NCBI RefSeq assembly: GCF_001939115.1
Contig: NZ_MQTZ01000002.1
Coordinates: forward strand, 192,904-256,903
Origin: Leptolyngbya sp. 'hensonii'
GTDB lineage: Bacteria > Cyanobacteriota > Cyanobacteriia > GCF-001939115
Direction of reading: 5' to 3'
DNA: 64,000 bases
Both the position numbers and the translations under genes were made by a program. The notes under the pieces are model-generated. The model was not told the DNA's origin. It did no database searches and saw nothing but the letters and a program-made list of their open reading frames with translations. Shown piece after piece: positions 1 through 64,000 of the stretch; the first letter of the stretch is position 1; each line of letters starts with the position of its first letter.

Positions 1-1299
1 AAAGTTAAGGGGAATCGTGCGGTAGCCCTGATCTGCGGCCTGTTGAAGAATGCGGACCATGAGGGAGGTTTTACCCATCTGGCGAGGAGCCCGAATTCGA
101 ACCAGCGCTCCGGCCCGGGTAATTTCCTGGTAACAACGGATTTCGATCGGGGGCCGTTCCATATAGAAGGGAGATGCCAGATTCACCTGACCAGTGGGCA
201 ATTCCGGCTCTGCGGCGGGGGTGGGCCGATCGCTGGCTGGGGATGGTGAAGGGAGGCTGGGCTGGCCTGAAACGGGTTGGGTTGGCCCGTTTGTGATCAG
301 CTGCAGGACTTCCGCCAAGAGAGCGGGGGTATCGGCATCGGATTGCCATTCTCGCTGTTGAATTTGATCGAGATAATGGTGCAGATCGTAGGTCAGGGGC
401 ATGCCCAGGGGGAAATTTACCCGAATTGGCAAAATTACAGGTTTACCTTCGGGGTGCTGCTCCTGCAAGTCCTTGGCCCGCCGTACTTCCTCCATCACCA
501 TTTCGCTGGTGGCCGATCGGGCAGAGAGGAGCAGGAGCAGATAATCAGACTGACGCAGCTCCGCCTCAATTCGCTGGGGCCAGTTCTCTCCCAGCCGGAT
601 ACTCTCTCCCGCCAGAAATGCCTCATGACCAGCTTCTGTCAAGGCTGCATAAAACTGTTGGGCTAGACCAAAGTCAGGGTTCTGGCTGCGGTAGCTGATA
701 AAAATTTTCCTGGAAACGGTTTCGATCGGGTAGGGCGGGGCAATTTCATACACCGGTACGGGTTCAGGAATGCCTTTGAGCTGTCGTCGCCCCATAAACA
801 TTGCGGGTCGGGGCAACCGCCCCTTGACAACCTCATACACCGTCTGGGAGAGGCAAATCCCCCGGGCTGGGGCTTCTCGCTGCAGTCGAGCAGCCAGGTT
901 AACGCCGCTGCCCATGACATCGCTGCCTGTGAACTCCACATCTCCCAGGTGAATCCCGATGCGGTGGTGCAAAATATCGCGGATCGGGAGGTTAAGAGCC
1001 ATTTCGGCGAAGGCCAACTGGATTTCGATCGCACAGGAAACGGCTTTTTCTGCACTCACAAAGTACATCAGCAGGCCATCCCCCAGGGATTTCAGAACCT
1101 GCCCTTCAAAGCGATCGCACAGTTCGCCCATGCGCTGAAAATCTCGTTCAATCAGGGCCAATGCATGCTGCTCATCGGCCAGCATCTTGGCTGTGAAAGC
1201 TTCCACATCCGTAAAAACGATCGCCGCCAGAACAATGGAGCCTCTGAGATTCAGGGGGCGGACCACATTATCTATGGGATTCATGGGCGGATTTCCCAT
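1..1299 (-). CDS. Class III nucleotide cyclase-TIR-AAA-like ATPase fusion protein (C-terminus off the window edge)
   Basis: The minus frame is open from position 1 up to the start codons at 1284 and 1299 (in frame with each other), so this is a partial gene whose C-terminus lies outside the window. Residue numbers below count from the 1284 start. Residues 10-185 are a class III cyclase: FTDVE holds the first metal Asp, SLGDGLLMYF the second, and GSGVNLAARL supplies the transition-state Asn and Arg. A Lys before SLGDG and an Asp three residues before GSGVN match the adenine-selecting Lys/Asp pair, so ATP is the likelier substrate. Residues about 194-335 form a TIR domain starting KIFISYRS, with a Ser-rich stretch and Glu (SARSATSEMVMEEV) where NADase TIRs carry the catalytic Glu. 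A Pro-rich linker follows, then an AAA-like module with the Walker A-type APRQMGKTSL near 391-400. Domain calls are firm; substrate and output are inferred. The choice between starts 1284 and 1299 is open. Confidence 0.85.
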   Translation of the reverse strand, partial: MGNPPMNPIDNVVRPLNLRGSIVLAAIVFTDVEAFTAKMLADEQHALALIERDFQRMGELCDRFEGQVLKSLGDGLLMYFVSAEKAVSCAIEIQLAFAEMALNLPIRDILHHRIGIHLGDVEFTGSDVMGSGVNLAARLQREAPARGICLSQTVYEVVKGRLPRPAMFMGRRQLKGIPEPVPVYEIAPPYPIETVSRKIFISYRSQNPDFGLAQQFYAALTEAGHEAFLAGESIRLGENWPQRIEAELRQSDYLLLLLSARSATSEMVMEEVRRAKDLQEQHPEGKPVILPIRVNFPLGMPLTYDLHHYLDQIQQREWQSDADTPALLAEVLQLITNGPTQPVSGQPSLPSPSPASDRPTPAAEPELPTGQVNLASPFYMERPPIEIRCYQEITRAGALVRIRAPRQMGKTSLMVRILQQAADQGYRTIPLNF

Positions 1300-1505
1300 T
1301 TCTGACAGCGATGCCCAAGGCTAAACCACAAGTACCAGTATCGCGAATAAGCCAGTTTGTGACAGGGAACTCCGGAGACAGTACCCCCACAAGGAGGACG
1401 ACGCACCTCTTGCGAAGTTTTCGCGTGGCTGGGCTGTTATAAGCACCTGTAACTTAAGCAATTCTACTAATACTTTCGGATTGAACGGAAAAGTCTGCAC
1501 ATCGC

Positions 1506-2429
1506 TTAATCTGATGACTCCTGCTCGGGTGAGGATTCAGGAGTAGTTCGGTGATGGAAGCGAATGCCCAGAAAGACATCGTAGAGGAAACTCCAGAAGC
1601 TTTTCCCCTGTAACAATCCTAAAGATTGATAAGAGCCTTTCTCATCCAGTAAAGGCTTGGTGGCATAGTAGGCGGGTTGGTAGTTATACCAGGGGATGGA
1701 AGGCCACAGGTGGTGGATCAGGTGATAATTCTGGCCCAGGATCAGAATATTGAGAATTGGGCTGGGATAAACTCTGGCATTCTTCCAGCGATCGCGCTCC
1801 TGGAAAGGACGGTGAGGCAGGTAGTCGAAAAATAACCCCAGAGCCAGACCCACAACTAACGCACAGGAGAACCAGTAATTAATCAGGTAATTAAAGAACC
1901 CGTATTGCAAGGAAAGATAGATCAGTATGGCCACCGTCAGGCGAGCGAGGAACCATTCCATTAACTCGTACTTACGCCACAATTGCCGCTTGAAGAAAAA
2001 GATCTCGTGGTAAAAGAACCGGGCTGCGATCAGCCACAGGGGACCCCCTGTGGAAACATAATGATCTGGATCATTGTCTGGATCGTTCACATTTGCATGA
2101 TGCTGCATATGTACCCTGGTGAAGACCGGAAAAGAGAACGTCAACATCAGGGCACTGGCATGGCCCAGAAGTGAATTCACGATTCGGTTTCGATGGGCCG
2201 CATTGTGAGAGGCATCATGAATTACAGTGCCTGCAATATGCATGGCGAGGACATTAAGAAAAAAGCAAACCGGACCTCGCCATTGCCATTGGAAGTAACC
2301 GATTGTGGAGACTGTTGCCACAGCCACCCCTGCCAGGAACATCAGCATGGTTGGACTGAAGGTTCCTGGTGCGCTTAAGTACTCCTTTGGCACGGTCAGA
2401 GGCTTTCCTGCCACCGACATCGTTGTCAT
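1506..2429 (-). CDS. crtR: Beta-carotene hydroxylase CrtR (membrane fatty-acid-hydroxylase superfamily)
   Basis: A 307-residue integral membrane di-iron oxygenase that hydroxylates beta-ionone rings of carotenoids, giving zeaxanthin and myxol-type products. The His clusters HDASHNAAH, RVHMQHH and NYHLIHH that bind the two irons are present, separated by hydrophobic helices. The stretch around NDPDNDPDHYVSTGGPLW is the cyanobacterial CrtR signature rather than that of a fatty-acid desaturase. The reading frame extends further upstream, but the run GAGAGGGG just before 2430 favours ATG at 2429 or 2420 (the MSVAGKP start). A good -10 box (TATACT, 2453-2458 on the minus strand) lies upstream. Monocistronic, divergent from yebC. 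Confidence 0.9.
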   Translation of the reverse strand: MTTMSVAGKPLTVPKEYLSAPGTFSPTMLMFLAGVAVATVSTIGYFQWQWRGPVCFFLNVLAMHIAGTVIHDASHNAAHRNRIVNSLLGHASALMLTFSFPVFTRVHMQHHANVNDPDNDPDHYVSTGGPLWLIAARFFYHEIFFFKRQLWRKYELMEWFLARLTVAILIYLSLQYGFFNYLINYWFSCALVVGLALGLFFDYLPHRPFQERDRWKNARVYPSPILNILILGQNYHLIHHLWPSIPWYNYQPAYYATKPLLDEKGSYQSLGLLQGKSFWSFLYDVFLGIRFHHRTTPESSPEQESSD

Positions 2430-2452
2430 ACCCCTCTCTGCTATTCTTGCGT

Positions 2453-2458
2453 AGTATA
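2453..2458 (-). promoter_or_regulatory. Putative -10 box of the crtR promoter
   Basis: TATACT read on the minus strand, about 25 bp before the crtR start. The TTTATT hexamer 17 bp further upstream is only a weak -35 match. Inference from sequence alone. Confidence 0.35.
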
Positions 2459-2543
2459 AGCTACAACTGTTATGCAATAAACTTTTATTACATTGACTCA
2501 ACTATCTATAAGGCTCCTATAACAGAAGTAAATTAAGTGGCAT

Positions 2544-3311
2544 ATGGCGGGACACAGTAAATGGGCCAACATCAAACGGCAGAAAGCCAGGGTGGATGCG
2601 GTCAAGGGCAAAGTGTTTACCAAAATTTCTCGCGAGATTATTGTAGCTGCCCGCAGCGGCGTTCCCAACCCGGAAGGGAATTTTCAGCTACGGACAGCGA
2701 TCGATAAGGCTCGGGCGGCTGGAATTCCCAATGAGAATATTGAGCGGGCGATTGCCAAAGGAGCGGGCAAATTTGGGCCTGATAATGCCGCTCTGGAAGC
2801 AATCCGCTACGAGGGTTATGGCCCTGGTGGGGTGGCCATTTTGATTGAGGCCCTGACTGATAATCGCAACCGAACAGCAGCGGACCTGCGGACTGCCTTT
2901 AGTAAGTATGGCGGTAACCTGGGGGAGACTGGCTGTGTCAGTTGGATGTTTGCCCAGATGGGGGTGGTCATGCTCTCTGGTCAGGTGGATGAGGATGCGC
3001 TGCTGGAGGCCTCGATCGAGGGGGGAGCAGAAACCTACGAACTATTCGAGGATGAGGAATCTGTGGGGGCGGAGGTGTTTACGGCGGTTCCCAACCTGGA
3101 ACTGTTGGGTAAAGCCTTACAGGCGAGGGGATATGTTGTCAAACAGTCGGAACTGCGCTGGATTCCGCAGAATTCTGTGGATGTCACTGCACCGGATCAG
3201 GCCCGCCTGCTCTTGAAGCTGATGGATGCCCTGGAAGACCTGGACGACGTGCAGAGCGTAACGGCAAATTTTGACATGGCCGAAGAATTGATGTCCTGCA
3301 GCCTGGTTTGA
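2544..3311 (+). CDS. yebC: YebC/PmpR family protein
   Basis: A 255-residue full-length member of the YebC family. The N-terminus MAGHSKWANIKRQK is diagnostic, and the family Gly-rich segment GYGPGGVAILIEALTDNRNR is also present. Family members are described as DNA-binding regulators or as ribosome-associated factors that relieve stalling; which applies here cannot be read from sequence. The ATG at 2544 begins the conserved N-terminus directly. Single gene, divergent from crtR and followed by a flavoprotein hydroxylase after a 107-bp gap. Confidence 0.93.
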   Translation: MAGHSKWANIKRQKARVDAVKGKVFTKISREIIVAARSGVPNPEGNFQLRTAIDKARAAGIPNENIERAIAKGAGKFGPDNAALEAIRYEGYGPGGVAILIEALTDNRNRTAADLRTAFSKYGGNLGETGCVSWMFAQMGVVMLSGQVDEDALLEASIEGGAETYELFEDEESVGAEVFTAVPNLELLGKALQARGYVVKQSELRWIPQNSVDVTAPDQARLLLKLMDALEDLDDVQSVTANFDMAEELMSCSLV

Positions 3312-3330
3312 CGGGGTTACGGATGGGTTA

Positions 3331-3354
3331 GGGTTGCATGCTACGTCTCTACAC
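3331..3354. repeat. Half copy of the TTGCATGCAACGTCTCTACA-type palindromic repeat
   Basis: TTGCATGCTACGTCTCTACA just after yebC matches one arm of a dispersed cyanobacterial palindrome. A more complete relative lies at 48704-48727. Confidence 0.4.
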
Positions 3355-3418
3355 CGCAACCCCACAACCGTTTTACAATTTAGGCGTAACCAAAATTTTT
3401 TTAACAAAACGGACCGTG

Positions 3419-4726
3419 ATGCTATCTGTTGAAACTGCTAGACCTGAATCGGGGTCATCGATTTTGGAGCCTGATGGAGTGACGCAATCCAGGTCTGAGT
3501 TCCAGGAAATTGAGTCTCTGGAGCTGGACTGTGATGTGGCGATCGTGGGGGGAGGCATTATCGGTGCTACCCTGGCCTGTGCTCTCTCTGAATCGGGGCT
3601 GCAGGTGATTTTGATTGAGTCCCAGGTTGGTTCGATCGCCGCTGCCAAGGGCCAGGCTTATGCCTTTTCGATTCTTTCCAGCCGGATTTTTCAGGGGCTG
3701 GGGCTGTGGGATGACGTGGCACCCCGGATCTCGGCCTGTACAGAAATTCGGCTGTCGGATGCGGATTATCCTGAGACGGTCCAATTTACGCCTGCTGATC
3801 TGGGGACGGAGACGCTGGTGTATGTGGCGGAGCATGCTGTTCTGCTGGAGGTATTGCAGCATCGCCTCCGACAATCTGCCCAGGTGCGATATCTTTGTCC
3901 GGCCCAGGTGCAGGCGGTGCACTATGGAGACGAAGGGGCGGTGGTGCAGGCGGTGCAGGGGGGCAGCCCGATCGTGCTCCGGAGCCGGTTGGTGGTGGCA
4001 GCGGATGGATCTCGCTCCCAGACCCGTGCGGCTGCCGGGATTAAAACTCACGGCTGGCCTTACTGGCAATCCTGCATTGTCTGCTGTGTACAACCGGAGC
4101 GTCCGGCGACCCACATTGCCCATGAACGCTTTCAGCCCAGTGGCCCCTTTGCCATTCTGCCTTTGCCTGATGGGGTTTGTCGAATTGTCTGGACGGCTCC
4201 CCACGCCGATGCCCATGCCCTCTGTGCCTTGCCAGATGAGCAGTTTCTGACGGAATTGACCCACCGCTTTGGCGATCACATGGGCAGGCTCTCTTTGGTG
4301 GGGGGGCGGTATGTCTTCCCGGTGCAATTGATGCAGAGCGATCGTTACATTGGGCAGCGGCTGGCCCTGGTGGGGGATGCAGCTCATGGGTGCCATCCTG
4401 TAGGAGGGCAGGGCCTGAATATGGGGATTCGGGATGCAGCGGCTCTGGCCCAGGTATTGCAGGAGGCCCATCAGCAGGGCCAGGATATTGGAACGGTGTC
4501 GGTACTGCGGCAGTATGAGCGCTGGCGGCGGTGGGAAAATTTGTGGATTCTGGCCTTTACCGACTTTCTCGATCGCTGCTTCTCTAGCCAATGGCCACCA
4601 GTGATCGGATTGCGGCGTCGAGGGCTCTGGCTCTTGAACCATGTCCAGCCTGTCAGAAGATTGGCCTTGCGTCTGATGACGGGGTTAATGGGCCGATCGC
4701 CCCGACTGGCCCAACCCGATCGTTAA
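3419..4726 (+). CDS. FAD-dependent hydroxylase, UbiH/Coq6-like
   Basis: A 435-residue flavoprotein monooxygenase of the UbiH/VisC/Coq6 group. All three FAD motifs are present: the N-terminal dinucleotide fold GGGIIGATLACALSESG, the VVAADGSRS (DG) motif in the middle, and the GDAAHGCHPVGGQGLN (GD) motif near residues 315-335. In proteobacteria such enzymes hydroxylate the ubiquinone ring; the cyanobacterial substrate (plastoquinone-related or another prenyl-aromatic) is not decided by sequence. The frame is open from 3338, but that extra N-terminus is not family-like, so ATG 3419 is chosen. Convergent with desC across a strong hairpin at 4740-4762. Confidence 0.85.
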   Translation: MLSVETARPESGSSILEPDGVTQSRSEFQEIESLELDCDVAIVGGGIIGATLACALSESGLQVILIESQVGSIAAAKGQAYAFSILSSRIFQGLGLWDDVAPRISACTEIRLSDADYPETVQFTPADLGTETLVYVAEHAVLLEVLQHRLRQSAQVRYLCPAQVQAVHYGDEGAVVQAVQGGSPIVLRSRLVVAADGSRSQTRAAAGIKTHGWPYWQSCIVCCVQPERPATHIAHERFQPSGPFAILPLPDGVCRIVWTAPHADAHALCALPDEQFLTELTHRFGDHMGRLSLVGGRYVFPVQLMQSDRYIGQRLALVGDAAHGCHPVGGQGLNMGIRDAAALAQVLQEAHQQGQDIGTVSVLRQYERWRRWENLWILAFTDFLDRCFSSQWPPVIGLRRRGLWLLNHVQPVRRLALRLMTGLMGRSPRLAQPDR

Positions 4727-4739
4727 GGCCAAAACTATC

Positions 4740-4762
4740 AGGGGCGCGGTAATCGCGCCCCT
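4740..4762. terminator. GC-rich palindrome between convergent genes (possible bidirectional terminator or REP-like element)
   Basis: AGGGGCGCG-GTAAT-CGCGCCCCT is a perfect 9-bp stem placed between two convergent stop codons. It lacks a strong T-run, so it may be a dispersed palindrome (compare 38937-38968) that also ends transcription. Confidence 0.5.
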
Positions 4763-4815
4763 AAAACATATCGGTCACTTACCCAAATTAAACGGGTAGA
4801 ATTTTAATATTGAGC

Positions 4816-5628
4816 TTAATCATCGGCCAGTTTGACATTCCTAGCTAGACCCAAAAGCTGCAGCACTTGAATCGTCATCCAGGTGAAGTCAATTTCCCAC
4901 CAGCGCAAGCCATGGCGGGCAGAATACTGATAGGCATGGTGGTTGTTGTGCCAGCCTTCGCCAAAGGTCAATAGGGCAACCCACCAGCAGTTGGTAGAGC
5001 GATCGCCGGAATCGTAGGTCTGGTAACCAAAGGCGTGGGTGGCACTGTTTACAAACCAGGTGAAGTGATAGACCATCACCAGGCGAACAAAAATTCCCCA
5101 AACCACAAAGGACCAGCCTCCGAGAAAATACAGTCCGATCGCTAGGGCAATCTGGACAGGCAGGAAGTACTCTTCCAGGAATTGATAAACCGGATCGCCG
5201 CTGATGTCTTTGGTAAATCGGGGAATTTCTTGCTTGGCCGGAACTTCATAGAGCATCCAGCCCATGTGACTCCACCAGAATCCTTTGCCGGAGTCATGGT
5301 GGTCATTATCCTGGTCTGAATGCAGGTGGTGGTGGCGGTGCAACCCAATCCACTCAATCACCCCGCCCTGGCAGGCCAAACTACCGCAAAACACCAGAAA
5401 ATACTCCAGCCATTTAGGCACCTGGAAGCTACGATGGGTAACCAGTCGGTGTAACCCCAGGGTAATTCCCAGTCCACCGGTAATCCAGTAAAGAAATACC
5501 ATTAAGCCTACCGCTGTCCAGCTAAAATTACTGGGCAGAAAAGCAAATAAAGCACCAGCATGGACAATAGCCATGAACAGGATAACGTGCCATGAGTAGG
5601 GACGTTTGGTTGAAGTTGCAATAGTCAT
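4816..5628 (-). CDS. desC: Acyl-lipid delta-9 fatty acid desaturase (DesC-like)
   Basis: A 270-residue membrane di-iron desaturase that introduces the first double bond into membrane-lipid acyl chains. The three His boxes of the delta-9 group are present: [18 protein letters not shown] and [14 protein letters not shown]. Two pairs of transmembrane helices flank them. Length and His spacing fit cyanobacterial DesC; there is no cytochrome b5 domain. ATG 5628 gives a normal N-terminus ([15 protein letters not shown]). Single gene, with the stop facing the UbiH-like gene. Confidence 0.9.
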
Positions 5629-5729
5629 TCAGAGGCCTTTTTAAGTTGTTAATCAGGTTTTGCGGTCACGAGAGAAGTCCCTGACACATTGGATGCATCA
5701 GTATTGCACAATACATTCCCCCGAAGACC

Positions 5730-5735
5730 TATAAT
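5730..5735 (+). promoter_or_regulatory. Putative -10 box (TATAAT) for the PLP-dependent lyase gene
   Basis: A perfect TATAAT at 5730-5735 with TTGCAC about 20 bp upstream. It overlaps an in-frame ATG at 5734 and so argues that translation starts downstream at 5764. Confidence 0.4.
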
Positions 5736-5763
5736 GCTCTCCGCAAAGGGGAACGGGTTACAA

Positions 5764-6990
5764 ATGATTAGTTTAAAGTTAGAAAACTTAGAAGACGGTC
5801 TTTTTTCGATTTTTTCTGGTATTGACGCCCAGGTCAAGGAAAATCTCCAGCGGGTGCTGACAGCCTTTCGACGCTACCGGATAGGCAGCCACCATTTCGC
5901 TGGGGTAACGGGGTATGGGCATGACGATCTGGGGCGGCAGGCCCTGGATCAGGTCTTTGCTGAGGTGATGGGGGCAGAGGCCGCGATCGTGCGGGTGCAA
6001 TTTGTCTCCGGCACCCATGCGATCGCCTGTGCCCTCTACGGCATTTTGCGTCCCGGAGATGAGTTGCTGGCGGTTGCAGGCCATCCTTATGACACGCTGG
6101 AGGAAGTGATTGGCCTGCGGGGGAAAAACCAGGGCTCCCTGGCGGAATTTGGTGTGACTTACCGGGAACTGGATCTGACGCCCGCCAATAGCCTGGATTG
6201 GGAGGGACTGGCAATGGCGGTGGGAGCAAAGACCCGCATGGTCTTAATTCAGCGATCCTGTGGGTATTCCTGGCGGCCCAGTCTGACGATCGCGGAAATC
6301 GAGCGGATCGTGCGCCTGGTGAAACAGCAGAATCCCCAGACGATTTGCTTTGTGGACAACTGCTACGGGGAATTCGTGGAAAATCGAGAACCCCCTGCCG
6401 TAGGTGCAGATCTGATTGCCGGGTCTCTGATCAAGAATCCGGGCGGGACGATCGTCCCAGCCGGAGGATATGTGGCCGGTCGAGCCGATTTGGTGGAAGC
6501 GGCGGCCTGTCGCCTGACGGCTCCGGGGGTGGGCAGTTCCGGGGGGGCGACGTTTGACCAGAATCGGCTGCTGTTCCAGGGACTGTTTCTGGCCCCCCAG
6601 ATGGTGGGGGAGGCGATGAAAGGCAATTGGCTGACGGCTCAGGTGTTTCATCAACTGGGCTATCCGGTCAAACCGCTGCCCGATGCACCCCAGCGGGATG
6701 TGATTCAGGCGATTCAATTGGGTTCACCTGAGAAATTGATTGCCTTCTGTCGGGCAATTCAGCAAAATTCCCCGATCGGATCCTATCTGGACCCGGTGCC
6801 CGCCGAGATGCCCGGTTACGAGAGTCAACTGGTAATGGCTGGAGGCACCTTCATTGATGGCAGTACCTCCGAGTTCTCGGCGGACGGGCCTCTGCGAGAG
6901 CCTTATGTGGTTTACTGCCAAGGGGGTACCCACTGGACCCATGTGGCGATCGCCCTGGAGACAGCGGTGGCAGTGGTGGGCCCGGCCTGA
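5764..6990 (+). CDS. Methionine gamma-lyase family / aluminium-resistance-type PLP protein
   Basis: A 408-residue fold-type I PLP protein of the family annotated as methionine gamma-lyase-like or aluminium resistance protein. Visible features are the N-terminal GSHHFAGVTGYGHDDLGRQ, the cofactor-domain phrase VSGTHAIACALYGILRPGD, FVDNCYGEF, and GSLIKNPGGT, where the Lys should bind PLP. The substrate in cyanobacteria is unknown. In-frame ATGs at 5689 and 5734 lie before or inside the predicted -10 box, so 5764 is preferred. Single plus-strand gene, divergent from desC and convergent with an ABC exporter; a dispersed repeat starts 7 bp after its stop. Confidence 0.85.
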   Translation: MISLKLENLEDGLFSIFSGIDAQVKENLQRVLTAFRRYRIGSHHFAGVTGYGHDDLGRQALDQVFAEVMGAEAAIVRVQFVSGTHAIACALYGILRPGDELLAVAGHPYDTLEEVIGLRGKNQGSLAEFGVTYRELDLTPANSLDWEGLAMAVGAKTRMVLIQRSCGYSWRPSLTIAEIERIVRLVKQQNPQTICFVDNCYGEFVENREPPAVGADLIAGSLIKNPGGTIVPAGGYVAGRADLVEAAACRLTAPGVGSSGGATFDQNRLLFQGLFLAPQMVGEAMKGNWLTAQVFHQLGYPVKPLPDAPQRDVIQAIQLGSPEKLIAFCRAIQQNSPIGSYLDPVPAEMPGYESQLVMAGGTFIDGSTSEFSADGPLREPYVVYCQGGTHWTHVAIALETAVAVVGPA

Positions 6991-6996
6991 CTGGCA

Positions 6997-7036
6997 GACC
7001 CACCCCGGCTCTGCGGGCCATCCCTCCTGGGAGCAG
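6997..7036. repeat. Dispersed CCCACCCCGGC-CTGCGGGCC repeat, copy 1
   Basis: An imperfect palindromic 40-bp unit (CCCACCCCGGCTCTGCGGGC core) recurring at 32641-32686 and 34938-34979. It sits between convergent genes here. Confidence 0.5.
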
Positions 7037-7054
7037 CAGGGCCACTTGCTTTGT

Positions 7055-8869
7055 CTAAACCAGTTCACCGGTTTCCTGAAGGGAATGCAGGCGATGGTAG
7101 ATGCCCGCCTGTTGCAACAGTTCGGTATGGCTACCGATCTCAGCAATTCGTCCTTGGTCCAGAACTACGATCTGGTCTGCTTCCCGGACTGTACTGAGCC
7201 GGTGGGCAATGATGATCAGGGTGCGGGTGCCAAAAAGGTTCCGCATGGCTAACTGAATCGATCGTTCAGACTCGTAATCCAAACTGGAAGTGGCTTCATC
7301 GAAGACCAGGATGTCTGGGTCTACCAGTAGAGCGCGGGCAATGCCCAATCGCTGACGCTGGCCTCCAGACAGGCGCAGCCCCCGTTCGCCGACGATCGTC
7401 TTATACCCTCTGGGCAGATGTTGGACAAATTCATCCACTCGGGCAATCTGGCAGGCTTCCTCCACCCGGGCCAAGGGAACCGTTGGATTGCCATAGGTGA
7501 GGTTATCCAACAGGGTGCCGTTGAAGACATCCACCTCCTGGTGAACGATCGCCAAGCGTCGTCGGTAGCGGGTCACATCCAGCCTCCGGATGTCTTCCCC
7601 ATCCACCAGAATGCTGCCCTGGGTCGGCTCAAAATAGCGAAACAGTAATTTCACCAGGGTAGATTTGCCGGAGCCCGATCGGCCCACCAGGGCCACAGTC
7701 TGACAGGGTTCAATCAGGAGATTAATGTCTTGTAACACTGGGCGGACTGGGTCGTACCCAAAGCTGAGATTGGAGAAATGGACTTTCCCCGTGAACTGAT
7801 AGGGCGGCAGGGGTGGGTTCAGTTCAACCAGATTAGCAGCATCGGAGCCGATCGGATGGTGCATGAACTCATGAAACCGGGCCATGGAGGCATAGCGACG
7901 GGCAAAGACTTCAGCCAGGTTACTGATCGGTTCCAACTCGGCATAAGCCATGCTGGAGATGGTCAGGGTGGTGACGAAGTGACCCAGGGAGATCTGGCCT
8001 TTGACGGTGGCAAACAGGGTGAAGGCCAGGATACCAAAGACACAGGTCTGGACGATCGTCCGGTGCCACATGTTCAACTTGACGTAACCAAAATGGACTC
8101 GGTAATCCAGGACTTTGAATTCCCGATCCCAACGTTGCTTCTGCCGTTTGAGTTCGGAAGATTCTGTAGCAAAGGCTTTGATGGTTTTAATGTTTGTGAC
8201 AATTTCAGAGTTACGACTTTCTGTTTCTTCCATGTAATGGTCCAGCATGGTCTCCTGGGTGACCAGTTGCTGCAAATTCTGAAGGGTAAACCCCAGAATG
8301 AAGATGAAGGAAGCTAGAAATAACAGGGCGATTCGCCACTCAATTAGCCCAATCACAATGAAGATGCCCAGTACTCGAACCAGTTTGGGAACCAGTTGAC
8401 CCGTGATTTCTGGATAGGTCCAGGTGTGGTTGGAGATTCCTCTGGCAACTCGTCCAGCGATCCGGCCTGGATTGTTCTCGTCATAGAATTCCAGGGGCAG
8501 GGTCAGAACCTTTTCCAGAGCTTTCTGGGAATGGTCTCGACGAGCCCGAAAAGCTGTATCCCACTGAAACCAGTGGCCCAGCCACGGTTGGATGGGGGCC
8601 CGGACAACCGTAACCAGACAGATTATGGTGAGCAGAACTCCTAGGGCCAGTTCACGACTGGAGGAAGTGCCAACCAGGGTTGCAGAACGGTCAATCAGAT
8701 GTTGTAGAGGGCTGTCTACAGCCTGACTGGACAATACATTCAGAATTTGTCCGATCGCATAGGGAACCACCAGGTCAATCACCTCAAACAGACTGACCAT
8801 CACAACACTAAAGAGGGTAATCAACCAGTAGTGTCGATAATATTTCAGGATGTCATTGAACTTAGCCAC
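7055..8869 (-). CDS. ABC transporter, fused permease and ATP-binding subunit
   Basis: A 604-residue half transporter of the exporter type. The first about 330 residues hold the six-helix membrane domain; residues 350-600 are the nucleotide-binding domain, with Walker A GRSGSGKST, the Q-loop IVHQEVDVF, signature LSGGQRQRL, Walker B ILVFDEATSSLD and the switch His in IIAHRLSTV. It should act as a homo- or heterodimer in the inner membrane; the substrate (lipid, peptide, drug) cannot be told. A TATAAT lies at 8913-8918 on the minus strand. Single gene, divergent from the Ser/Thr kinase. Confidence 0.9.
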   Translation of the reverse strand: MAKFNDILKYYRHYWLITLFSVVMVSLFEVIDLVVPYAIGQILNVLSSQAVDSPLQHLIDRSATLVGTSSSRELALGVLLTIICLVTVVRAPIQPWLGHWFQWDTAFRARRDHSQKALEKVLTLPLEFYDENNPGRIAGRVARGISNHTWTYPEITGQLVPKLVRVLGIFIVIGLIEWRIALLFLASFIFILGFTLQNLQQLVTQETMLDHYMEETESRNSEIVTNIKTIKAFATESSELKRQKQRWDREFKVLDYRVHFGYVKLNMWHRTIVQTCVFGILAFTLFATVKGQISLGHFVTTLTISSMAYAELEPISNLAEVFARRYASMARFHEFMHHPIGSDAANLVELNPPLPPYQFTGKVHFSNLSFGYDPVRPVLQDINLLIEPCQTVALVGRSGSGKSTLVKLLFRYFEPTQGSILVDGEDIRRLDVTRYRRRLAIVHQEVDVFNGTLLDNLTYGNPTVPLARVEEACQIARVDEFVQHLPRGYKTIVGERGLRLSGGQRQRLGIARALLVDPDILVFDEATSSLDYESERSIQLAMRNLFGTRTLIIIAHRLSTVREADQIVVLDQGRIAEIGSHTELLQQAGIYHRLHSLQETGELV

Positions 8870-8912
8870 AATACCCCCTCTAACAGATCGCTAGAATGGT
8901 TTAGGGATCGTT

Positions 8913-8918
8913 ATTATA
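8913..8918 (-). promoter_or_regulatory. Putative -10 box of the ABC exporter gene
   Basis: TATAAT on the minus strand, 44 bp before the exporter start. No convincing -35 at 17 bp. Confidence 0.3.
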
Positions 8919-9045
8919 TGCTACAAAATAATACTTATACTACAACCCGATCGGGTGAACCTGTTTAGTTGATCTGACTACCCAGAGGCCCTACATCTCA
9001 AACGGTCAGCGGTTTTTACGGGTTCGGTATTAATGGTCTAGCCGT

Positions 9046-9051
9046 TATACT
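9046..9051 (+). promoter_or_regulatory. Putative -10 box of the Ser/Thr kinase gene
   Basis: TATACT on the plus strand, 71 bp before the kinase start, with TTCGGT 17 bp upstream as a weak -35. Confidence 0.3.
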
Positions 9052-9121
9052 CAGCAGAAGGCATGATTCGTTATGGCAGGTAGGGAACTCTAGATTTAGT
9101 TTTGTTTTTGAGCATCTACTT

Positions 9122-11428
9122 ATGTTGGAAAGGACACTGGGAGGAAGGTATCAGATTGTCCGGCATTTGGGAGGCGGTGGATTTGGGCAAACTTTCTTAG
9201 CCAGGGATTTGCACCTACCCAACCAACCCGCTTGTGTAGTCAAACAGCTTAAGCCTAAAACCTCCAGCCCCATTGCACTCCAGACTGCAAGATCCCTGTT
9301 TAACAAGGAAGCGGAGGTGCTTTATATTCTGGGGGAGCACGATCGGATTCCCCGGCTCTTCGCCCATTTTGAGGAAAATCGGGAATTTTACCTGGTGCAG
9401 GAATTTGTCGAGGGGCAAACACTCAACCAGGAGATTGTGGTGGGGAACACCCTCCGGGCATCCCAGGTGCTGGAAATCCTGGTGGATGTGTTGCAGACCT
9501 TGCAGTTTGTCCATCAGCAGCAGGTGATTCATCGAGATATCAAGCCCTCTAATCTGATTCGCCGCCAGGAAGATGGTCGGATTGTCCTGATCGACTTTGG
9601 GGCTGTGAAGCAGATGGGGATACCGGTGATCGAGAACTATGACCCCACCACATTGACGATCGCCATTGGTTCCCCCGGGTTTACACCAAATGAGCAGATT
9701 GCCGGGAAGCCCCGCTTCAGCAGCGATCTCTATGCTCTGGGGGTTCTGTGTATTTGCGCTCTAACTGGGGTGGGATCACAACAGTTACGGGAGGATCCCC
9801 GTACCAGTGAATTGCTCTGGCGCGATTCTGTTGAGATCGATCCACATCTGGCAGATGTGCTAGATCGAATGGTCCGATTTGATTTTCGCCAGCGCTATCA
9901 GTCTGCCGGAGAGGTCTTGCAAGCATTGCAGCCCCTGATAGAACCTATGATCTTGCCTGCGGCAGAGGGGCCTCCCGCTCCAGGGATAACGCCAGTCGAT
10001 GCAGAATTCTATCTGGTCTGGCTGGAGCGAGGAGATGAATTGTTTCAGTCCCAGCGATATGAGGATGCGATCTCAGCCTATGACAAGGTGATTCAGATTC
10101 GACCAGAGGAGTATCTGGCCTGGTTTAAGCGGGGAATTGTGCTGGAGACTCTGAATCAGTATGAGCAGGCTCTGGGGGCTTATGACCGGGTGATTCAGTT
10201 GCGGCCTAAGGATTACCTGGCCTGGTTAAAGCGAGGAAAAGTACTGGAAAACTTGCACCAGTATGAAGAGGCAGTTGCAGCCTATGACCAGGTGGTGCAA
10301 ATCCAACCCAATAATTACTGGGCCTGGTGTGACAAGGGGAGAGTCCTGGAGACTCTGCACCAGTATGAGGCTGGGGCGACAGCGTTTGATCGGGCAGTAC
10401 AACTGAAGGCCGATTTTCGAGTGGCGATCGAAGGTCGTAAGCGGGTTCTGGTGGCATTGGATCAGATTGATACCCTCTATCATTTAGAGCACTATGAGGA
10501 GGTGCTGGTCAGTTGCCAGCGCTTGACTCAGGCCCAACCGCAGAATTGCCATGCCTGGTTGATGCTGGGGATGGCTCTGGAGAAGTTACAGCAGTACGAG
10601 CAGGCTCTGGCTGCCTATCATCAGGTGGTGCAGTTGCAGCCAGAAGATTCGATGGCTTGGTTTAACCAGGCGAAGGTCCTGGAAAAGTTACATCGTTATC
10701 AGGAGGCTGCCATGACCTACGAGCAAGTAGTGCAGTTGCAGCCTGGGCATTACTGGTCCTGGTATGACCGGGGCCGGATGCTGGAGAAATTGCAGCAGTA
10801 TGAGGCTGCGATCGCGGCCTTCGATCAAGCTGTCCGGCTGAAGTCGGATTTCCAGCCTGCAGTAGAGGCCCGCAAGCAGGTTCTGGGTATGCTGAGCCGA
10901 AGTGAGCAGATTTCTCGCTCCAGGGGCGCACATCCTGGAGACAGCCAACTCATCTGGTTGCACCGGGGAATGGCCCTGGAAACAGAGCATCGATATGAGG
11001 AAGCTCTGGTTGCCTATCGGCAGGCGATCATACTGAAGGAGAATGGTGTGGAAGTTTGGCGGCGGCAGGGGCAGCTACTTTATCAGTTGGGCCATTTTGA
11101 GGAAACTGTGGCTGCTTATGAACAGGTTGTTAACCTGGATCCAGAGGATGGGAGTGCCTGGTTCTGTATGGGGGGAGCCCTGGCCCGGTTGAAGCGCTTT
11201 CGGGCAGCCGTGGCTGCTTTCGATCGGGCCATTCAGGTGAATCCGGAACGGGCTGAGTTCTGGTATTGGCGGGGTCGGGGACTGCAAGAACTGCAGGATT
11301 ATGGAGAGGCGCTGGTTTGCCATGAACAGGCGATCGCCCTCAATCCAGCATTTCAGGCGGCGCTGGCCAGCCGTCAACAGGTGCTGGCTCGGTTAGGCCG
11401 ATCGGTAAAGACAACAGAGGCGTTGTAA
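9122..11428 (+). CDS. Hanks-type Ser/Thr protein kinase with C-terminal TPR repeats
   Basis: A 768-residue cytosolic kinase. Residues 10-275 are the kinase domain: Gly loop LGGGGFGQTF, catalytic Lys41 (VVKQLK), HRDIKPSN with Asp139, and the metal-binding Asp158 of IDFG. After a short linker, residues about 295-760 are a long series of 34-residue TPR units of the type W..G..L..L.QYEEA..AYD.VVQLQP, a protein-interaction superhelix. The order kinase-TPR without a membrane segment is common in cyanobacteria. Targets are unknown. The stop codon lies inside a 22-bp palindrome (11417-11438), so the last residues TEAL come from a dispersed repeat. Confidence 0.92.
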   Translation: MLERTLGGRYQIVRHLGGGGFGQTFLARDLHLPNQPACVVKQLKPKTSSPIALQTARSLFNKEAEVLYILGEHDRIPRLFAHFEENREFYLVQEFVEGQTLNQEIVVGNTLRASQVLEILVDVLQTLQFVHQQQVIHRDIKPSNLIRRQEDGRIVLIDFGAVKQMGIPVIENYDPTTLTIAIGSPGFTPNEQIAGKPRFSSDLYALGVLCICALTGVGSQQLREDPRTSELLWRDSVEIDPHLADVLDRMVRFDFRQRYQSAGEVLQALQPLIEPMILPAAEGPPAPGITPVDAEFYLVWLERGDELFQSQRYEDAISAYDKVIQIRPEEYLAWFKRGIVLETLNQYEQALGAYDRVIQLRPKDYLAWLKRGKVLENLHQYEEAVAAYDQVVQIQPNNYWAWCDKGRVLETLHQYEAGATAFDRAVQLKADFRVAIEGRKRVLVALDQIDTLYHLEHYEEVLVSCQRLTQAQPQNCHAWLMLGMALEKLQQYEQALAAYHQVVQLQPEDSMAWFNQAKVLEKLHRYQEAAMTYEQVVQLQPGHYWSWYDRGRMLEKLQQYEAAIAAFDQAVRLKSDFQPAVEARKQVLGMLSRSEQISRSRGAHPGDSQLIWLHRGMALETEHRYEEALVAYRQAIILKENGVEVWRRQGQLLYQLGHFEETVAAYEQVVNLDPEDGSAWFCMGGALARLKRFRAAVAAFDRAIQVNPERAEFWYWRGRGLQELQDYGEALVCHEQAIALNPAFQAALASRQQVLARLGRSVKTTEAL

Positions 11429-11438
11429 ACAACGCCTC
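11417..11438. repeat. GAGGCGTTG palindrome overlapping the kinase stop codon
   Basis: GAGGCGTTGT-AA-ACAACGCCTC, a perfect 10-bp inverted repeat. The same core recurs at 32704-32729 and partly at 49397-49417. No T-run follows, so a repeat is likelier than a classical terminator. Confidence 0.5.
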
Positions 11439-11470
11439 CCAAAGAACGATAAGTCTGATGGATTGGGGAT

Positions 11471-12331
11471 CTAAAATCCTCGGAAGTTGTAACCAATGCC
11501 TAACACAACACCAACATCGACGGAGTCGAAGAAGGCAAAGTTAAACCCAGCAGTTCCCGTAAATTGGGGACCCAGAGGAACATCTACCCCTGCAGTGAGC
11601 AGGGGGCGAATGTAGCTGGTGTTCCCAGTTGAGATCGCCAGACCCCCTCCAAAGTAGGGTCCTAATCGATATCCCCCTTCCAGTACATAGGGGCTAAAGT
11701 CAAAAGTAACTGGCAGAGTGATGTAAACATCATTGCGAATCAGCAACATGGGTCGCACAGAAATATCTGGGTTCAGACCAATTTTGCTGAAGATCGCGAA
11801 ACTGACATCATTGGTCAGGGCATTTTTACTGCCACTGATACCCAGGTTTGCTCCAAATCCAATGAAGCTGTAACTGGTTCTGGTCGCTGTACCAGGGGTA
11901 ATCTGCACATCCGTCAGGGGAGGGGGGGCTTGGGCCACCGATTGGTCTGCAGGAGGGGTGGGTGCAAGGACAGCAGCAGAGGTTAGGGCTGTGCCCGGTG
12001 CCGGAACGAAGGGAAGTTTTTTGCTGGAGAAAGCGGTGGTTACTTGGGAGTTCAGGCCGGGGATCGGGGTGTGAGTTGGCACAGAGTCTTGTAGGCGCAG
12101 GGTCTGCCAGTCTTCCTGGGGTAGAGTTGGCGCAGAAGACGGACTTAAGTTGGGAGATTCAGTCTGGGTTGTTTGAACTGCAAGGGGAGATACAACAGAG
12201 TCAGAAGGAGCCCCATCAGGAGTGGTGGCCTGGGCGAATGGCATATAGCCAAAAATCCCGGCAACAGGCAGGCTCAGTATGACAGTCAGAGATCTTGAAA
12301 AATTTGTTTTCACAGGTCTACTTCCTCGCAC
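11471..12331 (-). CDS. Outer-membrane beta-barrel-like protein with signal peptide
   Basis: A 286-residue secreted protein. Residues 1-36 are a signal peptide ending FAQA|TT. Residues 37-145 are low-complexity Pro/Ser/Thr-rich, probably a flexible periplasmic spacer. Residues about 150-286 alternate polar and hydrophobic residues in Gly-rich strands, starting near SYSFIGFGANLGISG and ending in an aromatic residue (YNFRGF), which fits an eight-stranded OmpA/OmpX-like barrel. No enzyme motif is seen. Convergent with the kinase; two 19-bp direct repeats lie upstream (12375-12426). Confidence 0.65.
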   Translation of the reverse strand: MRGSRPVKTNFSRSLTVILSLPVAGIFGYMPFAQATTPDGAPSDSVVSPLAVQTTQTESPNLSPSSAPTLPQEDWQTLRLQDSVPTHTPIPGLNSQVTTAFSSKKLPFVPAPGTALTSAAVLAPTPPADQSVAQAPPPLTDVQITPGTATRTSYSFIGFGANLGISGSKNALTNDVSFAIFSKIGLNPDISVRPMLLIRNDVYITLPVTFDFSPYVLEGGYRLGPYFGGGLAISTGNTSYIRPLLTAGVDVPLGPQFTGTAGFNFAFFDSVDVGVVLGIGYNFRGF

Positions 12332-12374
12332 CGCTTAACTGGATTTTGGGACTTAGTCTATCCACAGATTCTAA

Positions 12375-12426
12375 ATTAATTTATTAGTAAATAGAATCAA
12401 ATTGTTGATTAATTTATTAGTAAATA
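12375..12426. promoter_or_regulatory. Two 19-bp direct repeats 33 bp apart upstream of the beta-barrel gene
   Basis: ATTAATTTATTAGTAAATA occurs exactly at 12375-12393 and 12408-12426, 44-95 bp upstream of the beta-barrel start. The spacing of about three helical turns suggests a tandem operator for a regulator of envelope genes. Inferred. Confidence 0.4.
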
Positions 12427-12961
12427 ACATGGAACTTCTGATAGCTGATGGCCGGATATAGGGATTCTGTTGAAAGACTGCTCAGTCACCTGGCCACTTC
12501 AAAAAATTAGAGATTTGATAGATTGCGAAAGATTCAGGAGCCCTATAGTTCATCTATTCCCCCGCATTTAACGATCGAAATGTGTTGCAAAGTTTACATC
12601 GATAATCTTGTATCCTGTTGCTTTTTAATGTTTATGTATTGTGTTATTCATGGGTGATATTATCGCGCTTGCTACCCTGGGAGGATGTTTGAAAAATATT
12701 TTTAGTAAGGATTTAAAAAATATTTGATGGTTAAAACTGCGACTCCGTGAATAAAGTCGTTGGAGTCAATATTCCTGTAATTTTCAGCTTCTGGCTGAAC
12801 CGGATGCAGTTGGCTGCTGACCTGTAACAATTGGGTGAAGTGTATGCCTCTGATGATGTGTTGCGAGCAGAGAACGATCGGCTGATAAAACGCCTGAGGG
12901 AACTGGGAGAAGATCCTTTTGCTTGGGTTGCTTCTTTGAAAACTCCAGTTTTCGCAGATAC

Positions 12962-12991
12962 AAAAAAGCCCCCGGCAAAACTGGGGGCTTT
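12962..12991 (-). terminator. Intrinsic terminator downstream of the discoidin/PEP-CTERM gene
   Basis: On the minus strand, AAAGCCCCC, a 9-nt loop, then GGGGGCTTTTTT. It is a strong GC stem with a T-run, 140 bp after the stop of the gene at 13130-13696. Confidence 0.75.
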
Positions 12992-13129
12992 CTCTGTTGC
13001 ACCATCCTCCGGGGTAACAATGGACTTTCGCAAACATCTTCCAAAATGCCCATCTTCGAAGATTCATACGCAAAATCCTGCGAAAGTGCGCTCTTTTTGC
13101 TACAAGGGGGCAGAGGATGGGAGTATCTT

Positions 13130-13696
13130 TCAATGTTGCATTTGCCGTCGCTTGAGCATGAGGCTTAGCCCAGCAACGGCTGAAATACCAAAAAATCCAA
13201 GCGGTTCCGGCACAGAAGTAGGAACGGAAGGAAGCTCTTGCAAAATTTGAAATTCTTTCCAACCGACCCAACTAGGGCTAATCGTTGTCTCAATTTTGAC
13301 TTTTTGTGCCGTAACAGGGGACTGAAAAATATAACTTAGCAAAGACGAGTAAGCGGTATCCCCCTCCCAGGTAAAGTTGAATATCCCATCTAAGTAAATG
13401 TTGTGTTTTGTATAACCACTAGGCCACTGATCAACAAAACCCGTGATTTGGTTAATGGTTGAAGCTTGACCTAAATCAATTTCAATCCATTGAGGAGAAA
13501 ACCAAGGAACATTGCCAGAATTCCATCCAGTATTGTTGTCTCCATCAATTGCTTTATCGGGTGACATTGATGGGAGCCAAGTGCTGCTGGCAGTAGCGGT
13601 TCCATTAGTTGCTAGGTTTATAGATGCCGCATCCGCAGAGCAAGTAAATAGTAACGATGCAAGAACAACGAATACAGAAGTATCGACTTGACGCAT
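13130..13696 (-). CDS. F5/8 type C (discoidin-like) domain protein with PEP-CTERM anchor
   Basis: A 188-residue exported protein. Residues 1-23 form a signal peptide (ending SADA|AS). Residues about 25-150 resemble a galactose-binding/discoidin jelly roll: NLATNGTATASSTW, DKAIDGDNNTGWNSG, WIEIDLGQASTINQI, and later AQKVKIETT. The C-terminus SVPEPLGFFGIS, a hydrophobic helix and KRRQ form a PEP-CTERM sorting signal read by exosortase. It probably binds a surface carbohydrate. A minus-strand intrinsic terminator follows at 12962-12991. Single gene. Confidence 0.8.
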   Translation of the reverse strand: MRQVDTSVFVVLASLLFTCSADAASINLATNGTATASSTWLPSMSPDKAIDGDNNTGWNSGNVPWFSPQWIEIDLGQASTINQITGFVDQWPSGYTKHNIYLDGIFNFTWEGDTAYSSLLSYIFQSPVTAQKVKIETTISPSWVGWKEFQILQELPSVPTSVPEPLGFFGISAVAGLSLMLKRRQMQH

Positions 13697-14778
13697 TTTT
13701 GAATCCCTCTCCTATCGATTGCTGTAGTAAACGGGCTCACCTACTGTGGTGTGCAACAGGCTTGTATTCCTGGTAAGGATTGTGGATTAAATAACCTCGA
13801 TTTCTTCAGCCCTCACCCCCAACCCCTGACCCGCTCCCAAATTTGGGCCTATCCATCACGCAAAAGTCTCTCGAACTCATGCCTTGTCAAGCTTTTAGCA
13901 TCCGGTTGCATCTGAACCAATCACAACTTTTGGGACTATTTCGCACCCAATAAGGGAGCGGAATTACGATTTCTTCGCTCTTCAGTCACAAATGGGCTGA
14001 AACTGGCACAACCGATTTCTAGACCCTAGTGCTACCAAGTACTGCAGAGAGATCTGCGTAATGGATAGCAAATTTGGGAAAGGGGGCAAGGAGGTGAGGG
14101 CAATCAGGAGTTTGATACTTTATTTAATTCTCATTCCTGACCTGGAAAATTACCTATTTCTACGGAGAAAACTGAAGGACACAGGATCTGTGTGATATCT
14201 TTACCAAATCTTCACTGTTCCAACAGGTTCTCCAGGCGTTGCATAAAAATGGGGTTTCGCTCTGCTCCAGCCAACCTACGGAAAAAGTTTTGTCAGTCAA
14301 TCAGGGTATGGACTTTTCCCCCTTGGAAGCAGGGACTATTCATTCCGGGAAGGCAAAGAGCTTGGTCCAGGGATCTCGATCGAGGCTCAAGTCCCGTATG
14401 TTCGATCGCTGTCCCAGCCGCAGATCAGCCCAGAGGGTTGTTCCCCTTTAGGGAGGGCCGGGGTGAGTCCGCCTGGGCACGAGGGAGGGCAACGGCTGCT
14501 GGAAAATGAATTATCAAAATTTCATTTCCTCTAGCTTTTACTGCTGTTGCCCTGGAAGCAAAAAATGGGAATCTTACCCTTATAGGAATGAGCCTGATTG
14601 ACGGGTGAATTGCTGTGGGGACAGGTTTATGAGTTCTATTCGGTTTCTGGGTAACCTCCCAGTAGGTTAGGGCTTATCCCTACCAACGATTGATCCTGTG
14701 AGGGTTATGCGATTCAGTGGCATCAAGTTGTGCCATTAATTTAGAGACAGTATGCGTGCCTGCTAATCTTTAACTCTT
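13697..14778. other. About 1.1 kb without a supported gene
   Basis: No open frame here looks protein-like. Near 13808 there is a short CCCTCACCCCCAACCCCTGA stretch typical of decayed dispersed repeats. Overlapping short frames at 14192-14509 have Arg/Pro-rich, unlikely translations. The last 120 bp probably hold the promoter of the histidine kinase. Otherwise I see nothing. Confidence 0.4.
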
Positions 14779-16086
14779 ATGATTAACGCTGCGACATCCG
14801 CTAAGGATATCGTTCTGATTATCGATGACAAGCCTGATAACCTGCGTTTGCTATCAGATTTATTGGCTGAGCAGCAGTATCAGGTTCGGCAGGCCCTGCG
14901 GGGGGATGTGGCGTTGAAGGCGGCTCAGCTCAGTCCACCTGATTTGATCCTGCTGGATATTATGCTGCCTGGAATGAATGGGTATGAAGTTTGCCGCCAA
15001 CTCAAGGCAGATGCTCGAACTCAGGAAATTCCGATTATTTTCTTGAGTGCTAAAGATGACGAACTGGATAAGGTCAAGGCATTCAGTGTGGGCGGGTCTG
15101 ACTATATTGCCAAGCCATTTCAAGCCATTGAGGTGCTGGCCCGGGTAGAACACCATCTGCAAATCAGTCGATTGCAGCGACAACTACAGGAGCGAAATCA
15201 GCAACTGCAGGCCCAAAATACGTTGCTCCAGCAGGAGATTTACGATCGCGTCATTGCTGAAACGGCCCTGCAGACGCTCAATCAGGAACTGGAAGCCAAG
15301 GTTGAAGAACGAACATTACAGCTTAAAGCAGCTCTGGAAAAAGAGCAGCAGCTCAATGAGTTGAAATCCAAATTGCTCTCAACCCTGTCCCATGAATTTC
15401 GGACCCCCCTGGCTTCTATCAGTATGTCTACTGAATTGATACAGGAACGCCTGTCTCAGGCCATCGGGGATTGGGGAAACAAACAACTTCAGCGAATTAT
15501 TGAGAATATCCAGCGGCTTACCCAGGTTTTGAATAATGCCACCCTTCTGGCCCTGATCGACTCCCACTCGCTGGAGATTCATCCAGTTTCTGTGAACCTG
15601 TTTGAATTCTGTGCCAAGCTGCTAAAAGGCTACCCAAAACGGGTCCTGAATACCCTGCATTCCCTGGAACTGGTGGAGAGTCAACCCTCCAGTCCAGTGC
15701 TAGTCACTGCAGACGCTTTTTTGCTGGAACACTTGCTAATGAACTTAATCCACAATGCAGTTCGCTACTCCCCAGGGGGTGGCCCAATCCTGCTGCGGGT
15801 TGGGTGCGAGGATGGGCAAGCAGTGTTGCAGGTTCGAGATAGCGGCATTGGGATTCCGGAGGATGAGCAGGGGAAGATTTTCGATCGGTTCTACCGGGCT
15901 GATAACGCCAACTCGATCCCTGGCACCCCTGGGGCTGGATTGGGATTGGCAGTTGCCTGGGAGGTGGCCCAGTTGCTCCAGGGAACCCTTGGAGTGGCAA
16001 GTGGGGCGGGCCAGGGAACAACGGTCACGGTCCACCTCCCCCTAACCCCGGCAGGCCAAATTCCTGATCGACTCATCTCATTTTAA
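14779..16086 (+). CDS. Hybrid response regulator-histidine kinase (REC-HisKA-HATPase)
   Basis: A 435-residue soluble sensor. Residues 10-125 are a receiver domain with phospho-acceptor Asp60 (LILLDIMLPGMNGYE) and the conserved Lys of YIAKPF. Residues 125-195 form a coiled coil. The H-box SHEFRTPLAS has His205; the ATPase domain shows the N-box NLIHNAVRYSP, G1 VRDSGIGIPEDE, F-box FDRFYRAD and G2 GAGLGLAVAWEVAQ. The REC domain sits in front of the kinase, so it receives a phosphate signal and passes it on; no output domain or partner gene is adjacent. Downstream is a repeat-rich gap with a remnant of another kinase. Confidence 0.92.
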   Translation: MINAATSAKDIVLIIDDKPDNLRLLSDLLAEQQYQVRQALRGDVALKAAQLSPPDLILLDIMLPGMNGYEVCRQLKADARTQEIPIIFLSAKDDELDKVKAFSVGGSDYIAKPFQAIEVLARVEHHLQISRLQRQLQERNQQLQAQNTLLQQEIYDRVIAETALQTLNQELEAKVEERTLQLKAALEKEQQLNELKSKLLSTLSHEFRTPLASISMSTELIQERLSQAIGDWGNKQLQRIIENIQRLTQVLNNATLLALIDSHSLEIHPVSVNLFEFCAKLLKGYPKRVLNTLHSLELVESQPSSPVLVTADAFLLEHLLMNLIHNAVRYSPGGGPILLRVGCEDGQAVLQVRDSGIGIPEDEQGKIFDRFYRADNANSIPGTPGAGLGLAVAWEVAQLLQGTLGVASGAGQGTTVTVHLPLTPAGQIPDRLISF

Positions 16087-16484
16087 GTCTCGCCCTCTAT
16101 TCATAAGTCTAGCTTCAAGTTAATGAGTCTCATTTCAAGGGAATAGTTGAAATCAAGCAATCAGCTCACCAATAGCCAGCCTGAATTCCGGTAATGCTGC
16201 TTGCGTGGTTGCTGCCCCTGTGACATAGGGTTACTGGGCGTTGCTGAATAGAAGTATGATTTTCGTGCTTGAGCCTTATGCAGCCCTCACCCTAGCCCTC
16301 TCCCAAAGGAGAGGGAACAAGAGTTTTAGCTCCCTTCTCCTGCGGGAGAAGGGTTGGGGATGAGGGTAATTCATATTTGCATTCAGCAAAGCCGGTTACT
16401 GTAGCTAGCTTTTATCCCTCCTAACATGGTTTAAGCGAGACTCACTATCTTGTCATGAGTCTATTTTTGAGTAAATGAGTCTCA
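16085..16484. repeat. Cluster of TGAGTCTCA elements (group A)
   Basis: TGAGTCTCA (an inverted repeat about a central T) at 16124-16132 and 16476-16484, TGAGTCTA at 16456-16463 and the reverse form GAGACTCA at 16437-16444. Units at 16456 and 16476 are 20 bp apart, each followed by T-rich sequence and TTGA(G/A). The same element recurs at 25126-25290. Confidence 0.5.
16237..16393. mobile_element. MITE with 26-bp terminal inverted repeats and an 8-bp target duplication
   Basis: The left end GGCGTTGCTGAATAGAAGTA and the reverse complement of the right end GGCTTTGCTGAATGCAAATA form imperfect inverted repeats. The 157-bp element is flanked by GGTTACTG on both sides (16229-16236 and 16394-16401), a perfect 8-bp duplication. 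The interior holds two hairpins (CCCTCTCC...GGAGAGGG and CCCTTCTCC...GGAGAAGGG). It encodes nothing; the ends resemble IS5/IS903-type termini, so a transposase in trans is assumed. Confidence 0.75.
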
Positions 16485-16675
16485 TTTTGAATTGGATTTG
16501 AGTGGAATATTAACCTTAAAACAACTGCCCTGGCCGAACTGACTTTCTATCGTGATATGCCCTCCATGCAGCTCTACCAGGCGTCGCACCAGAGCCAGCC
16601 CAATCCCAACTCCCAGACCCACTGGCCTATGAGCCATATCTCCTAAGAGGGGATTTATAGCTATCGCCTCTTGGG
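16482..16675 (-). pseudogene. Remnant of a histidine kinase ATPase domain (C-terminal fragment)
   Basis: Reading the minus strand from about 16675 to a stop at 16482-16484 gives the end of a HATPase domain: a G2 box with [20 protein letters not shown] followed by [19 protein letters not shown]. The H-, N- and G1-boxes and any start are missing; the upstream side runs in another frame into the hypothetical gene ending at 16676. The fragment resembles sensor kinases but is only about 60 residues, so it is gene debris from a deletion. Its stop codon lies in a TGAGTCTCA element. Confidence 0.75.
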
Positions 16676-17044
16676 TTAGGACTCCTGTTGCTTCGAATCC
16701 TCTATCTGACCCAGGTATGGATCTAAGGGAATAGGCTGGCTCATCTTGTTGAGCACGGTCTGGATCTCGGCTAGGAAATCAAACTCGAACCGTTTTTGGG
16801 AAGATAGAATTCGCTTCAAGGCATCCACCACAATTTGCTCACAGACCTCTGGGGTCATTCCCGTTTGTTGCTGGTGGGCAAGCATGAAGCGTTGCAGGAA
16901 GTAGGCATACCCACCAGCCAGAAATCCGGTCAACATGGCGGTTTGCTGGTGCAGGTCTTCGACTTCTGCGTACAGGTCATCAATTTCTCGATTTAAGGAT
17001 TGAAGGTCTTCGCGATCGTCTGCCCCTGGTATATTTTGCGCCAT
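16676..17044 (-). CDS. Hypothetical protein with coiled-coil N-terminus
   Basis: A 122-residue soluble protein I do not recognise. Residues 10-40 ([20 protein letters not shown] and on) predict a coiled coil; residues 40-60 are hydrophobic ([16 protein letters not shown]) and may be an amphipathic or membrane-associated helix; the rest is helical. ATG at 17044 is the first codon of the frame. It stops against the kinase remnant at 16482-16675, so the two may once have been adjacent genes in one operon. A role in signalling is only a guess from that. Confidence 0.6.
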
Positions 17045-17557
17045 GCCCCATTCCCCTTACTGCCCTCATCTCTCTCTAGATTACCGGAGTTTGGGGCAGG
17101 AAAGAGCGCATGAAGCGCACAGGGGGAGATGTCCTGTCTCTTTCCCGCCACATCTTTGGACTGACGAAAATTTTTTGTCTACCTGCGCTGAAATTGGGAA
17201 GCTTCGTCACATTGAAGACCACTTTGTGGGGTTTCCCCAGTCACATCTATTGCAGGGGCTTTTTATTTGCATAAATGGGACTGGGGAGGCGTATTCTCTG
17301 CATTAATCTCTCCATCACTGAAAATTGGTTGTTAAGAGTTGCTGCATCGGGCTGGAAAAACCAATATCTTCCAGCAATAGCAGATATGGTGTTTATAGAG
17401 GATACTCTCTGTCCGATCAGAGATTTACACAACACCTCAGGACACCTCAGTTAGATAGTATTACCCATGCCATTGACAACCCCTGCCGCGATTTTGGGGC
17501 TGTTCAGAGAGTCATCCTGATGCTCATAGACGCGCTCTATAGTCAGGGAGTTTAACC
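17045..17557. other. 513-bp gap: 5' region of the PEP-CTERM gene with a large inverted repeat
   Basis: It contains an inverted repeat at 17235-17286: CCCCAGTCACAT and ATGGGACTGGGG, 11 of 12 positions pairing around a 28-nt loop that includes GCAGGGGCTTTTT. It could be a leader hairpin or a terminator ahead of the plus-strand gene at 17558. No gene seen. Confidence 0.4.
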
Positions 17558-18253
17558 ATGGTTTCTCAGCTTCTGAAAATATCTCTTACTGCTGCTGGAG
17601 CGGCCCTGATTGGGTTGGGCATATCCAGTATGGCGATGCCTGTTGCCCAGGCGGCTACGATCGTCAATGGCCTGACCTTTTCCGTTGCTAATTCTTGGGG
17701 CCAGGGCGTGGGATCCAATAGCCTTTTGGGCAAGGCTGAAGTGGGTCACTACTCCTTTACAGAAGCCCGTGGCCTTGCTGAATATAATCTGGCCGGTCTG
17801 ACCCCTGGATCTGCCTCGATCACCTTCAATGTCTTTAAACTGAGTGGTTTAATGACCTCTACTACATTCTTTCCATTTATTAGCAACATTAAAATTGTTG
17901 CTTACAGTGGCAATAACCAGGCGGACATTGCTGATTTTCAGGCTCCAATAATCGGGACAGTAGATGAGTTCAATACGGTAAGCCTCTTTTTAGGTAAGAC
18001 CCTAACTTTTGATATTTCCTCAATTTATAATACTGCCCTTGCGAATAACCTGTCGTCTCTGGGAATTCGTCTGCAACTTGAGCCAATACAGCCACCAGGA
18101 TCAATCTCCTTTATTAAGGGAGCTGTGATCTTTGATGACTTTCGTCTGACTGTGGACAATCAAACGGCAGGGGTGCCTGAACCCATGATGGTGGGTGCAC
18201 TGTTGCTGTTCAGTTTCGTTGTTACTCGTTGGAACCAACATCGTGTAAATTGA
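17558..18253 (+). CDS. PEP-CTERM sorting domain-containing exported protein
   Basis: A 231-residue exported protein. Residues 1-33 are a signal peptide ending PVAQA|AT. The middle is a Ser/Thr/Asn-rich beta-type region with no named domain (repeated short strands such as SASITFNVFKLSG). The C-terminus GVPEPMMVGALLLFSF and a following short basic tail form the PEP-CTERM signal that exosortase processes before surface display. ATG 17558 directly precedes the signal peptide. An acyl-CoA synthetase gene follows 74 bp after the stop on the same strand. Confidence 0.8.
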   Translation: MVSQLLKISLTAAGAALIGLGISSMAMPVAQAATIVNGLTFSVANSWGQGVGSNSLLGKAEVGHYSFTEARGLAEYNLAGLTPGSASITFNVFKLSGLMTSTTFFPFISNIKIVAYSGNNQADIADFQAPIIGTVDEFNTVSLFLGKTLTFDISSIYNTALANNLSSLGIRLQLEPIQPPGSISFIKGAVIFDDFRLTVDNQTAGVPEPMMVGALLLFSFVVTRWNQHRVN

Positions 18254-18327
18254 CGAAGTTACTGGATAGAAGCCGCTTTAATGTTAAATGTGAGGTAGCT
18301 CAATTCATTCTTAAGCGGTGCAGCAAC

Positions 18328-19812
18328 GTGGATCTTCCCCTGATTGGCCGAGCCAGAGCAATTGAAGCAAAAACTGCGATCGTGGCCGCTGAAGGAACCT
18401 TCACCTATGGAGCGTTACTCCGCAGGTCTGGGCAAATTGCTACGATGCTTTTAGAGGACACCGTTGATTTACAGTCACAGCGGGTGGCATTTCTGATTCC
18501 CTCTGGGTTTGAGTATGTTGCCACCCAGTGGGGGATCTGGCGGGCCGGGGGCGTGGCGGTTCCCCTATGTGTGGTCCATCCCCGGCCTGAACTGGAGTAC
18601 GTGATTGCGGATGCAGCAGCAACGATCGTCCTGGCCCATCCCGATTTTGAGGCGATTCTGCGCCCCGTTGCTGAGGCACGAGGGCTGCGCTTTATCCTCA
18701 CCTCGGACCCACTCCCGGTTCAGGAGGGGAGTCTACCCGTGGTGGACCTGAGCCGACGGGCGCTCATCCTTTATACCAGTGGGACAACCGGAAAACCCAA
18801 GGGGGTGGTGACCACGCACCAAATCATCCAGGCCCAGGTCACGAGCCTGATTACGGCCTGGGGATGGACGGCGTCCGATCGCATCCTGCATGTCTTACCT
18901 CTGCACCATATTCATGGCATTATCAATGTCCTTACCTGCGCCCTCTGGGCTGGGGCAGAGTGCCACATGTTGCGGAAGTTTGAGGTCCAAAGGGTGTGGG
19001 ATGGGATCATGGCGGGTCATCTCACCCTGTTTATGGCTGTTCCAACGATTTACGCCAAGTTGATTGCAGGCTGGGAGGCCGCAACGGCAGATCAACAACA
19101 GCAGATGTCTGAGGGTTGTGCGGCTCTGCGGCTGATGGTGTCGGGGTCAGCGGCTCTCCCGGTGCGAGTGCTGGAGCAGTGGCAACGGATCAGCGGCCAT
19201 TTCCTCCTGGAGCGCTATGGTATGACGGAAATTGGTATGGCCCTTTCCAACCCCTTAGAGGGACAGCGGTGCGCGGGATATGTGGGTCAACCCCTGCCCC
19301 AGGTGGAGGTGCGCCTGCTGGATGAGCAGGGCACGATCGTCCGGCCAGGGGTGCCGGGAGAGATTCAGGTCAAAGGTCCTGGGGTGTTTCTGGAATACTG
19401 GCAAAGGCCGGAAGCAACAGCCAAGGCATTTCAGGATGGCTGGTTTTGCACCGGAGATCTGGCCGTGGTGGAAGCGGGTAACTACCGCATTCTGGGCCGT
19501 ATTAGCGTGGATATTATCAAAACAGGGGGATATAAGGTATCAGCCCTGGAAATTGAGGAAGTCCTGCGGACCCATGATGAGATTCAGGATTGTGCCGTGG
19601 TGGGGGTGGCCGATCCAGAGTGGGGCGAGCGAGTCTCTGTGGCTCTGGTATTGCGATCGGAGAGTACGCTGACCCTGGCTACCTTACGAAGTTGGGCCAA
19701 GGAACGGCTGGCTGCCTACAAAGTACCGGCTCAGATGGTGACGGTTGCCGAACTGCCACGTAACGCAATGGGTAAGGTAACGAAGCCAGAGGTGGTTCAG
19801 CTATTTAACTGA
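18328..19812 (+). CDS. Acyl-CoA synthetase, malonyl-CoA synthetase (MatB/ACSF3)-like
   Basis: An adenylate-forming enzyme of about 494 residues. The P-loop LYTSGTTGKPKGVV, LPLHHIHGIINVL, the ERYGMTEIGM motif, TGDLAVVEAGNYRILGR and the catalytic Lys of MGKVTKPE are all present. The phrase GRISVDIIKTGGYKVSALEI is very close to the MatB/ACSF3 group, which ligates malonate or methylmalonate to CoA; the cyanobacterial substrate is inferred only. The frame is open from an ATG at 18229 that overlaps the upstream PEP-CTERM gene, but family N-termini begin near the DLPLIGRA position, so GTG 18328 is preferred. Confidence 0.8.
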   Translation: MDLPLIGRARAIEAKTAIVAAEGTFTYGALLRRSGQIATMLLEDTVDLQSQRVAFLIPSGFEYVATQWGIWRAGGVAVPLCVVHPRPELEYVIADAAATIVLAHPDFEAILRPVAEARGLRFILTSDPLPVQEGSLPVVDLSRRALILYTSGTTGKPKGVVTTHQIIQAQVTSLITAWGWTASDRILHVLPLHHIHGIINVLTCALWAGAECHMLRKFEVQRVWDGIMAGHLTLFMAVPTIYAKLIAGWEAATADQQQQMSEGCAALRLMVSGSAALPVRVLEQWQRISGHFLLERYGMTEIGMALSNPLEGQRCAGYVGQPLPQVEVRLLDEQGTIVRPGVPGEIQVKGPGVFLEYWQRPEATAKAFQDGWFCTGDLAVVEAGNYRILGRISVDIIKTGGYKVSALEIEEVLRTHDEIQDCAVVGVADPEWGERVSVALVLRSESTLTLATLRSWAKERLAAYKVPAQMVTVAELPRNAMGKVTKPEVVQLFN

Positions 19813-19860
19813 GGCCAAGACCCCCGCCCCCTCGGACACAAGCCATTGATGAACCCTATA

Positions 19861-20280
19861 TCAGAGCCGAATCACGAATTGAGACTCGGAGTTGCGAGAT
19901 CTTTCCACGCGCTGAAGCAAAAGTAAGTCATCCAACTGATCAAAAGAGAGTAATCTCCGGGCAATTAAAATTTCTCCTAAGCGCCTGTGGGAATATTCTT
20001 GTTCCGCCAGAACAGAATGCAATTGCTGCGGCGTAATGATTCCCCGGATAACCAGCATGGAACCTAACAGGGTGGGATCCTGATTCAGGATGTCCTGCTC
20101 TAGCAGGAAATGATCTAATTCGTCAAAAGTCAGGACCCTTTTCTCGATCAAAATTTGCCCTAAGCGCTTTCTACTGGTTCCCTGTTCTGCCAGAGCAAGA
20201 ATCAATTGATCCCTCGAAATTATGTTTTTCTTGACCAGGATTTCTCCCAGTAATGTCTTCTTTAAGTTCAGTGTTTGCAT
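19861..20280 (-). CDS. Stand-alone MshEN-type protein with four c-di-GMP-binding-like repeats
   Basis: A 139-residue protein made almost wholly of four 24-residue motifs at residues 10-33, 39-62, 71-94 and 100-123. They read (L/R)LG..L......I/L....L...L..Q, for example RLGQILIEKRVLTFDELDHF and RLGEILIARRLLSFDQLDDL. Such motifs form the MshEN domain, a known c-di-GMP receptor module at the N-terminus of PilB/MshE/GspE ATPases. Here no ATPase follows. The arrangement alternates LLG and RLG forms in two pairs. ATG 20280 is chosen over an upstream TTG. It may be a diffusible c-di-GMP adaptor; that is inference. Confidence 0.75.
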   Translation of the reverse strand: MQTLNLKKTLLGEILVKKNIISRDQLILALAEQGTSRKRLGQILIEKRVLTFDELDHFLLEQDILNQDPTLLGSMLVIRGIITPQQLHSVLAEQEYSHRRLGEILIARRLLSFDQLDDLLLLQRVERSRNSESQFVIRL

Positions 20281-20729
20281 AGATCCAGGCAATTCTCTAT
20301 AACTGATTGGAGGGGATTTAAGAAGTGAAATACCTTTGCTTAGCGATAGTTTGAGTGACAAAGAAGATCAAATATACTCCAGTTCACTCAGTAGCACGGT
20401 AGATAAAGCATGTATATTTAAGCACCTCTCAGGCATTCCTTGAAGTTATTATTGCCATCTGCAAATGGGAAATGGAAATTCTGCGGCCATCTTCATCATT
20501 TTTTGATAAAAAAGCACCGACATCGCCCCAATATGAAGGTTGTGTCGCAGTTCTCTGAATTAGGACGATCCCTCCCCATCCATAAATTGCGGGACCCGCA
20601 ATGTTTTGACCTTGCCTGGAAAGGGTTTTAATAAAACATGGCCTAAAATTGGACTAAATCTTAGCTAGTTTTTTTGTACTACTTTCCGATTGATGGGGGT
20701 TTTCTGGAATTGAGCTGACTCCTGCCTTT
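20281..20729. other. 449-bp gap with a hairpin at 20586-20602
   Basis: ATTGCGGG-A-CCCGCAAT is a perfect 8-bp stem followed on the plus side by GTTTTG. It is a possible transcription stop for the minus-strand pentapeptide gene or a repeat. A possible leader of the MshEN gene occupies the left part. No gene seen. Confidence 0.4.
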
Positions 20730-21173
20730 TTATAACCGAATTCCACGTAGATTGGCCCCACTTAAGGTGGCCCGGCTCAGATCCGCGTCCGTCAGCACAG
20801 CTTCACTCAGGTCCGCCTGGGTTAAATCAGCCCCGTGCAGTGAACTATGGCGCAGATCCGCCGCATGCAAATTACTTCCGAGCAGAATCGCTCCACTCAT
20901 TTCGGTATTGATCAATGTAGCCTTGGCCAGGAAAGCCCCTGTCAGATTGGCTCTGGTTAAATCAGCCTGGGAGAGGTCAACCGCTTCCATGGTGACATAG
21001 CTCAAATCTGCGCCGCAGAGAAAAGCCCCCTGGAGAGAAACCTCGGTCAAAAGGGCACGGCTAAAATCAGCATGACTCAGGTCAATATGACTCAGATTGA
21101 CCCCCACCAGGTGAATGCCAGAGAAATTGCGTTCCCCTGCTGCGTATCGCTCTATCAGTTCAGATCCATTCAT
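20730..21173 (-). CDS. Pentapeptide repeat protein
   Basis: A 147-residue protein consisting, after a short N-terminal cap (MNGSELIERYAAGERNFSGI), of about 24 pentapeptides of the A(D/N)LXX kind (ADLSYV, ADLTRANLTGAF, ADLSEAVLTDADLSRATLSG). These fold as a right-handed beta helix; cellular roles vary and none is evident. Its start codon overlaps the stop of the sensor kinase at 21170 (ATGA), so the two are translationally coupled and likely act in one pathway. Confidence 0.9.
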   Translation of the reverse strand: MNGSELIERYAAGERNFSGIHLVGVNLSHIDLSHADFSRALLTEVSLQGAFLCGADLSYVTMEAVDLSQADLTRANLTGAFLAKATLINTEMSGAILLGSNLHAADLRHSSLHGADLTQADLSEAVLTDADLSRATLSGANLRGIRL

Positions 21174-23548
21174 GCGATCGTCCCTCCCTCTTGCGTACCT
21201 TGTGATGACTCATCCCAGTGAGCAGGCAATTCCACCGTAAAACAAGTTTGCCCAGAACCACTCTCTGCCCAAACAGTTCCCCCCAGATAATTGGATAACT
21301 TTTGGACTAGAGCCAGTCCCAGCCCCGTCCCCCCATGTTTCCAGGGATCGGCACTGGGAATGCGATAAAAGCGATTAAACACAGTATCCAATTCGCTGGC
21401 AGGGATTTCGATACCGGTATTGCTCACCCTGATCCGAAACCTGCCCGAGTCCGTTAACTGGACGGCAATGTCAACCCGCTCCTGTGCAGGGGTGAACTTG
21501 TACGCATTGCTAAACAACTCTCCGATCAAACGGTTAAACAGAAACAGATCAGAAAACAGAGGCGGTAAGGTTGCAGCAACGTCAAGTATCCAAGTTTGCT
21601 GACGACTGGTAAAGCGCTCCTCATAGGTTTCAACCACCTGGGGTAACCAGTCCTGCAGGAGAATTTTACTCACGATCAGGGGTTGGGTATTAGCATCCAG
21701 TTGCTGCAACATCAGCAAATCATTGATCAGGTTAATCTCCCGATCGCATTCCTCCGCCAAGATCTTCAAACAGCGGGCCACCTTATCTGTTTTTCTGGAG
21801 GTGCCAGATTTCCAATTCTCAGCCGGGAGGACGTGCAGTTCACGCAGGATCATTTCCAAGAGTTGGGTTGACATCTTAATGTTGGAAAGAGGAGTCCTGA
21901 GTTCGTGGGAGATGGTACTGAGAAAATCGTCCTTCAGAAGGTTGAGCTTTTGTAACTCCTGAATCTGGCTTTGGGCTTTTTGATAAAGCCGGGATTGTCG
22001 GATGGCGATCGCACATTGATTGGCGACCTGCTGCACCAGTTGGATTTCCTGCCGATTAAAACAATAGTCACTGTGATGCAGGAGCCAGAGATCCCCCAGG
22101 ATTTGCTGTCCATCCGTAATCGGGCAAGCCAGTAAAGAGATCCGCTCTCCCGCCGGATAGGTTGCGAGGGGGCAAAACTGTAGGGGCTTCCCCTGCAACA
22201 GGGAGTCATAGATCTCTACAAAGTCTGCCATTAAGATGTTGTACTGATTGCACAAGCAGCTATTCGCTGCATATTCGTAATAGACCGTTGCTATTCTTTG
22301 GGAAATATTGTAGAGACTGGTGTGACAACTTTTGAGATTCAGCGTCAGCGATAATTCTCGAATCGCCGTTTGCAGAATAATGTTTTCATCCAGAGTGTCC
22401 CGCACTTTCTCCGTAATCCGCCACAGGACGGCCTCTGAACCGAGTGCCCGTTGAAGTTGTGTGGTGCGCTGCTGAACCTGAGATTCCAAATCCGTATTCA
22501 GAGTCTGCAATTCTTGATAGAGTTCTGCCTGATGAATCGCGACAGCAAGCTGATGCTCAATCCGCTGTAATAACTCAATTTCCCATAACTGCCATTGACG
22601 GACCTCGCTACATTGGTGGGCAATTAATAACCCCCAAACAAATTGACCAGAAGGAGCTGGTACGAGATAGCTGGTTTGATCCTCCAAGGCAAACAGGATT
22701 GGCATAACCAGTTGGGCCTTGACCTCGAATGTTTCTAAAAGCTGAACATAAGCCGGATCAAGCTCTGATTGATGAATATTGCTGATCGCCTGATAATGTC
22801 CCATCTGGTACAACTTTGTATGGGCCAGGGGAAAATTTCCAATTTCCCAACCCAGAAGGGATGCATACTGCGGTGAGCAGGCCTCAGCCACGATCGAACC
22901 CACCACATAGGAAGGAGCATTCATTTGACAAATAATCACCCGATCAGCCAGCAAAAACTGCTGTACTTGCTCCACCGTTGCTTGCAGAACCTGTTGCAAA
23001 TCAAGAGATTGACGAATGTTATAAGTAACGGCTTCTATTAATCTTTCCTGTGCCGTTTGAAACTGTAAAGCTATCTCTGTTTGATGCTGTTCTTCCTCGC
23101 TGTGCTCCTGCTCAAAAAGTGTAGATTTTTGCTCACTAATATCAACAATTAAACCATCACAAATAGTCTCCTGCTGACTATTCTGTCTTGCTTTTCCATT
23201 GATTTGAACCCACTTAATCTGTCCGGAAGGCAGGAGAATCCGTCCCTTCCATTTCAGGGGCTGTAATGTTTGTAGGGTTGTTGCAACTGCATTTCTCCAG
23301 GAAAGAACATCTTCTGGATAAATGCTCGCTTCAATTGGATTCTCAGAGGTTAAGGCAGTTTCCGGCTCAGCTTCAAATAGTTCGCGAAAGCCCGAACTGA
23401 CATACGATACCTGAATGCTCCCATTCACCTGAATGATTCTGTAGACAACACCAGGAAAATCAAAATCACGAAACCAGTCTATTCTGTGCTGGGATGGGTC
23501 ATTCTGGAACGGGTCATTTTGAGCATGGGCAGCAGTAGGAATGGACAT
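21170..23548 (-). CDS. Sensor histidine kinase PAS-GAF-GAF-HisKA-HATPase
   Basis: A 792-residue soluble sensor. Residues 25-145 are a PAS domain with PAC tail (GRILLPSGQIKWVQINGKAR). Residues about 170-345 are a GAF domain of the multi-GAF cyanobacterial kind (ADRVIICQMN), and 375-525 a second GAF with several Cys (CLCNQY). The H-box SHELRTPLSN has His548, followed by an N-box (ELFSNAYKFTP), G1-like VSNTGIEIPASE and G2 GGTGLGLALVQKLSNYLGG. No receiver domain. The first GAF lacks the phytochrome Cys-His pair at the usual place, so chromophore binding is uncertain. Operon with the overlapping pentapeptide gene; output regulator not nearby. Confidence 0.9.
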   Translation of the reverse strand: MSIPTAAHAQNDPFQNDPSQHRIDWFRDFDFPGVVYRIIQVNGSIQVSYVSSGFRELFEAEPETALTSENPIEASIYPEDVLSWRNAVATTLQTLQPLKWKGRILLPSGQIKWVQINGKARQNSQQETICDGLIVDISEQKSTLFEQEHSEEEQHQTEIALQFQTAQERLIEAVTYNIRQSLDLQQVLQATVEQVQQFLLADRVIICQMNAPSYVVGSIVAEACSPQYASLLGWEIGNFPLAHTKLYQMGHYQAISNIHQSELDPAYVQLLETFEVKAQLVMPILFALEDQTSYLVPAPSGQFVWGLLIAHQCSEVRQWQLWEIELLQRIEHQLAVAIHQAELYQELQTLNTDLESQVQQRTTQLQRALGSEAVLWRITEKVRDTLDENIILQTAIRELSLTLNLKSCHTSLYNISQRIATVYYEYAANSCLCNQYNILMADFVEIYDSLLQGKPLQFCPLATYPAGERISLLACPITDGQQILGDLWLLHHSDYCFNRQEIQLVQQVANQCAIAIRQSRLYQKAQSQIQELQKLNLLKDDFLSTISHELRTPLSNIKMSTQLLEMILRELHVLPAENWKSGTSRKTDKVARCLKILAEECDREINLINDLLMLQQLDANTQPLIVSKILLQDWLPQVVETYEERFTSRQQTWILDVAATLPPLFSDLFLFNRLIGELFSNAYKFTPAQERVDIAVQLTDSGRFRIRVSNTGIEIPASELDTVFNRFYRIPSADPWKHGGTGLGLALVQKLSNYLGGTVWAESGSGQTCFTVELPAHWDESSQGTQEGGTIA

Positions 23549-23795
23549 AAACGCTTATGTTCGGCTCAGCCGATAGATAGCTGCGAACCTGCACTCTCCT
23601 TGTAATACCAATTTAAACTGTGATGGCAGCACACCTTTTTTGGCCAGGTGTTGTCAGCAATCCCTCGGATGAGATAGCCGACGGCAACCCACTTTAATCG
23701 GCATACCTTAATAATTCCCAGGATGAGGCAGAAAAGATAAATAGAAAGAAATTCTTAAGAAGTCATATAGGAAGTTTCAGGTGCCTCACCTCAGC

Positions 23796-25010
23796 CTATC
23801 GGCAGTTCAGGGTGGATTTTAATCTCAGGGCAAATCCGGCAGTCAACAGGGTCAACAGGGCTGTAACCCAGAAAGGCATGCTGTAGCTAATCCCCACTAA
23901 AATCCCTGCGACTGCCGGTCCCAGCGCATTCGAAATACTCAGATAAGATGCATTAATTCCCTGTACCTCTCCCTGCTCCCGATCGTTGCTGTTGATCGAC
24001 AGCATGGAACTGATCAACGGCATCGGAAAAGAATTGGTAATTCCCAGCAATCCAGCCAGCACAATAAAGGCTGGCAACGATGGAAAAAGGGGAATCAGCA
24101 GGAAAACCAAGGCCCGCCCTGCGATCGCCCCCGCCAGCACATCCACCAGGTTAAACCGTTTGGTCAGCGGATCGACCGCAAAAACCTGGGTCAGGACACC
24201 GACGACCCCAATCAAGGTAAAGACGATCGCCAGGGTATGTGCATTTTGACGCAGGACATGCAGAAAAAATGGCTGGAATGCAAAGGTGAAAATGGTAAAA
24301 GTAAACCCACTCATAAATGTCAGCATGAATGCAGGGCCAATTTTGGGACGCTGCACAGCCCGCAGGATTTTACCGAAGCGGAATATCCCCCAATTCAGGT
24401 GCAGGATTTCTCGGCGAGGCAGGGTTTCTGGCAGGAGCAGTGTCGTCAGAACTACCGCAATCAGAGCGATCGCCGCACCAACAAAGAAGCTCATTCCCAG
24501 GGGAGAAACCCCCGGAAACGTGGGTAGAGACTGGGCAAAATAGCTGATCGCAGGTCCGGTCACAAAGCCCAGGCGGAAAGCTGCATCAAATAGCCCAAAA
24601 GCTTTGGGACGATCGGCAGGGGTGGTGGTGTCACTGATCACGGCCTGGGCTATGGAGGTATTCCCCCCGGTCAAACCATCCATAATGCGAGCAGCAAAGA
24701 GCAACCAGGCAAAAGGGGTAAAGCTGGCAACCAGATTTGCGATCACCGTTCCGATCAAGCTGATGACCAGCAGAGGCTTCCGACCCATAAAGTCAGAGAA
24801 GCGGCCCAGGACAGGAGCCGCTAAAAACTGCGAAATGGCATAGCTAGTAGTCAGAAGACTGGCCTGGAAGTCGCTCAGACCAAATTCTTTGGCGTAGGGA
24901 TACAGAATCGGAATGATGATTGTAAAGCTAACAGAGTTGATAAACGCGATCAGGGCAATGATCCAGAATTTCAGAGGCAGGTCAAACTTTGCTTTCAGGG
25001 CTCTGAGCAA
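23796..25010 (-). CDS. Major facilitator superfamily exporter, TetA-like
   Basis: A 404-residue inner-membrane carrier with 12 predicted helices. The MFS signature between helices 2 and 3 is GRFSDFMGRKP, and the helix-5 antiporter-type region reads RLGFVTGPAISYF. It resembles DHA1-family drug/H+ antiporters; the substrate is unknown. ATG 25010 starts a typical short cytoplasmic tail. Its upstream region (25085-25295) is loaded with TGAGTCTCA elements shared with the gap at 16085-16484, which may be operators or repeats. Confidence 0.85.
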   Translation of the reverse strand: MLRALKAKFDLPLKFWIIALIAFINSVSFTIIIPILYPYAKEFGLSDFQASLLTTSYAISQFLAAPVLGRFSDFMGRKPLLVISLIGTVIANLVASFTPFAWLLFAARIMDGLTGGNTSIAQAVISDTTTPADRPKAFGLFDAAFRLGFVTGPAISYFAQSLPTFPGVSPLGMSFFVGAAIALIAVVLTTLLLPETLPRREILHLNWGIFRFGKILRAVQRPKIGPAFMLTFMSGFTFTIFTFAFQPFFLHVLRQNAHTLAIVFTLIGVVGVLTQVFAVDPLTKRFNLVDVLAGAIAGRALVFLLIPLFPSLPAFIVLAGLLGITNSFPMPLISSMLSINSNDREQGEVQGINASYLSISNALGPAVAGILVGISYSMPFWVTALLTLLTAGFALRLKSTLNCR

Positions 25011-25084
25011 GGGTGGATGCTCCTTTAGCTAGCACATTCAATGGGTTGAGTATCGCACACCTGCTTGCTGAATAGAGTTGAATC

Positions 25085-25295
25085 GTGGGACTTACTTATT
25101 CTTACTTGGACCCAAAAATAGAAATTGAGTCTCAATTTGAGATATTAATCTCTTACAATAAGTCTTATTGTATTTATATTGGACTTAAAAAGATTGATTG
25201 AGTCTCAAAATAAGATATGAATTTGGGTTGATGCCTTAAAAAGAGACTCATTGTATTGATTTTAGACTTAATGATATAGATTGAGTCTCATTCCA
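25085..25295. repeat. Cluster of TGAGTCTCA elements (group B)
   Basis: TGAGTCTCA at 25126-25134, 25199-25207 and 25282-25290, its reverse form AGAGACTCA at 25242-25250, and degenerate AGTCTTA/GACTTA copies between them. They fill the divergent gap between the MFS gene and the dehydrogenase-like gene. Confidence 0.55.
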
Positions 25296-25348
25296 AGACA
25301 AAGGCAGCAGCAGTTCTAGCTGGAATTCTGAATGGGTTTAGGACTTGC

Positions 25349-25354
25349 TATAAT
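25349..25354 (+). promoter_or_regulatory. Putative -10 box of the sorbosone dehydrogenase-like gene
   Basis: TATAAT at 25349-25354, then AAGGAG (25372-25377) as ribosome binding site before ATG 25385. The -35 (TTCTGA) is weak. Confidence 0.45.
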
Positions 25355-25384
25355 GGCGACCGACTCAGAGCAAGGAGCGTAGTG

Positions 25385-26620
25385 ATGATGGTTTTACAGC
25401 AGGCTCTGATGGCGATCGTACTCTCCGCTGTCCAGGCAGGTCATTCCTTCGCTCCCAGGGCAACGAATCCGCCGATCGCGGCAACTCGATCCGGACTCAA
25501 GCCAAATCGAATTTCCCTGAGCAAGGGTAGGAGTTTTAACCTTTACCTCCCGTCAGAATTGCGCATCACTGTTGCTGCTCAGGGGCTGAAGCGAGTTCGG
25601 TTTATGGCTCCCAGTCCCGATGGTCGGATTTTTGTCACCGATATGCATGACAAAACCGACAACCAGAAGGGCAAAATCTATATTCTGCAAGACTTTGATA
25701 CTAAGCAGAACCGCTTCCGTCAGGTCATTCCCTATCTCACAGGGTTACGCAATCCGAACAGCATCACCTTTCATACCGATCGAGCAGGTCTGCAATGGCT
25801 TTACGTGGCCCTGACCGATCGACTGGTGCGCTACCCCTACCGCAATGGGGATAACGCTCCCTCCGGTAGTTTGCAAGTCGTGGCCCAGTTTCCAGCCTAT
25901 GGCCTGAGCTACAAGTATGGCGGTTGGCACCTGACCCGCACCGTGCTGATTGCCAATGAGAAAGTGTATGTTTCAGTGGGCAGCAGTTGTAATGCCTGTG
26001 AGGAAAAGGAAGCAGTTCGAGCGACAGTGTTAGAAATGGATCTGGATGGCAAAAATCAGCAAATTTTTGCTAGCGGCTTGCGCAATGCGGTGGGCCTCAA
26101 GTGGGTGGAAGGGCAGTTGTTTGCCACCAACATGGGCTCCGATCATCTGGGGGACGATCGGCCAGAGGAAACTTTTTATGCCCTCAAACCCCAGCAAAAC
26201 TATGGCTGGCCCTACTGTTATCAATACCAATCTCGCCTCTACGCCGATCCCCAATTTCAATCCTCTTCCAAGCGGGTGAATTGCGGCACCGTTCCCCTGG
26301 CTACCACGACCTTCCCTGCCCACAGTGCGCCCCTGGGCCTGGAATATTTTGAGTCTACTTCCCCGATCACGAGCCTAAAAGATTCTTTCCTGGTGGCCCT
26401 GCATGGCTCCGGCAAAATTAGTCTGGGCCGGGGTTATCGGGTCATTCGGGTCCGTCCAGGCACCTCCCCCCAGGACTTCATCACCGGCTTCCTACAGCAG
26501 GGCAGAGTCTATGGCAGACCTGTGGATATTCTCAAATTTGGGCCAGCGGCGTTTCTGCTGACAGATGACGATGGGGGCGTGATCTATTACATTTGGAAAC
26601 CTGCTGCCGCACCCAATTAA
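25385..26620 (+). CDS. Sorbosone/soluble glucose dehydrogenase-like beta-propeller protein
   Basis: A 411-residue exported protein. Residues 1-19 look like a signal peptide ([12 protein letters not shown]). The rest is a six-bladed propeller of the PQQ-dependent sugar/sorbosone dehydrogenase family: [28 protein letters not shown], the central [31 protein letters not shown] and [11 protein letters not shown] synthesis is not confirmed in most cyanobacteria, so the cofactor is uncertain. The AAGGAG site 7 bp upstream selects ATG 25385 over GTG 25382. Its last 89 bp overlap the 3' end of the convergent ghaB. Confidence 0.8.
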
Positions 26621-27260
26621 ACCAGGCATCCAGCCCCTCTCCCGTCCGAGCCGAAACAGGGATAATTGTTGCCTGGGAATTCATCTGGCGAATATTAGCC
26701 TCAATCCGTTGCAAATCAGCCTCCAGATAGGGAGCCAGATCCATCTTCGTGATCAGCAGACAATTCGCCTCCCGAAACATGATCGGGTACTTCAGAGGCT
26801 TGTCTTCCCCTTCCGTAAGGCTGAGCAGGGCCACTTTGGCATGTTCTCCCACCTCAAATTCCGCCGGACAAACCAGGTTGCCCACATTCTCCACAAACAC
26901 CACCTCCAATTCAGCCGGATTATGCTCCTGCTCCAGGCGATGCAGACCACCGGCCACCATTTTGGCATCCAGATGGCACGATCGACCGGTGTTGATAGCG
27001 ATCACCGGCACCCCATACTGGCGCAGGCGATCGGCATCCAGTTCCGTCGTCATATCCCCCTCGATCACTGCCAGTTTTAGTTCAGAGCTGAGGGTCGCCA
27101 GGGTCTTTTCCAGTAGCACCGTCTTCCCAGCACCAGGACTGCTCATGAGATTGAAACAGGTGATACCCCAGGCATCAAAATGAGCCCGGTTATGGTCAGC
27201 CCCGGCCTGATTGGCATGGAGCAAATTGATTTCCAAAGCAGCGTCAAAGGTTTGGTGCAT
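26532..27260 (-). CDS. ghaB: HypB-like Ni-insertion GTPase GhaB for guanidine hydrolase
   Basis: A 242-residue SIMIBI-class GTPase of the HypB family. It has the P-loop [13 protein letters not shown], the Ni/Zn Cys-His pair in [22 protein letters not shown] and the base-recognition motif ITKMDL. Unlike hydrogenase HypB it has no His-rich or CxxCGC N-terminus. In Synechocystis the homologous pair next to the guanidine hydrolase (GhaA/GhaB) is needed to load nickel into it; no hydrogenase gene is seen here, so that role is inferred. The frame opens at 27413, but the family N-terminus [14 protein letters not shown] fixes ATG 27260. Its 3' end overlaps the convergent dehydrogenase gene by 89 bp. 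Confidence 0.88.
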
Positions 27261-27369
27261 AGAGGATTTAGGGTTAGAAGAAGCGTTGCAGGCAATACCT
27301 GTACGGGGAGTGATTGTCTTGGGAGGAGTGGCCCTGCGGGCCGTGATGGGACAGGCGTTGCCTGGGTCT

Positions 27370-27741
27370 CTACCAGGACATTTTGCACGCGGTATCCGCA
27401 TAATCAATGCCATCGATTTTCAATTCCCGGCCCGATCGAATCTCCTCCATCGGCGATCGACAAGTCGGGCACGTATACTGGGTGCCAATCTGAGGCTCAT
27501 ACTCCTGTTGGCAAGCGTGGCAGAAAGCAATCAGGGGCGTCTCCCGAATCACCAGTTCTGCTCCGGCCAAAAAGGTATTGCGAGTCTGCACCTCGAAGGC
27601 AAATTGCAGACTCACCGGCTCCACACAGGTAAACTGACCCACCACCAGATGCACTCTGGCAATGGACGGACGATCGGGCTGGGCTTCCCACCAGTCCCGG
27701 ATCGTCACAATCAAGGCCCGAGTCATATCCGTTTCATGCAT
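27370..27741 (-). CDS. ghaA: HypA-like nickel chaperone GhaA for guanidine hydrolase
   Basis: A 123-residue metallochaperone. It starts MHETDM, the MHE motif whose backbone and His2 bind nickel, and has a zinc ribbon with two Cys pairs, [10 protein letters not shown] and YTCPTCRSP. The start lies 2 bp after the gdmH stop, so the two are one transcript; MHE begins at 27741 rather than the upstream alternative at 27753. Together with GhaB it should deliver Ni to GdmH. A 109-bp gap containing a CAGGC-type dispersed repeat separates it from ghaB. Confidence 0.9.
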
Positions 27742-27743
27742 AC

Positions 27744-28937
27744 TCAGGTCCAATCCACCAGTTCTGGTTGGGCTTCGGGATGAATATAGGCAGGCTTGGC
27801 CTTGCGGGGCAGTTGGCCGGAGAGAACCAGGTGAGCCAGGGCATCACAGATGACGCGGGTGGCCATCAGGGAGGTGATGTCACTGATGTCGTAGGGGGGC
27901 GACACTTCCACCACCTCCAGCCCACAGACGGGAGCCCGCCGGATGATCTTACCCAGCAGGGCCAGGGCCTCCCGGGGCAGCAAGCCCCCCGGTTCTGGCC
28001 AGCCTGTGCCGGGGACAAACCCAGCATCAATACAGTCAATATCAAAGCTGATGTAAACACAGTCCGTTCCATCCATTGCCCGCTCCAGGGCAAACTCTAC
28101 GGCGGCATCAATGCCCATTTCCGTAATGTCCGTAACCGTGAGGATATTGGTGGCCCGTTCCCGGCAGACCTTCACCCCCTGACGGGGCACTTGCCAGCCC
28201 CCGATCCCCAACTGCACCAGGTTTTTAGCCGGAGCATTCTTCATATTGGTGGCATGGAACCAGGGACAGGTGTGCATCCGCTCATCCAGGTCCGTTTCCT
28301 GGGTATCCACATGGCGATCGAAGTGAATAATCCCCACTTTCTTGTCTCCCAGGTGGCGGCAGACGCCTCGCACTGTGGGAAAGCCGATCGAGTGGTCGCC
28401 CCCCAGAATGATCGGAAATGCTCCCGAACTGAAGATATGGGCCACCCCTCTGGAAATCTGGTCAAAGGACTTCTCGTTATTAGCCGGAATGGTAAAAATA
28501 TCCCCCACATCACAGAGGGTAATCTGTTCCCGCAGGTCAACCCCCAACTCAAAGTTGTAGGGGGTATAGAGGGCTGAGATGCGGCGGATACCCTGTGGTC
28601 CAAAGCGAGTTCCTGGACGGTAGGTTGTACCGGAGTCGTGGGGCACCCCCACCACCGCCACATCATATTCACCCACCCGGCGCACATCCTCCAGATAGGG
28701 GGCTTTCAGAAAGGTATTAATCCCGGCATAGTGAGGCAGTTCCCCTCTGGAGAAGGTGGGAATGGAGCGATCGCGAATACTCTCTGCTGCCTCCAACCCA
28801 TACTCCAATCCTCGGGACACTTCCTGTTGCCAGCCCGTCAGGGGGAGGCGGCTTTCCAATTCCAGGGCTCGGCTGGCTTCCGTGGAGGGAGTTTCACCTC
28901 CAGCATTGGGGTTCTGAAAGAGAGGGGCATCTGTCAT
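27744..28937 (-). CDS. gdmH: Nickel-dependent guanidine hydrolase GdmH (arginase/ureohydrolase family)
   Basis: A 397-residue ureohydrolase that should split guanidine to urea and ammonia in the cytosol. Metal ligands of the fold are visible: His182 of GGDHS, Asp207, His209 and Asp211 of FDRHVD, and Asp299/Asp301 of FDIDCID. The long N-terminal extension (about 80 residues), FDRHVDTQ in place of the usual FDAHxD, and GTGWPEPGG are features of the Synechocystis Sll1077 type, long labelled agmatinase and later shown to be a Ni guanidine hydrolase. The HypA/HypB-like genes behind it and the guanidine-I riboswitch in front support this over agmatinase. GGAG 8 bp upstream supports ATG 28937. Confidence 0.9.
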   Translation of the reverse strand: MTDAPLFQNPNAGGETPSTEASRALELESRLPLTGWQQEVSRGLEYGLEAAESIRDRSIPTFSRGELPHYAGINTFLKAPYLEDVRRVGEYDVAVVGVPHDSGTTYRPGTRFGPQGIRRISALYTPYNFELGVDLREQITLCDVGDIFTIPANNEKSFDQISRGVAHIFSSGAFPIILGGDHSIGFPTVRGVCRHLGDKKVGIIHFDRHVDTQETDLDERMHTCPWFHATNMKNAPAKNLVQLGIGGWQVPRQGVKVCRERATNILTVTDITEMGIDAAVEFALERAMDGTDCVYISFDIDCIDAGFVPGTGWPEPGGLLPREALALLGKIIRRAPVCGLEVVEVSPPYDISDITSLMATRVICDALAHLVLSGQLPRKAKPAYIHPEAQPELVDWT

Positions 28938-28971
28938 GGCATAGCTCCAGAATGATGGTGATGATCAACAC

Positions 28972-29029
28972 AAAAGCCCAGGAAAGCAGCAACTCATTCG
29001 ACACGGTTGCCTGTCTCTCCCGGGCTTTT
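28972..29029 (-). terminator. Riboswitch-controlled intrinsic terminator in front of gdmH
   Basis: On the minus strand the last conserved aptamer segment AAAAGCCCGGGAGAG (29029-29015) can pair with TTTCCTGGGCTTTT (28985-28972), followed by a U-rich stretch. Ligand binding would keep the first arm in the aptamer and allow read-through into gdmH. Confidence 0.75.
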
Positions 29030-29234
29030 ATCCCGCCGTGTAACTGCCATCTCCTTTTACAGGAAGACCTTAGGATCACGAATTAAATAAGATGAACAAT
29101 TGGGGTGCAGGGGTGTTGCCCCTGCTTGGGGGCTTCGCCCCCAAACCCCTACTTTATTTAGTTTTCGATCCTTAGCAGCTTACCTCTCTCGGACCAGACA
29201 CTTAAGCTGGGGTTTAAGTCGGAACCCTAGAGGT
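29015..29234 (-). ncRNA. Guanidine-I (ykkC) riboswitch in front of gdmH, interrupted by a MITE
   Basis: The minus strand carries CTCTAGGGTTCCG (5' end, 29232-29220), CTGGTCCGAGAG (29196-29185) and ACACGGCGGGATAAAAGCCC before GGGAGAG (ending 29015). These are the conserved blocks of the guanidine-I aptamer. The span is 220 nt against 119 nt for the plus-strand copy; the extra DNA is an inserted repeat at 29072-29172 in the variable arm. GTAAGCTGC on one side and GCAGTTAC on the other still pair beneath the insertion. It should turn on gdmH-ghaA-ghaB when guanidine is present. Confidence 0.85.
29072..29172. mobile_element. MITE-like repeat inside the gdmH riboswitch
   Basis: Ends are inverted: AGGATCACGAATTAAATAAG on the left and, reverse-complemented, AGGATCGAAAACTAAATAAA on the right. 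The interior has two GC-rich hairpins (GTGCAGGGG...CCCCTGC and TTGGGGGC-TTC-GCCCCCAA). About 101 bp, no coding capacity; flanking CTTA may be a target duplication. Confidence 0.75.
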
Positions 29235-29490
29235 ATGTTTAATGTTTGGCTTTGAGCAATCGTAGCAGGGAACGCTACTTTATATCCTTGCTCAGGTATC
29301 CTGGACTTCTCGACACATTCTAAATCAAGGTGCTGAAAATTGATGCCTTGGATTCCCTAAATTCAGCCCCTATGGCAATAAATTGACATTTCGTTATTTT
29401 CGATACAAAAATAGCCCAATTAAGCAGCTATACCATTGTCTATTGCTAAAAAGGTTCTGAAAAGTTTAAGAATTTCTCAATTTCATAAGA

Positions 29491-29609
29491 TCTCTAGGGT
29501 TCCGACCTGTAACTGAAATGGGTGGCTGGTCCGAGAGGGGTCGGTTTATCAGATTTTCCGGTATGGAAAAGCTAGATAGATTACACGGCGGGATAAAAGC
29601 CCGGGAGAG
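29491..29609 (+). ncRNA. Guanidine-I (ykkC) riboswitch in front of the ABC-transporter operon
   Basis: The plus strand carries TCTCTAGGGTTCCG (29491-29504), CTGGTCCGAGAG (29526-29537) and ACACGGCGGGATAAAAGCCC then GGGAGAG (29583-29609). The middle arm is a compact hairpin (TTTTCC...GGAAAA). It is intact and of normal size. It lies about 180 bp before the ATPase gene and is followed by its own terminator, so the transporter operon should be guanidine-induced. Confidence 0.92.
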
Positions 29610-29645
29610 TTGTACAGCCCCTGCTGTTCTCTCCTGGGCTTTTGC
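29595..29645 (+). terminator. Riboswitch-controlled intrinsic terminator of the ABC-transporter operon
   Basis: AAAAGCCCGGGAGAG (29595-29609) pairs over 15 bp with CTCTCCTGGGCTTTT (29629-29643, one G-U pair). The first arm is also the last conserved aptamer block, the usual guanidine-I switching arrangement. Confidence 0.85.
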
Positions 29646-29790
29646 ATCTACTGGATTTCAGTTCATAGGGGTTGCCTGATTTGACAAGCCAGGATTGCCT
29701 GGAAAAATGACTTGACAACATAACCGTTTAGCAATTTACAGAAATTTTCTTCAGAACGCTTATAGTCATTCCTCAGGAGCTTTTCTCCCA

Positions 29791-30648
29791 ATGTTAATTA
29801 CCCATTCCAGGCATCAAAAGATGCATCAGCAAACTGCAAGCCGTACCCCTTTCAGTGAATCACCCCTGACCTCAGCCGCAAAACTATCTGTGCAGGGGGT
29901 CTATAAAACCTATGCCACAAGGGGGAAACAGAAACTAACTGTTTTGCAGGATATCAATTTTGAGATCTTCCCCCGGGAGTTTGTCTGTCTCGTGGGCTCC
30001 TCCGGCTGCGGCAAGTCTACCCTGCTGAACATCATTGCCGGACTGATTCCTCCTTCCGAAGGCCGGGTGACGGTGGATGGGCAATGCGTCACGGGGCGTC
30101 CTGGCTCCGATCGGGGCATGGTATTCCAGGGCTATACCCTCTATCCCTGGCTCACTGTAGCCCAGAACGTGGCCTTTGGCCTGCAGTTCCAGGGGATGCC
30201 CAAAGCGGAGCAGCGGGAGCGGGTACGCTATTTCCTGGATGTGGTAGGTCTGGGGCAGTTTGCCCACAGCTATCCCAAGCAATTGTCTGGCGGGATGAAA
30301 CAGCGGGTGGCGATCGCTCGGGCTTTGGCCAATGAACCGGCTGTTCTACTGATGGATGAACCGTTTGGAGCCTTGGATGCCCAGACCAAAGAACAGATGC
30401 AGCAATTCTTGCTGGAATTGTGGGAGCGGACCCATGTCACCGTGCTGATGATTACCCACGATGTGGAAGAAGCCATCTACTTGTCTCAACGGGTTTATGT
30501 CATGGGCTCCCGTCCAGGCTATATCCAATCTGAGATTACGATTCCCCTACCGGAACACCGCGATCTAGATATCAAACTCTCTTCCGAGTTTGTTGCTGTT
30601 AAACGGCAAATTATTCATGCATTGCGTGATGATGCATTAACTGCATAG
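29791..30648 (+). CDS. ABC importer ATP-binding subunit (NrtD/SsuB-like), guanidine-regulated
   Basis: A 285-residue ATPase of the nitrate/sulfonate/taurine importer group. It has Walker A VGSSGCGKST, Q-loop GMVFQGYTLYPWLTV, signature LSGGMKQRVAIARAL, Walker B VLLMDEPFGALD and switch His in ITHDVEEAI. The first 30 residues are an unconserved tail. AGGAGC 11 bp upstream fits ATG 29791. It is the first gene after the plus-strand guanidine-I riboswitch; its partners are the lipoprotein at 30691 and the permease at 35013. Guanidine or a simple derivative is the predicted cargo, inferred from the riboswitch and not from the ATPase itself. Confidence 0.88.
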   Translation: MLITHSRHQKMHQQTASRTPFSESPLTSAAKLSVQGVYKTYATRGKQKLTVLQDINFEIFPREFVCLVGSSGCGKSTLLNIIAGLIPPSEGRVTVDGQCVTGRPGSDRGMVFQGYTLYPWLTVAQNVAFGLQFQGMPKAEQRERVRYFLDVVGLGQFAHSYPKQLSGGMKQRVAIARALANEPAVLLMDEPFGALDAQTKEQMQQFLLELWERTHVTVLMITHDVEEAIYLSQRVYVMGSRPGYIQSEITIPLPEHRDLDIKLSSEFVAVKRQIIHALRDDALTA

Positions 30649-30690
30649 CCTCTATTCGTAATTTATCCAGTATTATTCACAGGCATATCC

Positions 30691-31704
30691 ATGCTGAAAG
30701 TTTCCTCTTGGCTTCGTTGGATCGCCCTGGCGATCGTCTCTCTCTGTCTAACCATTGCCTGCTCCCAGCAGCCCACCCCCAATACCCCGACAACAGGCAG
30801 TTCCCCCCAATCCCAGCCCATCGTTTCAGCCACCAATAACTGGGTCGGATATTCCGGTCACCACGTTGCCGTCGGCAAAGATTTCTTCTCCCAGGAAGGG
30901 CTAAAAGTGCAGGATCTTTACTTCCAGAGCGCCAGCGAACAGATTACGGCATTTCTGGCTGGCAAGATTGATATGGGCTGGTTCACCTCCGGAGATGCAG
31001 TCCAGATGGTGGCGAAAGATCCCACAATTAAGATCATTTATCTGGTGGACTATTCCAATGGAGGAGATGGAATTCTGGGCCGTAATATCAAAGTCCCCCA
31101 GGACGTGAAAGGAAAGACGGTAGGCCGAGAGAATATTTTGTTTGAACGCATCCTCCTGCAGGCTTATTTACAAAAAGGTGGATTAACCGAGCAAGATGTT
31201 GTCATCAAAGATCTGGCTGCAGCAGACGCGGCAGCGGCTTTTACAGCGAAGCAGGTTGATGTAGCGGTGACTTACGAGCCCTTCCTGTCCCAAGCCGTCA
31301 AGCAAGGGGGCGGCGAAGTTATTTTTTCCACAAAAGACACCAACCTGATTGCCGATGTGGTAGTTGTGCGGGAAAAATTCCTGCAAGAGCGTAAAGCAGA
31401 CATCAAGGCATATTTTCGCGCCGTAGACAAAGCAGTGAAGTTGCTCAACAGTGGGGATGCCGAAGCCCTAAAAATCTCAGGGACAAAACTGGGTGTGACT
31501 GGCGATGAAGTCAAAGAACAACTGACTGGAGTGAAGTTGTTCGACCTGGAGGGCAACAAGTCCATTGGGTTCAACAAGAGCAATCCCCAAAGTTTGATCG
31601 GCAATCTGGAACTGACAGCAAAGGGGGCCTATGACTTCAAAATTGTGCCCCAACCCATGAAAGCTGAGTCCCTGTATGACGACTCAGTTGTGATGGCCAG
31701 TTAA
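30691..31704 (+). CDS. ABC importer substrate-binding lipoprotein (SsuA/NMT1-like), predicted guanidine-type ligand
   Basis: A 337-residue periplasmic binding protein. Residues 1-24 form a lipoprotein signal ending in a lipobox, LTIAC|SQQ, so it is anchored by Cys24. Residues about 45-320 are an NMT1/SsuA-type two-lobed fold: NWVGYSGHHVAVGKDFFSQE, FLAGKIDMGWFTSGDA, GKTVGRENILFERILLQAYL and VDVAVTYEPFLSQA. It lies 42 bp after the ATPase gene. The ligand cannot be read from sequence; the riboswitch suggests guanidine or an N-substituted guanidine. Confidence 0.87.
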   Translation: MLKVSSWLRWIALAIVSLCLTIACSQQPTPNTPTTGSSPQSQPIVSATNNWVGYSGHHVAVGKDFFSQEGLKVQDLYFQSASEQITAFLAGKIDMGWFTSGDAVQMVAKDPTIKIIYLVDYSNGGDGILGRNIKVPQDVKGKTVGRENILFERILLQAYLQKGGLTEQDVVIKDLAAADAAAAFTAKQVDVAVTYEPFLSQAVKQGGGEVIFSTKDTNLIADVVVVREKFLQERKADIKAYFRAVDKAVKLLNSGDAEALKISGTKLGVTGDEVKEQLTGVKLFDLEGNKSIGFNKSNPQSLIGNLELTAKGAYDFKIVPQPMKAESLYDDSVVMAS

Positions 31705-31809
31705 CTCCCTTGTTCCTGCCCTGACGCCCACGGACTAAATCCCATCCCAGGCAGACCCTCCCATCCCTGCTTGGGATGGGAGAGGACGTAACGGTTCTTG
31801 GAGAAAATC

Positions 31810-32586
31810 GTGTCTACCCAAATTGTTTGTGAGAGCTGGTTTTCCACCCGCCTGGTGCAGGAGGGTCTGTATCTGATCACCGAGCCTCACTATTACTGGT
31901 ATAACAGGGCCAATCTCTGGCTGATCAAGGGGCAAACCCAGGATCTCTTGATTGATACTGGCCTGGGCGTTTCCAGTCTGCGGCATTATATTGCTGCTCT
32001 GATCGATAAACCTCTGTTGGCGATCGCCTCCCACATTCACTTTGATCATTCTGGCGGCATGCACGAATTTGAGCAGCGGGCCATCCACGCTGCCGAAGCC
32101 GAGGCCCTGCGACAGGGGAATGATTACGAAGCCCTCTGCACCCCGGAACAGGGATGGGTCCAGCCTGAACACTTTGAACAGCTCCCCTATGCAGGCTTTA
32201 CGGTTGAGACTTACACCCTCCAGGCGACTGAACCCACCCAGATTTTGCAGGCAGGGGACGTACTGGACTTGGGCGATCGAGCCCTGGAAGTCCTACATTT
32301 GCCGGGGCATTCTCCCGGTTGTATTGGCCTTTACGATGCCCGATCGCAGGAACTGTTCTCCGGCGATGTCATCTACGATGGCGAGCTGCTCGACGAACTC
32401 CACTGCAGCCACATCCCAACCTACATCACCAGCTATGAGCGGCTACAAAAGCTGCCGATTGAAACCGTCTATCCTGGGCACTATCCCATCTTTGGTCGGG
32501 AGCGCTATCACCAGATCTTGCAGGAATACCTGGACCGACGACGCCTGCCCGGATGTCCCTCCGATTACCTAAAAAAGATGGAATGA
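31810..32586 (+). CDS. MBL-fold metallohydrolase in the guanidine-regulated operon
   Basis: A 258-residue metallo-beta-lactamase-fold enzyme with the two-metal motif HIHFDHSGG, the later ligands in LPGHSPGCIGLYD and FSGDVIYDG, and a terminal YPGHYP. Such enzymes hydrolyse lactones, amides, thioesters or phosphoesters; the substrate is not predictable. GGAGA 6 bp upstream makes GTG 31810 a better start than TTG 31798. It stands inside the importer operon between the binding protein and the permease, so it probably acts on the imported compound or its breakdown product. Confidence 0.8.
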   Translation: MSTQIVCESWFSTRLVQEGLYLITEPHYYWYNRANLWLIKGQTQDLLIDTGLGVSSLRHYIAALIDKPLLAIASHIHFDHSGGMHEFEQRAIHAAEAEALRQGNDYEALCTPEQGWVQPEHFEQLPYAGFTVETYTLQATEPTQILQAGDVLDLGDRALEVLHLPGHSPGCIGLYDARSQELFSGDVIYDGELLDELHCSHIPTYITSYERLQKLPIETVYPGHYPIFGRERYHQILQEYLDRRRLPGCPSDYLKKME

Positions 32587-32640
32587 TTATGGCACCGCTT
32601 TTTGACACAGGCATTACATCTAACATCTGCCCTATCCAAA

Positions 32641-32729
32641 CCCACCCCGGCCCTGCGGGCCACCCCTCCCCAGAGGGGACTACCCCCCCTACAGGCGTTG
32701 CTGGAGGCGTTGCCTGCAGCAACGCCTCC
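32641..32729. repeat. Dispersed repeats before the creatininase-like gene
   Basis: Copy 2 of the CCCACCCCGGC-CTGCGGGCC unit (32641-32686), followed by the palindrome GGAGGCGTTGC-CTGCA-GCAACGCCTCC trimmed to its arms at 32704-32729. They occupy the gap between two genes of one operon. Confidence 0.5.
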
Positions 32730-32749
32730 AGGCAAGCATCGGCACGACT

Positions 32750-33514
32750 ATGACACAGCCTGATCCCCGACCCGTCCTCTGGGAAGAACTCACCTGGGAA
32801 CAGATTACCCATCTGCGCGAACAGGGCATGACCATGGCTATCCTGCCAGTAGGGGCAACGGAGCAGCATGGACTGCACTTACCCGTCGGCGTAGACACCT
32901 TCTCGGCGATCGCGGTTGCCCATGGTGTCTCTGCCCGCACCGGCATCCCCGTCCTGCCCGCCCTCCCCTACGGCTGTTCCCTCGGCCATTCCAAAAAATG
33001 GGCCGGGACCATTTCCCTGCGTCCTGAAACCCTGGCCAAGCTGGTACTGGAGATTGCTGAATGGGTCGCCAGTGCCGGGTTCGATCGGCTCCTGCTCCTG
33101 AACGGCCACGTCACCAACTGGGCTCCCCTACGCTGTGGGCTAGAAAACGTGCGACACACCTATCCCGACCTGCGGATTGCCCTGCGATCGATCTGGGAGA
33201 TTGCCCCCAAAATTCACCAGTTTTACCATCGGGATGCCGCCAACTTCCATGCCAACTGTGCCGAAACCTCCGTTATGCTGGCCCTCCGGCCCGATCTGGT
33301 GCAAATGGAGAAAGCGATGGATGAACCCGATCGATCGGCCAGTTGTTTCTTTGCCTACACCGTCAACCAGGAGAGTGTCCACGGAGCCGTGGGAGCCCCC
33401 AGCAAAGCCGACCTCAACTTTGGTCAGCAAATCCTCGACACCTGCATCACTGAACTGAGCGCTCAGCTCCACCGCGCTCTGGCCGAAGGCACCCCCCTGG
33501 AAGAAAACCCTTGA
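32750..33514 (+). CDS. Creatininase-family amidohydrolase in the guanidine-regulated operon
   Basis: A 254-residue member of the creatininase family, metal-dependent cyclic-amide or formamide hydrolases. Metal ligands are visible as Glu38 and His40 (ATEQHGLHLP), Asp49 (VGVD) and His120 (LLNGHVTN), with a later Glu in NCAETSVML. The segment NGHVTN differs from the NGHYEN of creatininase itself, so creatinine is not assured as substrate; family members also act on formamides and guanidino-ring compounds. ATG 32750 is preceded by a repeat-filled gap. Being in a riboswitch-controlled importer operon, it probably deals with a guanidine-derived or N-substituted compound. Confidence 0.82.
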   Translation: MTQPDPRPVLWEELTWEQITHLREQGMTMAILPVGATEQHGLHLPVGVDTFSAIAVAHGVSARTGIPVLPALPYGCSLGHSKKWAGTISLRPETLAKLVLEIAEWVASAGFDRLLLLNGHVTNWAPLRCGLENVRHTYPDLRIALRSIWEIAPKIHQFYHRDAANFHANCAETSVMLALRPDLVQMEKAMDEPDRSASCFFAYTVNQESVHGAVGAPSKADLNFGQQILDTCITELSAQLHRALAEGTPLEENP

Positions 33515-33540
33515 ATTGAATCCAAAAGTAAGGACACCCC

Positions 33541-34902
33541 ATGGCAGCAACCCTGACCCCCGAACTTCAGGCCCTCAAATCCTCCCTGGAATCCAAAGGC
33601 GTGAAATATGCCCTGGCCAGTTTTGTCGATATCCACGGCATGTGCAAGGCAAAATCCGTGCCCCTCTCCCACCTGGGCCAGATGATGGCCGGGTCCGAAC
33701 TATTCACCGGCGCTGCTCTGGACGGTGTTCCCCAGGATGTAAGTGACGAGGAAGTTGCCACCCATCCCGATCCAGATTCGGCCACAATTCTGCCCTGGAA
33801 TCCCGAACTGGTCTGGTTTGCCAGCGACCTCTACCTGAAAGGAACCCCCTTCGAAGCCTGCTGTCGAGGCATCCTGAAGCGGGCTTTAGCCGATGCCGCT
33901 GCCATGGGCTTTACCTTCAACCTGGGCATCGAAACCGAGTTCTTCATTCTGCGGGAAACAGAAGATGGCAAAGCGGTTCCCATCAGCGATCGGGACACCC
34001 TGGCCAAACCCTGCTACGACCTCCAGGGCCTGCTGGACAATTACACCTGGGTCACCGAAATCGTAGAGGCCATGAACAGCCTGGGCTGGGATGTTTATTC
34101 CTTCGACCATGAAGACGGCAATGGCCAGTTCGAGACTGACTTCGCCTATTGTGATGCCCTTAAGATGGCCGATCGCTTCACCTTTTTCCGCCTGATGGTG
34201 AAAGAAATTGCCCGCAAGCACGGCTTTTTTGCCACCTTTATGCCCAAACCCTTTGCCAACCGCACGGGGAGTGGAGCCCACTACAACATGTCCCTGGCCG
34301 ATCTCAAAACCGGCGAGAACCTGTTCTACGACCCAGAGGATAGCCGGGGCTGCAAACTCTCCAAACTGGGCTATCAGTTCATTGCCGGGGTTCTCCGTCA
34401 CGCCCCCGCCATCTGCGCCACGATCGCCCCCACCGTCAACAGCTACAAACGTCTGATCGCCAGAGGCAGCATGTCCGGCTTTACCTGGGCTCCCATCTAT
34501 GTTTGCTATGGCAACAACAACCGCACCAACATGCTTCGCATTCCCCTGGCTGGGGGGCGCGTCGAATGTCGGGCTGCTGATATTTCCTGTAATCCCTATC
34601 TGGGTGCGGCGATGATCCTGGCCGCTGGATTAGAAGGCATCCGGGAAGAATTGGACCCCGGAGATCCTCACACCGAAAACATGTACACCTATTCCCTGGA
34701 AGAACTCTCCGAGATGGGCATCCGGTTTTTACCCCGCCATCTGGGGGAAGCGATCGCCGCTTTTGCCAGGGACCCTCTGAGTGAAAAGGTGATGGGGCCG
34801 CTGATGTACAGGGCCTATACAGAGTTCAAAGCCCAGGAATGGGAGGAGTATCACACCCACGTCTCAGACTGGGAAATTCAACGGTATTTGAAGTTCTTTT
34901 AG
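33541..34902 (+). CDS. Type III glutamine synthetase-like ligase (GlnT/GmaS family), guanidine-operon copy
   Basis: A 453-residue GS-fold enzyme of the GlnT/GmaS type. The N-terminal beta-grasp contains LASFVDIHGMCKAK; the catalytic domain has GIETEFF (metal Glu pair), [44 protein letters not shown] and GRVECRAADISCNPYL. These enzymes join an amine to the gamma-carboxyl of glutamate using ATP; known members take ammonia, methylamine, ethanolamine or amines like these. It is about the same length as the GmaS-like protein at 40678-42006 and shares its motifs but differs clearly in sequence, so it may use another amine. It lies 26 bp after the creatininase-like gene. Confidence 0.85.
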   Translation: MAATLTPELQALKSSLESKGVKYALASFVDIHGMCKAKSVPLSHLGQMMAGSELFTGAALDGVPQDVSDEEVATHPDPDSATILPWNPELVWFASDLYLKGTPFEACCRGILKRALADAAAMGFTFNLGIETEFFILRETEDGKAVPISDRDTLAKPCYDLQGLLDNYTWVTEIVEAMNSLGWDVYSFDHEDGNGQFETDFAYCDALKMADRFTFFRLMVKEIARKHGFFATFMPKPFANRTGSGAHYNMSLADLKTGENLFYDPEDSRGCKLSKLGYQFIAGVLRHAPAICATIAPTVNSYKRLIARGSMSGFTWAPIYVCYGNNNRTNMLRIPLAGGRVECRAADISCNPYLGAAMILAAGLEGIREELDPGDPHTENMYTYSLEELSEMGIRFLPRHLGEAIAAFARDPLSEKVMGPLMYRAYTEFKAQEWEEYHTHVSDWEIQRYLKFF

Positions 34903-34937
34903 CGAATGTCGCGCTGACTCCCCCACATTGCCCGATC

Positions 34938-34979
34938 GACCCACCCCAGCCCGTAGGGCCACCTCTCCAGAGGAGGGGA
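34938..34979. repeat. Dispersed CCCACCCCGGC-CTGCGGGCC repeat, copy 3
   Basis: GACCCACCCCAGCCCGTAGG and the following CCTCTCCAGAGGAGGGG match the copies at 6997 and 32641. It lies between the ligase and the permease gene of the same operon. Confidence 0.5.
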
Positions 34980-35012
34980 TTTGGCTGATACTCTTATTTG
35001 GAGGTACTCCCC

Positions 35013-35867
35013 ATGGTCCAATCCAGTCTGCCCTCTCCTGAACCGGCCAGCCGCGAATATCGCTACCTGGCTCCCTCCGTTTTCTGGAGTATTCGCCAGG
35101 GATTTCCCAGATGGTTAGCTCTCAGCCTTGTGGGCCTATCACTGATAGCCCCATTGCTCCTCTGGACTGTGATCAGCTATCTTCGCCTCGTTCCCGCCAT
35201 CTTTTTACCCACACCGGGAGAGGTGCTGGATGCCGGGTTCAAGCTGTTCTTTGACAACAACCTGATCGTTGATGTGTTGATGAGCAGTAGCCGGGTTCTG
35301 GCCGGATTTATGGTTGCCGGGATCATCGGGGTGCCTATGGGATTAGCCATGGGAACGTTTTACAGTTTTGATAGCCTATTTGCCCCGATCGTCGGCATGG
35401 TCCGTTACATGCCTGTGACCGGATTCGTGCCTTTGATTGTCATCTGGTTCGGGCTAGGGGAAGTCTCAAAAGTCTTGATCATTATGCTGGGTGTAGTGTT
35501 GTACAACGCCATCATGGTAGCCGATGCAGTCAAATTCATCCCCAACGAGATGATCAACGTCGCTTACACGATGGGGGCAACCCGCCGCGATGTGGTGTTC
35601 AAAGTGATTATTCCCGCCACCTTTCCCAGCGTTCTGGATACCCTACGGGTGAACATTTCTGGAGCTTGGAACTTCCTCGTGATTGCCGAACTCGTAGCCG
35701 CCCAAAATGGTTTGGGATTCAAAATTATTCAGGCCCAGCGATTTTTGCAAACCGATAAAGTACTGTTTTGTATTGCCCTGATCGGAGTCATTGGCGTATT
35801 GATTGATTATGGATTAAAGTGGACCGCTCAGAAATTGACCCCCTGGGCTGATCAGATTCGGCATTGA
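35013..35867 (+). CDS. ABC importer permease (SsuC/NrtB-like), guanidine-regulated operon
   Basis: A 284-residue BPD-type permease with about six transmembrane helices and the ATPase-docking EAA-like loop near NVAYTMGATRRDVVFKVIIP. GGAGG 8 bp upstream fixes ATG 35013 rather than TTG 34998. It completes the importer begun by the ATPase at 29791 and the lipoprotein at 30691, although three enzyme genes stand between; normal importers of this group keep the three genes together. A long inverted repeat follows its stop. Confidence 0.88.
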   Translation: MVQSSLPSPEPASREYRYLAPSVFWSIRQGFPRWLALSLVGLSLIAPLLLWTVISYLRLVPAIFLPTPGEVLDAGFKLFFDNNLIVDVLMSSSRVLAGFMVAGIIGVPMGLAMGTFYSFDSLFAPIVGMVRYMPVTGFVPLIVIWFGLGEVSKVLIIMLGVVLYNAIMVADAVKFIPNEMINVAYTMGATRRDVVFKVIIPATFPSVLDTLRVNISGAWNFLVIAELVAAQNGLGFKIIQAQRFLQTDKVLFCIALIGVIGVLIDYGLKWTAQKLTPWADQIRH

Positions 35868-35873
35868 TGTTTG

Positions 35874-35933
35874 CCTGTAGAGGTGCTGCATGCAAGGTCT
35901 TTACGGGATTGGTGTATGCAACACCGCTACAGG
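35874..35933. repeat. Long inverted repeat between convergent genes
   Basis: CCTGTAGAGGTGCTGCAT and ATGCAACACCGCTACAGG pair at 16 of 18 positions around a 24-nt loop. It spans the gap between the permease stop and the stop of the isochorismatase-family gene and may end transcription from both sides. Confidence 0.5.
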
Positions 35934-36619
35934 TGGGGCACCAGGGTGTCAGAGGTGGTGACCCACCCGATCGCGCCGTTCTCCCCCAGCAGGACTTCGA
36001 TCGCAGCCTCATGCTCCTTCCGGCTCAAGGCTGCACAACAATCTTCCAGGAGCAGGCAGAAAAAGCCAAGATCGCTGGCATGGCGATAACTTCCCAGGAC
36101 ACAACACTCTGTGGTTACGCCAGTAAAGAGCAAATGGGTAATCCCTTTTTGGTGCAATACAGATTCCAAATTAGTTGCAATAAAAATGGATTGTGCGGGT
36201 TTATCCAGTTGCAATTCAGTTGCTAAAGGTTGTAACTCTGCAATTAATTTTGTGCCTGCTTCTCCCTGGATTAAAAACCGACCCATTTTGCCTGGACTCC
36301 CGATCGGATAGCCCGCATTGATGTACCGTTGTTTTTTACTGGGAGTCACATCCGATAGGTCAGGCAGATGGCTTTCTCGGGTGTAGATAACGGGCATACC
36401 CTGCTCTCTGGCCCAGGCGATCGTGCGCTGGATGTTAGGAACGATCGCCGCAACTGCCGACAAATCAGCCCCCAATTCATGCCCACAAAAGCCCTCCGGA
36501 TGGCAAAAGTCATTCTGCATATCGATCACAACCAGAGCCGTTCGATCGGGGTCAAGCGGGAAAGGATGCTGACGGGTAGGCACCCAAATCGGCGTAAAAT
36601 TCTGGTTCTCTAAATTCAT
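35927..36619 (-). CDS. Isochorismatase-family cysteine hydrolase (biuret hydrolase/RutB-like)
   Basis: A 230-residue cysteine hydrolase. The catalytic triad is intact: Asp in ALVVIDMQNDF (near residue 34), Lys in LDKPAQSIFIATNL and Cys in TGVTTECCV. The LESVLHQKGITHLLFTG phrase is typical of amide hydrolases such as biuret hydrolase, ureidoacrylate amidohydrolase and nicotinamidase-like enzymes. Placed between a guanidine-regulated operon and a methylamine-type operon, a small N-containing amide is a sensible substrate, but this is inferred. Single gene, convergent with the permease gene and divergent from the next. Confidence 0.85.
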   Translation of the reverse strand: MNLENQNFTPIWVPTRQHPFPLDPDRTALVVIDMQNDFCHPEGFCGHELGADLSAVAAIVPNIQRTIAWAREQGMPVIYTRESHLPDLSDVTPSKKQRYINAGYPIGSPGKMGRFLIQGEAGTKLIAELQPLATELQLDKPAQSIFIATNLESVLHQKGITHLLFTGVTTECCVLGSYRHASDLGFFCLLLEDCCAALSRKEHEAAIEVLLGENGAIGWVTTSDTLVPHL

Positions 36620-36742
36620 CGTGACAGCCTATCCTAAAGGCGCAATCATGGGAAAGGGAAAAAATTGGCGTTGTTAATGCCATTCTGCCATGTCCACCTT
36701 GCCAAATTTTCTCGATTTGCCGTTATGATTTCGGAGTTTAGC

Positions 36743-37549
36743 ATGACCCGCAGCACTCTCACCGATCGTCTGGAATCCCTGAAAGCAGGTGCCACTGCTG
36801 CTGTGACTGCCGGTCTGGTGGGTCTGGTGCTGCGATCGCTGCTAACCAGTGGCCCCCTGAACCTGGCATCTGGATGGCATCTGGGGATTATTCTGATCAG
36901 CGGGTTTCTGTTTGGGGTCACCTACCGCTACGTCGTGCGGTGGGATCCCAATCCCCATCTCAAATCTGGAGCTGTACTATCCTTCGGGCTGGTACGAGGG
37001 TTAACCGCAATAGAGAACACGGCTCTAGACCTGGACTGGTCATCGCTGATGCCATTAGGCGAAAGCCTGTTGCTGTTTACCGTAGCAGCCCTGGCCCTGG
37101 AACGGGTGATGGCAAAAGCTGAATCGGAGGGGAAACTGCGACGGGTGCATCACATTGCTTTGAATGTGCAAGATATGCAGAAGTCCCGCCACTTCTACGG
37201 GCAGGTTCTGGGATTAGAGGAGCTCACCGGAGCAACAGTGCCCGTAACCCTTCAGGAACTGGTTGCGGCTGGTAAGGTCTGCAACTTTGTCACCCCTGAT
37301 AGCACCGTGCTGGATCTGTTCTGGGAACCAAATCTGACTCCACCCGACCCTGATCCCCAGCGCCAGTTCACCCGCGCCAACCATCTGGCCTTTGATATTG
37401 CCCCCTCCCAATTTGAAGCTGCCTTAGCTAGATTACAACAGCACGGAGTGACGATCGCAGAAGGTCCCGTCAGCCGTCCCACTGGACGGGGCGTTTATTT
37501 CCACGACCCCGATGGCTTTCTGATTGAAATTCGCTGCGACGCCAATTAG
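36743..37549 (+). CDS. Membrane domain fused to a VOC (glyoxalase/dioxygenase-like) domain
   Basis: A 268-residue fusion. Residues 10-130 hold about four hydrophobic segments (GATAAVTAGLVGLVLRSLL, LGIILISGFLFGVTYRY, LFTVAALALERV) that resemble a small cyanobacterial membrane protein of unknown role. Residues 140-267 are a vicinal-oxygen-chelate domain: HHIALNVQDMQKSRHFYGQV, HLAFDIAPSQFEAAL and YFHDPDGFLIEI, with the metal His and Glu at the usual sites. CGGAG 6 bp upstream supports ATG 36743. Its stop overlaps the stop of mgsC by 4 bp (convergent). Substrate unknown. Confidence 0.75.
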   Translation: MTRSTLTDRLESLKAGATAAVTAGLVGLVLRSLLTSGPLNLASGWHLGIILISGFLFGVTYRYVVRWDPNPHLKSGAVLSFGLVRGLTAIENTALDLDWSSLMPLGESLLLFTVAALALERVMAKAESEGKLRRVHHIALNVQDMQKSRHFYGQVLGLEELTGATVPVTLQELVAAGKVCNFVTPDSTVLDLFWEPNLTPPDPDPQRQFTRANHLAFDIAPSQFEAALARLQQHGVTIAEGPVSRPTGRGVYFHDPDGFLIEIRCDAN

Positions 37550-38886
37550 CCCGGAATCCAACTGGTGCCAGCCAGAGGCACACGGGCCATAGCTGCGGCT
37601 TCCACCGTCAGGGCCACCAGATCTTCCCGCTCCAGATGGTGAACATTCTGCTTACCACAGGCGCGAGCGATCGTGGTCAATTCCATATTCAGAGTCTGCA
37701 GGTAGTTTTTCACCCGACGAGCCCCCACCTCCGGTTCCAGCCGTTGTTCCAGCACCGCATCCTGGGTCGTCACCCCCACCGGACATTGACCCGTATGGCA
37801 GTGGTGACAATAACCCGGAGCCGTCCCCAGCGCCATATAATCCTCCACCGCAGAATGATGGCCCCCATTCTGGACGTAAGTATCACTATTACAGCCCAGG
37901 GCAATCAGCACCCCCTGACCGATCGACACCGCATCCGCTCCCATGGCCAGGGCCTTAGCCACATCCGCCCCCGTGCGAATCCCGCCAGAGACAATTAACT
38001 GCACCTTCCCCTTCATATCCATCTCCTCCAGGGCCTCCACCGCCTGCCGCACCGCCGCCAGCGTAGGAATTCCAATGTGCTCAATGAACACGGTCTGAGT
38101 TGCTGCTGTCCCCCCCTGCATCCCATCCACCACCACCACATCCGCCCCGGCATGCACCGCCAGCTTGACATCATTAAAGGGACGGGCCGCCCCCACCTTG
38201 ACATAGATGGGCTTCTCCCAATCCGTAATCTCCCGCAGTTCCTGAATTTTGATGGCCAGATCATCCGGCCCCGTCCAATCCGGATGACGGCAGGCCGATC
38301 GCTGATCAATCCCCTCCGGCAGCGTCCGCATTTCCGCCACCCTGGCATTAATCTTCTGACCCAGTAGCATCCCCCCCCCACCGGGCTTCGCCCCCTGGCT
38401 GATCACCACCTCGATCGCATCCGCCTTACGCAAATCCTCCGGATTAAACCCATAACGAGACGGCAGACATTGATACACCAGTGTCTGAGACGATTGCCGT
38501 TCCTCCAGCGTCATCCCCCCATCCCCTGTGGTGGTCGAGGTCCCCATCTCCGTTGCCGCCCGTCCCAGCGCCTCCTTCACATTCGCCGACAGGGAACCAA
38601 AACTCATGCCCGCGATCGTAATCGGAATTTTGAGCGCGATCGGCTTTTTCGCATAGCGAGTCCCCAGAACCGTCTCCGTAAAACACTTTTCCCGATAGCC
38701 CTCCAGGGGATATCGACTCAAGGACGCCCCCAGAAACACCAGATCATCGAAATGGGGCAATTGACGTTTTGCCCCCATACCCCGAATTTCATAAAGACCG
38801 TGAGCTGCAGCATTTTGGATGTAATGGATGATGCGACGATCGTAGCCCCAGGATTCTTCCCGGTGGATAGCAGGATGAGTATTCAT
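37546..38886 (-). CDS. mgsC: N-methylglutamate synthase subunit C-like (FMN/FeS glutamate synthase domain)
   Basis: A 446-residue protein equivalent to the FMN-binding, central part of glutamate synthase. It has the phosphate-binding barrel (VKVGAARPFNDVKLAVHAGA, VDGMQGGTAATQTVF, VSGGIRTGADVAKALAMGADAV split over the barrel) and an FeS motif CHHCHTGQCPVG. As the third of three adjacent genes (amidotransferase, GXGXG, FMN domain) beside a GmaS-like ligase it matches MgsABC, which make N-methylglutamate from gamma-glutamylmethylamide and 2-oxoglutarate, or the related GlxBCD. ATG 38886 gives a family-like N-terminus; 38925 is an alternative. Last gene of the minus operon. Confidence 0.85.
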   Translation of the reverse strand: MNTHPAIHREESWGYDRRIIHYIQNAAAHGLYEIRGMGAKRQLPHFDDLVFLGASLSRYPLEGYREKCFTETVLGTRYAKKPIALKIPITIAGMSFGSLSANVKEALGRAATEMGTSTTTGDGGMTLEERQSSQTLVYQCLPSRYGFNPEDLRKADAIEVVISQGAKPGGGGMLLGQKINARVAEMRTLPEGIDQRSACRHPDWTGPDDLAIKIQELREITDWEKPIYVKVGAARPFNDVKLAVHAGADVVVVDGMQGGTAATQTVFIEHIGIPTLAAVRQAVEALEEMDMKGKVQLIVSGGIRTGADVAKALAMGADAVSIGQGVLIALGCNSDTYVQNGGHHSAVEDYMALGTAPGYCHHCHTGQCPVGVTTQDAVLEQRLEPEVGARRVKNYLQTLNMELTTIARACGKQNVHHLEREDLVALTVEAAAMARVPLAGTSWIPG

Positions 38887-38936
38887 ATCCGTTATATGTC
38901 GTTTATATGTCGTTATCGTTGTCATTGTCGTTGTCC

Positions 38937-38968
38937 CCGTAGAGGCGCGATGAATCGCGCCTCTACGG
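38937..38968. repeat. Perfect 15-bp palindrome between mgsC and mgsB (REP-like)
   Basis: CCGTAGAGGCGCGAT, a 2-nt loop and ATCGCGCCTCTACGG. It is a member of the GTAGAGGCGCGAT dispersed family, related in core to 4740-4762. It lies inside the operon and may lower or protect the distal message. Confidence 0.6.
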
Positions 38969-38981
38969 CAGGCAGGGAAAA

Positions 38982-39668
38982 TCAGTATTCCTGATCCGCA
39001 TCGGCATTCCAGTGGTAGAGCTGGCGGGCAGAGGCAATGCGTTTAAATTCTGCAGGAGAATAGGAAAATCCCGCCCGATCGAGCAGCTCCCTGAGCCCTT
39101 GATAATCCGCCTCCCTCATAGGCTCGATCTGGGCATCCGCCCCCAGAGATTTAATCTGTCCCCGCACATAGATTACTGCTTCGTAAAGGGAGTCTCCCAG
39201 AGCATCCCCCGCATCGCCACAGATGACCATCCGGCCCGCCTGGGCCATGAAGCCAGAGAAGCTGCCCACCGCCCCTCCCACCACAATGTCCCCTCCCTTG
39301 AGGGAAATCCCACAGCGTAGCCCTGCATCTCCATCGATCGTCAGCAACCCCCCATGGGCCGACGCCCCCGCCGAAACTGATGCAAAGCCCTTAACATGAA
39401 CTCGACCAGACATCATATTTTCCGCCACACCAGGTCCGGCATTGCCATGAATCGTAACCGTCCCCTGCTGGTTCATCCCAGCAGCATAGTATCCGGCATG
39501 GCCCAGAATCTCAACCTCGATCGCAGCATTCAACCCCACCGCAATGCTATGCGCCCCATCTGGATTGAGCAGGGTGACCTTACCCGTCTTCTGCTCCGGA
39601 TGCTGATGCAGAAACGTATTCACCTGCCGCAGCGGGATCTGAGCTAGATCAAAAGTTACACTGTCCAT
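38982..39668 (-). CDS. mgsB: N-methylglutamate synthase subunit B-like (GXGXG domain)
   Basis: A 228-residue right-handed beta-helix protein equivalent to the C-terminal GXGXG domain of glutamate synthase, with repeats such as GYYAAGMNQQGTVTIHGNAG, GGLLTIDGDAGLRCG and GGDIVVGGAVGSFSGFMAQ. It is structural, linking the amidotransferase and FMN domains. Its start overlaps the end of mgsA by 13 bp, so the two are co-translated. MgsB/GlxC assignment rests on the neighbours. Confidence 0.88.
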   Translation of the reverse strand: MDSVTFDLAQIPLRQVNTFLHQHPEQKTGKVTLLNPDGAHSIAVGLNAAIEVEILGHAGYYAAGMNQQGTVTIHGNAGPGVAENMMSGRVHVKGFASVSAGASAHGGLLTIDGDAGLRCGISLKGGDIVVGGAVGSFSGFMAQAGRMVICGDAGDALGDSLYEAVIYVRGQIKSLGADAQIEPMREADYQGLRELLDRAGFSYSPAEFKRIASARQLYHWNADADQEY

Positions 39669-40552
39669 AGGTAGATCTCCTCCGGTGCCGGTTCATAGAT
39701 GCGGGCCTGTTTCACATCCGGCAGGTGCGCCAGAGAACGAAACTCCGACGCGATCGCCACATAATCCGCTGTTTCCGCCACGATCGCCGGTTTGCAGGCA
39801 AAGGCATCCCGCACCAGCGCCAGCTTATCCGCCGTCCCGATCAGGAAGGTGTAGAACCCATCCAGAGCCTCAAATCCTTGCTGAATAGCCGTTTCTAAAG
39901 TGTCTCCTTCCCGCATTCGCCATTCCAGAAAGCGGCAAGCCGCCTCCGTATCGTTATCTGTCTCAAAGTGAATCCCCCGAGGCTCCAGTTGCCGCCGAAT
40001 TTGATTCGGATTGGACAGAGAGCCGTTATGGACCAGACAGAAATCCTCCCCCGCCGTGAAGGGATGGGCATGGGCTGGCGTCACCGCTGATTCCGTCGCC
40101 ATCCGGGTATGGCCCACCGTATGGGACCCCTGCAGGTTGAGGAACTGGTAGCGATCGGCCACCTCCTCCGGCCTCCCCGTATCCTTGTAAAGGTCGATCG
40201 ATCGCCCCACCGAGAGCAGATGCAGTTGGGGATAGTGCTGTTGCAGCCAGGGCTTGAACTGGTCTGGAGCTAGTGCCGCTGTCAGAACCGCATGATTTCC
40301 CTGCACCTCCAGGTCTGGGACGAATCCAAACTGTATCTGCAGGTTCTTGGCCAGATCCCCCCAGCCATAGGTCGTCCCCCCAGAGTAGAGACTGTACTTG
40401 CGTTCCGTCTCCGGCAGGGCATCGGAGAAGATGGCCAGCCCCGCCGAATCCGGTCCCCGATCGCCCATCCCCACCAGCATCGGCACCAGCAACTCCCCCA
40501 GGGAAGCCCGCAGATGGGGCTGCTTAATTAAAAGTCCAACAATGCCGCACAT
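39656..40552 (-). CDS. mgsA: N-methylglutamate synthase subunit A-like (class II glutamine amidotransferase)
   Basis: A 298-residue Ntn amidotransferase. Met1 is followed by the nucleophile Cys2 (MCGIVGLL); the family motifs RGPDSAG, VGHTRMATES and LVHNGSLSN are present. In glutamate synthase this domain releases ammonia from glutamine; in the MgsABC complex it should act on gamma-glutamylmethylamide and pass methylamine to the FMN domain. Two tandem ACTGGAATATTTG units (40556-40581, minus) overlap the ribosome-binding region. It overlaps mgsB by 13 bp. Without the neighbours the protein could also be GlxB. Confidence 0.87.
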   Translation of the reverse strand: MCGIVGLLIKQPHLRASLGELLVPMLVGMGDRGPDSAGLAIFSDALPETERKYSLYSGGTTYGWGDLAKNLQIQFGFVPDLEVQGNHAVLTAALAPDQFKPWLQQHYPQLHLLSVGRSIDLYKDTGRPEEVADRYQFLNLQGSHTVGHTRMATESAVTPAHAHPFTAGEDFCLVHNGSLSNPNQIRRQLEPRGIHFETDNDTEAACRFLEWRMREGDTLETAIQQGFEALDGFYTFLIGTADKLALVRDAFACKPAIVAETADYVAIASEFRSLAHLPDVKQARIYEPAPEEIYLWTV

Positions 40553-40599
40553 ACAAATATTCCAGTCAAATATTCCAGTGGTTAGTCAACTTGATATTG

Positions 40600-40652
40600 A
40601 GGGGGTGTGGGGGTTTCACCCCACGCGGGGCATAGCCCCCCTGCACCCCCGC
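40600..40652. repeat. GC-rich palindromic repeat between gmaS and mgsA
   Basis: GGGGGTGTGGGGGTTTCACC and CGGGGCATAGCCCCCCTGCA form stacked hairpins. The style resembles the interior of the MITE at 29072-29172. Confidence 0.5.
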
Positions 40653-40677
40653 TTGTCAGATATGTCTTGGCAGAACC

Positions 40678-42006
40678 CTAGAAAAACTCCAAATACCGCT
40701 CCACTTCCCACTCCGACACATGGCGCATGTACTCCACCCACTCCATTCGCTTCAAGGTCATGAATTCATTGGCTAAAACGCCCAAGGCCCCTTTAATCAC
40801 CGGATCAGAATCCAGGGCCTCGATCGCCTCCTTCAGACTTTGGGGCAAGGTGGCAATTCCCCGCTGCTTCAACGCCTCCGGCGATAGGTCATACAGGTTT
40901 TCGTTATGGGGTTCTCCCGGTTCGATCGCCTTCTCAATCCCATCCAGTCCAGCGGCGATCGCTGCTGCTGTGGCCAGGTAGGGATTACAGGAGCCATCCG
41001 CTAGCCGCAGTTCCAGCCGTCCACCGGGAATACGAACCATACTGGAGCGGTTGTTATCCCCATAGCTGATGTAGGCCGGTGCCCAGGTAGCCCCACTCAG
41101 CGATCGGCCCACCACCAGCCGCTTATAGGAATTCACTGTCGGCGCACAGAGGGCCGTCAAAGCCCCAGCATGGGCCAGCAGCCCCCCCAGGAAGTGATAG
41201 GCCAGTTTCGAGAGTCCCAGATTGCAGGAATCTGTATCATCTGCAAACAGATTGGTTTTACCATCACTGATGGAAAGATGAATGTGCATCCCTGTGCCAG
41301 TACGATTGGCAAAAGGTTTGGGCATAAAGGAGCAAATTAAACCCATTTCCCGGGCAATTTCAGAAGCAGCCATTTTGAAAAAGATATAGCGATCGGCAGT
41401 GGTTAATGCCTCCGTATAGGTGTAGTTGATTTCAAACTGTCCATTGGCATCTTCGTGATCCACCTGATAGATATCAAAGCCAACGGCTTGCAGACTTGTG
41501 ACCAGTTTCTCGATATAAGCTGCACTGCGGGACAGGCCCTTATAGTCGTAGCAGGGCTTATCCAGGGTATCCGTCTGATCAAAGGGATGGATGTGGCCCC
41601 GATCGTCTCGCCGCAGCAGGGCAAATTCCGGTTCTACCCCGGTGTAAAGGGTCCAGCCTTTCTGTTTCAGTCGTTCGAGTTGTTGCATGAGCACATAGCG
41701 GGCATCGTAGGGATAGGGCTCCCCCTTCACATGCCCGACGCAGACGATGCGGGCAAATCCCGGCATCCAGGGAACGAGGGAAAGGGTCGAGAGATCCCCT
41801 ACTGCCAGATAGTCGGGACTGTGGGGGTCCATCCCCAGTCCCCAGACCGCAAATCCAGCAAATCCGGCCCCCGGATTCAAGATATCCTCAAAATGGGAAG
41901 CCGGAACAGCCTTGGTTTTGGCAACCCCATGGATATCCACAAACTGAGCCAGGATAAACTTAACGTGATTTGCTTCCAGAAATGCTTTTGCCTCTGCCGG
42001 GGTCAT
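40678..42006 (-). CDS. gmaS: Gamma-glutamylmethylamide synthetase-like type III glutamine synthetase
   Basis: A 442-residue GS-fold ligase. Key segments are [14 protein letters not shown] in the beta-grasp, [10 protein letters not shown] (metal Glu), [64 protein letters not shown] and SCNPYLA. In methylotrophs the GmaS enzyme joins methylamine to glutamate with ATP as the first step of the N-methylglutamate pathway. Position beside mgsABC-like and mgdABCD-like genes supports this over GlnT. Part of the operon that starts at purU; a repeat-filled 125-bp gap precedes mgsA. Confidence 0.85.
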
Positions 42007-42036
42007 TGCTTTTTCTCCTTAAGATGGAATCAAACC

Positions 42037-42717
42037 TTAATCATTCAAAAGCGGTCCAGTAACACCCAGAAATGCCTGGGGAATCACCTCTGCCTCAGCA
42101 GTTGCAGCCGCTAGCCATTGTTCCATTGCTGGTAGAGTCCAGATAGTGTGGGCATAGGTCTGGGCGACAGGGGGCAGGGACACCCCATAGGTCACAAACC
42201 GGGATACGACGGGGGCATACATGGCATCTGCAATGGTGAATGGGCCAAAGAGGAAATCACCTGCCCCCCCAAAGCGTTGGCGGCAATCCTGCCAGATCGT
42301 GGTAATCCGATCGATATCGTCCTGAACTGCCGGGGTCATCCCCTGCCCTGGATAGCGAGACCGGCAATCCATCGGCATCTGGGTCCGCAGTTCCACAAAA
42401 CCTGCATGCATCTCAGCGCTGATAGAACGGGCGATCGCCCGCTGGTTCGGGTCAGCCGGGTATAACCCAGCCTGAGGAAACCGTTCAGCCAGATACTCAC
42501 AAATGGCTAGAGAGTCCCATATCGTCAGGCTCCCGTGCTGTAACACAGGTACCCTTTTGGCAGGAGAATATTGGGAAATTTGCTGTCGGCTCTGGGGTGT
42601 ATTCAGGGGAATCCGAATTTCCTTAAATTCAATCCCAAAGTGCTGCATCACTAGCCAGGGGCGCAGCGACCAGGAGGAATAGTTTTTGTTGCCAATAATC
42701 AGGGTGAAGGGGTCCAT
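42037..42717 (-). CDS. Glutathione S-transferase family protein (YfcF-like)
   Basis: A 226-residue GST. The N-terminal thioredoxin-fold domain has the catalytic Ser region NKNYSSWSLRPWL and the cis-Pro and gamma-glutamyl sites KRVPVLQHG and WDSLAICEYL. A helical domain follows. AGGA 6 bp upstream supports ATG 42717 rather than TTG 42735. Lying in the methylamine-type operon between mgdD and gmaS, it may deal with formaldehyde or another electrophile released by the dehydrogenase; that is a guess. Confidence 0.85.
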   Translation of the reverse strand: MDPFTLIIGNKNYSSWSLRPWLVMQHFGIEFKEIRIPLNTPQSRQQISQYSPAKRVPVLQHGSLTIWDSLAICEYLAERFPQAGLYPADPNQRAIARSISAEMHAGFVELRTQMPMDCRSRYPGQGMTPAVQDDIDRITTIWQDCRQRFGGAGDFLFGPFTIADAMYAPVVSRFVTYGVSLPPVAQTYAHTIWTLPAMEQWLAAATAEAEVIPQAFLGVTGPLLND

Positions 42718-42731
42718 AGGGTGTCCTGTAG

Positions 42732-43262
42732 TCAAGGGGACTGAGTTGTGCGATCGCTGCGGCCACCGAGTTCTGCCGTGATCTCGGCCAGAGTAGACCA
42801 GAAATAAGTGCCAAAGGTGCCATCACACCAGATCCGATAGAAAGGCAGTCCCGCTTGCTCCCCCGGAATCACCGTCACCGAGACACCGATCAGGGTGGTG
42901 AGAATAACCGGGTGGGTGTTTAAATCCAATGCGCGAAAGTTGACATTGCAGGTTTGCCGCAGTAGTTCCTGGACAGCCCTGCCCCGCAGACAGATCGCCC
43001 GATCCTGCCGCAACACCGGATAGACTCTGGGGGGAGGGGGCTGGCAGGCTTGAGCCAGTTGGGGAGCGATCGCACTCCCTTCCAGGAGAAATTCATTCAG
43101 GCCCAATCGGGCCACCAGGCCCCCATCAGACAGAGGCTTCCAGCTATTGGGTCGATCGGGCACTGAGATGCCCTGGCTCTGCAACCAGGCCACCGCCGCT
43201 GGTCCCTTAACCCCAAACCGGGGCAGGTGGGAAAGGTCCATCAGGTGTAGATACTCCGTCAT
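42732..43262 (-). CDS. mgdD: N-methylglutamate dehydrogenase subunit D-like (sarcosine oxidase gamma family)
   Basis: A 176-residue protein of the SoxG family, a truncated relative of aminomethyltransferase without catalytic residues, a structural subunit of the four-part oxidase. Recognisable phrases are MDLSHLPRFGVKGPAAVAWL, LGLNEFLLEG and CNVNFRALDL. Its start overlaps the stop of the alpha subunit at 43259 by 4 bp. Named MgdD from its place among mgd-like genes; SoxG is the other possibility. Confidence 0.82.
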   Translation of the reverse strand: MTEYLHLMDLSHLPRFGVKGPAAVAWLQSQGISVPDRPNSWKPLSDGGLVARLGLNEFLLEGSAIAPQLAQACQPPPPRVYPVLRQDRAICLRGRAVQELLRQTCNVNFRALDLNTHPVILTTLIGVSVTVIPGEQAGLPFYRIWCDGTFGTYFWSTLAEITAELGGRSDRTTQSP

Positions 43263-46171
43263 CCGGCTCCCTCCTCCTTCTGGCGCTGGTTTTCTGGATC
43301 GTAAAAGGGGGTGGGACTGACCGTTGCCGGAACCAGACTGCCGTCTGATATACGAATTCTGAAGCGCGTCCCGACCTGGGCCAGTTCCGGTTTTAGATAG
43401 GCCAGACCGATATACCGCTGCAAGGCAGAACTGAAGGCGATACTCGTCACCCGACCGGCAATGTCATTGCCCTCAATCACCAGATGGCATTCCTGGGGGG
43501 GATTGCCACTAAAATGCCGATCCATTTGGAAACCAACCAGTTGCTGGCGCAGCGATCGAGACTTCACAATCTGCAAACTACGCTGGCCGATAAAAAAAGG
43601 CTTATCCAGCTTAACGGCCCAATTCAGATTGGCTTCCCAGGGAGTGGTCAACCCATCCGTATCCTGGCCCACAATCAGGTGGCCCTTTTCCAAGCGCAGG
43701 CGTCGCTGGGCTTCCACCCCAAAGGGGCGAATACCATCAGGGGCTCCCGCTGCCATCAGAGCATCCCAAAGTGCGGGTCCAAACTCCGAAGGGACATGGA
43801 TCTCATAGCCCCATTCCCCGACAAACCCAACCCGCATCAGCAGCGCTGGAATCCCCGCCACAGTCCCCTGGCGCACCGCCAGATAGGAAAAGGCTGCCCC
43901 AGAGAGGTCCAGATCAGTAAGCGGGGCCAGCACCTGCCGCGATCGCGGCCCCGCCAGATTCACCCCCACCCTGGCTCCCGTGCTATTCACCAGCCCACAA
44001 TCCAGTTGCCAGATCGTATTCCAGCGGGTCAGCTCTCGGTAAATCTGGGTCGCGCCGGAGGTAGTAGTCGTAAAGTAAAACTGCTCTGCTCCTAGACGGG
44101 CCACCACCCCATCGTCAATGATCACCCCCGCCTCATCCAGCATCAGAGCATAGCGGGTCGTGCCCGGTTTCATCGTGGCGAAGCGGCCCGTGTAGATCCG
44201 TTCCAGGAACTCAGCCCCATCCGGTCCCCACAATTCCAGCTTGCCCAGGGTGCCCACATCAATCAGACCAACCCCCATGCGGACAGCAGCAACTTCCTGG
44301 CGAATACAGTCCTCTCGACTTGTGCCCGATCGTCTGTAGTATTCCGGACGCTGCCAGATCCCGGCGGGCATGAATTGGGCTCCCAGGGCGGTGTGCCGAT
44401 CGTGCAGGGCGGTACGCCGCTCTGGAGTGAAACTGCGTCCTGCCAGATGAGACAGGGGCACGGGATGGAAAAAGGGACGGGCCGTCGTCGTACCCACCTC
44501 GCCGGGAGTTTTCCCAGTCACACGGGCCAGAATCCGCAGGGCCATCATGTTGGAGTGCTTCCCCTGGCTCGGTCCCATGCCCACGGTGGTATAACGCTTC
44601 AGCAATTCGATATTGTCGAACCCTTCCTGGATCGCGTGCTCAAAATCCTTTAGTTGCAGATCCTCGTCAAAATCCACAAAATTCTTGCCCGCTGGATGGG
44701 GCACGATCGGCCAGGGATGGGAGGGAGCCTCCTGGGTGATCCTCACTCCTGCTACCCTCTCTGAAGCTGTATGGGGAAACTTCAGTTCTACAACTGCTTC
44801 CAGGCCAACCCGCCGACCATCCAGCAGTTTCTGCTCAAAGTCATACACCCCATTCACCCGACCACAGGCAAAAATCCCTGGGGGCAGAACCTCGGGCACG
44901 AATTGCTGCAGCGATTCATTAAACTCCATCTTGACACCAGCCTGATGGAGCAAACTGGTCGCTGGAGCCCAGCCCACACTCATCAGGACGCCATCACAGG
45001 CGATCGTCTGCTGGGATTGCCGTTGGGGTAGCCCCGCCCCATCCAGCGGACAGACCACCACCTCTACAACCCCTTCCTGGAGTGGATTTGATCGAGCTTC
45101 ATCAATACAATGTCCCAGCAAGACCGGAATTCTCTGGGCTTGCACCAGTTCGCACTGGGGCGGATCTGGCCTTAGATCCACGATCGCTGCCACAGTCACC
45201 CCATGGGCCACCAGGTCCAGGGCCGCCCGGTAGCCATCCTGGTTTGCCGTCAGGACAACGGCCTGCTGCATGGGTTGGACGGCATAACGATAGATCAACC
45301 GCTGGGCCGCCGAAGCCAGCATCACCCCCGGCAGATCATTATTGTGGAATACGGCGGGTTGTTCCCAGGCTCCGGTCGCCACAATCACCGCCCTGGCCCG
45401 CATTTTGGTCAGATAGTCCGGTCCCACCAGGGGAATCCAGTGGTCCCCATAGTAGCCCGCTGCCTGGGTCTGGGTGTAGAGACGGATATTGGCATGGGCG
45501 TTGACCGCTTGCACCATGGCATTGGTTTGATCCGCCAGCTTCCGATCGGCTCCCCGCTGATACCCCCCCGAACCGCCCAGTCGAGCATTCTCCTCCACCA
45601 GTACCACCTCCGCCCCAGCATCCGCCGCTGCCAGGGCGGCTGCCAGACCAGAAGGTCCGGCCCCAATCACCAGCACATCACAAAAGTCGTATCGTTTGGG
45701 GGTCCGTTGGCGGGGGGTGGTAAAGTCCACCTGACCCAGACCCGTAATCTGGCGGATCAGCCGTTCCCAGAAGGGGAACAGGGACTTGTCATGGAATGCC
45801 TTGTAATAAAATCCGACCGGCATGAACCGGGAGAAGGCATCCAGGATGCTGCGTCGATCTCCCCGAACACCACCATCCGTATTCACCGCCACGAGGGACA
45901 GTCCTGCCGTCAGTTCCGTTACATCTGCCCGCAGATTCAGCGCCTGACTCGCCTGCATCAAGGTATTGATGTCCTGATTAGCAAAACTGAGCAAACCCCT
46001 GGGTCGGTGATACTTGAAGCTCCGTCCCAGCACCCGCTGGCCATTAGCCCACAGGGCACTGGTGATAGTATCACCCTGGTAGCCCAGCACCCGCTGGCCC
46101 TCAAAGGTGAAGGAGAGGAGGTGGTTGCGATCGATCCATTCGCCAGCAATAGGGGGGAGTCGATGCCTCAT
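43259..46171 (-). CDS. mgdC: N-methylglutamate dehydrogenase subunit C-like (sarcosine oxidase alpha family)
   Basis: A 970-residue large subunit. Residues 10-90 are a degenerate 2Fe-2S-like domain without the Cys ligands (GYQGDTITSALWANGQRVLG, KYHRPRGLL). Residues 165-510 are an NAD-binding domain starting VLVIGAGPSGLAAALAAADAG. Residues 570-960 are an aminomethyltransferase-type folate domain (VRMGVGLIDVGTLGKLELWG, VGFVGEWGYEIHVPSEFG), which passes the methyl group to tetrahydrofolate. N- and C-terminal overlaps of 4 bp join it to mgdB and mgdD. In the N-methylglutamate pathway this gives methylene-THF, glutamate and reduced cofactor. Confidence 0.88.
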   Translation of the reverse strand: MRHRLPPIAGEWIDRNHLLSFTFEGQRVLGYQGDTITSALWANGQRVLGRSFKYHRPRGLLSFANQDINTLMQASQALNLRADVTELTAGLSLVAVNTDGGVRGDRRSILDAFSRFMPVGFYYKAFHDKSLFPFWERLIRQITGLGQVDFTTPRQRTPKRYDFCDVLVIGAGPSGLAAALAAADAGAEVVLVEENARLGGSGGYQRGADRKLADQTNAMVQAVNAHANIRLYTQTQAAGYYGDHWIPLVGPDYLTKMRARAVIVATGAWEQPAVFHNNDLPGVMLASAAQRLIYRYAVQPMQQAVVLTANQDGYRAALDLVAHGVTVAAIVDLRPDPPQCELVQAQRIPVLLGHCIDEARSNPLQEGVVEVVVCPLDGAGLPQRQSQQTIACDGVLMSVGWAPATSLLHQAGVKMEFNESLQQFVPEVLPPGIFACGRVNGVYDFEQKLLDGRRVGLEAVVELKFPHTASERVAGVRITQEAPSHPWPIVPHPAGKNFVDFDEDLQLKDFEHAIQEGFDNIELLKRYTTVGMGPSQGKHSNMMALRILARVTGKTPGEVGTTTARPFFHPVPLSHLAGRSFTPERRTALHDRHTALGAQFMPAGIWQRPEYYRRSGTSREDCIRQEVAAVRMGVGLIDVGTLGKLELWGPDGAEFLERIYTGRFATMKPGTTRYALMLDEAGVIIDDGVVARLGAEQFYFTTTTSGATQIYRELTRWNTIWQLDCGLVNSTGARVGVNLAGPRSRQVLAPLTDLDLSGAAFSYLAVRQGTVAGIPALLMRVGFVGEWGYEIHVPSEFGPALWDALMAAGAPDGIRPFGVEAQRRLRLEKGHLIVGQDTDGLTTPWEANLNWAVKLDKPFFIGQRSLQIVKSRSLRQQLVGFQMDRHFSGNPPQECHLVIEGNDIAGRVTSIAFSSALQRYIGLAYLKPELAQVGTRFRIRISDGSLVPATVSPTPFYDPENQRQKEEGAG

Positions 46172-46425
46172 CGGTGCTCCCCATACAGGTAGGTGCGGAG
46201 AATTTCATCGCTGCCCGTGTTGCGCTCGGCAATGAACCAGGTGGTGCTGGGCAGATGGCACCACCATTCCCGCCTTATCCCCGGCACACTGTTGCGATGG
46301 AAGACATAATCCGCCCAGGCTTCATCCTCCACCACTTGTAGATCGGGCATAGGGCGAAATTCTCCCCCGTAGGCAAATTCGGTGATGGGTCTTGCTCCAT
46401 TGATGGGACAGGTCATGATTTTCAT
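46168..46425 (-). CDS. mgdB: N-methylglutamate dehydrogenase subunit B-like (sarcosine oxidase delta family)
   Basis: An 85-residue small subunit of the SoxD family (MTCPINGARPITEFAYGGEF, WADYVFHRN, REWWCHLPSTTWFIAERNT). Classical SoxD binds zinc through CPYCG; here the motif is CPING, so the second Cys ligand is missing. I recall the same CPxNG form in delta subunits of N-methylglutamate-pathway operons, which supports MgdB over SoxD, but this memory was not checked. It overlaps mgdC by 4 bp. Confidence 0.85.
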   Translation of the reverse strand: MKIMTCPINGARPITEFAYGGEFRPMPDLQVVEDEAWADYVFHRNSVPGIRREWWCHLPSTTWFIAERNTGSDEILRTYLYGEHR

Positions 46426-46440
46426 AGTGAATGTTAAGGG

Positions 46441-47682
46441 TTAGTGACCAACGGATGCAGCTCCTTTTTCCCCCACCAGGTTGTACCGGGTAAACCGGTC
46501 CAGGGAAAAGTCCCGAATCAGATCGGGGGGCCGATCGTGGACCAGGGTATCGGCCATGGTCTTGCCGCAAATCGGCGTGGCTTTGAACCCCCAGGTGCCC
46601 CAACCCGCATCCAGATAAAAGCCTGCAATCGGGGTCAGACCCATGATCGGGGCAAAGTCAGGGGTCATGTCCGCCATGCCAGCCCACTGCCGCACCACCT
46701 TCACCCCCGAAAGAAAGGGGAATAGATCGAGCATGTGGGCGGCCAGCCCTTCCGCAAAGTCAAGGGTGGAACGGGTGGAGTGCAATTCGTAAGGGTCCAG
46801 AGAAGCTCCCATTACCAATTCTCCCCGGGCGGATTGACTGATGTAGACATGCAGACTACCAGAGACGATGATTGGATCGAGCCAGGGTTTCATCGGTTCG
46901 CTCACCATCGCCTGTAGGGGATGGATCGTCAGGGGCGATCGCAACCCCACCAGGGCCAAAATGCGAGGGGTAAATCCGGCCACAGCGCAGAGGACTTTGG
47001 GGGTGGAAATTTTGCCCCGACTGGTGTCTACTCCAGTGACCCGATCGCCTGTCACCCTAATCCCCAACACCTCCGTCTGTTGATGAATCTCCACCCCCCG
47101 CTGATCCGCCCCCCGACCGTAGCCCCAAGCCACCGCATCGTGGCGGGCAATGCTACCGGGAGCATGATAAAGGGCACCCAGCACCGGCCAGTGCCCTCCA
47201 CAGCGCAGATCCATCTGAGGACAGGCTTGCTGCACCGCCTCCGGACCGACCAGCTCACTCTTGACCCCTAGATGCTTGTTCACTTCCGCTCGCCAGCGCA
47301 TGGTTCGCAGGGCAGCATCCGTATGGGCCAGGGTGAAATGGCCCCGGTTGGCATAGAACAGATTCAGGTCAAAATCCTGAGACAAATCCTGCCACAGCCG
47401 CAGGGATTCATCGTAGAACCGCACCCCAGCCGGAGTCAGGTAGTTGGAACGGACGATCGTGGTGTTACGCCCCGTATTTCCCCCACCCAGATAGCCCTTC
47501 TCCAGCACGGCCACATCCCGCATCCCATGGTCGCGGGCCAGGTAGTAGGCCGCCGCCAGCCCATGCCCCCCACCCCCGATAATCACCGCATCGTAGGTCG
47601 CTTGGAGCCGATCGGGCTGGCGGAACATTCGGGGTTCCGGGTAGGCGGACGATCGGGCAAATTTCAATAATCGCAATGGCAT
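46441..47682 (-). CDS. mgdA: N-methylglutamate dehydrogenase subunit A-like (sarcosine oxidase beta family)
   Basis: A 413-residue FAD enzyme of the SoxB/DAO family. The N-terminal dinucleotide fold is AVIIGGGGHGLAAAYYLARD, followed by the family phrase TGRNTTIVRSNYL, and a C-terminal FAD segment FYLDAGWGTWGFKATPICG. It is the catalytic amine-oxidising subunit, taking N-methylglutamate (or sarcosine). The frame runs back to 47772 through a palindrome, but the family N-terminus begins at ATG 47682 (MPLRLLKFARSS). The next gene mgdB follows 15 bp downstream. Confidence 0.88.
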   Translation of the reverse strand: MPLRLLKFARSSAYPEPRMFRQPDRLQATYDAVIIGGGGHGLAAAYYLARDHGMRDVAVLEKGYLGGGNTGRNTTIVRSNYLTPAGVRFYDESLRLWQDLSQDFDLNLFYANRGHFTLAHTDAALRTMRWRAEVNKHLGVKSELVGPEAVQQACPQMDLRCGGHWPVLGALYHAPGSIARHDAVAWGYGRGADQRGVEIHQQTEVLGIRVTGDRVTGVDTSRGKISTPKVLCAVAGFTPRILALVGLRSPLTIHPLQAMVSEPMKPWLDPIIVSGSLHVYISQSARGELVMGASLDPYELHSTRSTLDFAEGLAAHMLDLFPFLSGVKVVRQWAGMADMTPDFAPIMGLTPIAGFYLDAGWGTWGFKATPICGKTMADTLVHDRPPDLIRDFSLDRFTRYNLVGEKGAASVGH

Positions 47683-47711
47683 GATTTTGAATGTTGCATG
47701 ATGGGTGGGTG

Positions 47712-47755
47712 GTGTTTCGGTAAAGACGGGATTAATCCCGTCTTTACCGAAACAC
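47712..47755. repeat. Perfect 44-bp palindrome overlapping the purU stop
   Basis: Both 22-bp arms are exact (GTGTTTCGGTAAAGACGGGA from the outside inward, centre ATTAAT). It contains the purU stop (47744-47746) and lies 29 bp before mgdA. No T-run follows on the minus strand, so it is a repeat or an mRNA processing/attenuation hairpin within the operon. Confidence 0.7.
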
Positions 47756-48604
47756 GACGGTCTTATTCCCATGAACCAAAACCCGGTCCTCGACGTGATA
47801 CCGCAACCCCCTGGCTAGAACCGTCTTCTCAATGTCTCTGCCATAGCGGATCAGATCCTCGATCGAATCAGAATGATCGATGCGAATCACATCCTGATCA
47901 ATGATGGGACCGGCGTCCAGATCAGACGTGACGTAGTGACAAGTCGCCCCAATCAGTTTGACGCCCCGGTTATAGGCTTGGTGATAGGGTTTGGCTCCAA
48001 TGAAAGAGGGAAGAAAGGAATGGTGAATGTTAATAATGCGGTTAGGATAGCGATCGCACACCGCTGGGGACAGGATTTGCATGTAGCGGGCCAGAACCAT
48101 CACATCCCCCTGGACAGCCTCAAATTGTGTCCCAATCTTGTCGTAGGCGTCCGCCTTGTTGTCTGGGGTGACCGGAATGCAGGAGTAGGAAATGCCATGC
48201 CACTCGACAAACTTCCGCAAGTCCTCATGATTGGAAATCACACAGGGGATTTCGATATCCAGTTCTCGACTTTGCCAGCGGGCCAGCAAATCATACAGAC
48301 AATGATCTGATTTTGACGCCAGAATCACCACCCGCTTTTTCTGATCTGAATCAGACAGCCGCCAATCCATCTCAAACTTTTGTGCAATCGGCAAAAACTG
48401 CTGTCGAAATTCTGCAATATCCAGTGCTAGAGAGTTCGCCAGAATTTCCTGCCGCATGAAAAATCGTTGCGCAATCTGATCCGCATGGTGCTGCGCTTCT
48501 ACAATCCAACCTTGATGACTGGCGATGAAAGAACTCACAGCCGCCACGATGCCCACCCGATCGGGACAGGACAGACAGAGGGTAAATCGCCGACCAGAGA
48601 ACAC
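47744..48604 (-). CDS. purU: Formyltetrahydrofolate deformylase PurU
   Basis: A 286-residue enzyme that hydrolyses 10-formyl-THF to formate and THF. Residues 5-85 are the ACT regulatory domain (FTLCLSCPDRVGIVAAVSSF); residues 90-286 are the formyl-transferase fold with VVILASKSDHCLYDLL, the catalytic Asn-His-Asp set in NIHHSFLPSFIGAKPYHQA, and LDAGPIIDQDV. A GTG codon at 48604 starts the family N-terminus. As first gene of the operon it should recycle THF when methyl groups from N-methylglutamate flow into the folate pool. Promoter and operators lie at 48615-48668. Confidence 0.9.
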   Translation of the reverse strand: MFSGRRFTLCLSCPDRVGIVAAVSSFIASHQGWIVEAQHHADQIAQRFFMRQEILANSLALDIAEFRQQFLPIAQKFEMDWRLSDSDQKKRVVILASKSDHCLYDLLARWQSRELDIEIPCVISNHEDLRKFVEWHGISYSCIPVTPDNKADAYDKIGTQFEAVQGDVMVLARYMQILSPAVCDRYPNRIINIHHSFLPSFIGAKPYHQAYNRGVKLIGATCHYVTSDLDAGPIIDQDVIRIDHSDSIEDLIRYGRDIEKTVLARGLRYHVEDRVLVHGNKTVVFR

Positions 48605-48614
48605 AGGTAAAAAA

Positions 48615-48687
48615 TTCCTGTCAGGAAACTTCGTTGAATATCATGCAGGTTTTTTTCATTCCTGTCAACATTTTTTCCTGCTATGAT
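48615..48687. promoter_or_regulatory. Divergent promoter region of the purU operon and the XRE-cupin gene with TTCCTGTCAGGAA operators
   Basis: Minus promoter: -35 TTGACA (48668-48663), 17-bp spacer, -10 CATGAT (48645-48640). Plus promoter: TTCCTG (48659-48664), 17 bp, -10 TATGAT (48682-48687). The palindrome TTCCTG-T-CAGGAA lies at 48615-48627, just downstream of the minus start site; TTCCTGTCA recurs at 48659-48667 over both -35 boxes and TTCCTG at 48675-48680. The divergent XRE regulator is the natural ligand of these sites. Inferred. Confidence 0.6.
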
Positions 48688-48703
48688 ACAAATCATGAAA
48701 ACT

Positions 48704-48727
48704 GGAGACGCTGCATGCAACATCTCC
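48704..48727. repeat. GGAGACGCTGCATGCAACAT-type palindrome in the XRE gene leader
   Basis: GGAGACGCTGCATGCA and the following ACATCTCC pair almost perfectly. Same family as the half copy at 3331-3354. Confidence 0.5.
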
Positions 48728-48762
48728 CCAGATCAAAATAGGGCCATGAAAGGCATTCACCC

Positions 48763-49383
48763 GTGACAGAATCAGGCAACAGCGTCGAACCCATCATCAC
48801 TAATGATCCGCTGGAGCACTATCTGGGTGCGACCATTCGGGATCTGCGCCTGAAACATGGGTTAACGATCGCAGAAGTTGCCGAACAGGCCGGGATTTCA
48901 CGGGGCATGCTTTCCAAAATCGAAAATGCCCAAACGGCAACCAGCCTGGAAACGATCGCCAAACTCGCCAGTGCCCTGGGGGTTTCCCTATCCACCCTAT
49001 TCCGCGACTACAACGTGCCGGAAGGCGGAGCCCAACTGGTGAAACGGGGGGAAGGGATGGAGGTCGTGCGTCGCGGGACAAAGCGGGGGCATACCTATCA
49101 CCTACTGGCCTATGATCAGGGGCCAACTAAGCTGTTTGAACCGTTCCTGATCACCATGGATGACGCCTCAGAAGTTTTTCCCACCTTCGAACATCCGGGG
49201 ACCGAGTTCATCTATCTACTGGAAGGCAGTCTGGAATACCGTCACGGTCAGTATACTTACTTACTCGAACCGGGAGATGCCCTGACTTTCCGAGGGGACA
49301 TCCCCCATGGTCCTGAACGGCTGATTCAGCTTCCTATCCGCTTTCTGGCCATTATTTACTACGACTCCCTGAAAGCATTTTGA
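48763..49383 (+). CDS. XRE-family regulator with C-terminal cupin sensor domain
   Basis: A 206-residue regulator. Residues 22-78 are an XRE helix-turn-helix (IRDLRLKHGLTIAEVAEQAG, ISRGMLSKIENAQT). Residues 115-195 are a small cupin with HPGTEFIYLLEGSLEYRHG and LEPGDALTFRGDIPHGPE, which binds a small effector. Such HTH-cupin proteins often repress amine or amino-acid degradation operons and are released by the pathway substrate. It is divergent from purU across shared operators, so it probably controls the operon and itself. Start is GTG 48763, with AAGG 9 bp upstream; a six-codon frame (ATG 48745) overlaps it. Confidence 0.87.
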   Translation: MTESGNSVEPIITNDPLEHYLGATIRDLRLKHGLTIAEVAEQAGISRGMLSKIENAQTATSLETIAKLASALGVSLSTLFRDYNVPEGGAQLVKRGEGMEVVRRGTKRGHTYHLLAYDQGPTKLFEPFLITMDDASEVFPTFEHPGTEFIYLLEGSLEYRHGQYTYLLEPGDALTFRGDIPHGPERLIQLPIRFLAIIYYDSLKAF

Positions 49384-49396
49384 GCCTGCTCCGTAC

Positions 49397-49491
49397 AGGC
49401 ATTGCAGGCAACGCCTCACACAACACCAATTTGATCCCCAAAATTCTGGCCAAGCATTGCCTGCAATACCAATTTGATCTCTAAAATACGG
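49397..49491. repeat. Small dispersed repeats before the Anbu gene
   Basis: CAGGCATTGCAGGCAACGCC (49396 on) is a partial GAGGCGTTG-family copy. Two imperfect 26-bp direct repeats with the shared core ACCAATTTGATC lie at 49423-49449 and 49466-49491. Confidence 0.4.
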
Positions 49492-49518
49492 ACTAGTAAG
49501 GAAGCCATTTCAAGATTT

Positions 49519-50262
49519 ATGACCTACTGCCTTGGCATCATGACCCGGTTTGGACTGGTTATGGCGGCTGATTCCCGGACGAATGCGGGAGTGGATCATG
49601 TATCCACCTATCAAAAACTGTTCAACTTCTCCCAACTCGGAGATCGGGTGCTTCTGATCTGCACCTCCGGCAATCTATCTATCACCCAGGCTGCAATTAC
49701 CCTGCTCCAGAAAGATTTGAAAACTCAGACAGATGCCAATCTCCACACCCTTCCTTCCCTCTATGAGGCAGCTCGATACATTGGTGAAAAACTGCGCCAG
49801 ATTCAAGATCAGGACCGAACCTGGCTCCAGCAAGATGGCATTGAGTATCAATGCAGTATGCTCCTGGGCGGCCAGATCCAGGGAGAAGAACCGGGTTTAT
49901 ACCTGATTTACAGCCAGGGCAACTGTATCCAGGCTTCTGCAGATACCCCATTCTTGCAAATTGGCGAAACCAAGTATGGCAAGCCTATTCTGGATCGGAC
50001 TTTGACCTTCAATACAACGCTGGAAGCCGCCGCAAAATCTGCGTTACTCTCGATCGACTCCACCATGAAATCGAACATCTCTGTAGGCCCTCCGATCAAC
50101 CTGGTCGTGTACGAAGCAGACACCTTTCAGATCAAGCATGAGCTCCGACTCCGTTCTGGCTCGCCTTACCTGGTCAAGATCCGCAAATTGTGGGAGGAAT
50201 CCCTGCGAGAAGCCTTTGATCGCATGCCCAATGTTGATTGGGAACAGGTTCTGGAAACATAG
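49519..50262 (+). CDS. Anbu (bacterial proteasome-like) peptidase
   Basis: A 247-residue Ntn-hydrolase of the Anbu/BPH family. Removing Met1 exposes the nucleophile Thr (MTYCLGIMTRFGLVMAADSR), followed by the family phrase TNAGVDHVSTYQKLFNF; a Lys-less substrate-binding core and ASADTPFLQIGETKYGKPIL follow. The frame opens at 49474, but the conserved start with Thr in position 2 fixes ATG 49519. Anbu usually sits with an ATP-grasp, alpha-E and transglutaminase-like gene; none is seen here, so it is solitary. The natural substrate is unknown. Confidence 0.85.
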   Translation: MTYCLGIMTRFGLVMAADSRTNAGVDHVSTYQKLFNFSQLGDRVLLICTSGNLSITQAAITLLQKDLKTQTDANLHTLPSLYEAARYIGEKLRQIQDQDRTWLQQDGIEYQCSMLLGGQIQGEEPGLYLIYSQGNCIQASADTPFLQIGETKYGKPILDRTLTFNTTLEAAAKSALLSIDSTMKSNISVGPPINLVVYEADTFQIKHELRLRSGSPYLVKIRKLWEESLREAFDRMPNVDWEQVLET

Positions 50263-50340
50263 GGGGATACCCCCTGCAGTTTGGAAAAATCATCGTACAA
50301 ATGCACTGTCTTTTCTCTTTGCCCTTATCATTGAAGAATA

Positions 50341-50372
50341 TCCTGAGGACAGTCCAGAGGATAGTCTCATGA
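50341..50372. promoter_or_regulatory. Three 12-bp repeats overlapping the start of the putative DNA-binding protein gene
   Basis: TCCTGAGGACAG (50341), TCCAGAGGATAG (50353) and TCTCATGA (50365) follow at an exact 12-bp period and run into the ATG at 50369. They match the array at 51187-51445 and suggest autoregulation. Confidence 0.6.
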
Positions 50373-50920
50373 ATGATGGTGGGATCGATCGGCTTCCAGT
50401 CACTCAGTTGGAAGAAAGATATAACCTGGTCAAAAGCGCTATTTATACCAGGCTAAAAGCCCTTGGCCTTAAGCCTGAACGAGTTGGGAATAAGGCCTAT
50501 GTCAATGCAACTCAGATCAGGTTGTTGGATGATCTGCATCACTTTATCCAGACCGGCGGGACAACAGCAGAATTTTTGGACAGCCGAGGATTAACTGGCC
50601 TTGAGGACGACTCATCCGAAGAACTGTCCTCTGAACTGTCCACAGGACAACCGGATATGCTGAAGTTGATTACCGGGCTTGCCGCAGAAATGGCTTCCAG
50701 GATGCAGCCGGTCGATCCATTTCGATATTACGAGATCCTAGAAAATGCGGCCCAAAAAGGCTGGATTCTCAAAACTTCAGAGCTGGCCCAGCTTCTGGAA
50801 TTGCCTGCTGCAATGCTACAACAGTACGGTGATCGCTTCTCTGAAGCTGGGTTTGTTTTTACCCAATCCGGATTTCGCCAGGGAGAGGTTGCCTGGCGAG
50901 TTTCTAAACCTTTAAAATAA
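50369..50920 (+). CDS. Putative small DNA-binding protein adjacent to a 12-bp repeat array
   Basis: A 183-residue protein I do not recognise as a named family. Residues 5-55 look like a MerR/HTH-17-type recognition unit (QLEERYNLVKSAIYTRLKAL, then GNKAYVNATQIRLLDDL). Residues 75-92 are an acidic linker (DDSSEELSSELSTGQ) encoded by three copies of the same 12-bp repeat found around the gene. The C-terminal part is helical (TSELAQLLELPAAMLQQYG looks like a second HTH). The frame is open from 50138 inside the Anbu gene, but ATG 50369 is the first sensible start. Predicted role: binding TCCTGAGGA units and controlling its own gene and the region downstream. Confidence 0.7.
   Translation: MNDGGIDRLPVTQLEERYNLVKSAIYTRLKALGLKPERVGNKAYVNATQIRLLDDLHHFIQTGGTTAEFLDSRGLTGLEDDSSEELSSELSTGQPDMLKLITGLAAEMASRMQPVDPFRYYEILENAAQKGWILKTSELAQLLELPAAMLQQYGDRFSEAGFVFTQSGFRQGEVAWRVSKPLK
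50615..50647 (+). repeat. Three 12-bp repeat units inside the coding sequence
   Basis: TCCGAAGAA (50615), TCCTCTGAA (50627) and TCCACAGGA (50639) at an exact 12-bp period, thus four codons each (SEEL, SSEL, STGQ). They are relatives of the intergenic array. Confidence 0.55.
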
Positions 50921-50943
50921 AAAAGCTAGCTTAAAAGCCAGCT
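50914..50943 (-). terminator. Intrinsic terminator reading leftward, at the end of the candidate structured RNA
   Basis: On the minus strand AGCTGGCTT-TT-AAGCTAGCT forms a 9-bp stem (one G-U) followed by TTTTTTATTTT. No minus-strand gene ends here, so it marks the end of a non-coding transcript. Confidence 0.65.
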
Positions 50944-51169
50944 AGAATAGTTAGTTAGTTAGTACTGATTGGTTAGTAGTCTGATTAGTTCAATTGGGAT
51001 TTTCTTGGGTGATGTTAGTCGTAGCACTGGCATCACCTCAGTTTTGATGGGCCTGAAATAGACAAATCAAAATTAAGGTGACGGACTGTTTGTCACTCTG
51101 GCCTATGTACGCCAGCAGGAGCTTTACCCACCAGTGGAGGCTGTTCTCCTTGAACCCTTCAATCTTTCC
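50915..51169 (-). ncRNA. Candidate structured non-coding RNA
   Basis: A minus-strand extended -10 (TGCTATAGT, box at 51176-51181) predicts a start near 51169. The transcript would contain hairpins TTGAA/TTCAA (51150-51162), GGAG/CTCC (51136-51149), CTGGC/GCCAG (51098-51115), GTGAC/GTCAC (51078-51096) and GGTGATG/CATCACC (51008-51037), and end at the intrinsic terminator 50914-50943. No known RNA family fits (not tmRNA, SRP, 6S or RNase P by their conserved words). It occupies an otherwise gene-free gap. Confidence 0.5.
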
Positions 51170-51175
51170 TCCTAA

Positions 51176-51181
51176 ACTATA
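51176..51181 (-). promoter_or_regulatory. Extended -10 promoter element of the candidate RNA
   Basis: TGC-TATAGT on the minus strand. The expected -35 position falls on the second 12-bp repeat unit (51199-51207). Confidence 0.4.
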
Positions 51182-51186
51182 GCATG

Positions 51187-51445
51187 TCCTGAGGAATGTC
51201 CTGAGGAATTTCCAAAGTATTTTCCTGAGGATAGTCCTCAGGAATTTAAACCTCCACAGTTCTGAGGAATGACCTGAAGAATATCCTTCAGAGAGTCAGC
51301 CGATCGACGGAACCACCTCAGGAATGAGAATTAAATCCACGACCCTAAGGCGTTTCTCCAGTATTTTCCTGAGGACAGTTCTCAGGAATTCCAAGACCTT
51401 TCGTCCTGAGGACAGTCCTTAGGATAGTCCTCAGGACTGTCCGAG
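51187..51445. repeat. Array of thirteen 12-bp TCCTGAGGA-type units
   Basis: Units start at 51187, 51199, 51223, 51235, 51260, 51272, 51284, 51315, 51367, 51379, 51404, 51416 and 51428. Within clusters the period is exactly 12 bp; two cluster gaps are 25 bp (two periods plus one). Units come as TCCTGAGGA and its complement-like TCCTCAGGA, so pairs form 21-bp inverted repeats (51223-51243). It is not CRISPR: units are too short and spacers are 3 bp. Confidence 0.85.
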
Positions 51446-51552
51446 CTGATCCGACAAGCTTGAGGCCAGAGCCTATTCTCCCTGGAAACCGCTGTATATT
51501 CTGGCTGCAAGGCACTAGAATTTATGAGATTATCGCGATTTTTCCATGATCT

Positions 51553-52266
51553 ATGGCCAGCGACGACCAGATCAGTCTCTTTGATTTATCAGGAACCGCA
51601 ACCCCCACTCCTGTAGCATCCACCCCAAACTATAACCCCGACCTCATTCCTACAGATGCGAAGGTGCCGATCGTTCCAGGGACCTACAATTCGATGGAAG
51701 AGATGTCGCAGCACTGCAATCGTTGCCAGCGCTGCAAGCTGGGCCAGTCCCGCACCCATGCCGTGATTAGTCGGGGAAATCCCCAGGCCCCCATCATGAT
51801 CGTGGGGGAAGGGCCTGGCCAGAACGAGGATGAAACGGGTCTGCCCTTTGTCGGGAAAGCTGGTCAGTTGCTGGACAAAATTTTGGAATCTGTGCGTCTA
51901 ACCACAGAACGGGATGTTTTTATCTGTAATGTGGTGAAATGTCGTCCACCGGGTAACCGCACTCCAGAAGCAGACGAAATTGCAGCCTGTCGGGGCTATC
52001 TGATCGAGCAGGTGCGCCTGGTAGACCCCCAAATTATTCTGTTAACGGGAGCGACTGCCGTGCGGGGAGTCACGGGAGATAAACAGGGAATTACCAAGAT
52101 TCGTGGCCAGTGGACAGAATGGCAGGGAAAGCTCTGTATGCCCATTTTCCATCCGGCCTATCTGTTGCGAAATCCCTCCAAGGAAAAGGGAAGTCCCAAA
52201 TGGCTCATGTGGCAGGATATCCAGGCCGTTCGAGCCAGGTTAGATGAACTCCTGTCTGGCGAATAA
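51553..52266 (+). CDS. Type 4 uracil-DNA glycosylase (4Fe-4S)
   Basis: A 237-residue DNA-repair enzyme removing uracil. Catalytic motif GEGPGQNEDETGLPFVG and the C-terminal motif IFHPAYLLRNPS are present. Four Cys for the 4Fe-4S cluster are CNRCQRCKLG (two used), CRPP in VVKCRPPGNRTPE and AACRGYL. The first 45 residues are an unconserved Pro/Thr-rich tail. ATG 51553 follows the repeat array and may be influenced by it. Confidence 0.92.
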   Translation: MASDDQISLFDLSGTATPTPVASTPNYNPDLIPTDAKVPIVPGTYNSMEEMSQHCNRCQRCKLGQSRTHAVISRGNPQAPIMIVGEGPGQNEDETGLPFVGKAGQLLDKILESVRLTTERDVFICNVVKCRPPGNRTPEADEIAACRGYLIEQVRLVDPQIILLTGATAVRGVTGDKQGITKIRGQWTEWQGKLCMPIFHPAYLLRNPSKEKGSPKWLMWQDIQAVRARLDELLSGE

Positions 52267-52307
52267 ACCCTACATGCCATAGGACAATACATTTAGCAGA
52301 CCTCATT

Positions 52308-53060
52308 ATGCGTTTTGAACAGGATCACTTCTCTGGCGTTGCCGCCCAATATGCCCGTTTTCGCCCCCGTTACCCGGCAGACCTGTTTGCCTACCTCGCC
52401 TCCCTGATTTCAACCCCCACCCTGGCCTGGGATTGTGCAACGGGGACTGGGCAGGCGGCGATCGCTCTGGCAGAGTACTTTCCTCAGGTCATCGCCACGG
52501 ATGCCAGTGCCGAGCAGATCACCCACGCTGACCCCCATTCCCAGGTAGACTATCGGGTTGCACCTGCTGAGCAAAGCGGCCTGAATTCTGGGTCTGTGGA
52601 CCTGATCACGGTGGCCCAGGCCCTGCACTGGTTTAATCTGCCTGCTTTTTATGCCGAAGCAAAACGAGTTCTCCGGCCCGCTGGGGTTCTGGCAATCTGG
52701 TGTTATGGGCACCTGGAAATACCAGGAGACATCCTGCAACAGATAGCAGACACCTTCTATAACGAGACCGTGGGGCCATACTGGCCACCCGAACGCCGGA
52801 TTGTGGAAGCAGGGTATCGCACTTTAGAATTTCCTTTTATAGAGATTGAAACTCCAGGTTTTGCGATCGAGTCCCTGCTTACCCTGACCCAGTTGACGGG
52901 ATATCTCAGTACCTGGTCCGCCACCCAGCGGTATGTTAAGGCAACTGGCCAGAACCCAATTCCAACCCTGACTGAGGAATTGGAGCCTCACTGGGGCAAT
53001 CCGGGGACCCCCAGGCCCATTCGCTGGCCGCTTTCCCTTCGAGTTGGGCTTGTCCCCTAG
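52308..53060 (+). CDS. Class I SAM-dependent methyltransferase
   Basis: A 250-residue Rossmann methyltransferase of the Methyltransf_11/25 type. Motif I is WDCATGTGQAAIALAEYF, the acidic loop VIATDASAEQITHA, and post-motifs VDLITVAQALHWFN and VLRPAGVLAIWCYG. The family resembles trans-aconitate or ubiquinone/menaquinone-type methyltransferases of unknown substrate. Its stop overlaps the stop of the 1127-residue gene by 4 bp (convergent). It lies 41 bp after the glycosylase gene, possibly co-transcribed. Confidence 0.87.
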   Translation: MRFEQDHFSGVAAQYARFRPRYPADLFAYLASLISTPTLAWDCATGTGQAAIALAEYFPQVIATDASAEQITHADPHSQVDYRVAPAEQSGLNSGSVDLITVAQALHWFNLPAFYAEAKRVLRPAGVLAIWCYGHLEIPGDILQQIADTFYNETVGPYWPPERRIVEAGYRTLEFPFIEIETPGFAIESLLTLTQLTGYLSTWSATQRYVKATGQNPIPTLTEELEPHWGNPGTPRPIRWPLSLRVGLVP

Positions 53061-56000
53061 CTATCATTGCGGATCAATTGAAACAGATCTGTAACGACTT
53101 GATTCCGGCAGTCTGTGAAACGGTTAAAACTGAGCCTTCCAGCCTGAAAATCCTGTTTGCTCTGCCTAAAATAACCCTCAATCTTTTTGTAATGCTCACT
53201 CATGTGGCCGTTGTATCGTCGTTGCCCCAGTAAATTCGGCTGATCTCCATGGTGGCCCTGTTCGGGCTCATATTCTTGGCAACAAAAATCATCATTCTCA
53301 AGCAGACGTTTCAACAGTTCCTCAATGCCCTGCCATTCTCTGTCAAGGATCTGAGGTTCAACATCCAGAGCGGGCTGAGGGAGGTGGGGAAACGCACTTA
53401 ACGCCATAGCCCTGAGCAACATACAGGCAGCTGCGAAAATCTTACCCAGGTCGGCAAATTCAGTCAGTCTATGGGGGTACAGCCCTCGAATGGCAGAGTC
53501 ATTATCCCGGTCAATGCAGGTCCTGATCTCAGGGTTTTTTGCACTTTTTAGGTCCTCAAACAAACGATCGAAAACAATGAATTTGCCATCGTCTGTGGCA
53601 TCATCTTCCTGGGTGTGGTCTCTTCCCCCGTCCTGGGCAAAGACCCAGCAACGGGTAAACTCCCTCAGAGCCAGATTAATCCCCTGCAGCAAACTCTGGT
53701 CATCTGGATAGTCTTCGCAAAGGGCCAGCATCGCGATCGCAAACAGGAGCGTGCTGGAATAGGGGCCAAACAAATAAATCGGTTTCGTCCCTGCTTCATC
53801 GCTTCCTTTTAAGTTGGACGTATCCATGATCAGCACATTTCTGCCCGCATCATATTCCTGCCGTTGCTTTCCAACTAATTCATGGGGGAGCTCCTGAATC
53901 AGAGGTACAACCTGAACCCTGGTTTTGCCAAATGCATCGTAGTAGCGGATTGTGGGTGTCTCTGCAGTCTCCTCAACGATTTCTGAGTAAGCAGTACTTT
54001 TCCCCCCATTGTCCTTAATTTGTTGGTAGCAGTGCTCGCCCGTCGAAGAGTAACAGAGTTTCATGTGTTTAATCAGGCGTCTGGCCCAATCCAGGCAGGT
54101 ATCTCGATCGAAATGTGGATGGGAAGAAGGTTCCCGGCTACTCAAATAAGCCATCATGAGATAACACCAGCTCTGATAGGCTGACCAGTAGGCATAGGAA
54201 TCAGCGTTCCCATCCCGACCTGCATAAATTCTGGCTTGCTCCAGTAATCGAATCGGTTGTAGCAACGTTTCCCAGCGATCTGCCAGCTTTTCCATGTAGG
54301 AGGAATAGTAAATATACAGCTTGGCCCGACAGGCATAGATTCTGGAGAACAGGTAAAAGAAGGGGTGAAAATTGGTTTGGGGCAGTTCCTTAATCTTCTG
54401 ATAGCGCTCAACCCTTAGATTAAGCCACTTCTCAGCCCGATCCAGGCTATCAACAGCAGTGCGAACAGCTTTATAGCGATCGGGATGCATGGCCTGCTCA
54501 TCTTGTAAATCCGTCAGATAGTGATACTCAAACCAGCACAGGTGGTACCGGGCTACCATCAGACCGCTGAACAGAAGATCAAACTTCTGAAAATGGGGCT
54601 CCACAGTGTCCAAATAGCATTTGGCAATGCGATGCAGTCCTTCCTGCAAGTAAGCCTCTGCGATCGCGAGATGGGCTTCATAAGCCACCAGGCTCCAGTG
54701 CTGATCCGGCGTCAGATCCTGAAATTCAAACTTGCTTTTACAGAACCGATATTTTTGCTTAAAAATGGTCTGATGCAATTCCCCCACCATGGCTTTGAGG
54801 GAAAACGGATACGATCGCAGTGCTTCCTTCGCCCGTCTCAACGCAATCAGTTCTTCAACGCGATAACAGAGCTGATGCAGATACTTCTGACAATCAATTC
54901 CAGACTGTTTAATAGCTCTCAATCGAGCATGGAGAGCAGCATTGGCTGCAACCTCCATCAGGTCAAAGCCACAATATTCTCCATAAGCCAGTTCATAATC
55001 ATTGGCTACGATTTCATAGGATTCTCCCGTCTGAATCGAGCGATCGATGGCTTTTCGCTGGCATAACCGCACCAGGGTATTAGACCAGACCGGATTATGG
55101 CTGCTTCCTCCCTGGATCTCATTTTTCAGCCAGATCTCTTGCGCCACTGGCATTAGACCACGTAACTCCGGAATATCCCACAGGAGCACCCGATTAATCG
55201 CTGCTGTAATGTGGGAAAGAATACTGCCAACCCCAGTGATTTCTTCTTGAAAGTGAAGCTGCCTGGTACCAAATTGGACGATGACAGCCTTTTCAGTTCC
55301 TTCTAAATGAGTTTGATAGTCCTGGGGTAGCTTGATGTAAAAGTGGACCTGAACCCGGTAAGCATACTGGCGATCCAGGCCACGCACGTCCTCTTCCAAC
55401 TGGTCCTTATCAAACAGTCGGGAATTCAGGACACCAATCTTTTCCTGAGTGGTTTGATTAAAGTAAAGCGGCAGGGGCCTGACTTTCTCTGCATTAAAGA
55501 ATTTCAAGTAAACAGGAAATTCATCCGTTAGAATCTCGTTCTCCACCACGGCCCGGGTCAGTCGTTGCAGAAAGGAAGGCGTGAGATACTCTGGGGGGGA
55601 GCCTGCGGGTGCGTTTTCCCCAGAGGCCGGTCTACTCTGCTTTAAGCCTGCCTGAAATTCGATCCGGCTGATTTCTCGCTGCACTTTGCGAGATAACTGC
55701 TCGATCTTTTCTTGCTTGAGTTGCTCATCCAGGCCATCGAAGTGCTCCTGCAAACAAATTTGAATGGCCGCCTGAATCAGATTGTGCTGGTGTTCTTCTG
55801 AAGGGGACTGGTTCCCGCCCCTCGGACCCACAGGGTAATGGATAAATTGCTCATAGAGATGCCGAATATCTTCCCCTCGAAATCCCCAGGTCTGATCCGT
55901 GATCGTATCCACCAATTGCTGTAACAGAGCTTCTTCAGCATGGGCTGGCAAGCCTAATTCTTGCCGCTCCAGTACGGTTAAACCAGAAAACTTACGCAGA

Positions 56001-56440
56001 GCCCGATGTTTTTCCGATCGCGTCAGGATGGCCGGTACAGGTTTGCTGGTGGACTGGAGATGGGGTTTGCGGTTTTCCAGGCGATATTGTTGTAGCGAAG
56101 CCAAGATCTGGGTTAAGCGTCTCAGGGTCAGAACGGGTGCATTGGGTTCCACCTCTTTGGGATAGAGATCGGTATAGACCGATCGCAACACCCGCCGCAC
56201 AAAGATACGATTCTTCTCCAGCCCCCATTGCTTGGCAATACTACTTTCATTGGGTTTTCCCTGGGGGTCGTCAGCGGTTATCCCCAGGTCTGTCAGGCTT
56301 AAGAGATATTTGTAGACAGATTTATAGCGTTCTTGATCCTCATCTTCCTGATAAGTCCCATCCGTTGCCCGTTCAGGGGTAACGGTGCCAGAAGGACGGC
56401 TATCAGCAGCAGGATTTTTCTTTTGCTTTGGCATAGTCAC
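53057..56440 (-). CDS. Large protein of unknown function (1127 residues)
   Basis: I recognise no named domain. The first 40 residues are polar and disordered. Residues 40-125 are helical and could hold an HTH-like unit (ESSIAKQWGLEKNRIFVRRVL). Residues about 320-450 have beta-rich stretches (YAYRVQVHFYIKLPQDYQTH, EKAVIVQFGTRQLHF). Residues 500-830 are helix-rich, TPR-like in pattern (HLAIAEAYLQEGLHRIAKCYL), and 860-1127 include YLFGPYSSTLLFAIAMLALC. No membrane anchor or signal peptide. A palindrome (56582-56598) lies upstream. Codon use is like the neighbours. It could be a regulator or a defence-type protein, but there is no direct sign of either. Confidence 0.85.
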   Translation of the reverse strand: MTMPKQKKNPAADSRPSGTVTPERATDGTYQEDEDQERYKSVYKYLLSLTDLGITADDPQGKPNESSIAKQWGLEKNRIFVRRVLRSVYTDLYPKEVEPNAPVLTLRRLTQILASLQQYRLENRKPHLQSTSKPVPAILTRSEKHRALRKFSGLTVLERQELGLPAHAEEALLQQLVDTITDQTWGFRGEDIRHLYEQFIHYPVGPRGGNQSPSEEHQHNLIQAAIQICLQEHFDGLDEQLKQEKIEQLSRKVQREISRIEFQAGLKQSRPASGENAPAGSPPEYLTPSFLQRLTRAVVENEILTDEFPVYLKFFNAEKVRPLPLYFNQTTQEKIGVLNSRLFDKDQLEEDVRGLDRQYAYRVQVHFYIKLPQDYQTHLEGTEKAVIVQFGTRQLHFQEEITGVGSILSHITAAINRVLLWDIPELRGLMPVAQEIWLKNEIQGGSSHNPVWSNTLVRLCQRKAIDRSIQTGESYEIVANDYELAYGEYCGFDLMEVAANAALHARLRAIKQSGIDCQKYLHQLCYRVEELIALRRAKEALRSYPFSLKAMVGELHQTIFKQKYRFCKSKFEFQDLTPDQHWSLVAYEAHLAIAEAYLQEGLHRIAKCYLDTVEPHFQKFDLLFSGLMVARYHLCWFEYHYLTDLQDEQAMHPDRYKAVRTAVDSLDRAEKWLNLRVERYQKIKELPQTNFHPFFYLFSRIYACRAKLYIYYSSYMEKLADRWETLLQPIRLLEQARIYAGRDGNADSYAYWSAYQSWCYLMMAYLSSREPSSHPHFDRDTCLDWARRLIKHMKLCYSSTGEHCYQQIKDNGGKSTAYSEIVEETAETPTIRYYDAFGKTRVQVVPLIQELPHELVGKQRQEYDAGRNVLIMDTSNLKGSDEAGTKPIYLFGPYSSTLLFAIAMLALCEDYPDDQSLLQGINLALREFTRCWVFAQDGGRDHTQEDDATDDGKFIVFDRLFEDLKSAKNPEIRTCIDRDNDSAIRGLYPHRLTEFADLGKIFAAACMLLRAMALSAFPHLPQPALDVEPQILDREWQGIEELLKRLLENDDFCCQEYEPEQGHHGDQPNLLGQRRYNGHMSEHYKKIEGYFRQSKQDFQAGRLSFNRFTDCRNQVVTDLFQLIRNDS

Positions 56441-56849
56441 ATCAAGGTAATAGTTCTGCCTGTTTCCCCCAAGGGTTGCCAGTTAATCCCGCCAAACATC
56501 TGATATACAGACACCAGTTCTCCATATTAATCTGTTATCAGGATTATGTACAAATTTAATGTTTAAGTTATTACCTATACAAAGTACATTTTGTACTTAA
56601 AAATAGTAAAGCTTTAGCAAAAAAAGCTGATATACCACGAACGAAAATATTGCATCTAATCAATAGCTCTGTTACTATGGCTTCAGATAACCTGAACCAC
56701 AGAATTTCATAGGAAGCTTTAAGCGCTGTAAGTCAGGTAAAGAAGGGTCAACAGGAAGTGAGGGCCTGTTCAATAATTCCAAGACCGCGACCCGGATGGA
56801 CTGTAATGTGACTGTTGCTCTGTCTTTCCATGGTTTAGCAAAAAGGGAT
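56441..56849. other. 409-bp AT-rich gap with a 17-bp palindrome
   Basis: AAGTACA-TTT-TGTACTT at 56582-56598 and a half site TGTACAAAT near 56548 lie upstream of the 1127-residue gene and ahead of the plus-strand hypothetical gene. Probably the shared promoter/operator region; no coding sequence seen. Confidence 0.45.
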
Positions 56850-57248
56850 ATGACCATGAACCCAATTTCCCTCTCTAAGCTCTATTTACAAAATAGAGAT
56901 CAAATTCATCTTGCATTGACCCTGCCCAGGATCTCCTCCCAAGCTGACGTTAACTTCCTTAGCAAACCCCATCTCCAGGGACTTTACCCACTCAATCAGC
57001 AAGAAATCTGGATCATTGAAATGCCAGAAATTCTGGTTTTGCTGGTGATGTTGCAACTGGAAATCTGGGCATCTACAGGCTATGGAAAAATCCATATTTC
57101 CAGCCAAATGGTCAAACAGAACAAAAATCAAGTCATTCTGGAAGCTGGGACCAGTCATGTGGGTTATCTAGCAGAGGAAGATAGAAATAACGCTCAATCT
57201 ATTAGTCATTACTTGTACAAATATTGGAAGTATAACTGTTCAAGTTGA
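56850..57248 (+). CDS. Hypothetical protein, 132 residues
   Basis: An open frame whose translation looks protein-like in composition but matches nothing I know. It has no signal peptide; the middle (EIWIIEMPEILVLLVMLQLE) is hydrophobic and could be a buried or membrane-associated helix. GGGAT lies just before ATG 56850; ATG 56856 is an alternative. It sits alone between the 1127-residue gene and a possible small RNA. It may not be real. Confidence 0.45.
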   Translation: MTMNPISLSKLYLQNRDQIHLALTLPRISSQADVNFLSKPHLQGLYPLNQQEIWIIEMPEILVLLVMLQLEIWASTGYGKIHISSQMVKQNKNQVILEAGTSHVGYLAEEDRNNAQSISHYLYKYWKYNCSS

Positions 57249-57388
57249 ACCGTTCTGGAGCTATATTTTAGTGGTTTTCTGGGCCTGTCACAGAATTTAC
57301 CCCAACATCAAGGCTTAATTTTAGGTCAGATCCTCTTTTTGTCTGATCAGTTTGTATCTTTGCCAGTGCTGTGATTCATGAAATTTGC

Positions 57389-57492
57389 TAGTCCCTGACA
57401 GGGACTAACCCATCATTGATCCCTGTTTGACGTATGAGAGTTACGCAGCAGGTAGAAGTAAGGTCTCAACCACCTCCTTCTGCCTGCTTTTT
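57389..57492 (+). ncRNA. Candidate small RNA or leader with two hairpins and a terminator
   Basis: TAGTCCCTG-A-CAGGGACTA (57389-57407) is a perfect palindromic hairpin. GCAGGTAGAAG (57448-57458) and CTTCTGCCTGC (57477-57487) form an 11-bp stem (one G-U) followed by TTTTTG, an intrinsic terminator. The pair precedes the membrane protein gene at 57542 and could be a free small RNA or an attenuator. Confidence 0.5.
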
Positions 57493-57541
57493 GTTTGTCG
57501 GGCAATTCCAAATTGACTTCGCTTCTTAAAAGGGTATTCCC

Positions 57542-58288
57542 ATGTCAGTTCTTCCCCAACCTGAGCCTCAAGAGTCAACCCAACTTCAACCCATCTATCT
57601 AAAGTCTGGTCGCAAATCAGTCATTCCTGTTCCCGGTAGCCCTGTTCCCAAATGGCTGCTCACCCTTCTGGCCGGATTGATCGCGACCAGCACTGCCACA
57701 GGTCTGTCTGTCCTCTTGGTCCGGCAGGTCTCTGGACAATACCTCATGACTGCCAGAATTCAGCTCGACCAGGCTAAAAGTGCAGCCGAGGATCGCAACT
57801 TTGTTAGGGCAGCACGCCCCTGCCACACAACCGTGGTTCAAATCTATTTACCAGAAGAAACCCAGGAATTTTGTGCCCCACTAGCTTCCAAGATGATGGA
57901 CGCGGCGGAACAAAAGGTCATCCACTGTGACCTGGAAGAAGCCATTCAATTACTCGATATTTTGCCGCCCCAGAGCCCGGATTATGGGCAAGCCAAAATC
58001 AGAAAGAAGCTACTGCAGCAGGATCAGGAATACCTGGAGCGGCATCAGCATCTGGCCCGCAATGCCCAGAACAGAGGAGATTGGAAAACATTGCAGGCCG
58101 AACGGTTGAAACTGGAGAAAAAAAGAGCCTATCGTCCCTGCCTGCAGGCAGAGATTCAGGAATGGATAGGGGCAGAGGCGGAACTCCAAAAAGCGGCCCA
58201 GGAACGCCTGGATCGCGATCGTCGATCGCTGTTAACCGTTGGCATGCTGATGGCCTTCGCCTTCATCATCCTGAAAATAAGCTTCTGA
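57542..58288 (+). CDS. Hypothetical bitopic membrane protein
   Basis: A 248-residue protein with hydrophobic segments near residues 38-60 (WLLTLLAGLIATSTATGLSV) and 230-247 (LLTVGMLMAFAFIIL) enclosing a helical, Lys/Glu/Gln-rich middle (residues 70-225) that predicts coiled coils. It has a Pro-rich N-terminal tail. Function unknown. A terminator-like hairpin is 50 bp upstream. Confidence 0.7.
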   Translation: MSVLPQPEPQESTQLQPIYLKSGRKSVIPVPGSPVPKWLLTLLAGLIATSTATGLSVLLVRQVSGQYLMTARIQLDQAKSAAEDRNFVRAARPCHTTVVQIYLPEETQEFCAPLASKMMDAAEQKVIHCDLEEAIQLLDILPPQSPDYGQAKIRKKLLQQDQEYLERHQHLARNAQNRGDWKTLQAERLKLEKKRAYRPCLQAEIQEWIGAEAELQKAAQERLDRDRRSLLTVGMLMAFAFIILKISF

Positions 58289-58305
58289 GCAAACAATTGA
58301 ACCCC

Positions 58306-58851
58306 TTACCGCTTCAGAGATCGCAGAGCCCCGGCATTACAATCCCGCAGCCAGTTTTTCACCGCACCAGCAATAATGCCATCGCTGGTATCTTCCGGAG
58401 GGGATGGGGGTTTACCCGCCGGGTAAGCGCCAATGCGGGAAAACATCATCGACAACTGCCAACCCTGCCGGGTCTGCACCAGAAAGAGCCAGTGGAACAC
58501 CTGAATATCCACGATCGTAGTGCCCACATACTCCCGCTCCAACGTCGTGATAAAGATCTGTTTCAGCTCCTCCCCGCTGGGGGGGGCACCATAGCGCTCA
58601 CGACTGACAGGAAGGGGCTCAAACTCTGGTCTGCCCGCCACAATCACGTAGGCAGCCGGATTGGGGGTACGACGGCGATTACGGGCCTGCTGAGAAACCC
58701 GGTTGGCATAACTGGGTAGATCCTTGAGCAGCAACCCCGTCAGGATCTCCACATCAGATGGACAGGCTGAGACAGGAACTGTAATTGGCACAGGTGGTGC
58801 CGCGATCGCAGGGACCGAGCCCAATCCCAGGAGCAAACTTCCCAGAACCAT
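58306..58851 (-). CDS. Hypothetical secreted protein following pyrF
   Basis: A 181-residue protein with a signal peptide (MVLGSLLLGLGSVPAIAA|PP). The mature part contains VPVSACPSDVEILTGLLLKD, PAAYVIVAGRPEFEPLP, TTLEREYVGTT and WLFLVQTRQGWQLSMMFSR, a pattern of conserved cyanobacterial hypothetical proteins. ATG 58851 starts the signal peptide 14 bp after the pyrF stop; a TTG at 58872 is possible. It is probably co-transcribed with pyrF. Function unknown. Confidence 0.75.
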   Translation of the reverse strand: MVLGSLLLGLGSVPAIAAPPVPITVPVSACPSDVEILTGLLLKDLPSYANRVSQQARNRRRTPNPAAYVIVAGRPEFEPLPVSRERYGAPPSGEELKQIFITTLEREYVGTTIVDIQVFHWLFLVQTRQGWQLSMMFSRIGAYPAGKPPSPPEDTSDGIIAGAVKNWLRDCNAGALRSLKR

Positions 58852-58864
58852 GAGCAGATGATAG

Positions 58865-59575
58865 TTACGCAAGGGTGGCCAGTTCCTCCCCAATCCGGTT
58901 GAATGCAGCCACCGGATCAGGGGCTGCCGTAATCGGACGCCCAATGACCAGATAGCTGGCTCCTGCCTGCAAAGCCGCCGCTGGCGTCAGCGATCGGGTT
59001 TGGTCCCCTTGCTCAGCCCAGGTAGGCCGGACCCCAGGACAAACCAGCAAAAAGTCTGCTCCACAGGTTTGCCGCAGTTGAGCCACTTCTTCAGGAGAGC
59101 AGACCGCTCCTGGTAAACCGCACTCCTGGGCCAGGAGTGCCATTTGCAGCGCGTATTCAGGCAATTCTAGAGGAACTTTCAGATCAAAGGCTAAGGCTCT
59201 GGAGGAGAGACTGGTCAGCAGGGTGACCGCGATCAGATTGGGCACAGGGGCACCCGCAGGGGTTGCCTCCAGGACGGCAGCCTGTGCTGCTCGCAGGGCC
59301 ACTTTTCCGGCAGCGGCATGAACCGTGATCAGGTCTACCCCATAGCGGGCTGCCGATCGACAGGCCCCGGCCATGGTATTGGGGATGTCATGGAATTTGA
59401 GATCCAGGAAAATCCGCTTGCCCCGCTCTTTCAAGAGGGGCAGGATGGCTGGCCCACTGCTCACGAACAGTTCCAGCCCCACCTTCCAAAAGCTCACCTC
59501 AGGTAGGCGATCGACCAGCGCCATGGCCCTGGCCTGATCGGGCACATCCAGAGGCACAATAATCCGGTTCTTCAT
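58865..59575 (-). CDS. pyrF: Orotidine 5'-phosphate decarboxylase PyrF
   Basis: A 236-residue TIM-barrel enzyme, last step of UMP synthesis. The active-site motif [12 protein letters not shown] carries the catalytic Asp-Lys-Asp set, with VIPLDV-like start ([13 protein letters not shown]), [14 protein letters not shown] and [15 protein letters not shown] 8 bp upstream supports ATG 59575; ATG 59596 is an alternative. It lies 43 bp after tyrS on the same strand. Confidence 0.93.
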
Positions 59576-59617
59576 CGTTGCTTTCCCATGGCTCATGGAG
59601 CTGTCCTGCTGACTGTC

Positions 59618-60829
59618 CTAAGGAATAAACCGGACAAATTTGTTTTTACCCACCTGCAAGATCCGGTCATAGAGATCCTGAGGGGTTTCAAAGACTAGAT
59701 TGGCATCGCTGATTCGATCGCCATCCAGCCGCACTGCCCCATTTTGAATCTGACGACGGGCATCGGAGCTCCCGCTACATAGTTTAGCGGCACTTAATAG
59801 ATAGAATAACTTGGCCGGGAAATTCACCTCTGCCAGGGAAAACTCTGGCACCGCATCCGCCTGGGCCGTTCCCCCCTGAGTCAGAGAAATCGCTGCCACC
59901 TGAGCCTGTTGGGCTGCTGCCTCCCCCCGAAACTGGGTTACCACATCCAGAGCCAGTAATTTCTGGCGATCGCGGGGATTTTCCGGCAACTGGGCTAGAT
60001 CCTGACTGGTCAACAATTCAAAGTACTGCTGCACCAGATTGTCCGGAGTCTTCTCTAGCTTGGAGTACATGGTCAATGGATCTTCCAATAGGCCAACATA
60101 GTTGCCCAGGGACTTGGACATCTTCTGTATCCCATCCGTTCCCAGTAATAGGGGCAGCAGCAGGCCAAATTGGGGCGTTTGTCCAAAATGACGCTGCAGA
60201 TCTCGTCCAACTGCAATATTGAATTTCTGATCCGTTCCCCCTAACTCCACATCAGACTGAACAGCCACGGAGTCATACCCCTGCATCAGGGGATAGAGAA
60301 ACTCATGCAGGTAAACAGGATTGCCCTGCTCATAGCGCTCGGCAAAGCCTTCCTTCGCCAGCATCTGGCCCACCGTCATTGTCGCCAGTAGTTCCAGAAT
60401 CTGGGCCAGGTCCAGTTTAGACAACCACTCTGAGTTATAGCGAATCTCCAACTTCTCGTCAGAGAAATCCAGGATGGGGCGAATCTGCTCCAGATAGGTT
60501 TCAGCATTTTGCTTGACTTCTGCCGGAGTCAGTTGTTTCCGAACTTCCGACTTGCCCGTGGGATCCCCAATCTGAGCCGTAAAGTCACCGATGATGACCA
60601 CAGCTTTGTGGCCAGCATCCTGAAAAGCGCGGAGCTTGCGGAATTGAATACTATGTCCCAGATGAATCTCGGCTCCTGTAGGATCGATGCCGAGCTTGAT
60701 CCGCAGGGGACGATCGGTCTGAATCAGCCGTTTGAGTAAATTCTCCTGGGGGTGATCTGAATCGGCCTGGTCCGGAAAGATCTCGCTAATACCCCGACGA
60801 AGCCAGGAAAAGGATTGGCTGTCAATCAT
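59618..60829 (-). CDS. tyrS: Tyrosyl-tRNA synthetase
   Basis: A 403-residue class Ic synthetase of the TyrRS-Z (long) type. The HIGH-like motif is GAEIHLGHS and the KMSKS motif [11 protein letters not shown] is exact. Substrate-pocket words [16 protein letters not shown] and [19 protein letters not shown] follow. Residues 335-400 are the S4 RNA-binding domain ([17 protein letters not shown]). ATG 60829 gives the normal N-terminus. Probably first gene of tyrS-pyrF-hypothetical; divergent from the PBP gene. Confidence 0.95.
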
Positions 60830-60924
60830 GTCATCTGCAGGAATTTACAATTCAGTTCACTTAATTTACCTTATGGGGAGTTTCGCTATATCAAATCTTC
60901 CATCTTGATAGACCTATAGGAAAC

Positions 60925-60930
60925 TATAAT
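60925..60930 (+). promoter_or_regulatory. Putative -10 box of the class A PBP gene
   Basis: TATAAT at 60925-60930, 83 bp before the GTG start; no good -35 at 17 bp. Confidence 0.35.
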
Positions 60931-61012
60931 GACCTCGATTCTGTTAGAACTGTGGTTAGATTTAATGACCTGATTGTAATCATCCTTTTTGTGTTGAGGA
61001 AGTGAGAGCGCC

Positions 61013-62938
61013 GTGTCAACCAGTAGCACCATCAGACAGAAGCAGCCTGAAAAACCTGTAAATGCCGTTGCGCCACTGCTCAGGTTCATTGGTGGCGTCA
61101 CTCGGGTAACCAGTGGCACTTTGCTGGGAGTGACGATGCTAGCCAGTTCTGTAGTCGCTGGTGGCCTGGTGGGTCTGGCAATCAGTTTTCGCAACCTGCC
61201 CGATGTCCGGATCCTGCGGAACTACGTCCCGACGGAAACCACCCACATCTACGACATTCGCGGGAAGCTCCTGGCCACGGTCCATGGCGAAGCCAATCGT
61301 GAAGTGATTCCGCTGGACCGGATCTCGCCTCACCTGAAGCGGGCGGTGCTGGCGATCGAAGACAGCCATTTCTATAGCCATAAAGGCATTAACCCTGCAG
61401 GGGTGGCGCGCGCCCTGTTGGTGAACCTGGAGCGCAAGGAAACGGTGGAGGGGGGTTCCACTGTGACAATGCAGTTGATTAAAAATCTATTCCTGACCCC
61501 TGAACGATCGCTCAGCCGCAAAGTTGCGGAGGCAGTCCTTGCCATGCGGGTAGAGCAGATCATGACTAAAAATCAGATCTTTGAACTGTACCTGAATCAG
61601 GTGTACTGGGGGCATAACACCTACGGGGTAGAAACGGCTGCCGAGAGCTATTTTGGTAAGTCCGCTTCTAACTTGACCCTGGCAGAGTCTGCCATGATGG
61701 CTGGGCTGATTCAGGCTCCCGAAAATTACAGTCCTTTCCTCAATTATAAAATAGCCAAACAACGCCAGGTCACTGTTCTGAATCGGATGAAAGAACTGGG
61801 CTGGATTACTGCCCAGGAAGAGGCTGCGGCTAAAAAGCAATCGATCAAGCTGGGGAGAATTACCTCCTTCCAGCGCAGTCGGGCCCCTTACATTACGGAA
61901 GCGGTGGTGCAAGAGCTGACTAAGCGGTTTGGACGGGATGCCGTGCTGAAGGGTGGCATGCGAGTCCAAACGACGATCGATATGCGGCTCCAGCGCATCG
62001 CGGAGGAAACCGTGCGTCGAGGCCACGACAATCTCCTTTATCAAGGGGTCTATGCGGATCAAATGTCCCTGGTAGCAGTTGATCCCCGCACCCATTTTGT
62101 CAAAGCCATGGTGGGCGGGGTCGATTATAAGAAGAGCCAGTACAACCGGGCTATTCAGGCCATGCGTCAGCCCGGTTCAGCCTTCAAACCCTTTGTCTAC
62201 TACACTGCTTTCGCCACCGGTCGGTATGCGCCTGATTCTGCGATCGCTGATAGCCCCGTCTCCTATCCAGATGGCTACGAGATGTACCAGCCGAAGAACT
62301 ATGATGGCACCTTCATGGGGGTGATTACGATCCGCAAGGCGCTGGAGGTCTCCCGCAACATTCCAGCGATTCGCTTGGGCCAGGAAGTAGGGCTGAATAA
62401 GGTGATCGAAGTCTGCCGTACCCTGGGTATCAAGAGTCCGATCGAGCCTGTGATCTCCCTACCCCTGGGTGCCGTCGATCTGACCCCAATGGAAATGGCG
62501 GGAGCCTACGCCACATTTGCTAATACAGGCTGGCACTCTGAACCCACGTTCATTGTCCAGGTGACGGATAGTAACGGCAATCTCCTTCTAGACAATACGC
62601 CGAAACCTCAGTTGGTTCTGGACCCCTGGGCTGCCGCTTCCCTGAATGAAGTATTACAGGGGGTCATTAATCGCGGGACCGCAACAGTGGCCCAGATTGG
62701 TCGCCCAGCAGCCGGGAAAACAGGCACCACTTCTTCCGAGCGGGACATCTGGTTCGTAGGATACGTTCCCCAATTAGCTGCTGCTGTGTGGGTGGGCAAT
62801 GACGATTATAGCCCTCTGGGCCATGGTGCAACTGGCGGCACGTTTGTGGCCCCCATTTGGCGCGACTTTATGGAGCAAGCGATGCAGGGAGTTCCAGTAG
62901 AGCGGTTCCGCCCTGCCTCAGAGTTTGATCGGCCCTAG
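61013..62938 (+). CDS. Class A penicillin-binding protein (PBP1A family)
   Basis: A 641-residue bifunctional peptidoglycan synthase. A transmembrane anchor is near residues 38-65. The GT51 domain (about 80-260) has the catalytic Glu in AIEDSHFYSHKGIN and the later motif GGSTVTMQLIKNLFL. The transpeptidase domain has the Ser in PGSAFKPF (SxxK), SRN in EVSRNIPA, and KTGTT. Start GTG 61013 follows GAGGAAGTGAGAGC. It sits alone; DUF1825 is convergent with a 4-bp overlap. Confidence 0.92.
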   Translation: MSTSSTIRQKQPEKPVNAVAPLLRFIGGVTRVTSGTLLGVTMLASSVVAGGLVGLAISFRNLPDVRILRNYVPTETTHIYDIRGKLLATVHGEANREVIPLDRISPHLKRAVLAIEDSHFYSHKGINPAGVARALLVNLERKETVEGGSTVTMQLIKNLFLTPERSLSRKVAEAVLAMRVEQIMTKNQIFELYLNQVYWGHNTYGVETAAESYFGKSASNLTLAESAMMAGLIQAPENYSPFLNYKIAKQRQVTVLNRMKELGWITAQEEAAAKKQSIKLGRITSFQRSRAPYITEAVVQELTKRFGRDAVLKGGMRVQTTIDMRLQRIAEETVRRGHDNLLYQGVYADQMSLVAVDPRTHFVKAMVGGVDYKKSQYNRAIQAMRQPGSAFKPFVYYTAFATGRYAPDSAIADSPVSYPDGYEMYQPKNYDGTFMGVITIRKALEVSRNIPAIRLGQEVGLNKVIEVCRTLGIKSPIEPVISLPLGAVDLTPMEMAGAYATFANTGWHSEPTFIVQVTDSNGNLLLDNTPKPQLVLDPWAAASLNEVLQGVINRGTATVAQIGRPAAGKTGTTSSERDIWFVGYVPQLAAAVWVGNDDYSPLGHGATGGTFVAPIWRDFMEQAMQGVPVERFRPASEFDRP

Positions 62939-63258
62939 CCTTGCTTTTCCAGGTCAGCTTTCATGCGTTCCAGGGTCAGGTTCATCTGGTCGAACATCTG
63001 TTGGGGGGTAATGCCAAACTGCCCCAAATGGGTTTTGAGCTGTTCAACGGTCATTTGAGCCATAAAGTCTTCTGAAAGCTCAAAGCGTTTCATAAACACC
63101 CGGTAGCGGTCCATTAGAGTTTCCATCTGTTCGATGAAAATCTTTTTGCCCTCCAGATCAAATTTTCCATAGCCAGTACCTAGCTGTACCAGGGATTGAT
63201 AATCCTCAAACAGCTGTTTGGCTTCATGTTGAACGATTTCAGAGTCAAAGAATCCCAT
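62935..63258 (-). CDS. DUF1825 family protein
   Basis: A 107-residue, all-helical cyanobacterial protein. The start MGFFDSEIVQHEAKQLFEDY and the phrase GYGKFDLEGKKIFIEQMETL are the family signature. Function unknown; it is widely conserved in cyanobacteria. ATG 63258 begins the conserved N-terminus. Its stop overlaps that of the PBP gene by 4 bp. Confidence 0.92.
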   Translation of the reverse strand: MGFFDSEIVQHEAKQLFEDYQSLVQLGTGYGKFDLEGKKIFIEQMETLMDRYRVFMKRFELSEDFMAQMTVEQLKTHLGQFGITPQQMFDQMNLTLERMKADLEKQG

Positions 63259-63560
63259 TTTCTTATCGGTGTCGCTTGTTGATAGAAGCTCGTTTGCCTG
63301 CAGTGGCAGATCCGATCAGGGGCCTCAGAGCCCGACTGCGGTTCATCCTCGGCCTCCAAACTCTTCTATCATCTTAGTGCAGCCCAGGTTTACTGGGGAG
63401 TACGGTGCGGGTTCGGAATCCTCGGTATTTTCCCTACAGCGTCCAGATTAAATCATTTATTTTTCACTAGATGTGGGTTGTTTGGGATCTCTCCAGCGAG
63501 TTAGGATACAGCACGAAAGACGCGATTCGATACCCAGCAAATCAGTAGGAGACGAAGAGA
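63259..63560. other. 302-bp gap between DUF1825 and the TPR gene
   Basis: Divergent promoter region; AGGAG at 63548-63552 serves the TPR gene. Nothing else seen. Confidence 0.4.
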
Positions 63561-64000
63561 TGGGGAAGGGTAGAGTCTGGTTAAAGTTATTCCTGTTACT
63601 CCTGCTTCCCTTAAGCCCGACTATGGTTCCCAGTCTGATGGCTGTTCCGTCTGAGATCGCCCAGGCCAATAACCCCCAGCAGGCAGAAGCCGATCGTCTT
63701 ATTCAGTTGGCCAAAGATCAAATCAATACCAGCCAGTTTGAGCAGTCCCTCCAATCAGCAGAGCAAGCCCTGCAACTCTACCGTCAACTTCAAGATCGAT
63801 CGGGGCAAGTAGAAGCCCTGCGAATGGTAGGCAATGCCTACTATTTTTTGAGCAACTATGAACAGGCCACAGCCTTTTATCAACAGTCTGCTGAACTGGC
63901 TCGAAAACTGGGCGATCGGGTCCGGGAAGGCAAAGTCCTGGGCAATCTGGGGGGAATCGCCTATGCCCGTGGAAACTACGCGCAGGCCCTGACTTATTTT
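63561..64000 (+). CDS. Secreted TPR protein, N-terminal part (cut by the window edge)
   Basis: The first 146 residues are in the window. Residues 1-36 are a signal peptide ending EIAQA|NN. From residue 45 onward are TPR units (EADRLIQLAKDQINTSQFEQ, VEALRMVGNAYYFLSNYEQA, REGKVLGNLGGIAYARGNYA) of the tandem kind that in cyanobacteria often precedes a CHAT protease-like domain; whether one follows cannot be seen. AGGAG 8 bp upstream supports ATG 63561. Confidence 0.85.

Follow-up and report, generated by a model that had tools for sequence, protein, structure and literature searches.

The leader of gdmH carries a guanidine-I riboswitch in which a 99-bp element lies within the P2 arm of the aptamer, and we regard a MITE insertion as near certain. 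It is quite probable that this insertion has been tolerated and that guanidine still activates gdmH through the switch. The riboswitch and the MITE are components already known, and we consider the locus a natural test of insertion tolerance and not a new kind of system.

Two Rfam matches over the gathering score were found by cmscan in the window (the whole stretch of DNA that we analysed, 64 kb in length), and both are guanidine-I aptamers in divergent orientation. The interrupted aptamer (RF00442, minus strand 29015-29241) scored 77.2 bits (E 5.7e-13, gathering score 63), which lies within the 69.9–86.3 bits of 29 aptamers from class relatives, and it was complete over model positions 1–107 with 122 nt unmodelled within the second helix, P2. 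This bears out the original prediction that the conserved blocks of the aptamer are present but split; the spans of 220 and 119 nt given with it are replaced by Rfam spans of 227 nt for the interrupted copy and 127 nt for the sister. The model helices of the interrupted copy have no non-standard pairs, the core letters, P1, P2 and P3 are intact, and the P3/ACACGGCGGGAUAAAAGCCCGGGAGAG region falls within a stretch of 29 nt that is identical in the sister aptamer. The P2 helix is supported across relatives, where pairing is seen in 72% of cells over 91 distinct arms, compared with 25–46% when slid. The stem which had been proposed beneath the insert stands for P2 itself (AGCUGC(UA)/(UG)GCAGUU), but the GUA of its GTAAGCTGC is assigned by the model to P1. 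All sequence features open to testing classify the interrupted RNA as a guanidine-I riboswitch. It should be noted that a whole-genome search gave the same aptamer 44.9 bits (contig C2:222026-222144), under the cut-off, compared with the score on the window, which suggests that interrupted riboswitches are easily missed and may be under-annotated.

Table 1. Features of the interrupted leader, its downstream genes and the divergent sister locus (window coordinates).
Feature	Coordinates	Strand	Evidence or remark
MITE-like element, 99 bp	29073..29171	.	Further copies in genome and fold
TTA target duplication, left copy	29070..29072	.	Identical TNA flanks in 32/43 family copies
TTA target duplication, right copy	29172..29174	.	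Rebuilt empty site CTTAG
Terminal inverted repeat GGATCACGAATTAAATAA	29073..29090	+	
Terminal inverted repeat GGATCGAAAACTAAATAA (minus-strand reading)	29154..29171	-	
Guanidine-I aptamer RF00442, interrupted, gdmH leader	29015..29241	-	cmscan
P1 5' strand UACCUC	29230..29235	-	Rfam alignment
P1 3' strand GAGGUA	29181..29186	-	Rfam alignment
P2 5' strand AGCUGCUA	29173..29180	-	Rfam alignment; final two letters from TAA target copy
P2 3' strand UGGCAGUU	29042..29049	-	Rfam alignment
Remnant of old P2 apical hairpin GGTCTTCCTGTAAAAGGAGA	29050..29069	-	Fold with and without element
P3 and conserved ACACGGCGGGAUAAAAGCCCGGGAGAG	29015..29041	-	Rfam alignment
Expression platform: terminator hairpin AAAAGCCCGGGAGAG...CUUUCCUGGGCUUUU sharing P3 3' side	28972..29029	-	Sequence and MFE fold of extended leader
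gdmH, guanidine hydrolase, arginase family, 397 aa, intact	27744..28937	-	
hypA nickel chaperone	27370..27753	-	TIGR00100 over cut-off
hypB nickel chaperone	26532..27413	-	TIGR00073 over cut-off
Intact sister guanidine-I riboswitch, ABC transporter operon leader	29483..29609	+	cmscan, 81.3 bits
ABC transporter ATP-binding protein, taurine/nitrate-type family	29791..30648	+	

The element begins directly inside P2 in the Rfam alignment (AGCUGCUA/UGGCAGUU), where two letters of the target copy help to close the stem, and, as had been predicted, it sits in the variable arm and leaves the conserved parts intact. Its position, its flanking duplication, its family and the intact core and platform around it can all be observed directly. 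The terminal inverted repeats are imperfect, there is no transposase gene in the 99 bp, and there are two differences from a rough family consensus, one at an unsettled position. The boundaries first given for the element (29072-29172) were one base too wide on each side. The element accounts for the greater part of the 122 unmodelled nt. Excising the element together with one TTA (102 nt) leaves a 125-nt aptamer. The multi-copy family, inverted ends and 3-bp target duplications identify the insert as a MITE, the reading that had been proposed from the start, with a parent element and a genuine empty site as the only exceptions among the tests.

The family was recovered by BLAST in the host's own genome (5.94 Mb; the window lies on contig C2), with eight further copies of 90–96% identity across the full length or most of it, together with some 20 shorter or more distant ones. 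The ends GGATCACGAATTAAATAA and GGATCGAAAACTAAATAA recur at many places in the genome, and a looser end pattern gave 129 matches (65+64) compared with two (1+1) for the reversed control. By length, copies with ends of this kind group at approximately 71–80, 98–105, 129–137 and 300–390 bp. The triplets flanking two-ended copies, mostly TNA, are identical in 32 of 43 cases where random pairing would give 15.5, and at other offsets match in only 0–1 of the 43; rebuilt targets are most commonly CTAAG/CTTAG, with CTTAG at the aptamer. The 3-bp TNA duplication is reminiscent of the IS5 family, which we treat as a lead only. No transposase with the family ends was found in searches of the genome with PF01609 and PF13359 (the ends were absent near the eight DDE_Tnp_1 matches, and DDE_Tnp_4 had no matches). 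Elsewhere, 40 loci carrying further copies or ends had no Rfam RNA under an element, with two tRNA genes in the flanks and away from the element, and in these other copies we saw no sign that the family targets RNA genes.

The interrupted P2 arm is 145 nt long compared with 8–83 nt (median 45) in 100 other cyanobacterial aptamers, and it is 43 nt long when the element and one TTA are subtracted. An excess of this size goes well beyond what chance would give. The element ends were absent from all 100 of these other arms. In strict-pattern scanning of the class (390 genomes), only the host's own genome had an arm of 113–173 nt, a rough count as the pattern recovers 59 of the 100 known arms and some long arms could be missed. 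A scan of 390 genomes for arms of 86–146 nt, which passed over the host's own 145-nt arm because of a letter demanded between gaps, returned only genome G260, with an arm of 98 nt lacking the element ends. Relatives having the same long arm without element-like ends, a check proposed with the original prediction, were looked for both in the arms and by pattern scans and were not found. The comparison genomes belong to the same class as the host and to other orders, and it is from the P2 arms of such distant relatives that the insert is absent. We rejected recurrent insertion in other cyanobacteria, as the 390 genomes gave only G260 and the host's own genome. We note that the G260 aptamer (L185:1511-1610) has reached its length by tandem repetition of a unit of about 17 nt, which is a different route to a long arm.

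The RNA fold, guanidine binding and regulation of the interrupted leader are matters of prediction. Forcing the aptamer core was calculated to cost 7.2 kcal/mol with the element, 6.9 kcal/mol without it and 11.1 kcal/mol for the intact sister. When the element was moved through the aptamer, the cost was 6.5–8.8 kcal/mol at P2-loop positions 70–86 and also low at the flanks; one base deeper into the stem it was 10.8 kcal/mol, and at many helix positions 11–18 kcal/mol. Alone on the RNA strand, the element is predicted to fold as a self-contained hairpin (-43.8 kcal/mol, z -5.45). The unconstrained minimum-energy fold lacks the aptamer core for the interrupted form and the intact sister alike, and the folding test is therefore a relative one only. 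A shuffled insert performs equally well in 45 of 200 cases, which means that the palindrome itself is not demonstrated as the source of the harmlessness, and the proposal that tolerance requires a palindrome is unsupported for the same reason. On its RNA strand the element contains no terminator-like site, and we accordingly rejected it as a new terminator. The intact core and terminator, the open downstream genes and the lack of a predicted folding cost indirectly support a switch that is likely to be still working.

Downstream of the aptamer the terminator is intact, with an equivalent layout in relatives, and the reading frames of gdmH, hypA and hypB are all open. GdmH is up to 92% identical to cyanobacterial homologues, and agmatinase-family models score below their cut-offs on it. 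The plus-strand riboswitch leads an ABC transporter cluster which includes a creatininase-like protein and a type III glutamine synthetase, and the transporter is likely to be a guanidine importer. Window positions 31798-36619 hold an MBL-fold hydrolase, the creatininase-like protein and the type III glutamine synthetase, with a biuret-hydrolase-like protein on the opposite strand; the region behind this riboswitch is a wide nitrogen-salvage cluster.

The explanation we favour is that a non-autonomous 99-bp MITE with a TNA target inserted at CTTAG, just inside the base of P2, in the leader aptamer of gdmH–hypA–hypB. The RNA of the element would fold on itself as a long hairpin on P2, next to the remnant of the old P2 loop; P1, the conserved letters of the ligand site and the P3/terminator switch are untouched. 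As the element is upstream of P3, the layout implies that the stretch from aptamer to terminator has not been lengthened, and the P3-to-terminator distance, where the on/off decision would be made, should be unchanged. With the core and platform untouched and this distance unchanged, guanidine most likely still switches gdmH on, and the insert, in all likelihood without a function, would be a tolerated, neutral passenger.

A damaged switch, with folding delayed or misdirected by the hairpin and gdmH either locked off at the terminator or under weakened control, is unlikely, even though the closeness of the element to the family consensus means that the insertion may be too recent for the decay of a broken switch to show. 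The unconstrained fold of the interrupted RNA does pair core parts differently, but so does that of the intact sister lack the core, and against damage we can also set the element's failure to raise the cost of forcing the core, the unchanged P3-to-terminator distance and the open downstream genes. That P2 arms vary widely in length, and that G260 has a long arm built from a tandem repeat, might suggest a natural long arm or a local expansion of a palindrome with no transposable element involved; we give this next to no credence, and it is refuted by the family copies, since the 99-bp sequence recurs at numerous unrelated loci of this genome, where it has the same ends and 3-bp duplications.

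It is also conceivable that the element now serves the leader, for example as an RNase site, a protein-binding hairpin or a kinetic pause which tunes the switch, and its high stability as a separate hairpin within a co-transcribed leader would suit such a role. We consider this highly improbable, however, since none of the other family copies examined lies in an Rfam RNA, no relative has kept the insert, and the element has no sequence feature which distinguishes it from other copies. A further reading, in which the mobile element now functions as a component of the riboswitch by supplying a new P2 domain that tunes folding speed, RNA stability or response, is likewise very unlikely; if true, it would mean that a transposable element had extended an aptamer. 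We saw no sign of domestication.

The interrupted leader resembles other guanidine-I riboswitches (RF00442) in its conserved core, P1, P2, P3 and a terminator sharing P3, and its gene layout is close to that of cyanobacterial guanidine use, where gdmH, hypAB and ABC transporter genes accompany guanidine-I riboswitches in Synechocystis (PMC12186494). It differs from them in having a P2 arm which contains a mobile element and is longer than any of the others compared. As in the bacterial MITEs reviewed elsewhere (PMC10969869), the element is short and non-coding, with inverted ends, a short target duplication, many copies and a stable hairpin transcript; in contrast, its core is a GC-rich double palindrome and no parent insertion sequence was found in the PF01609/PF13359 searches. 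The same review cites Nezha of cyanobacteria and merely speculates on riboswitch effects (PMC10969869). The nearest published case we found is the pneumococcal trp operon, where a BOX element lies between two T-box riboswitches which by RNA-seq still repress (PMC3049150). There too the repeat is co-transcribed with riboswitches, but it is placed between two whole riboswitches whereas here it is inside one helix of one aptamer. We found no case of a mobile element within an aptamer helix in the searchable literature, outside which most subscription journals fall. What the locus offers is a natural insertion experiment in which the guanidine-I P2 arm accommodates 102 additional nt with no predicted damage to the core; the intact sister, divergent and about 240 bp from the interrupted copy, is a built-in control for it.

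Other members of the family and its parts were seen within and beyond the window. A longer member of 361 bp lies at window positions 13777-14137, with ends AGGATTGTGGATTAAATAA/AGGAATGAGAATTAAATAA and flanks TAA and TGA, and a cluster of CCTNAGGA-type palindromic octamers at 51150-51450 includes a single element end (51320-51338, AGGAATGAGAATTAAATCC). The central GC-rich double palindrome of the element has matches of 79–97% in other cyanobacteria which lack the element's ends (L140-L145), and from its sequence the element looks like a widespread palindromic repeat that a transposon shell has acquired. One of the two inner palindromes is missing from the 79–80 bp copies (L020-L025), having been lost in differing ways, and the orientation of the GAAG/CTTC loop is flipped between family copies, which together suggest recombination within the palindromes.
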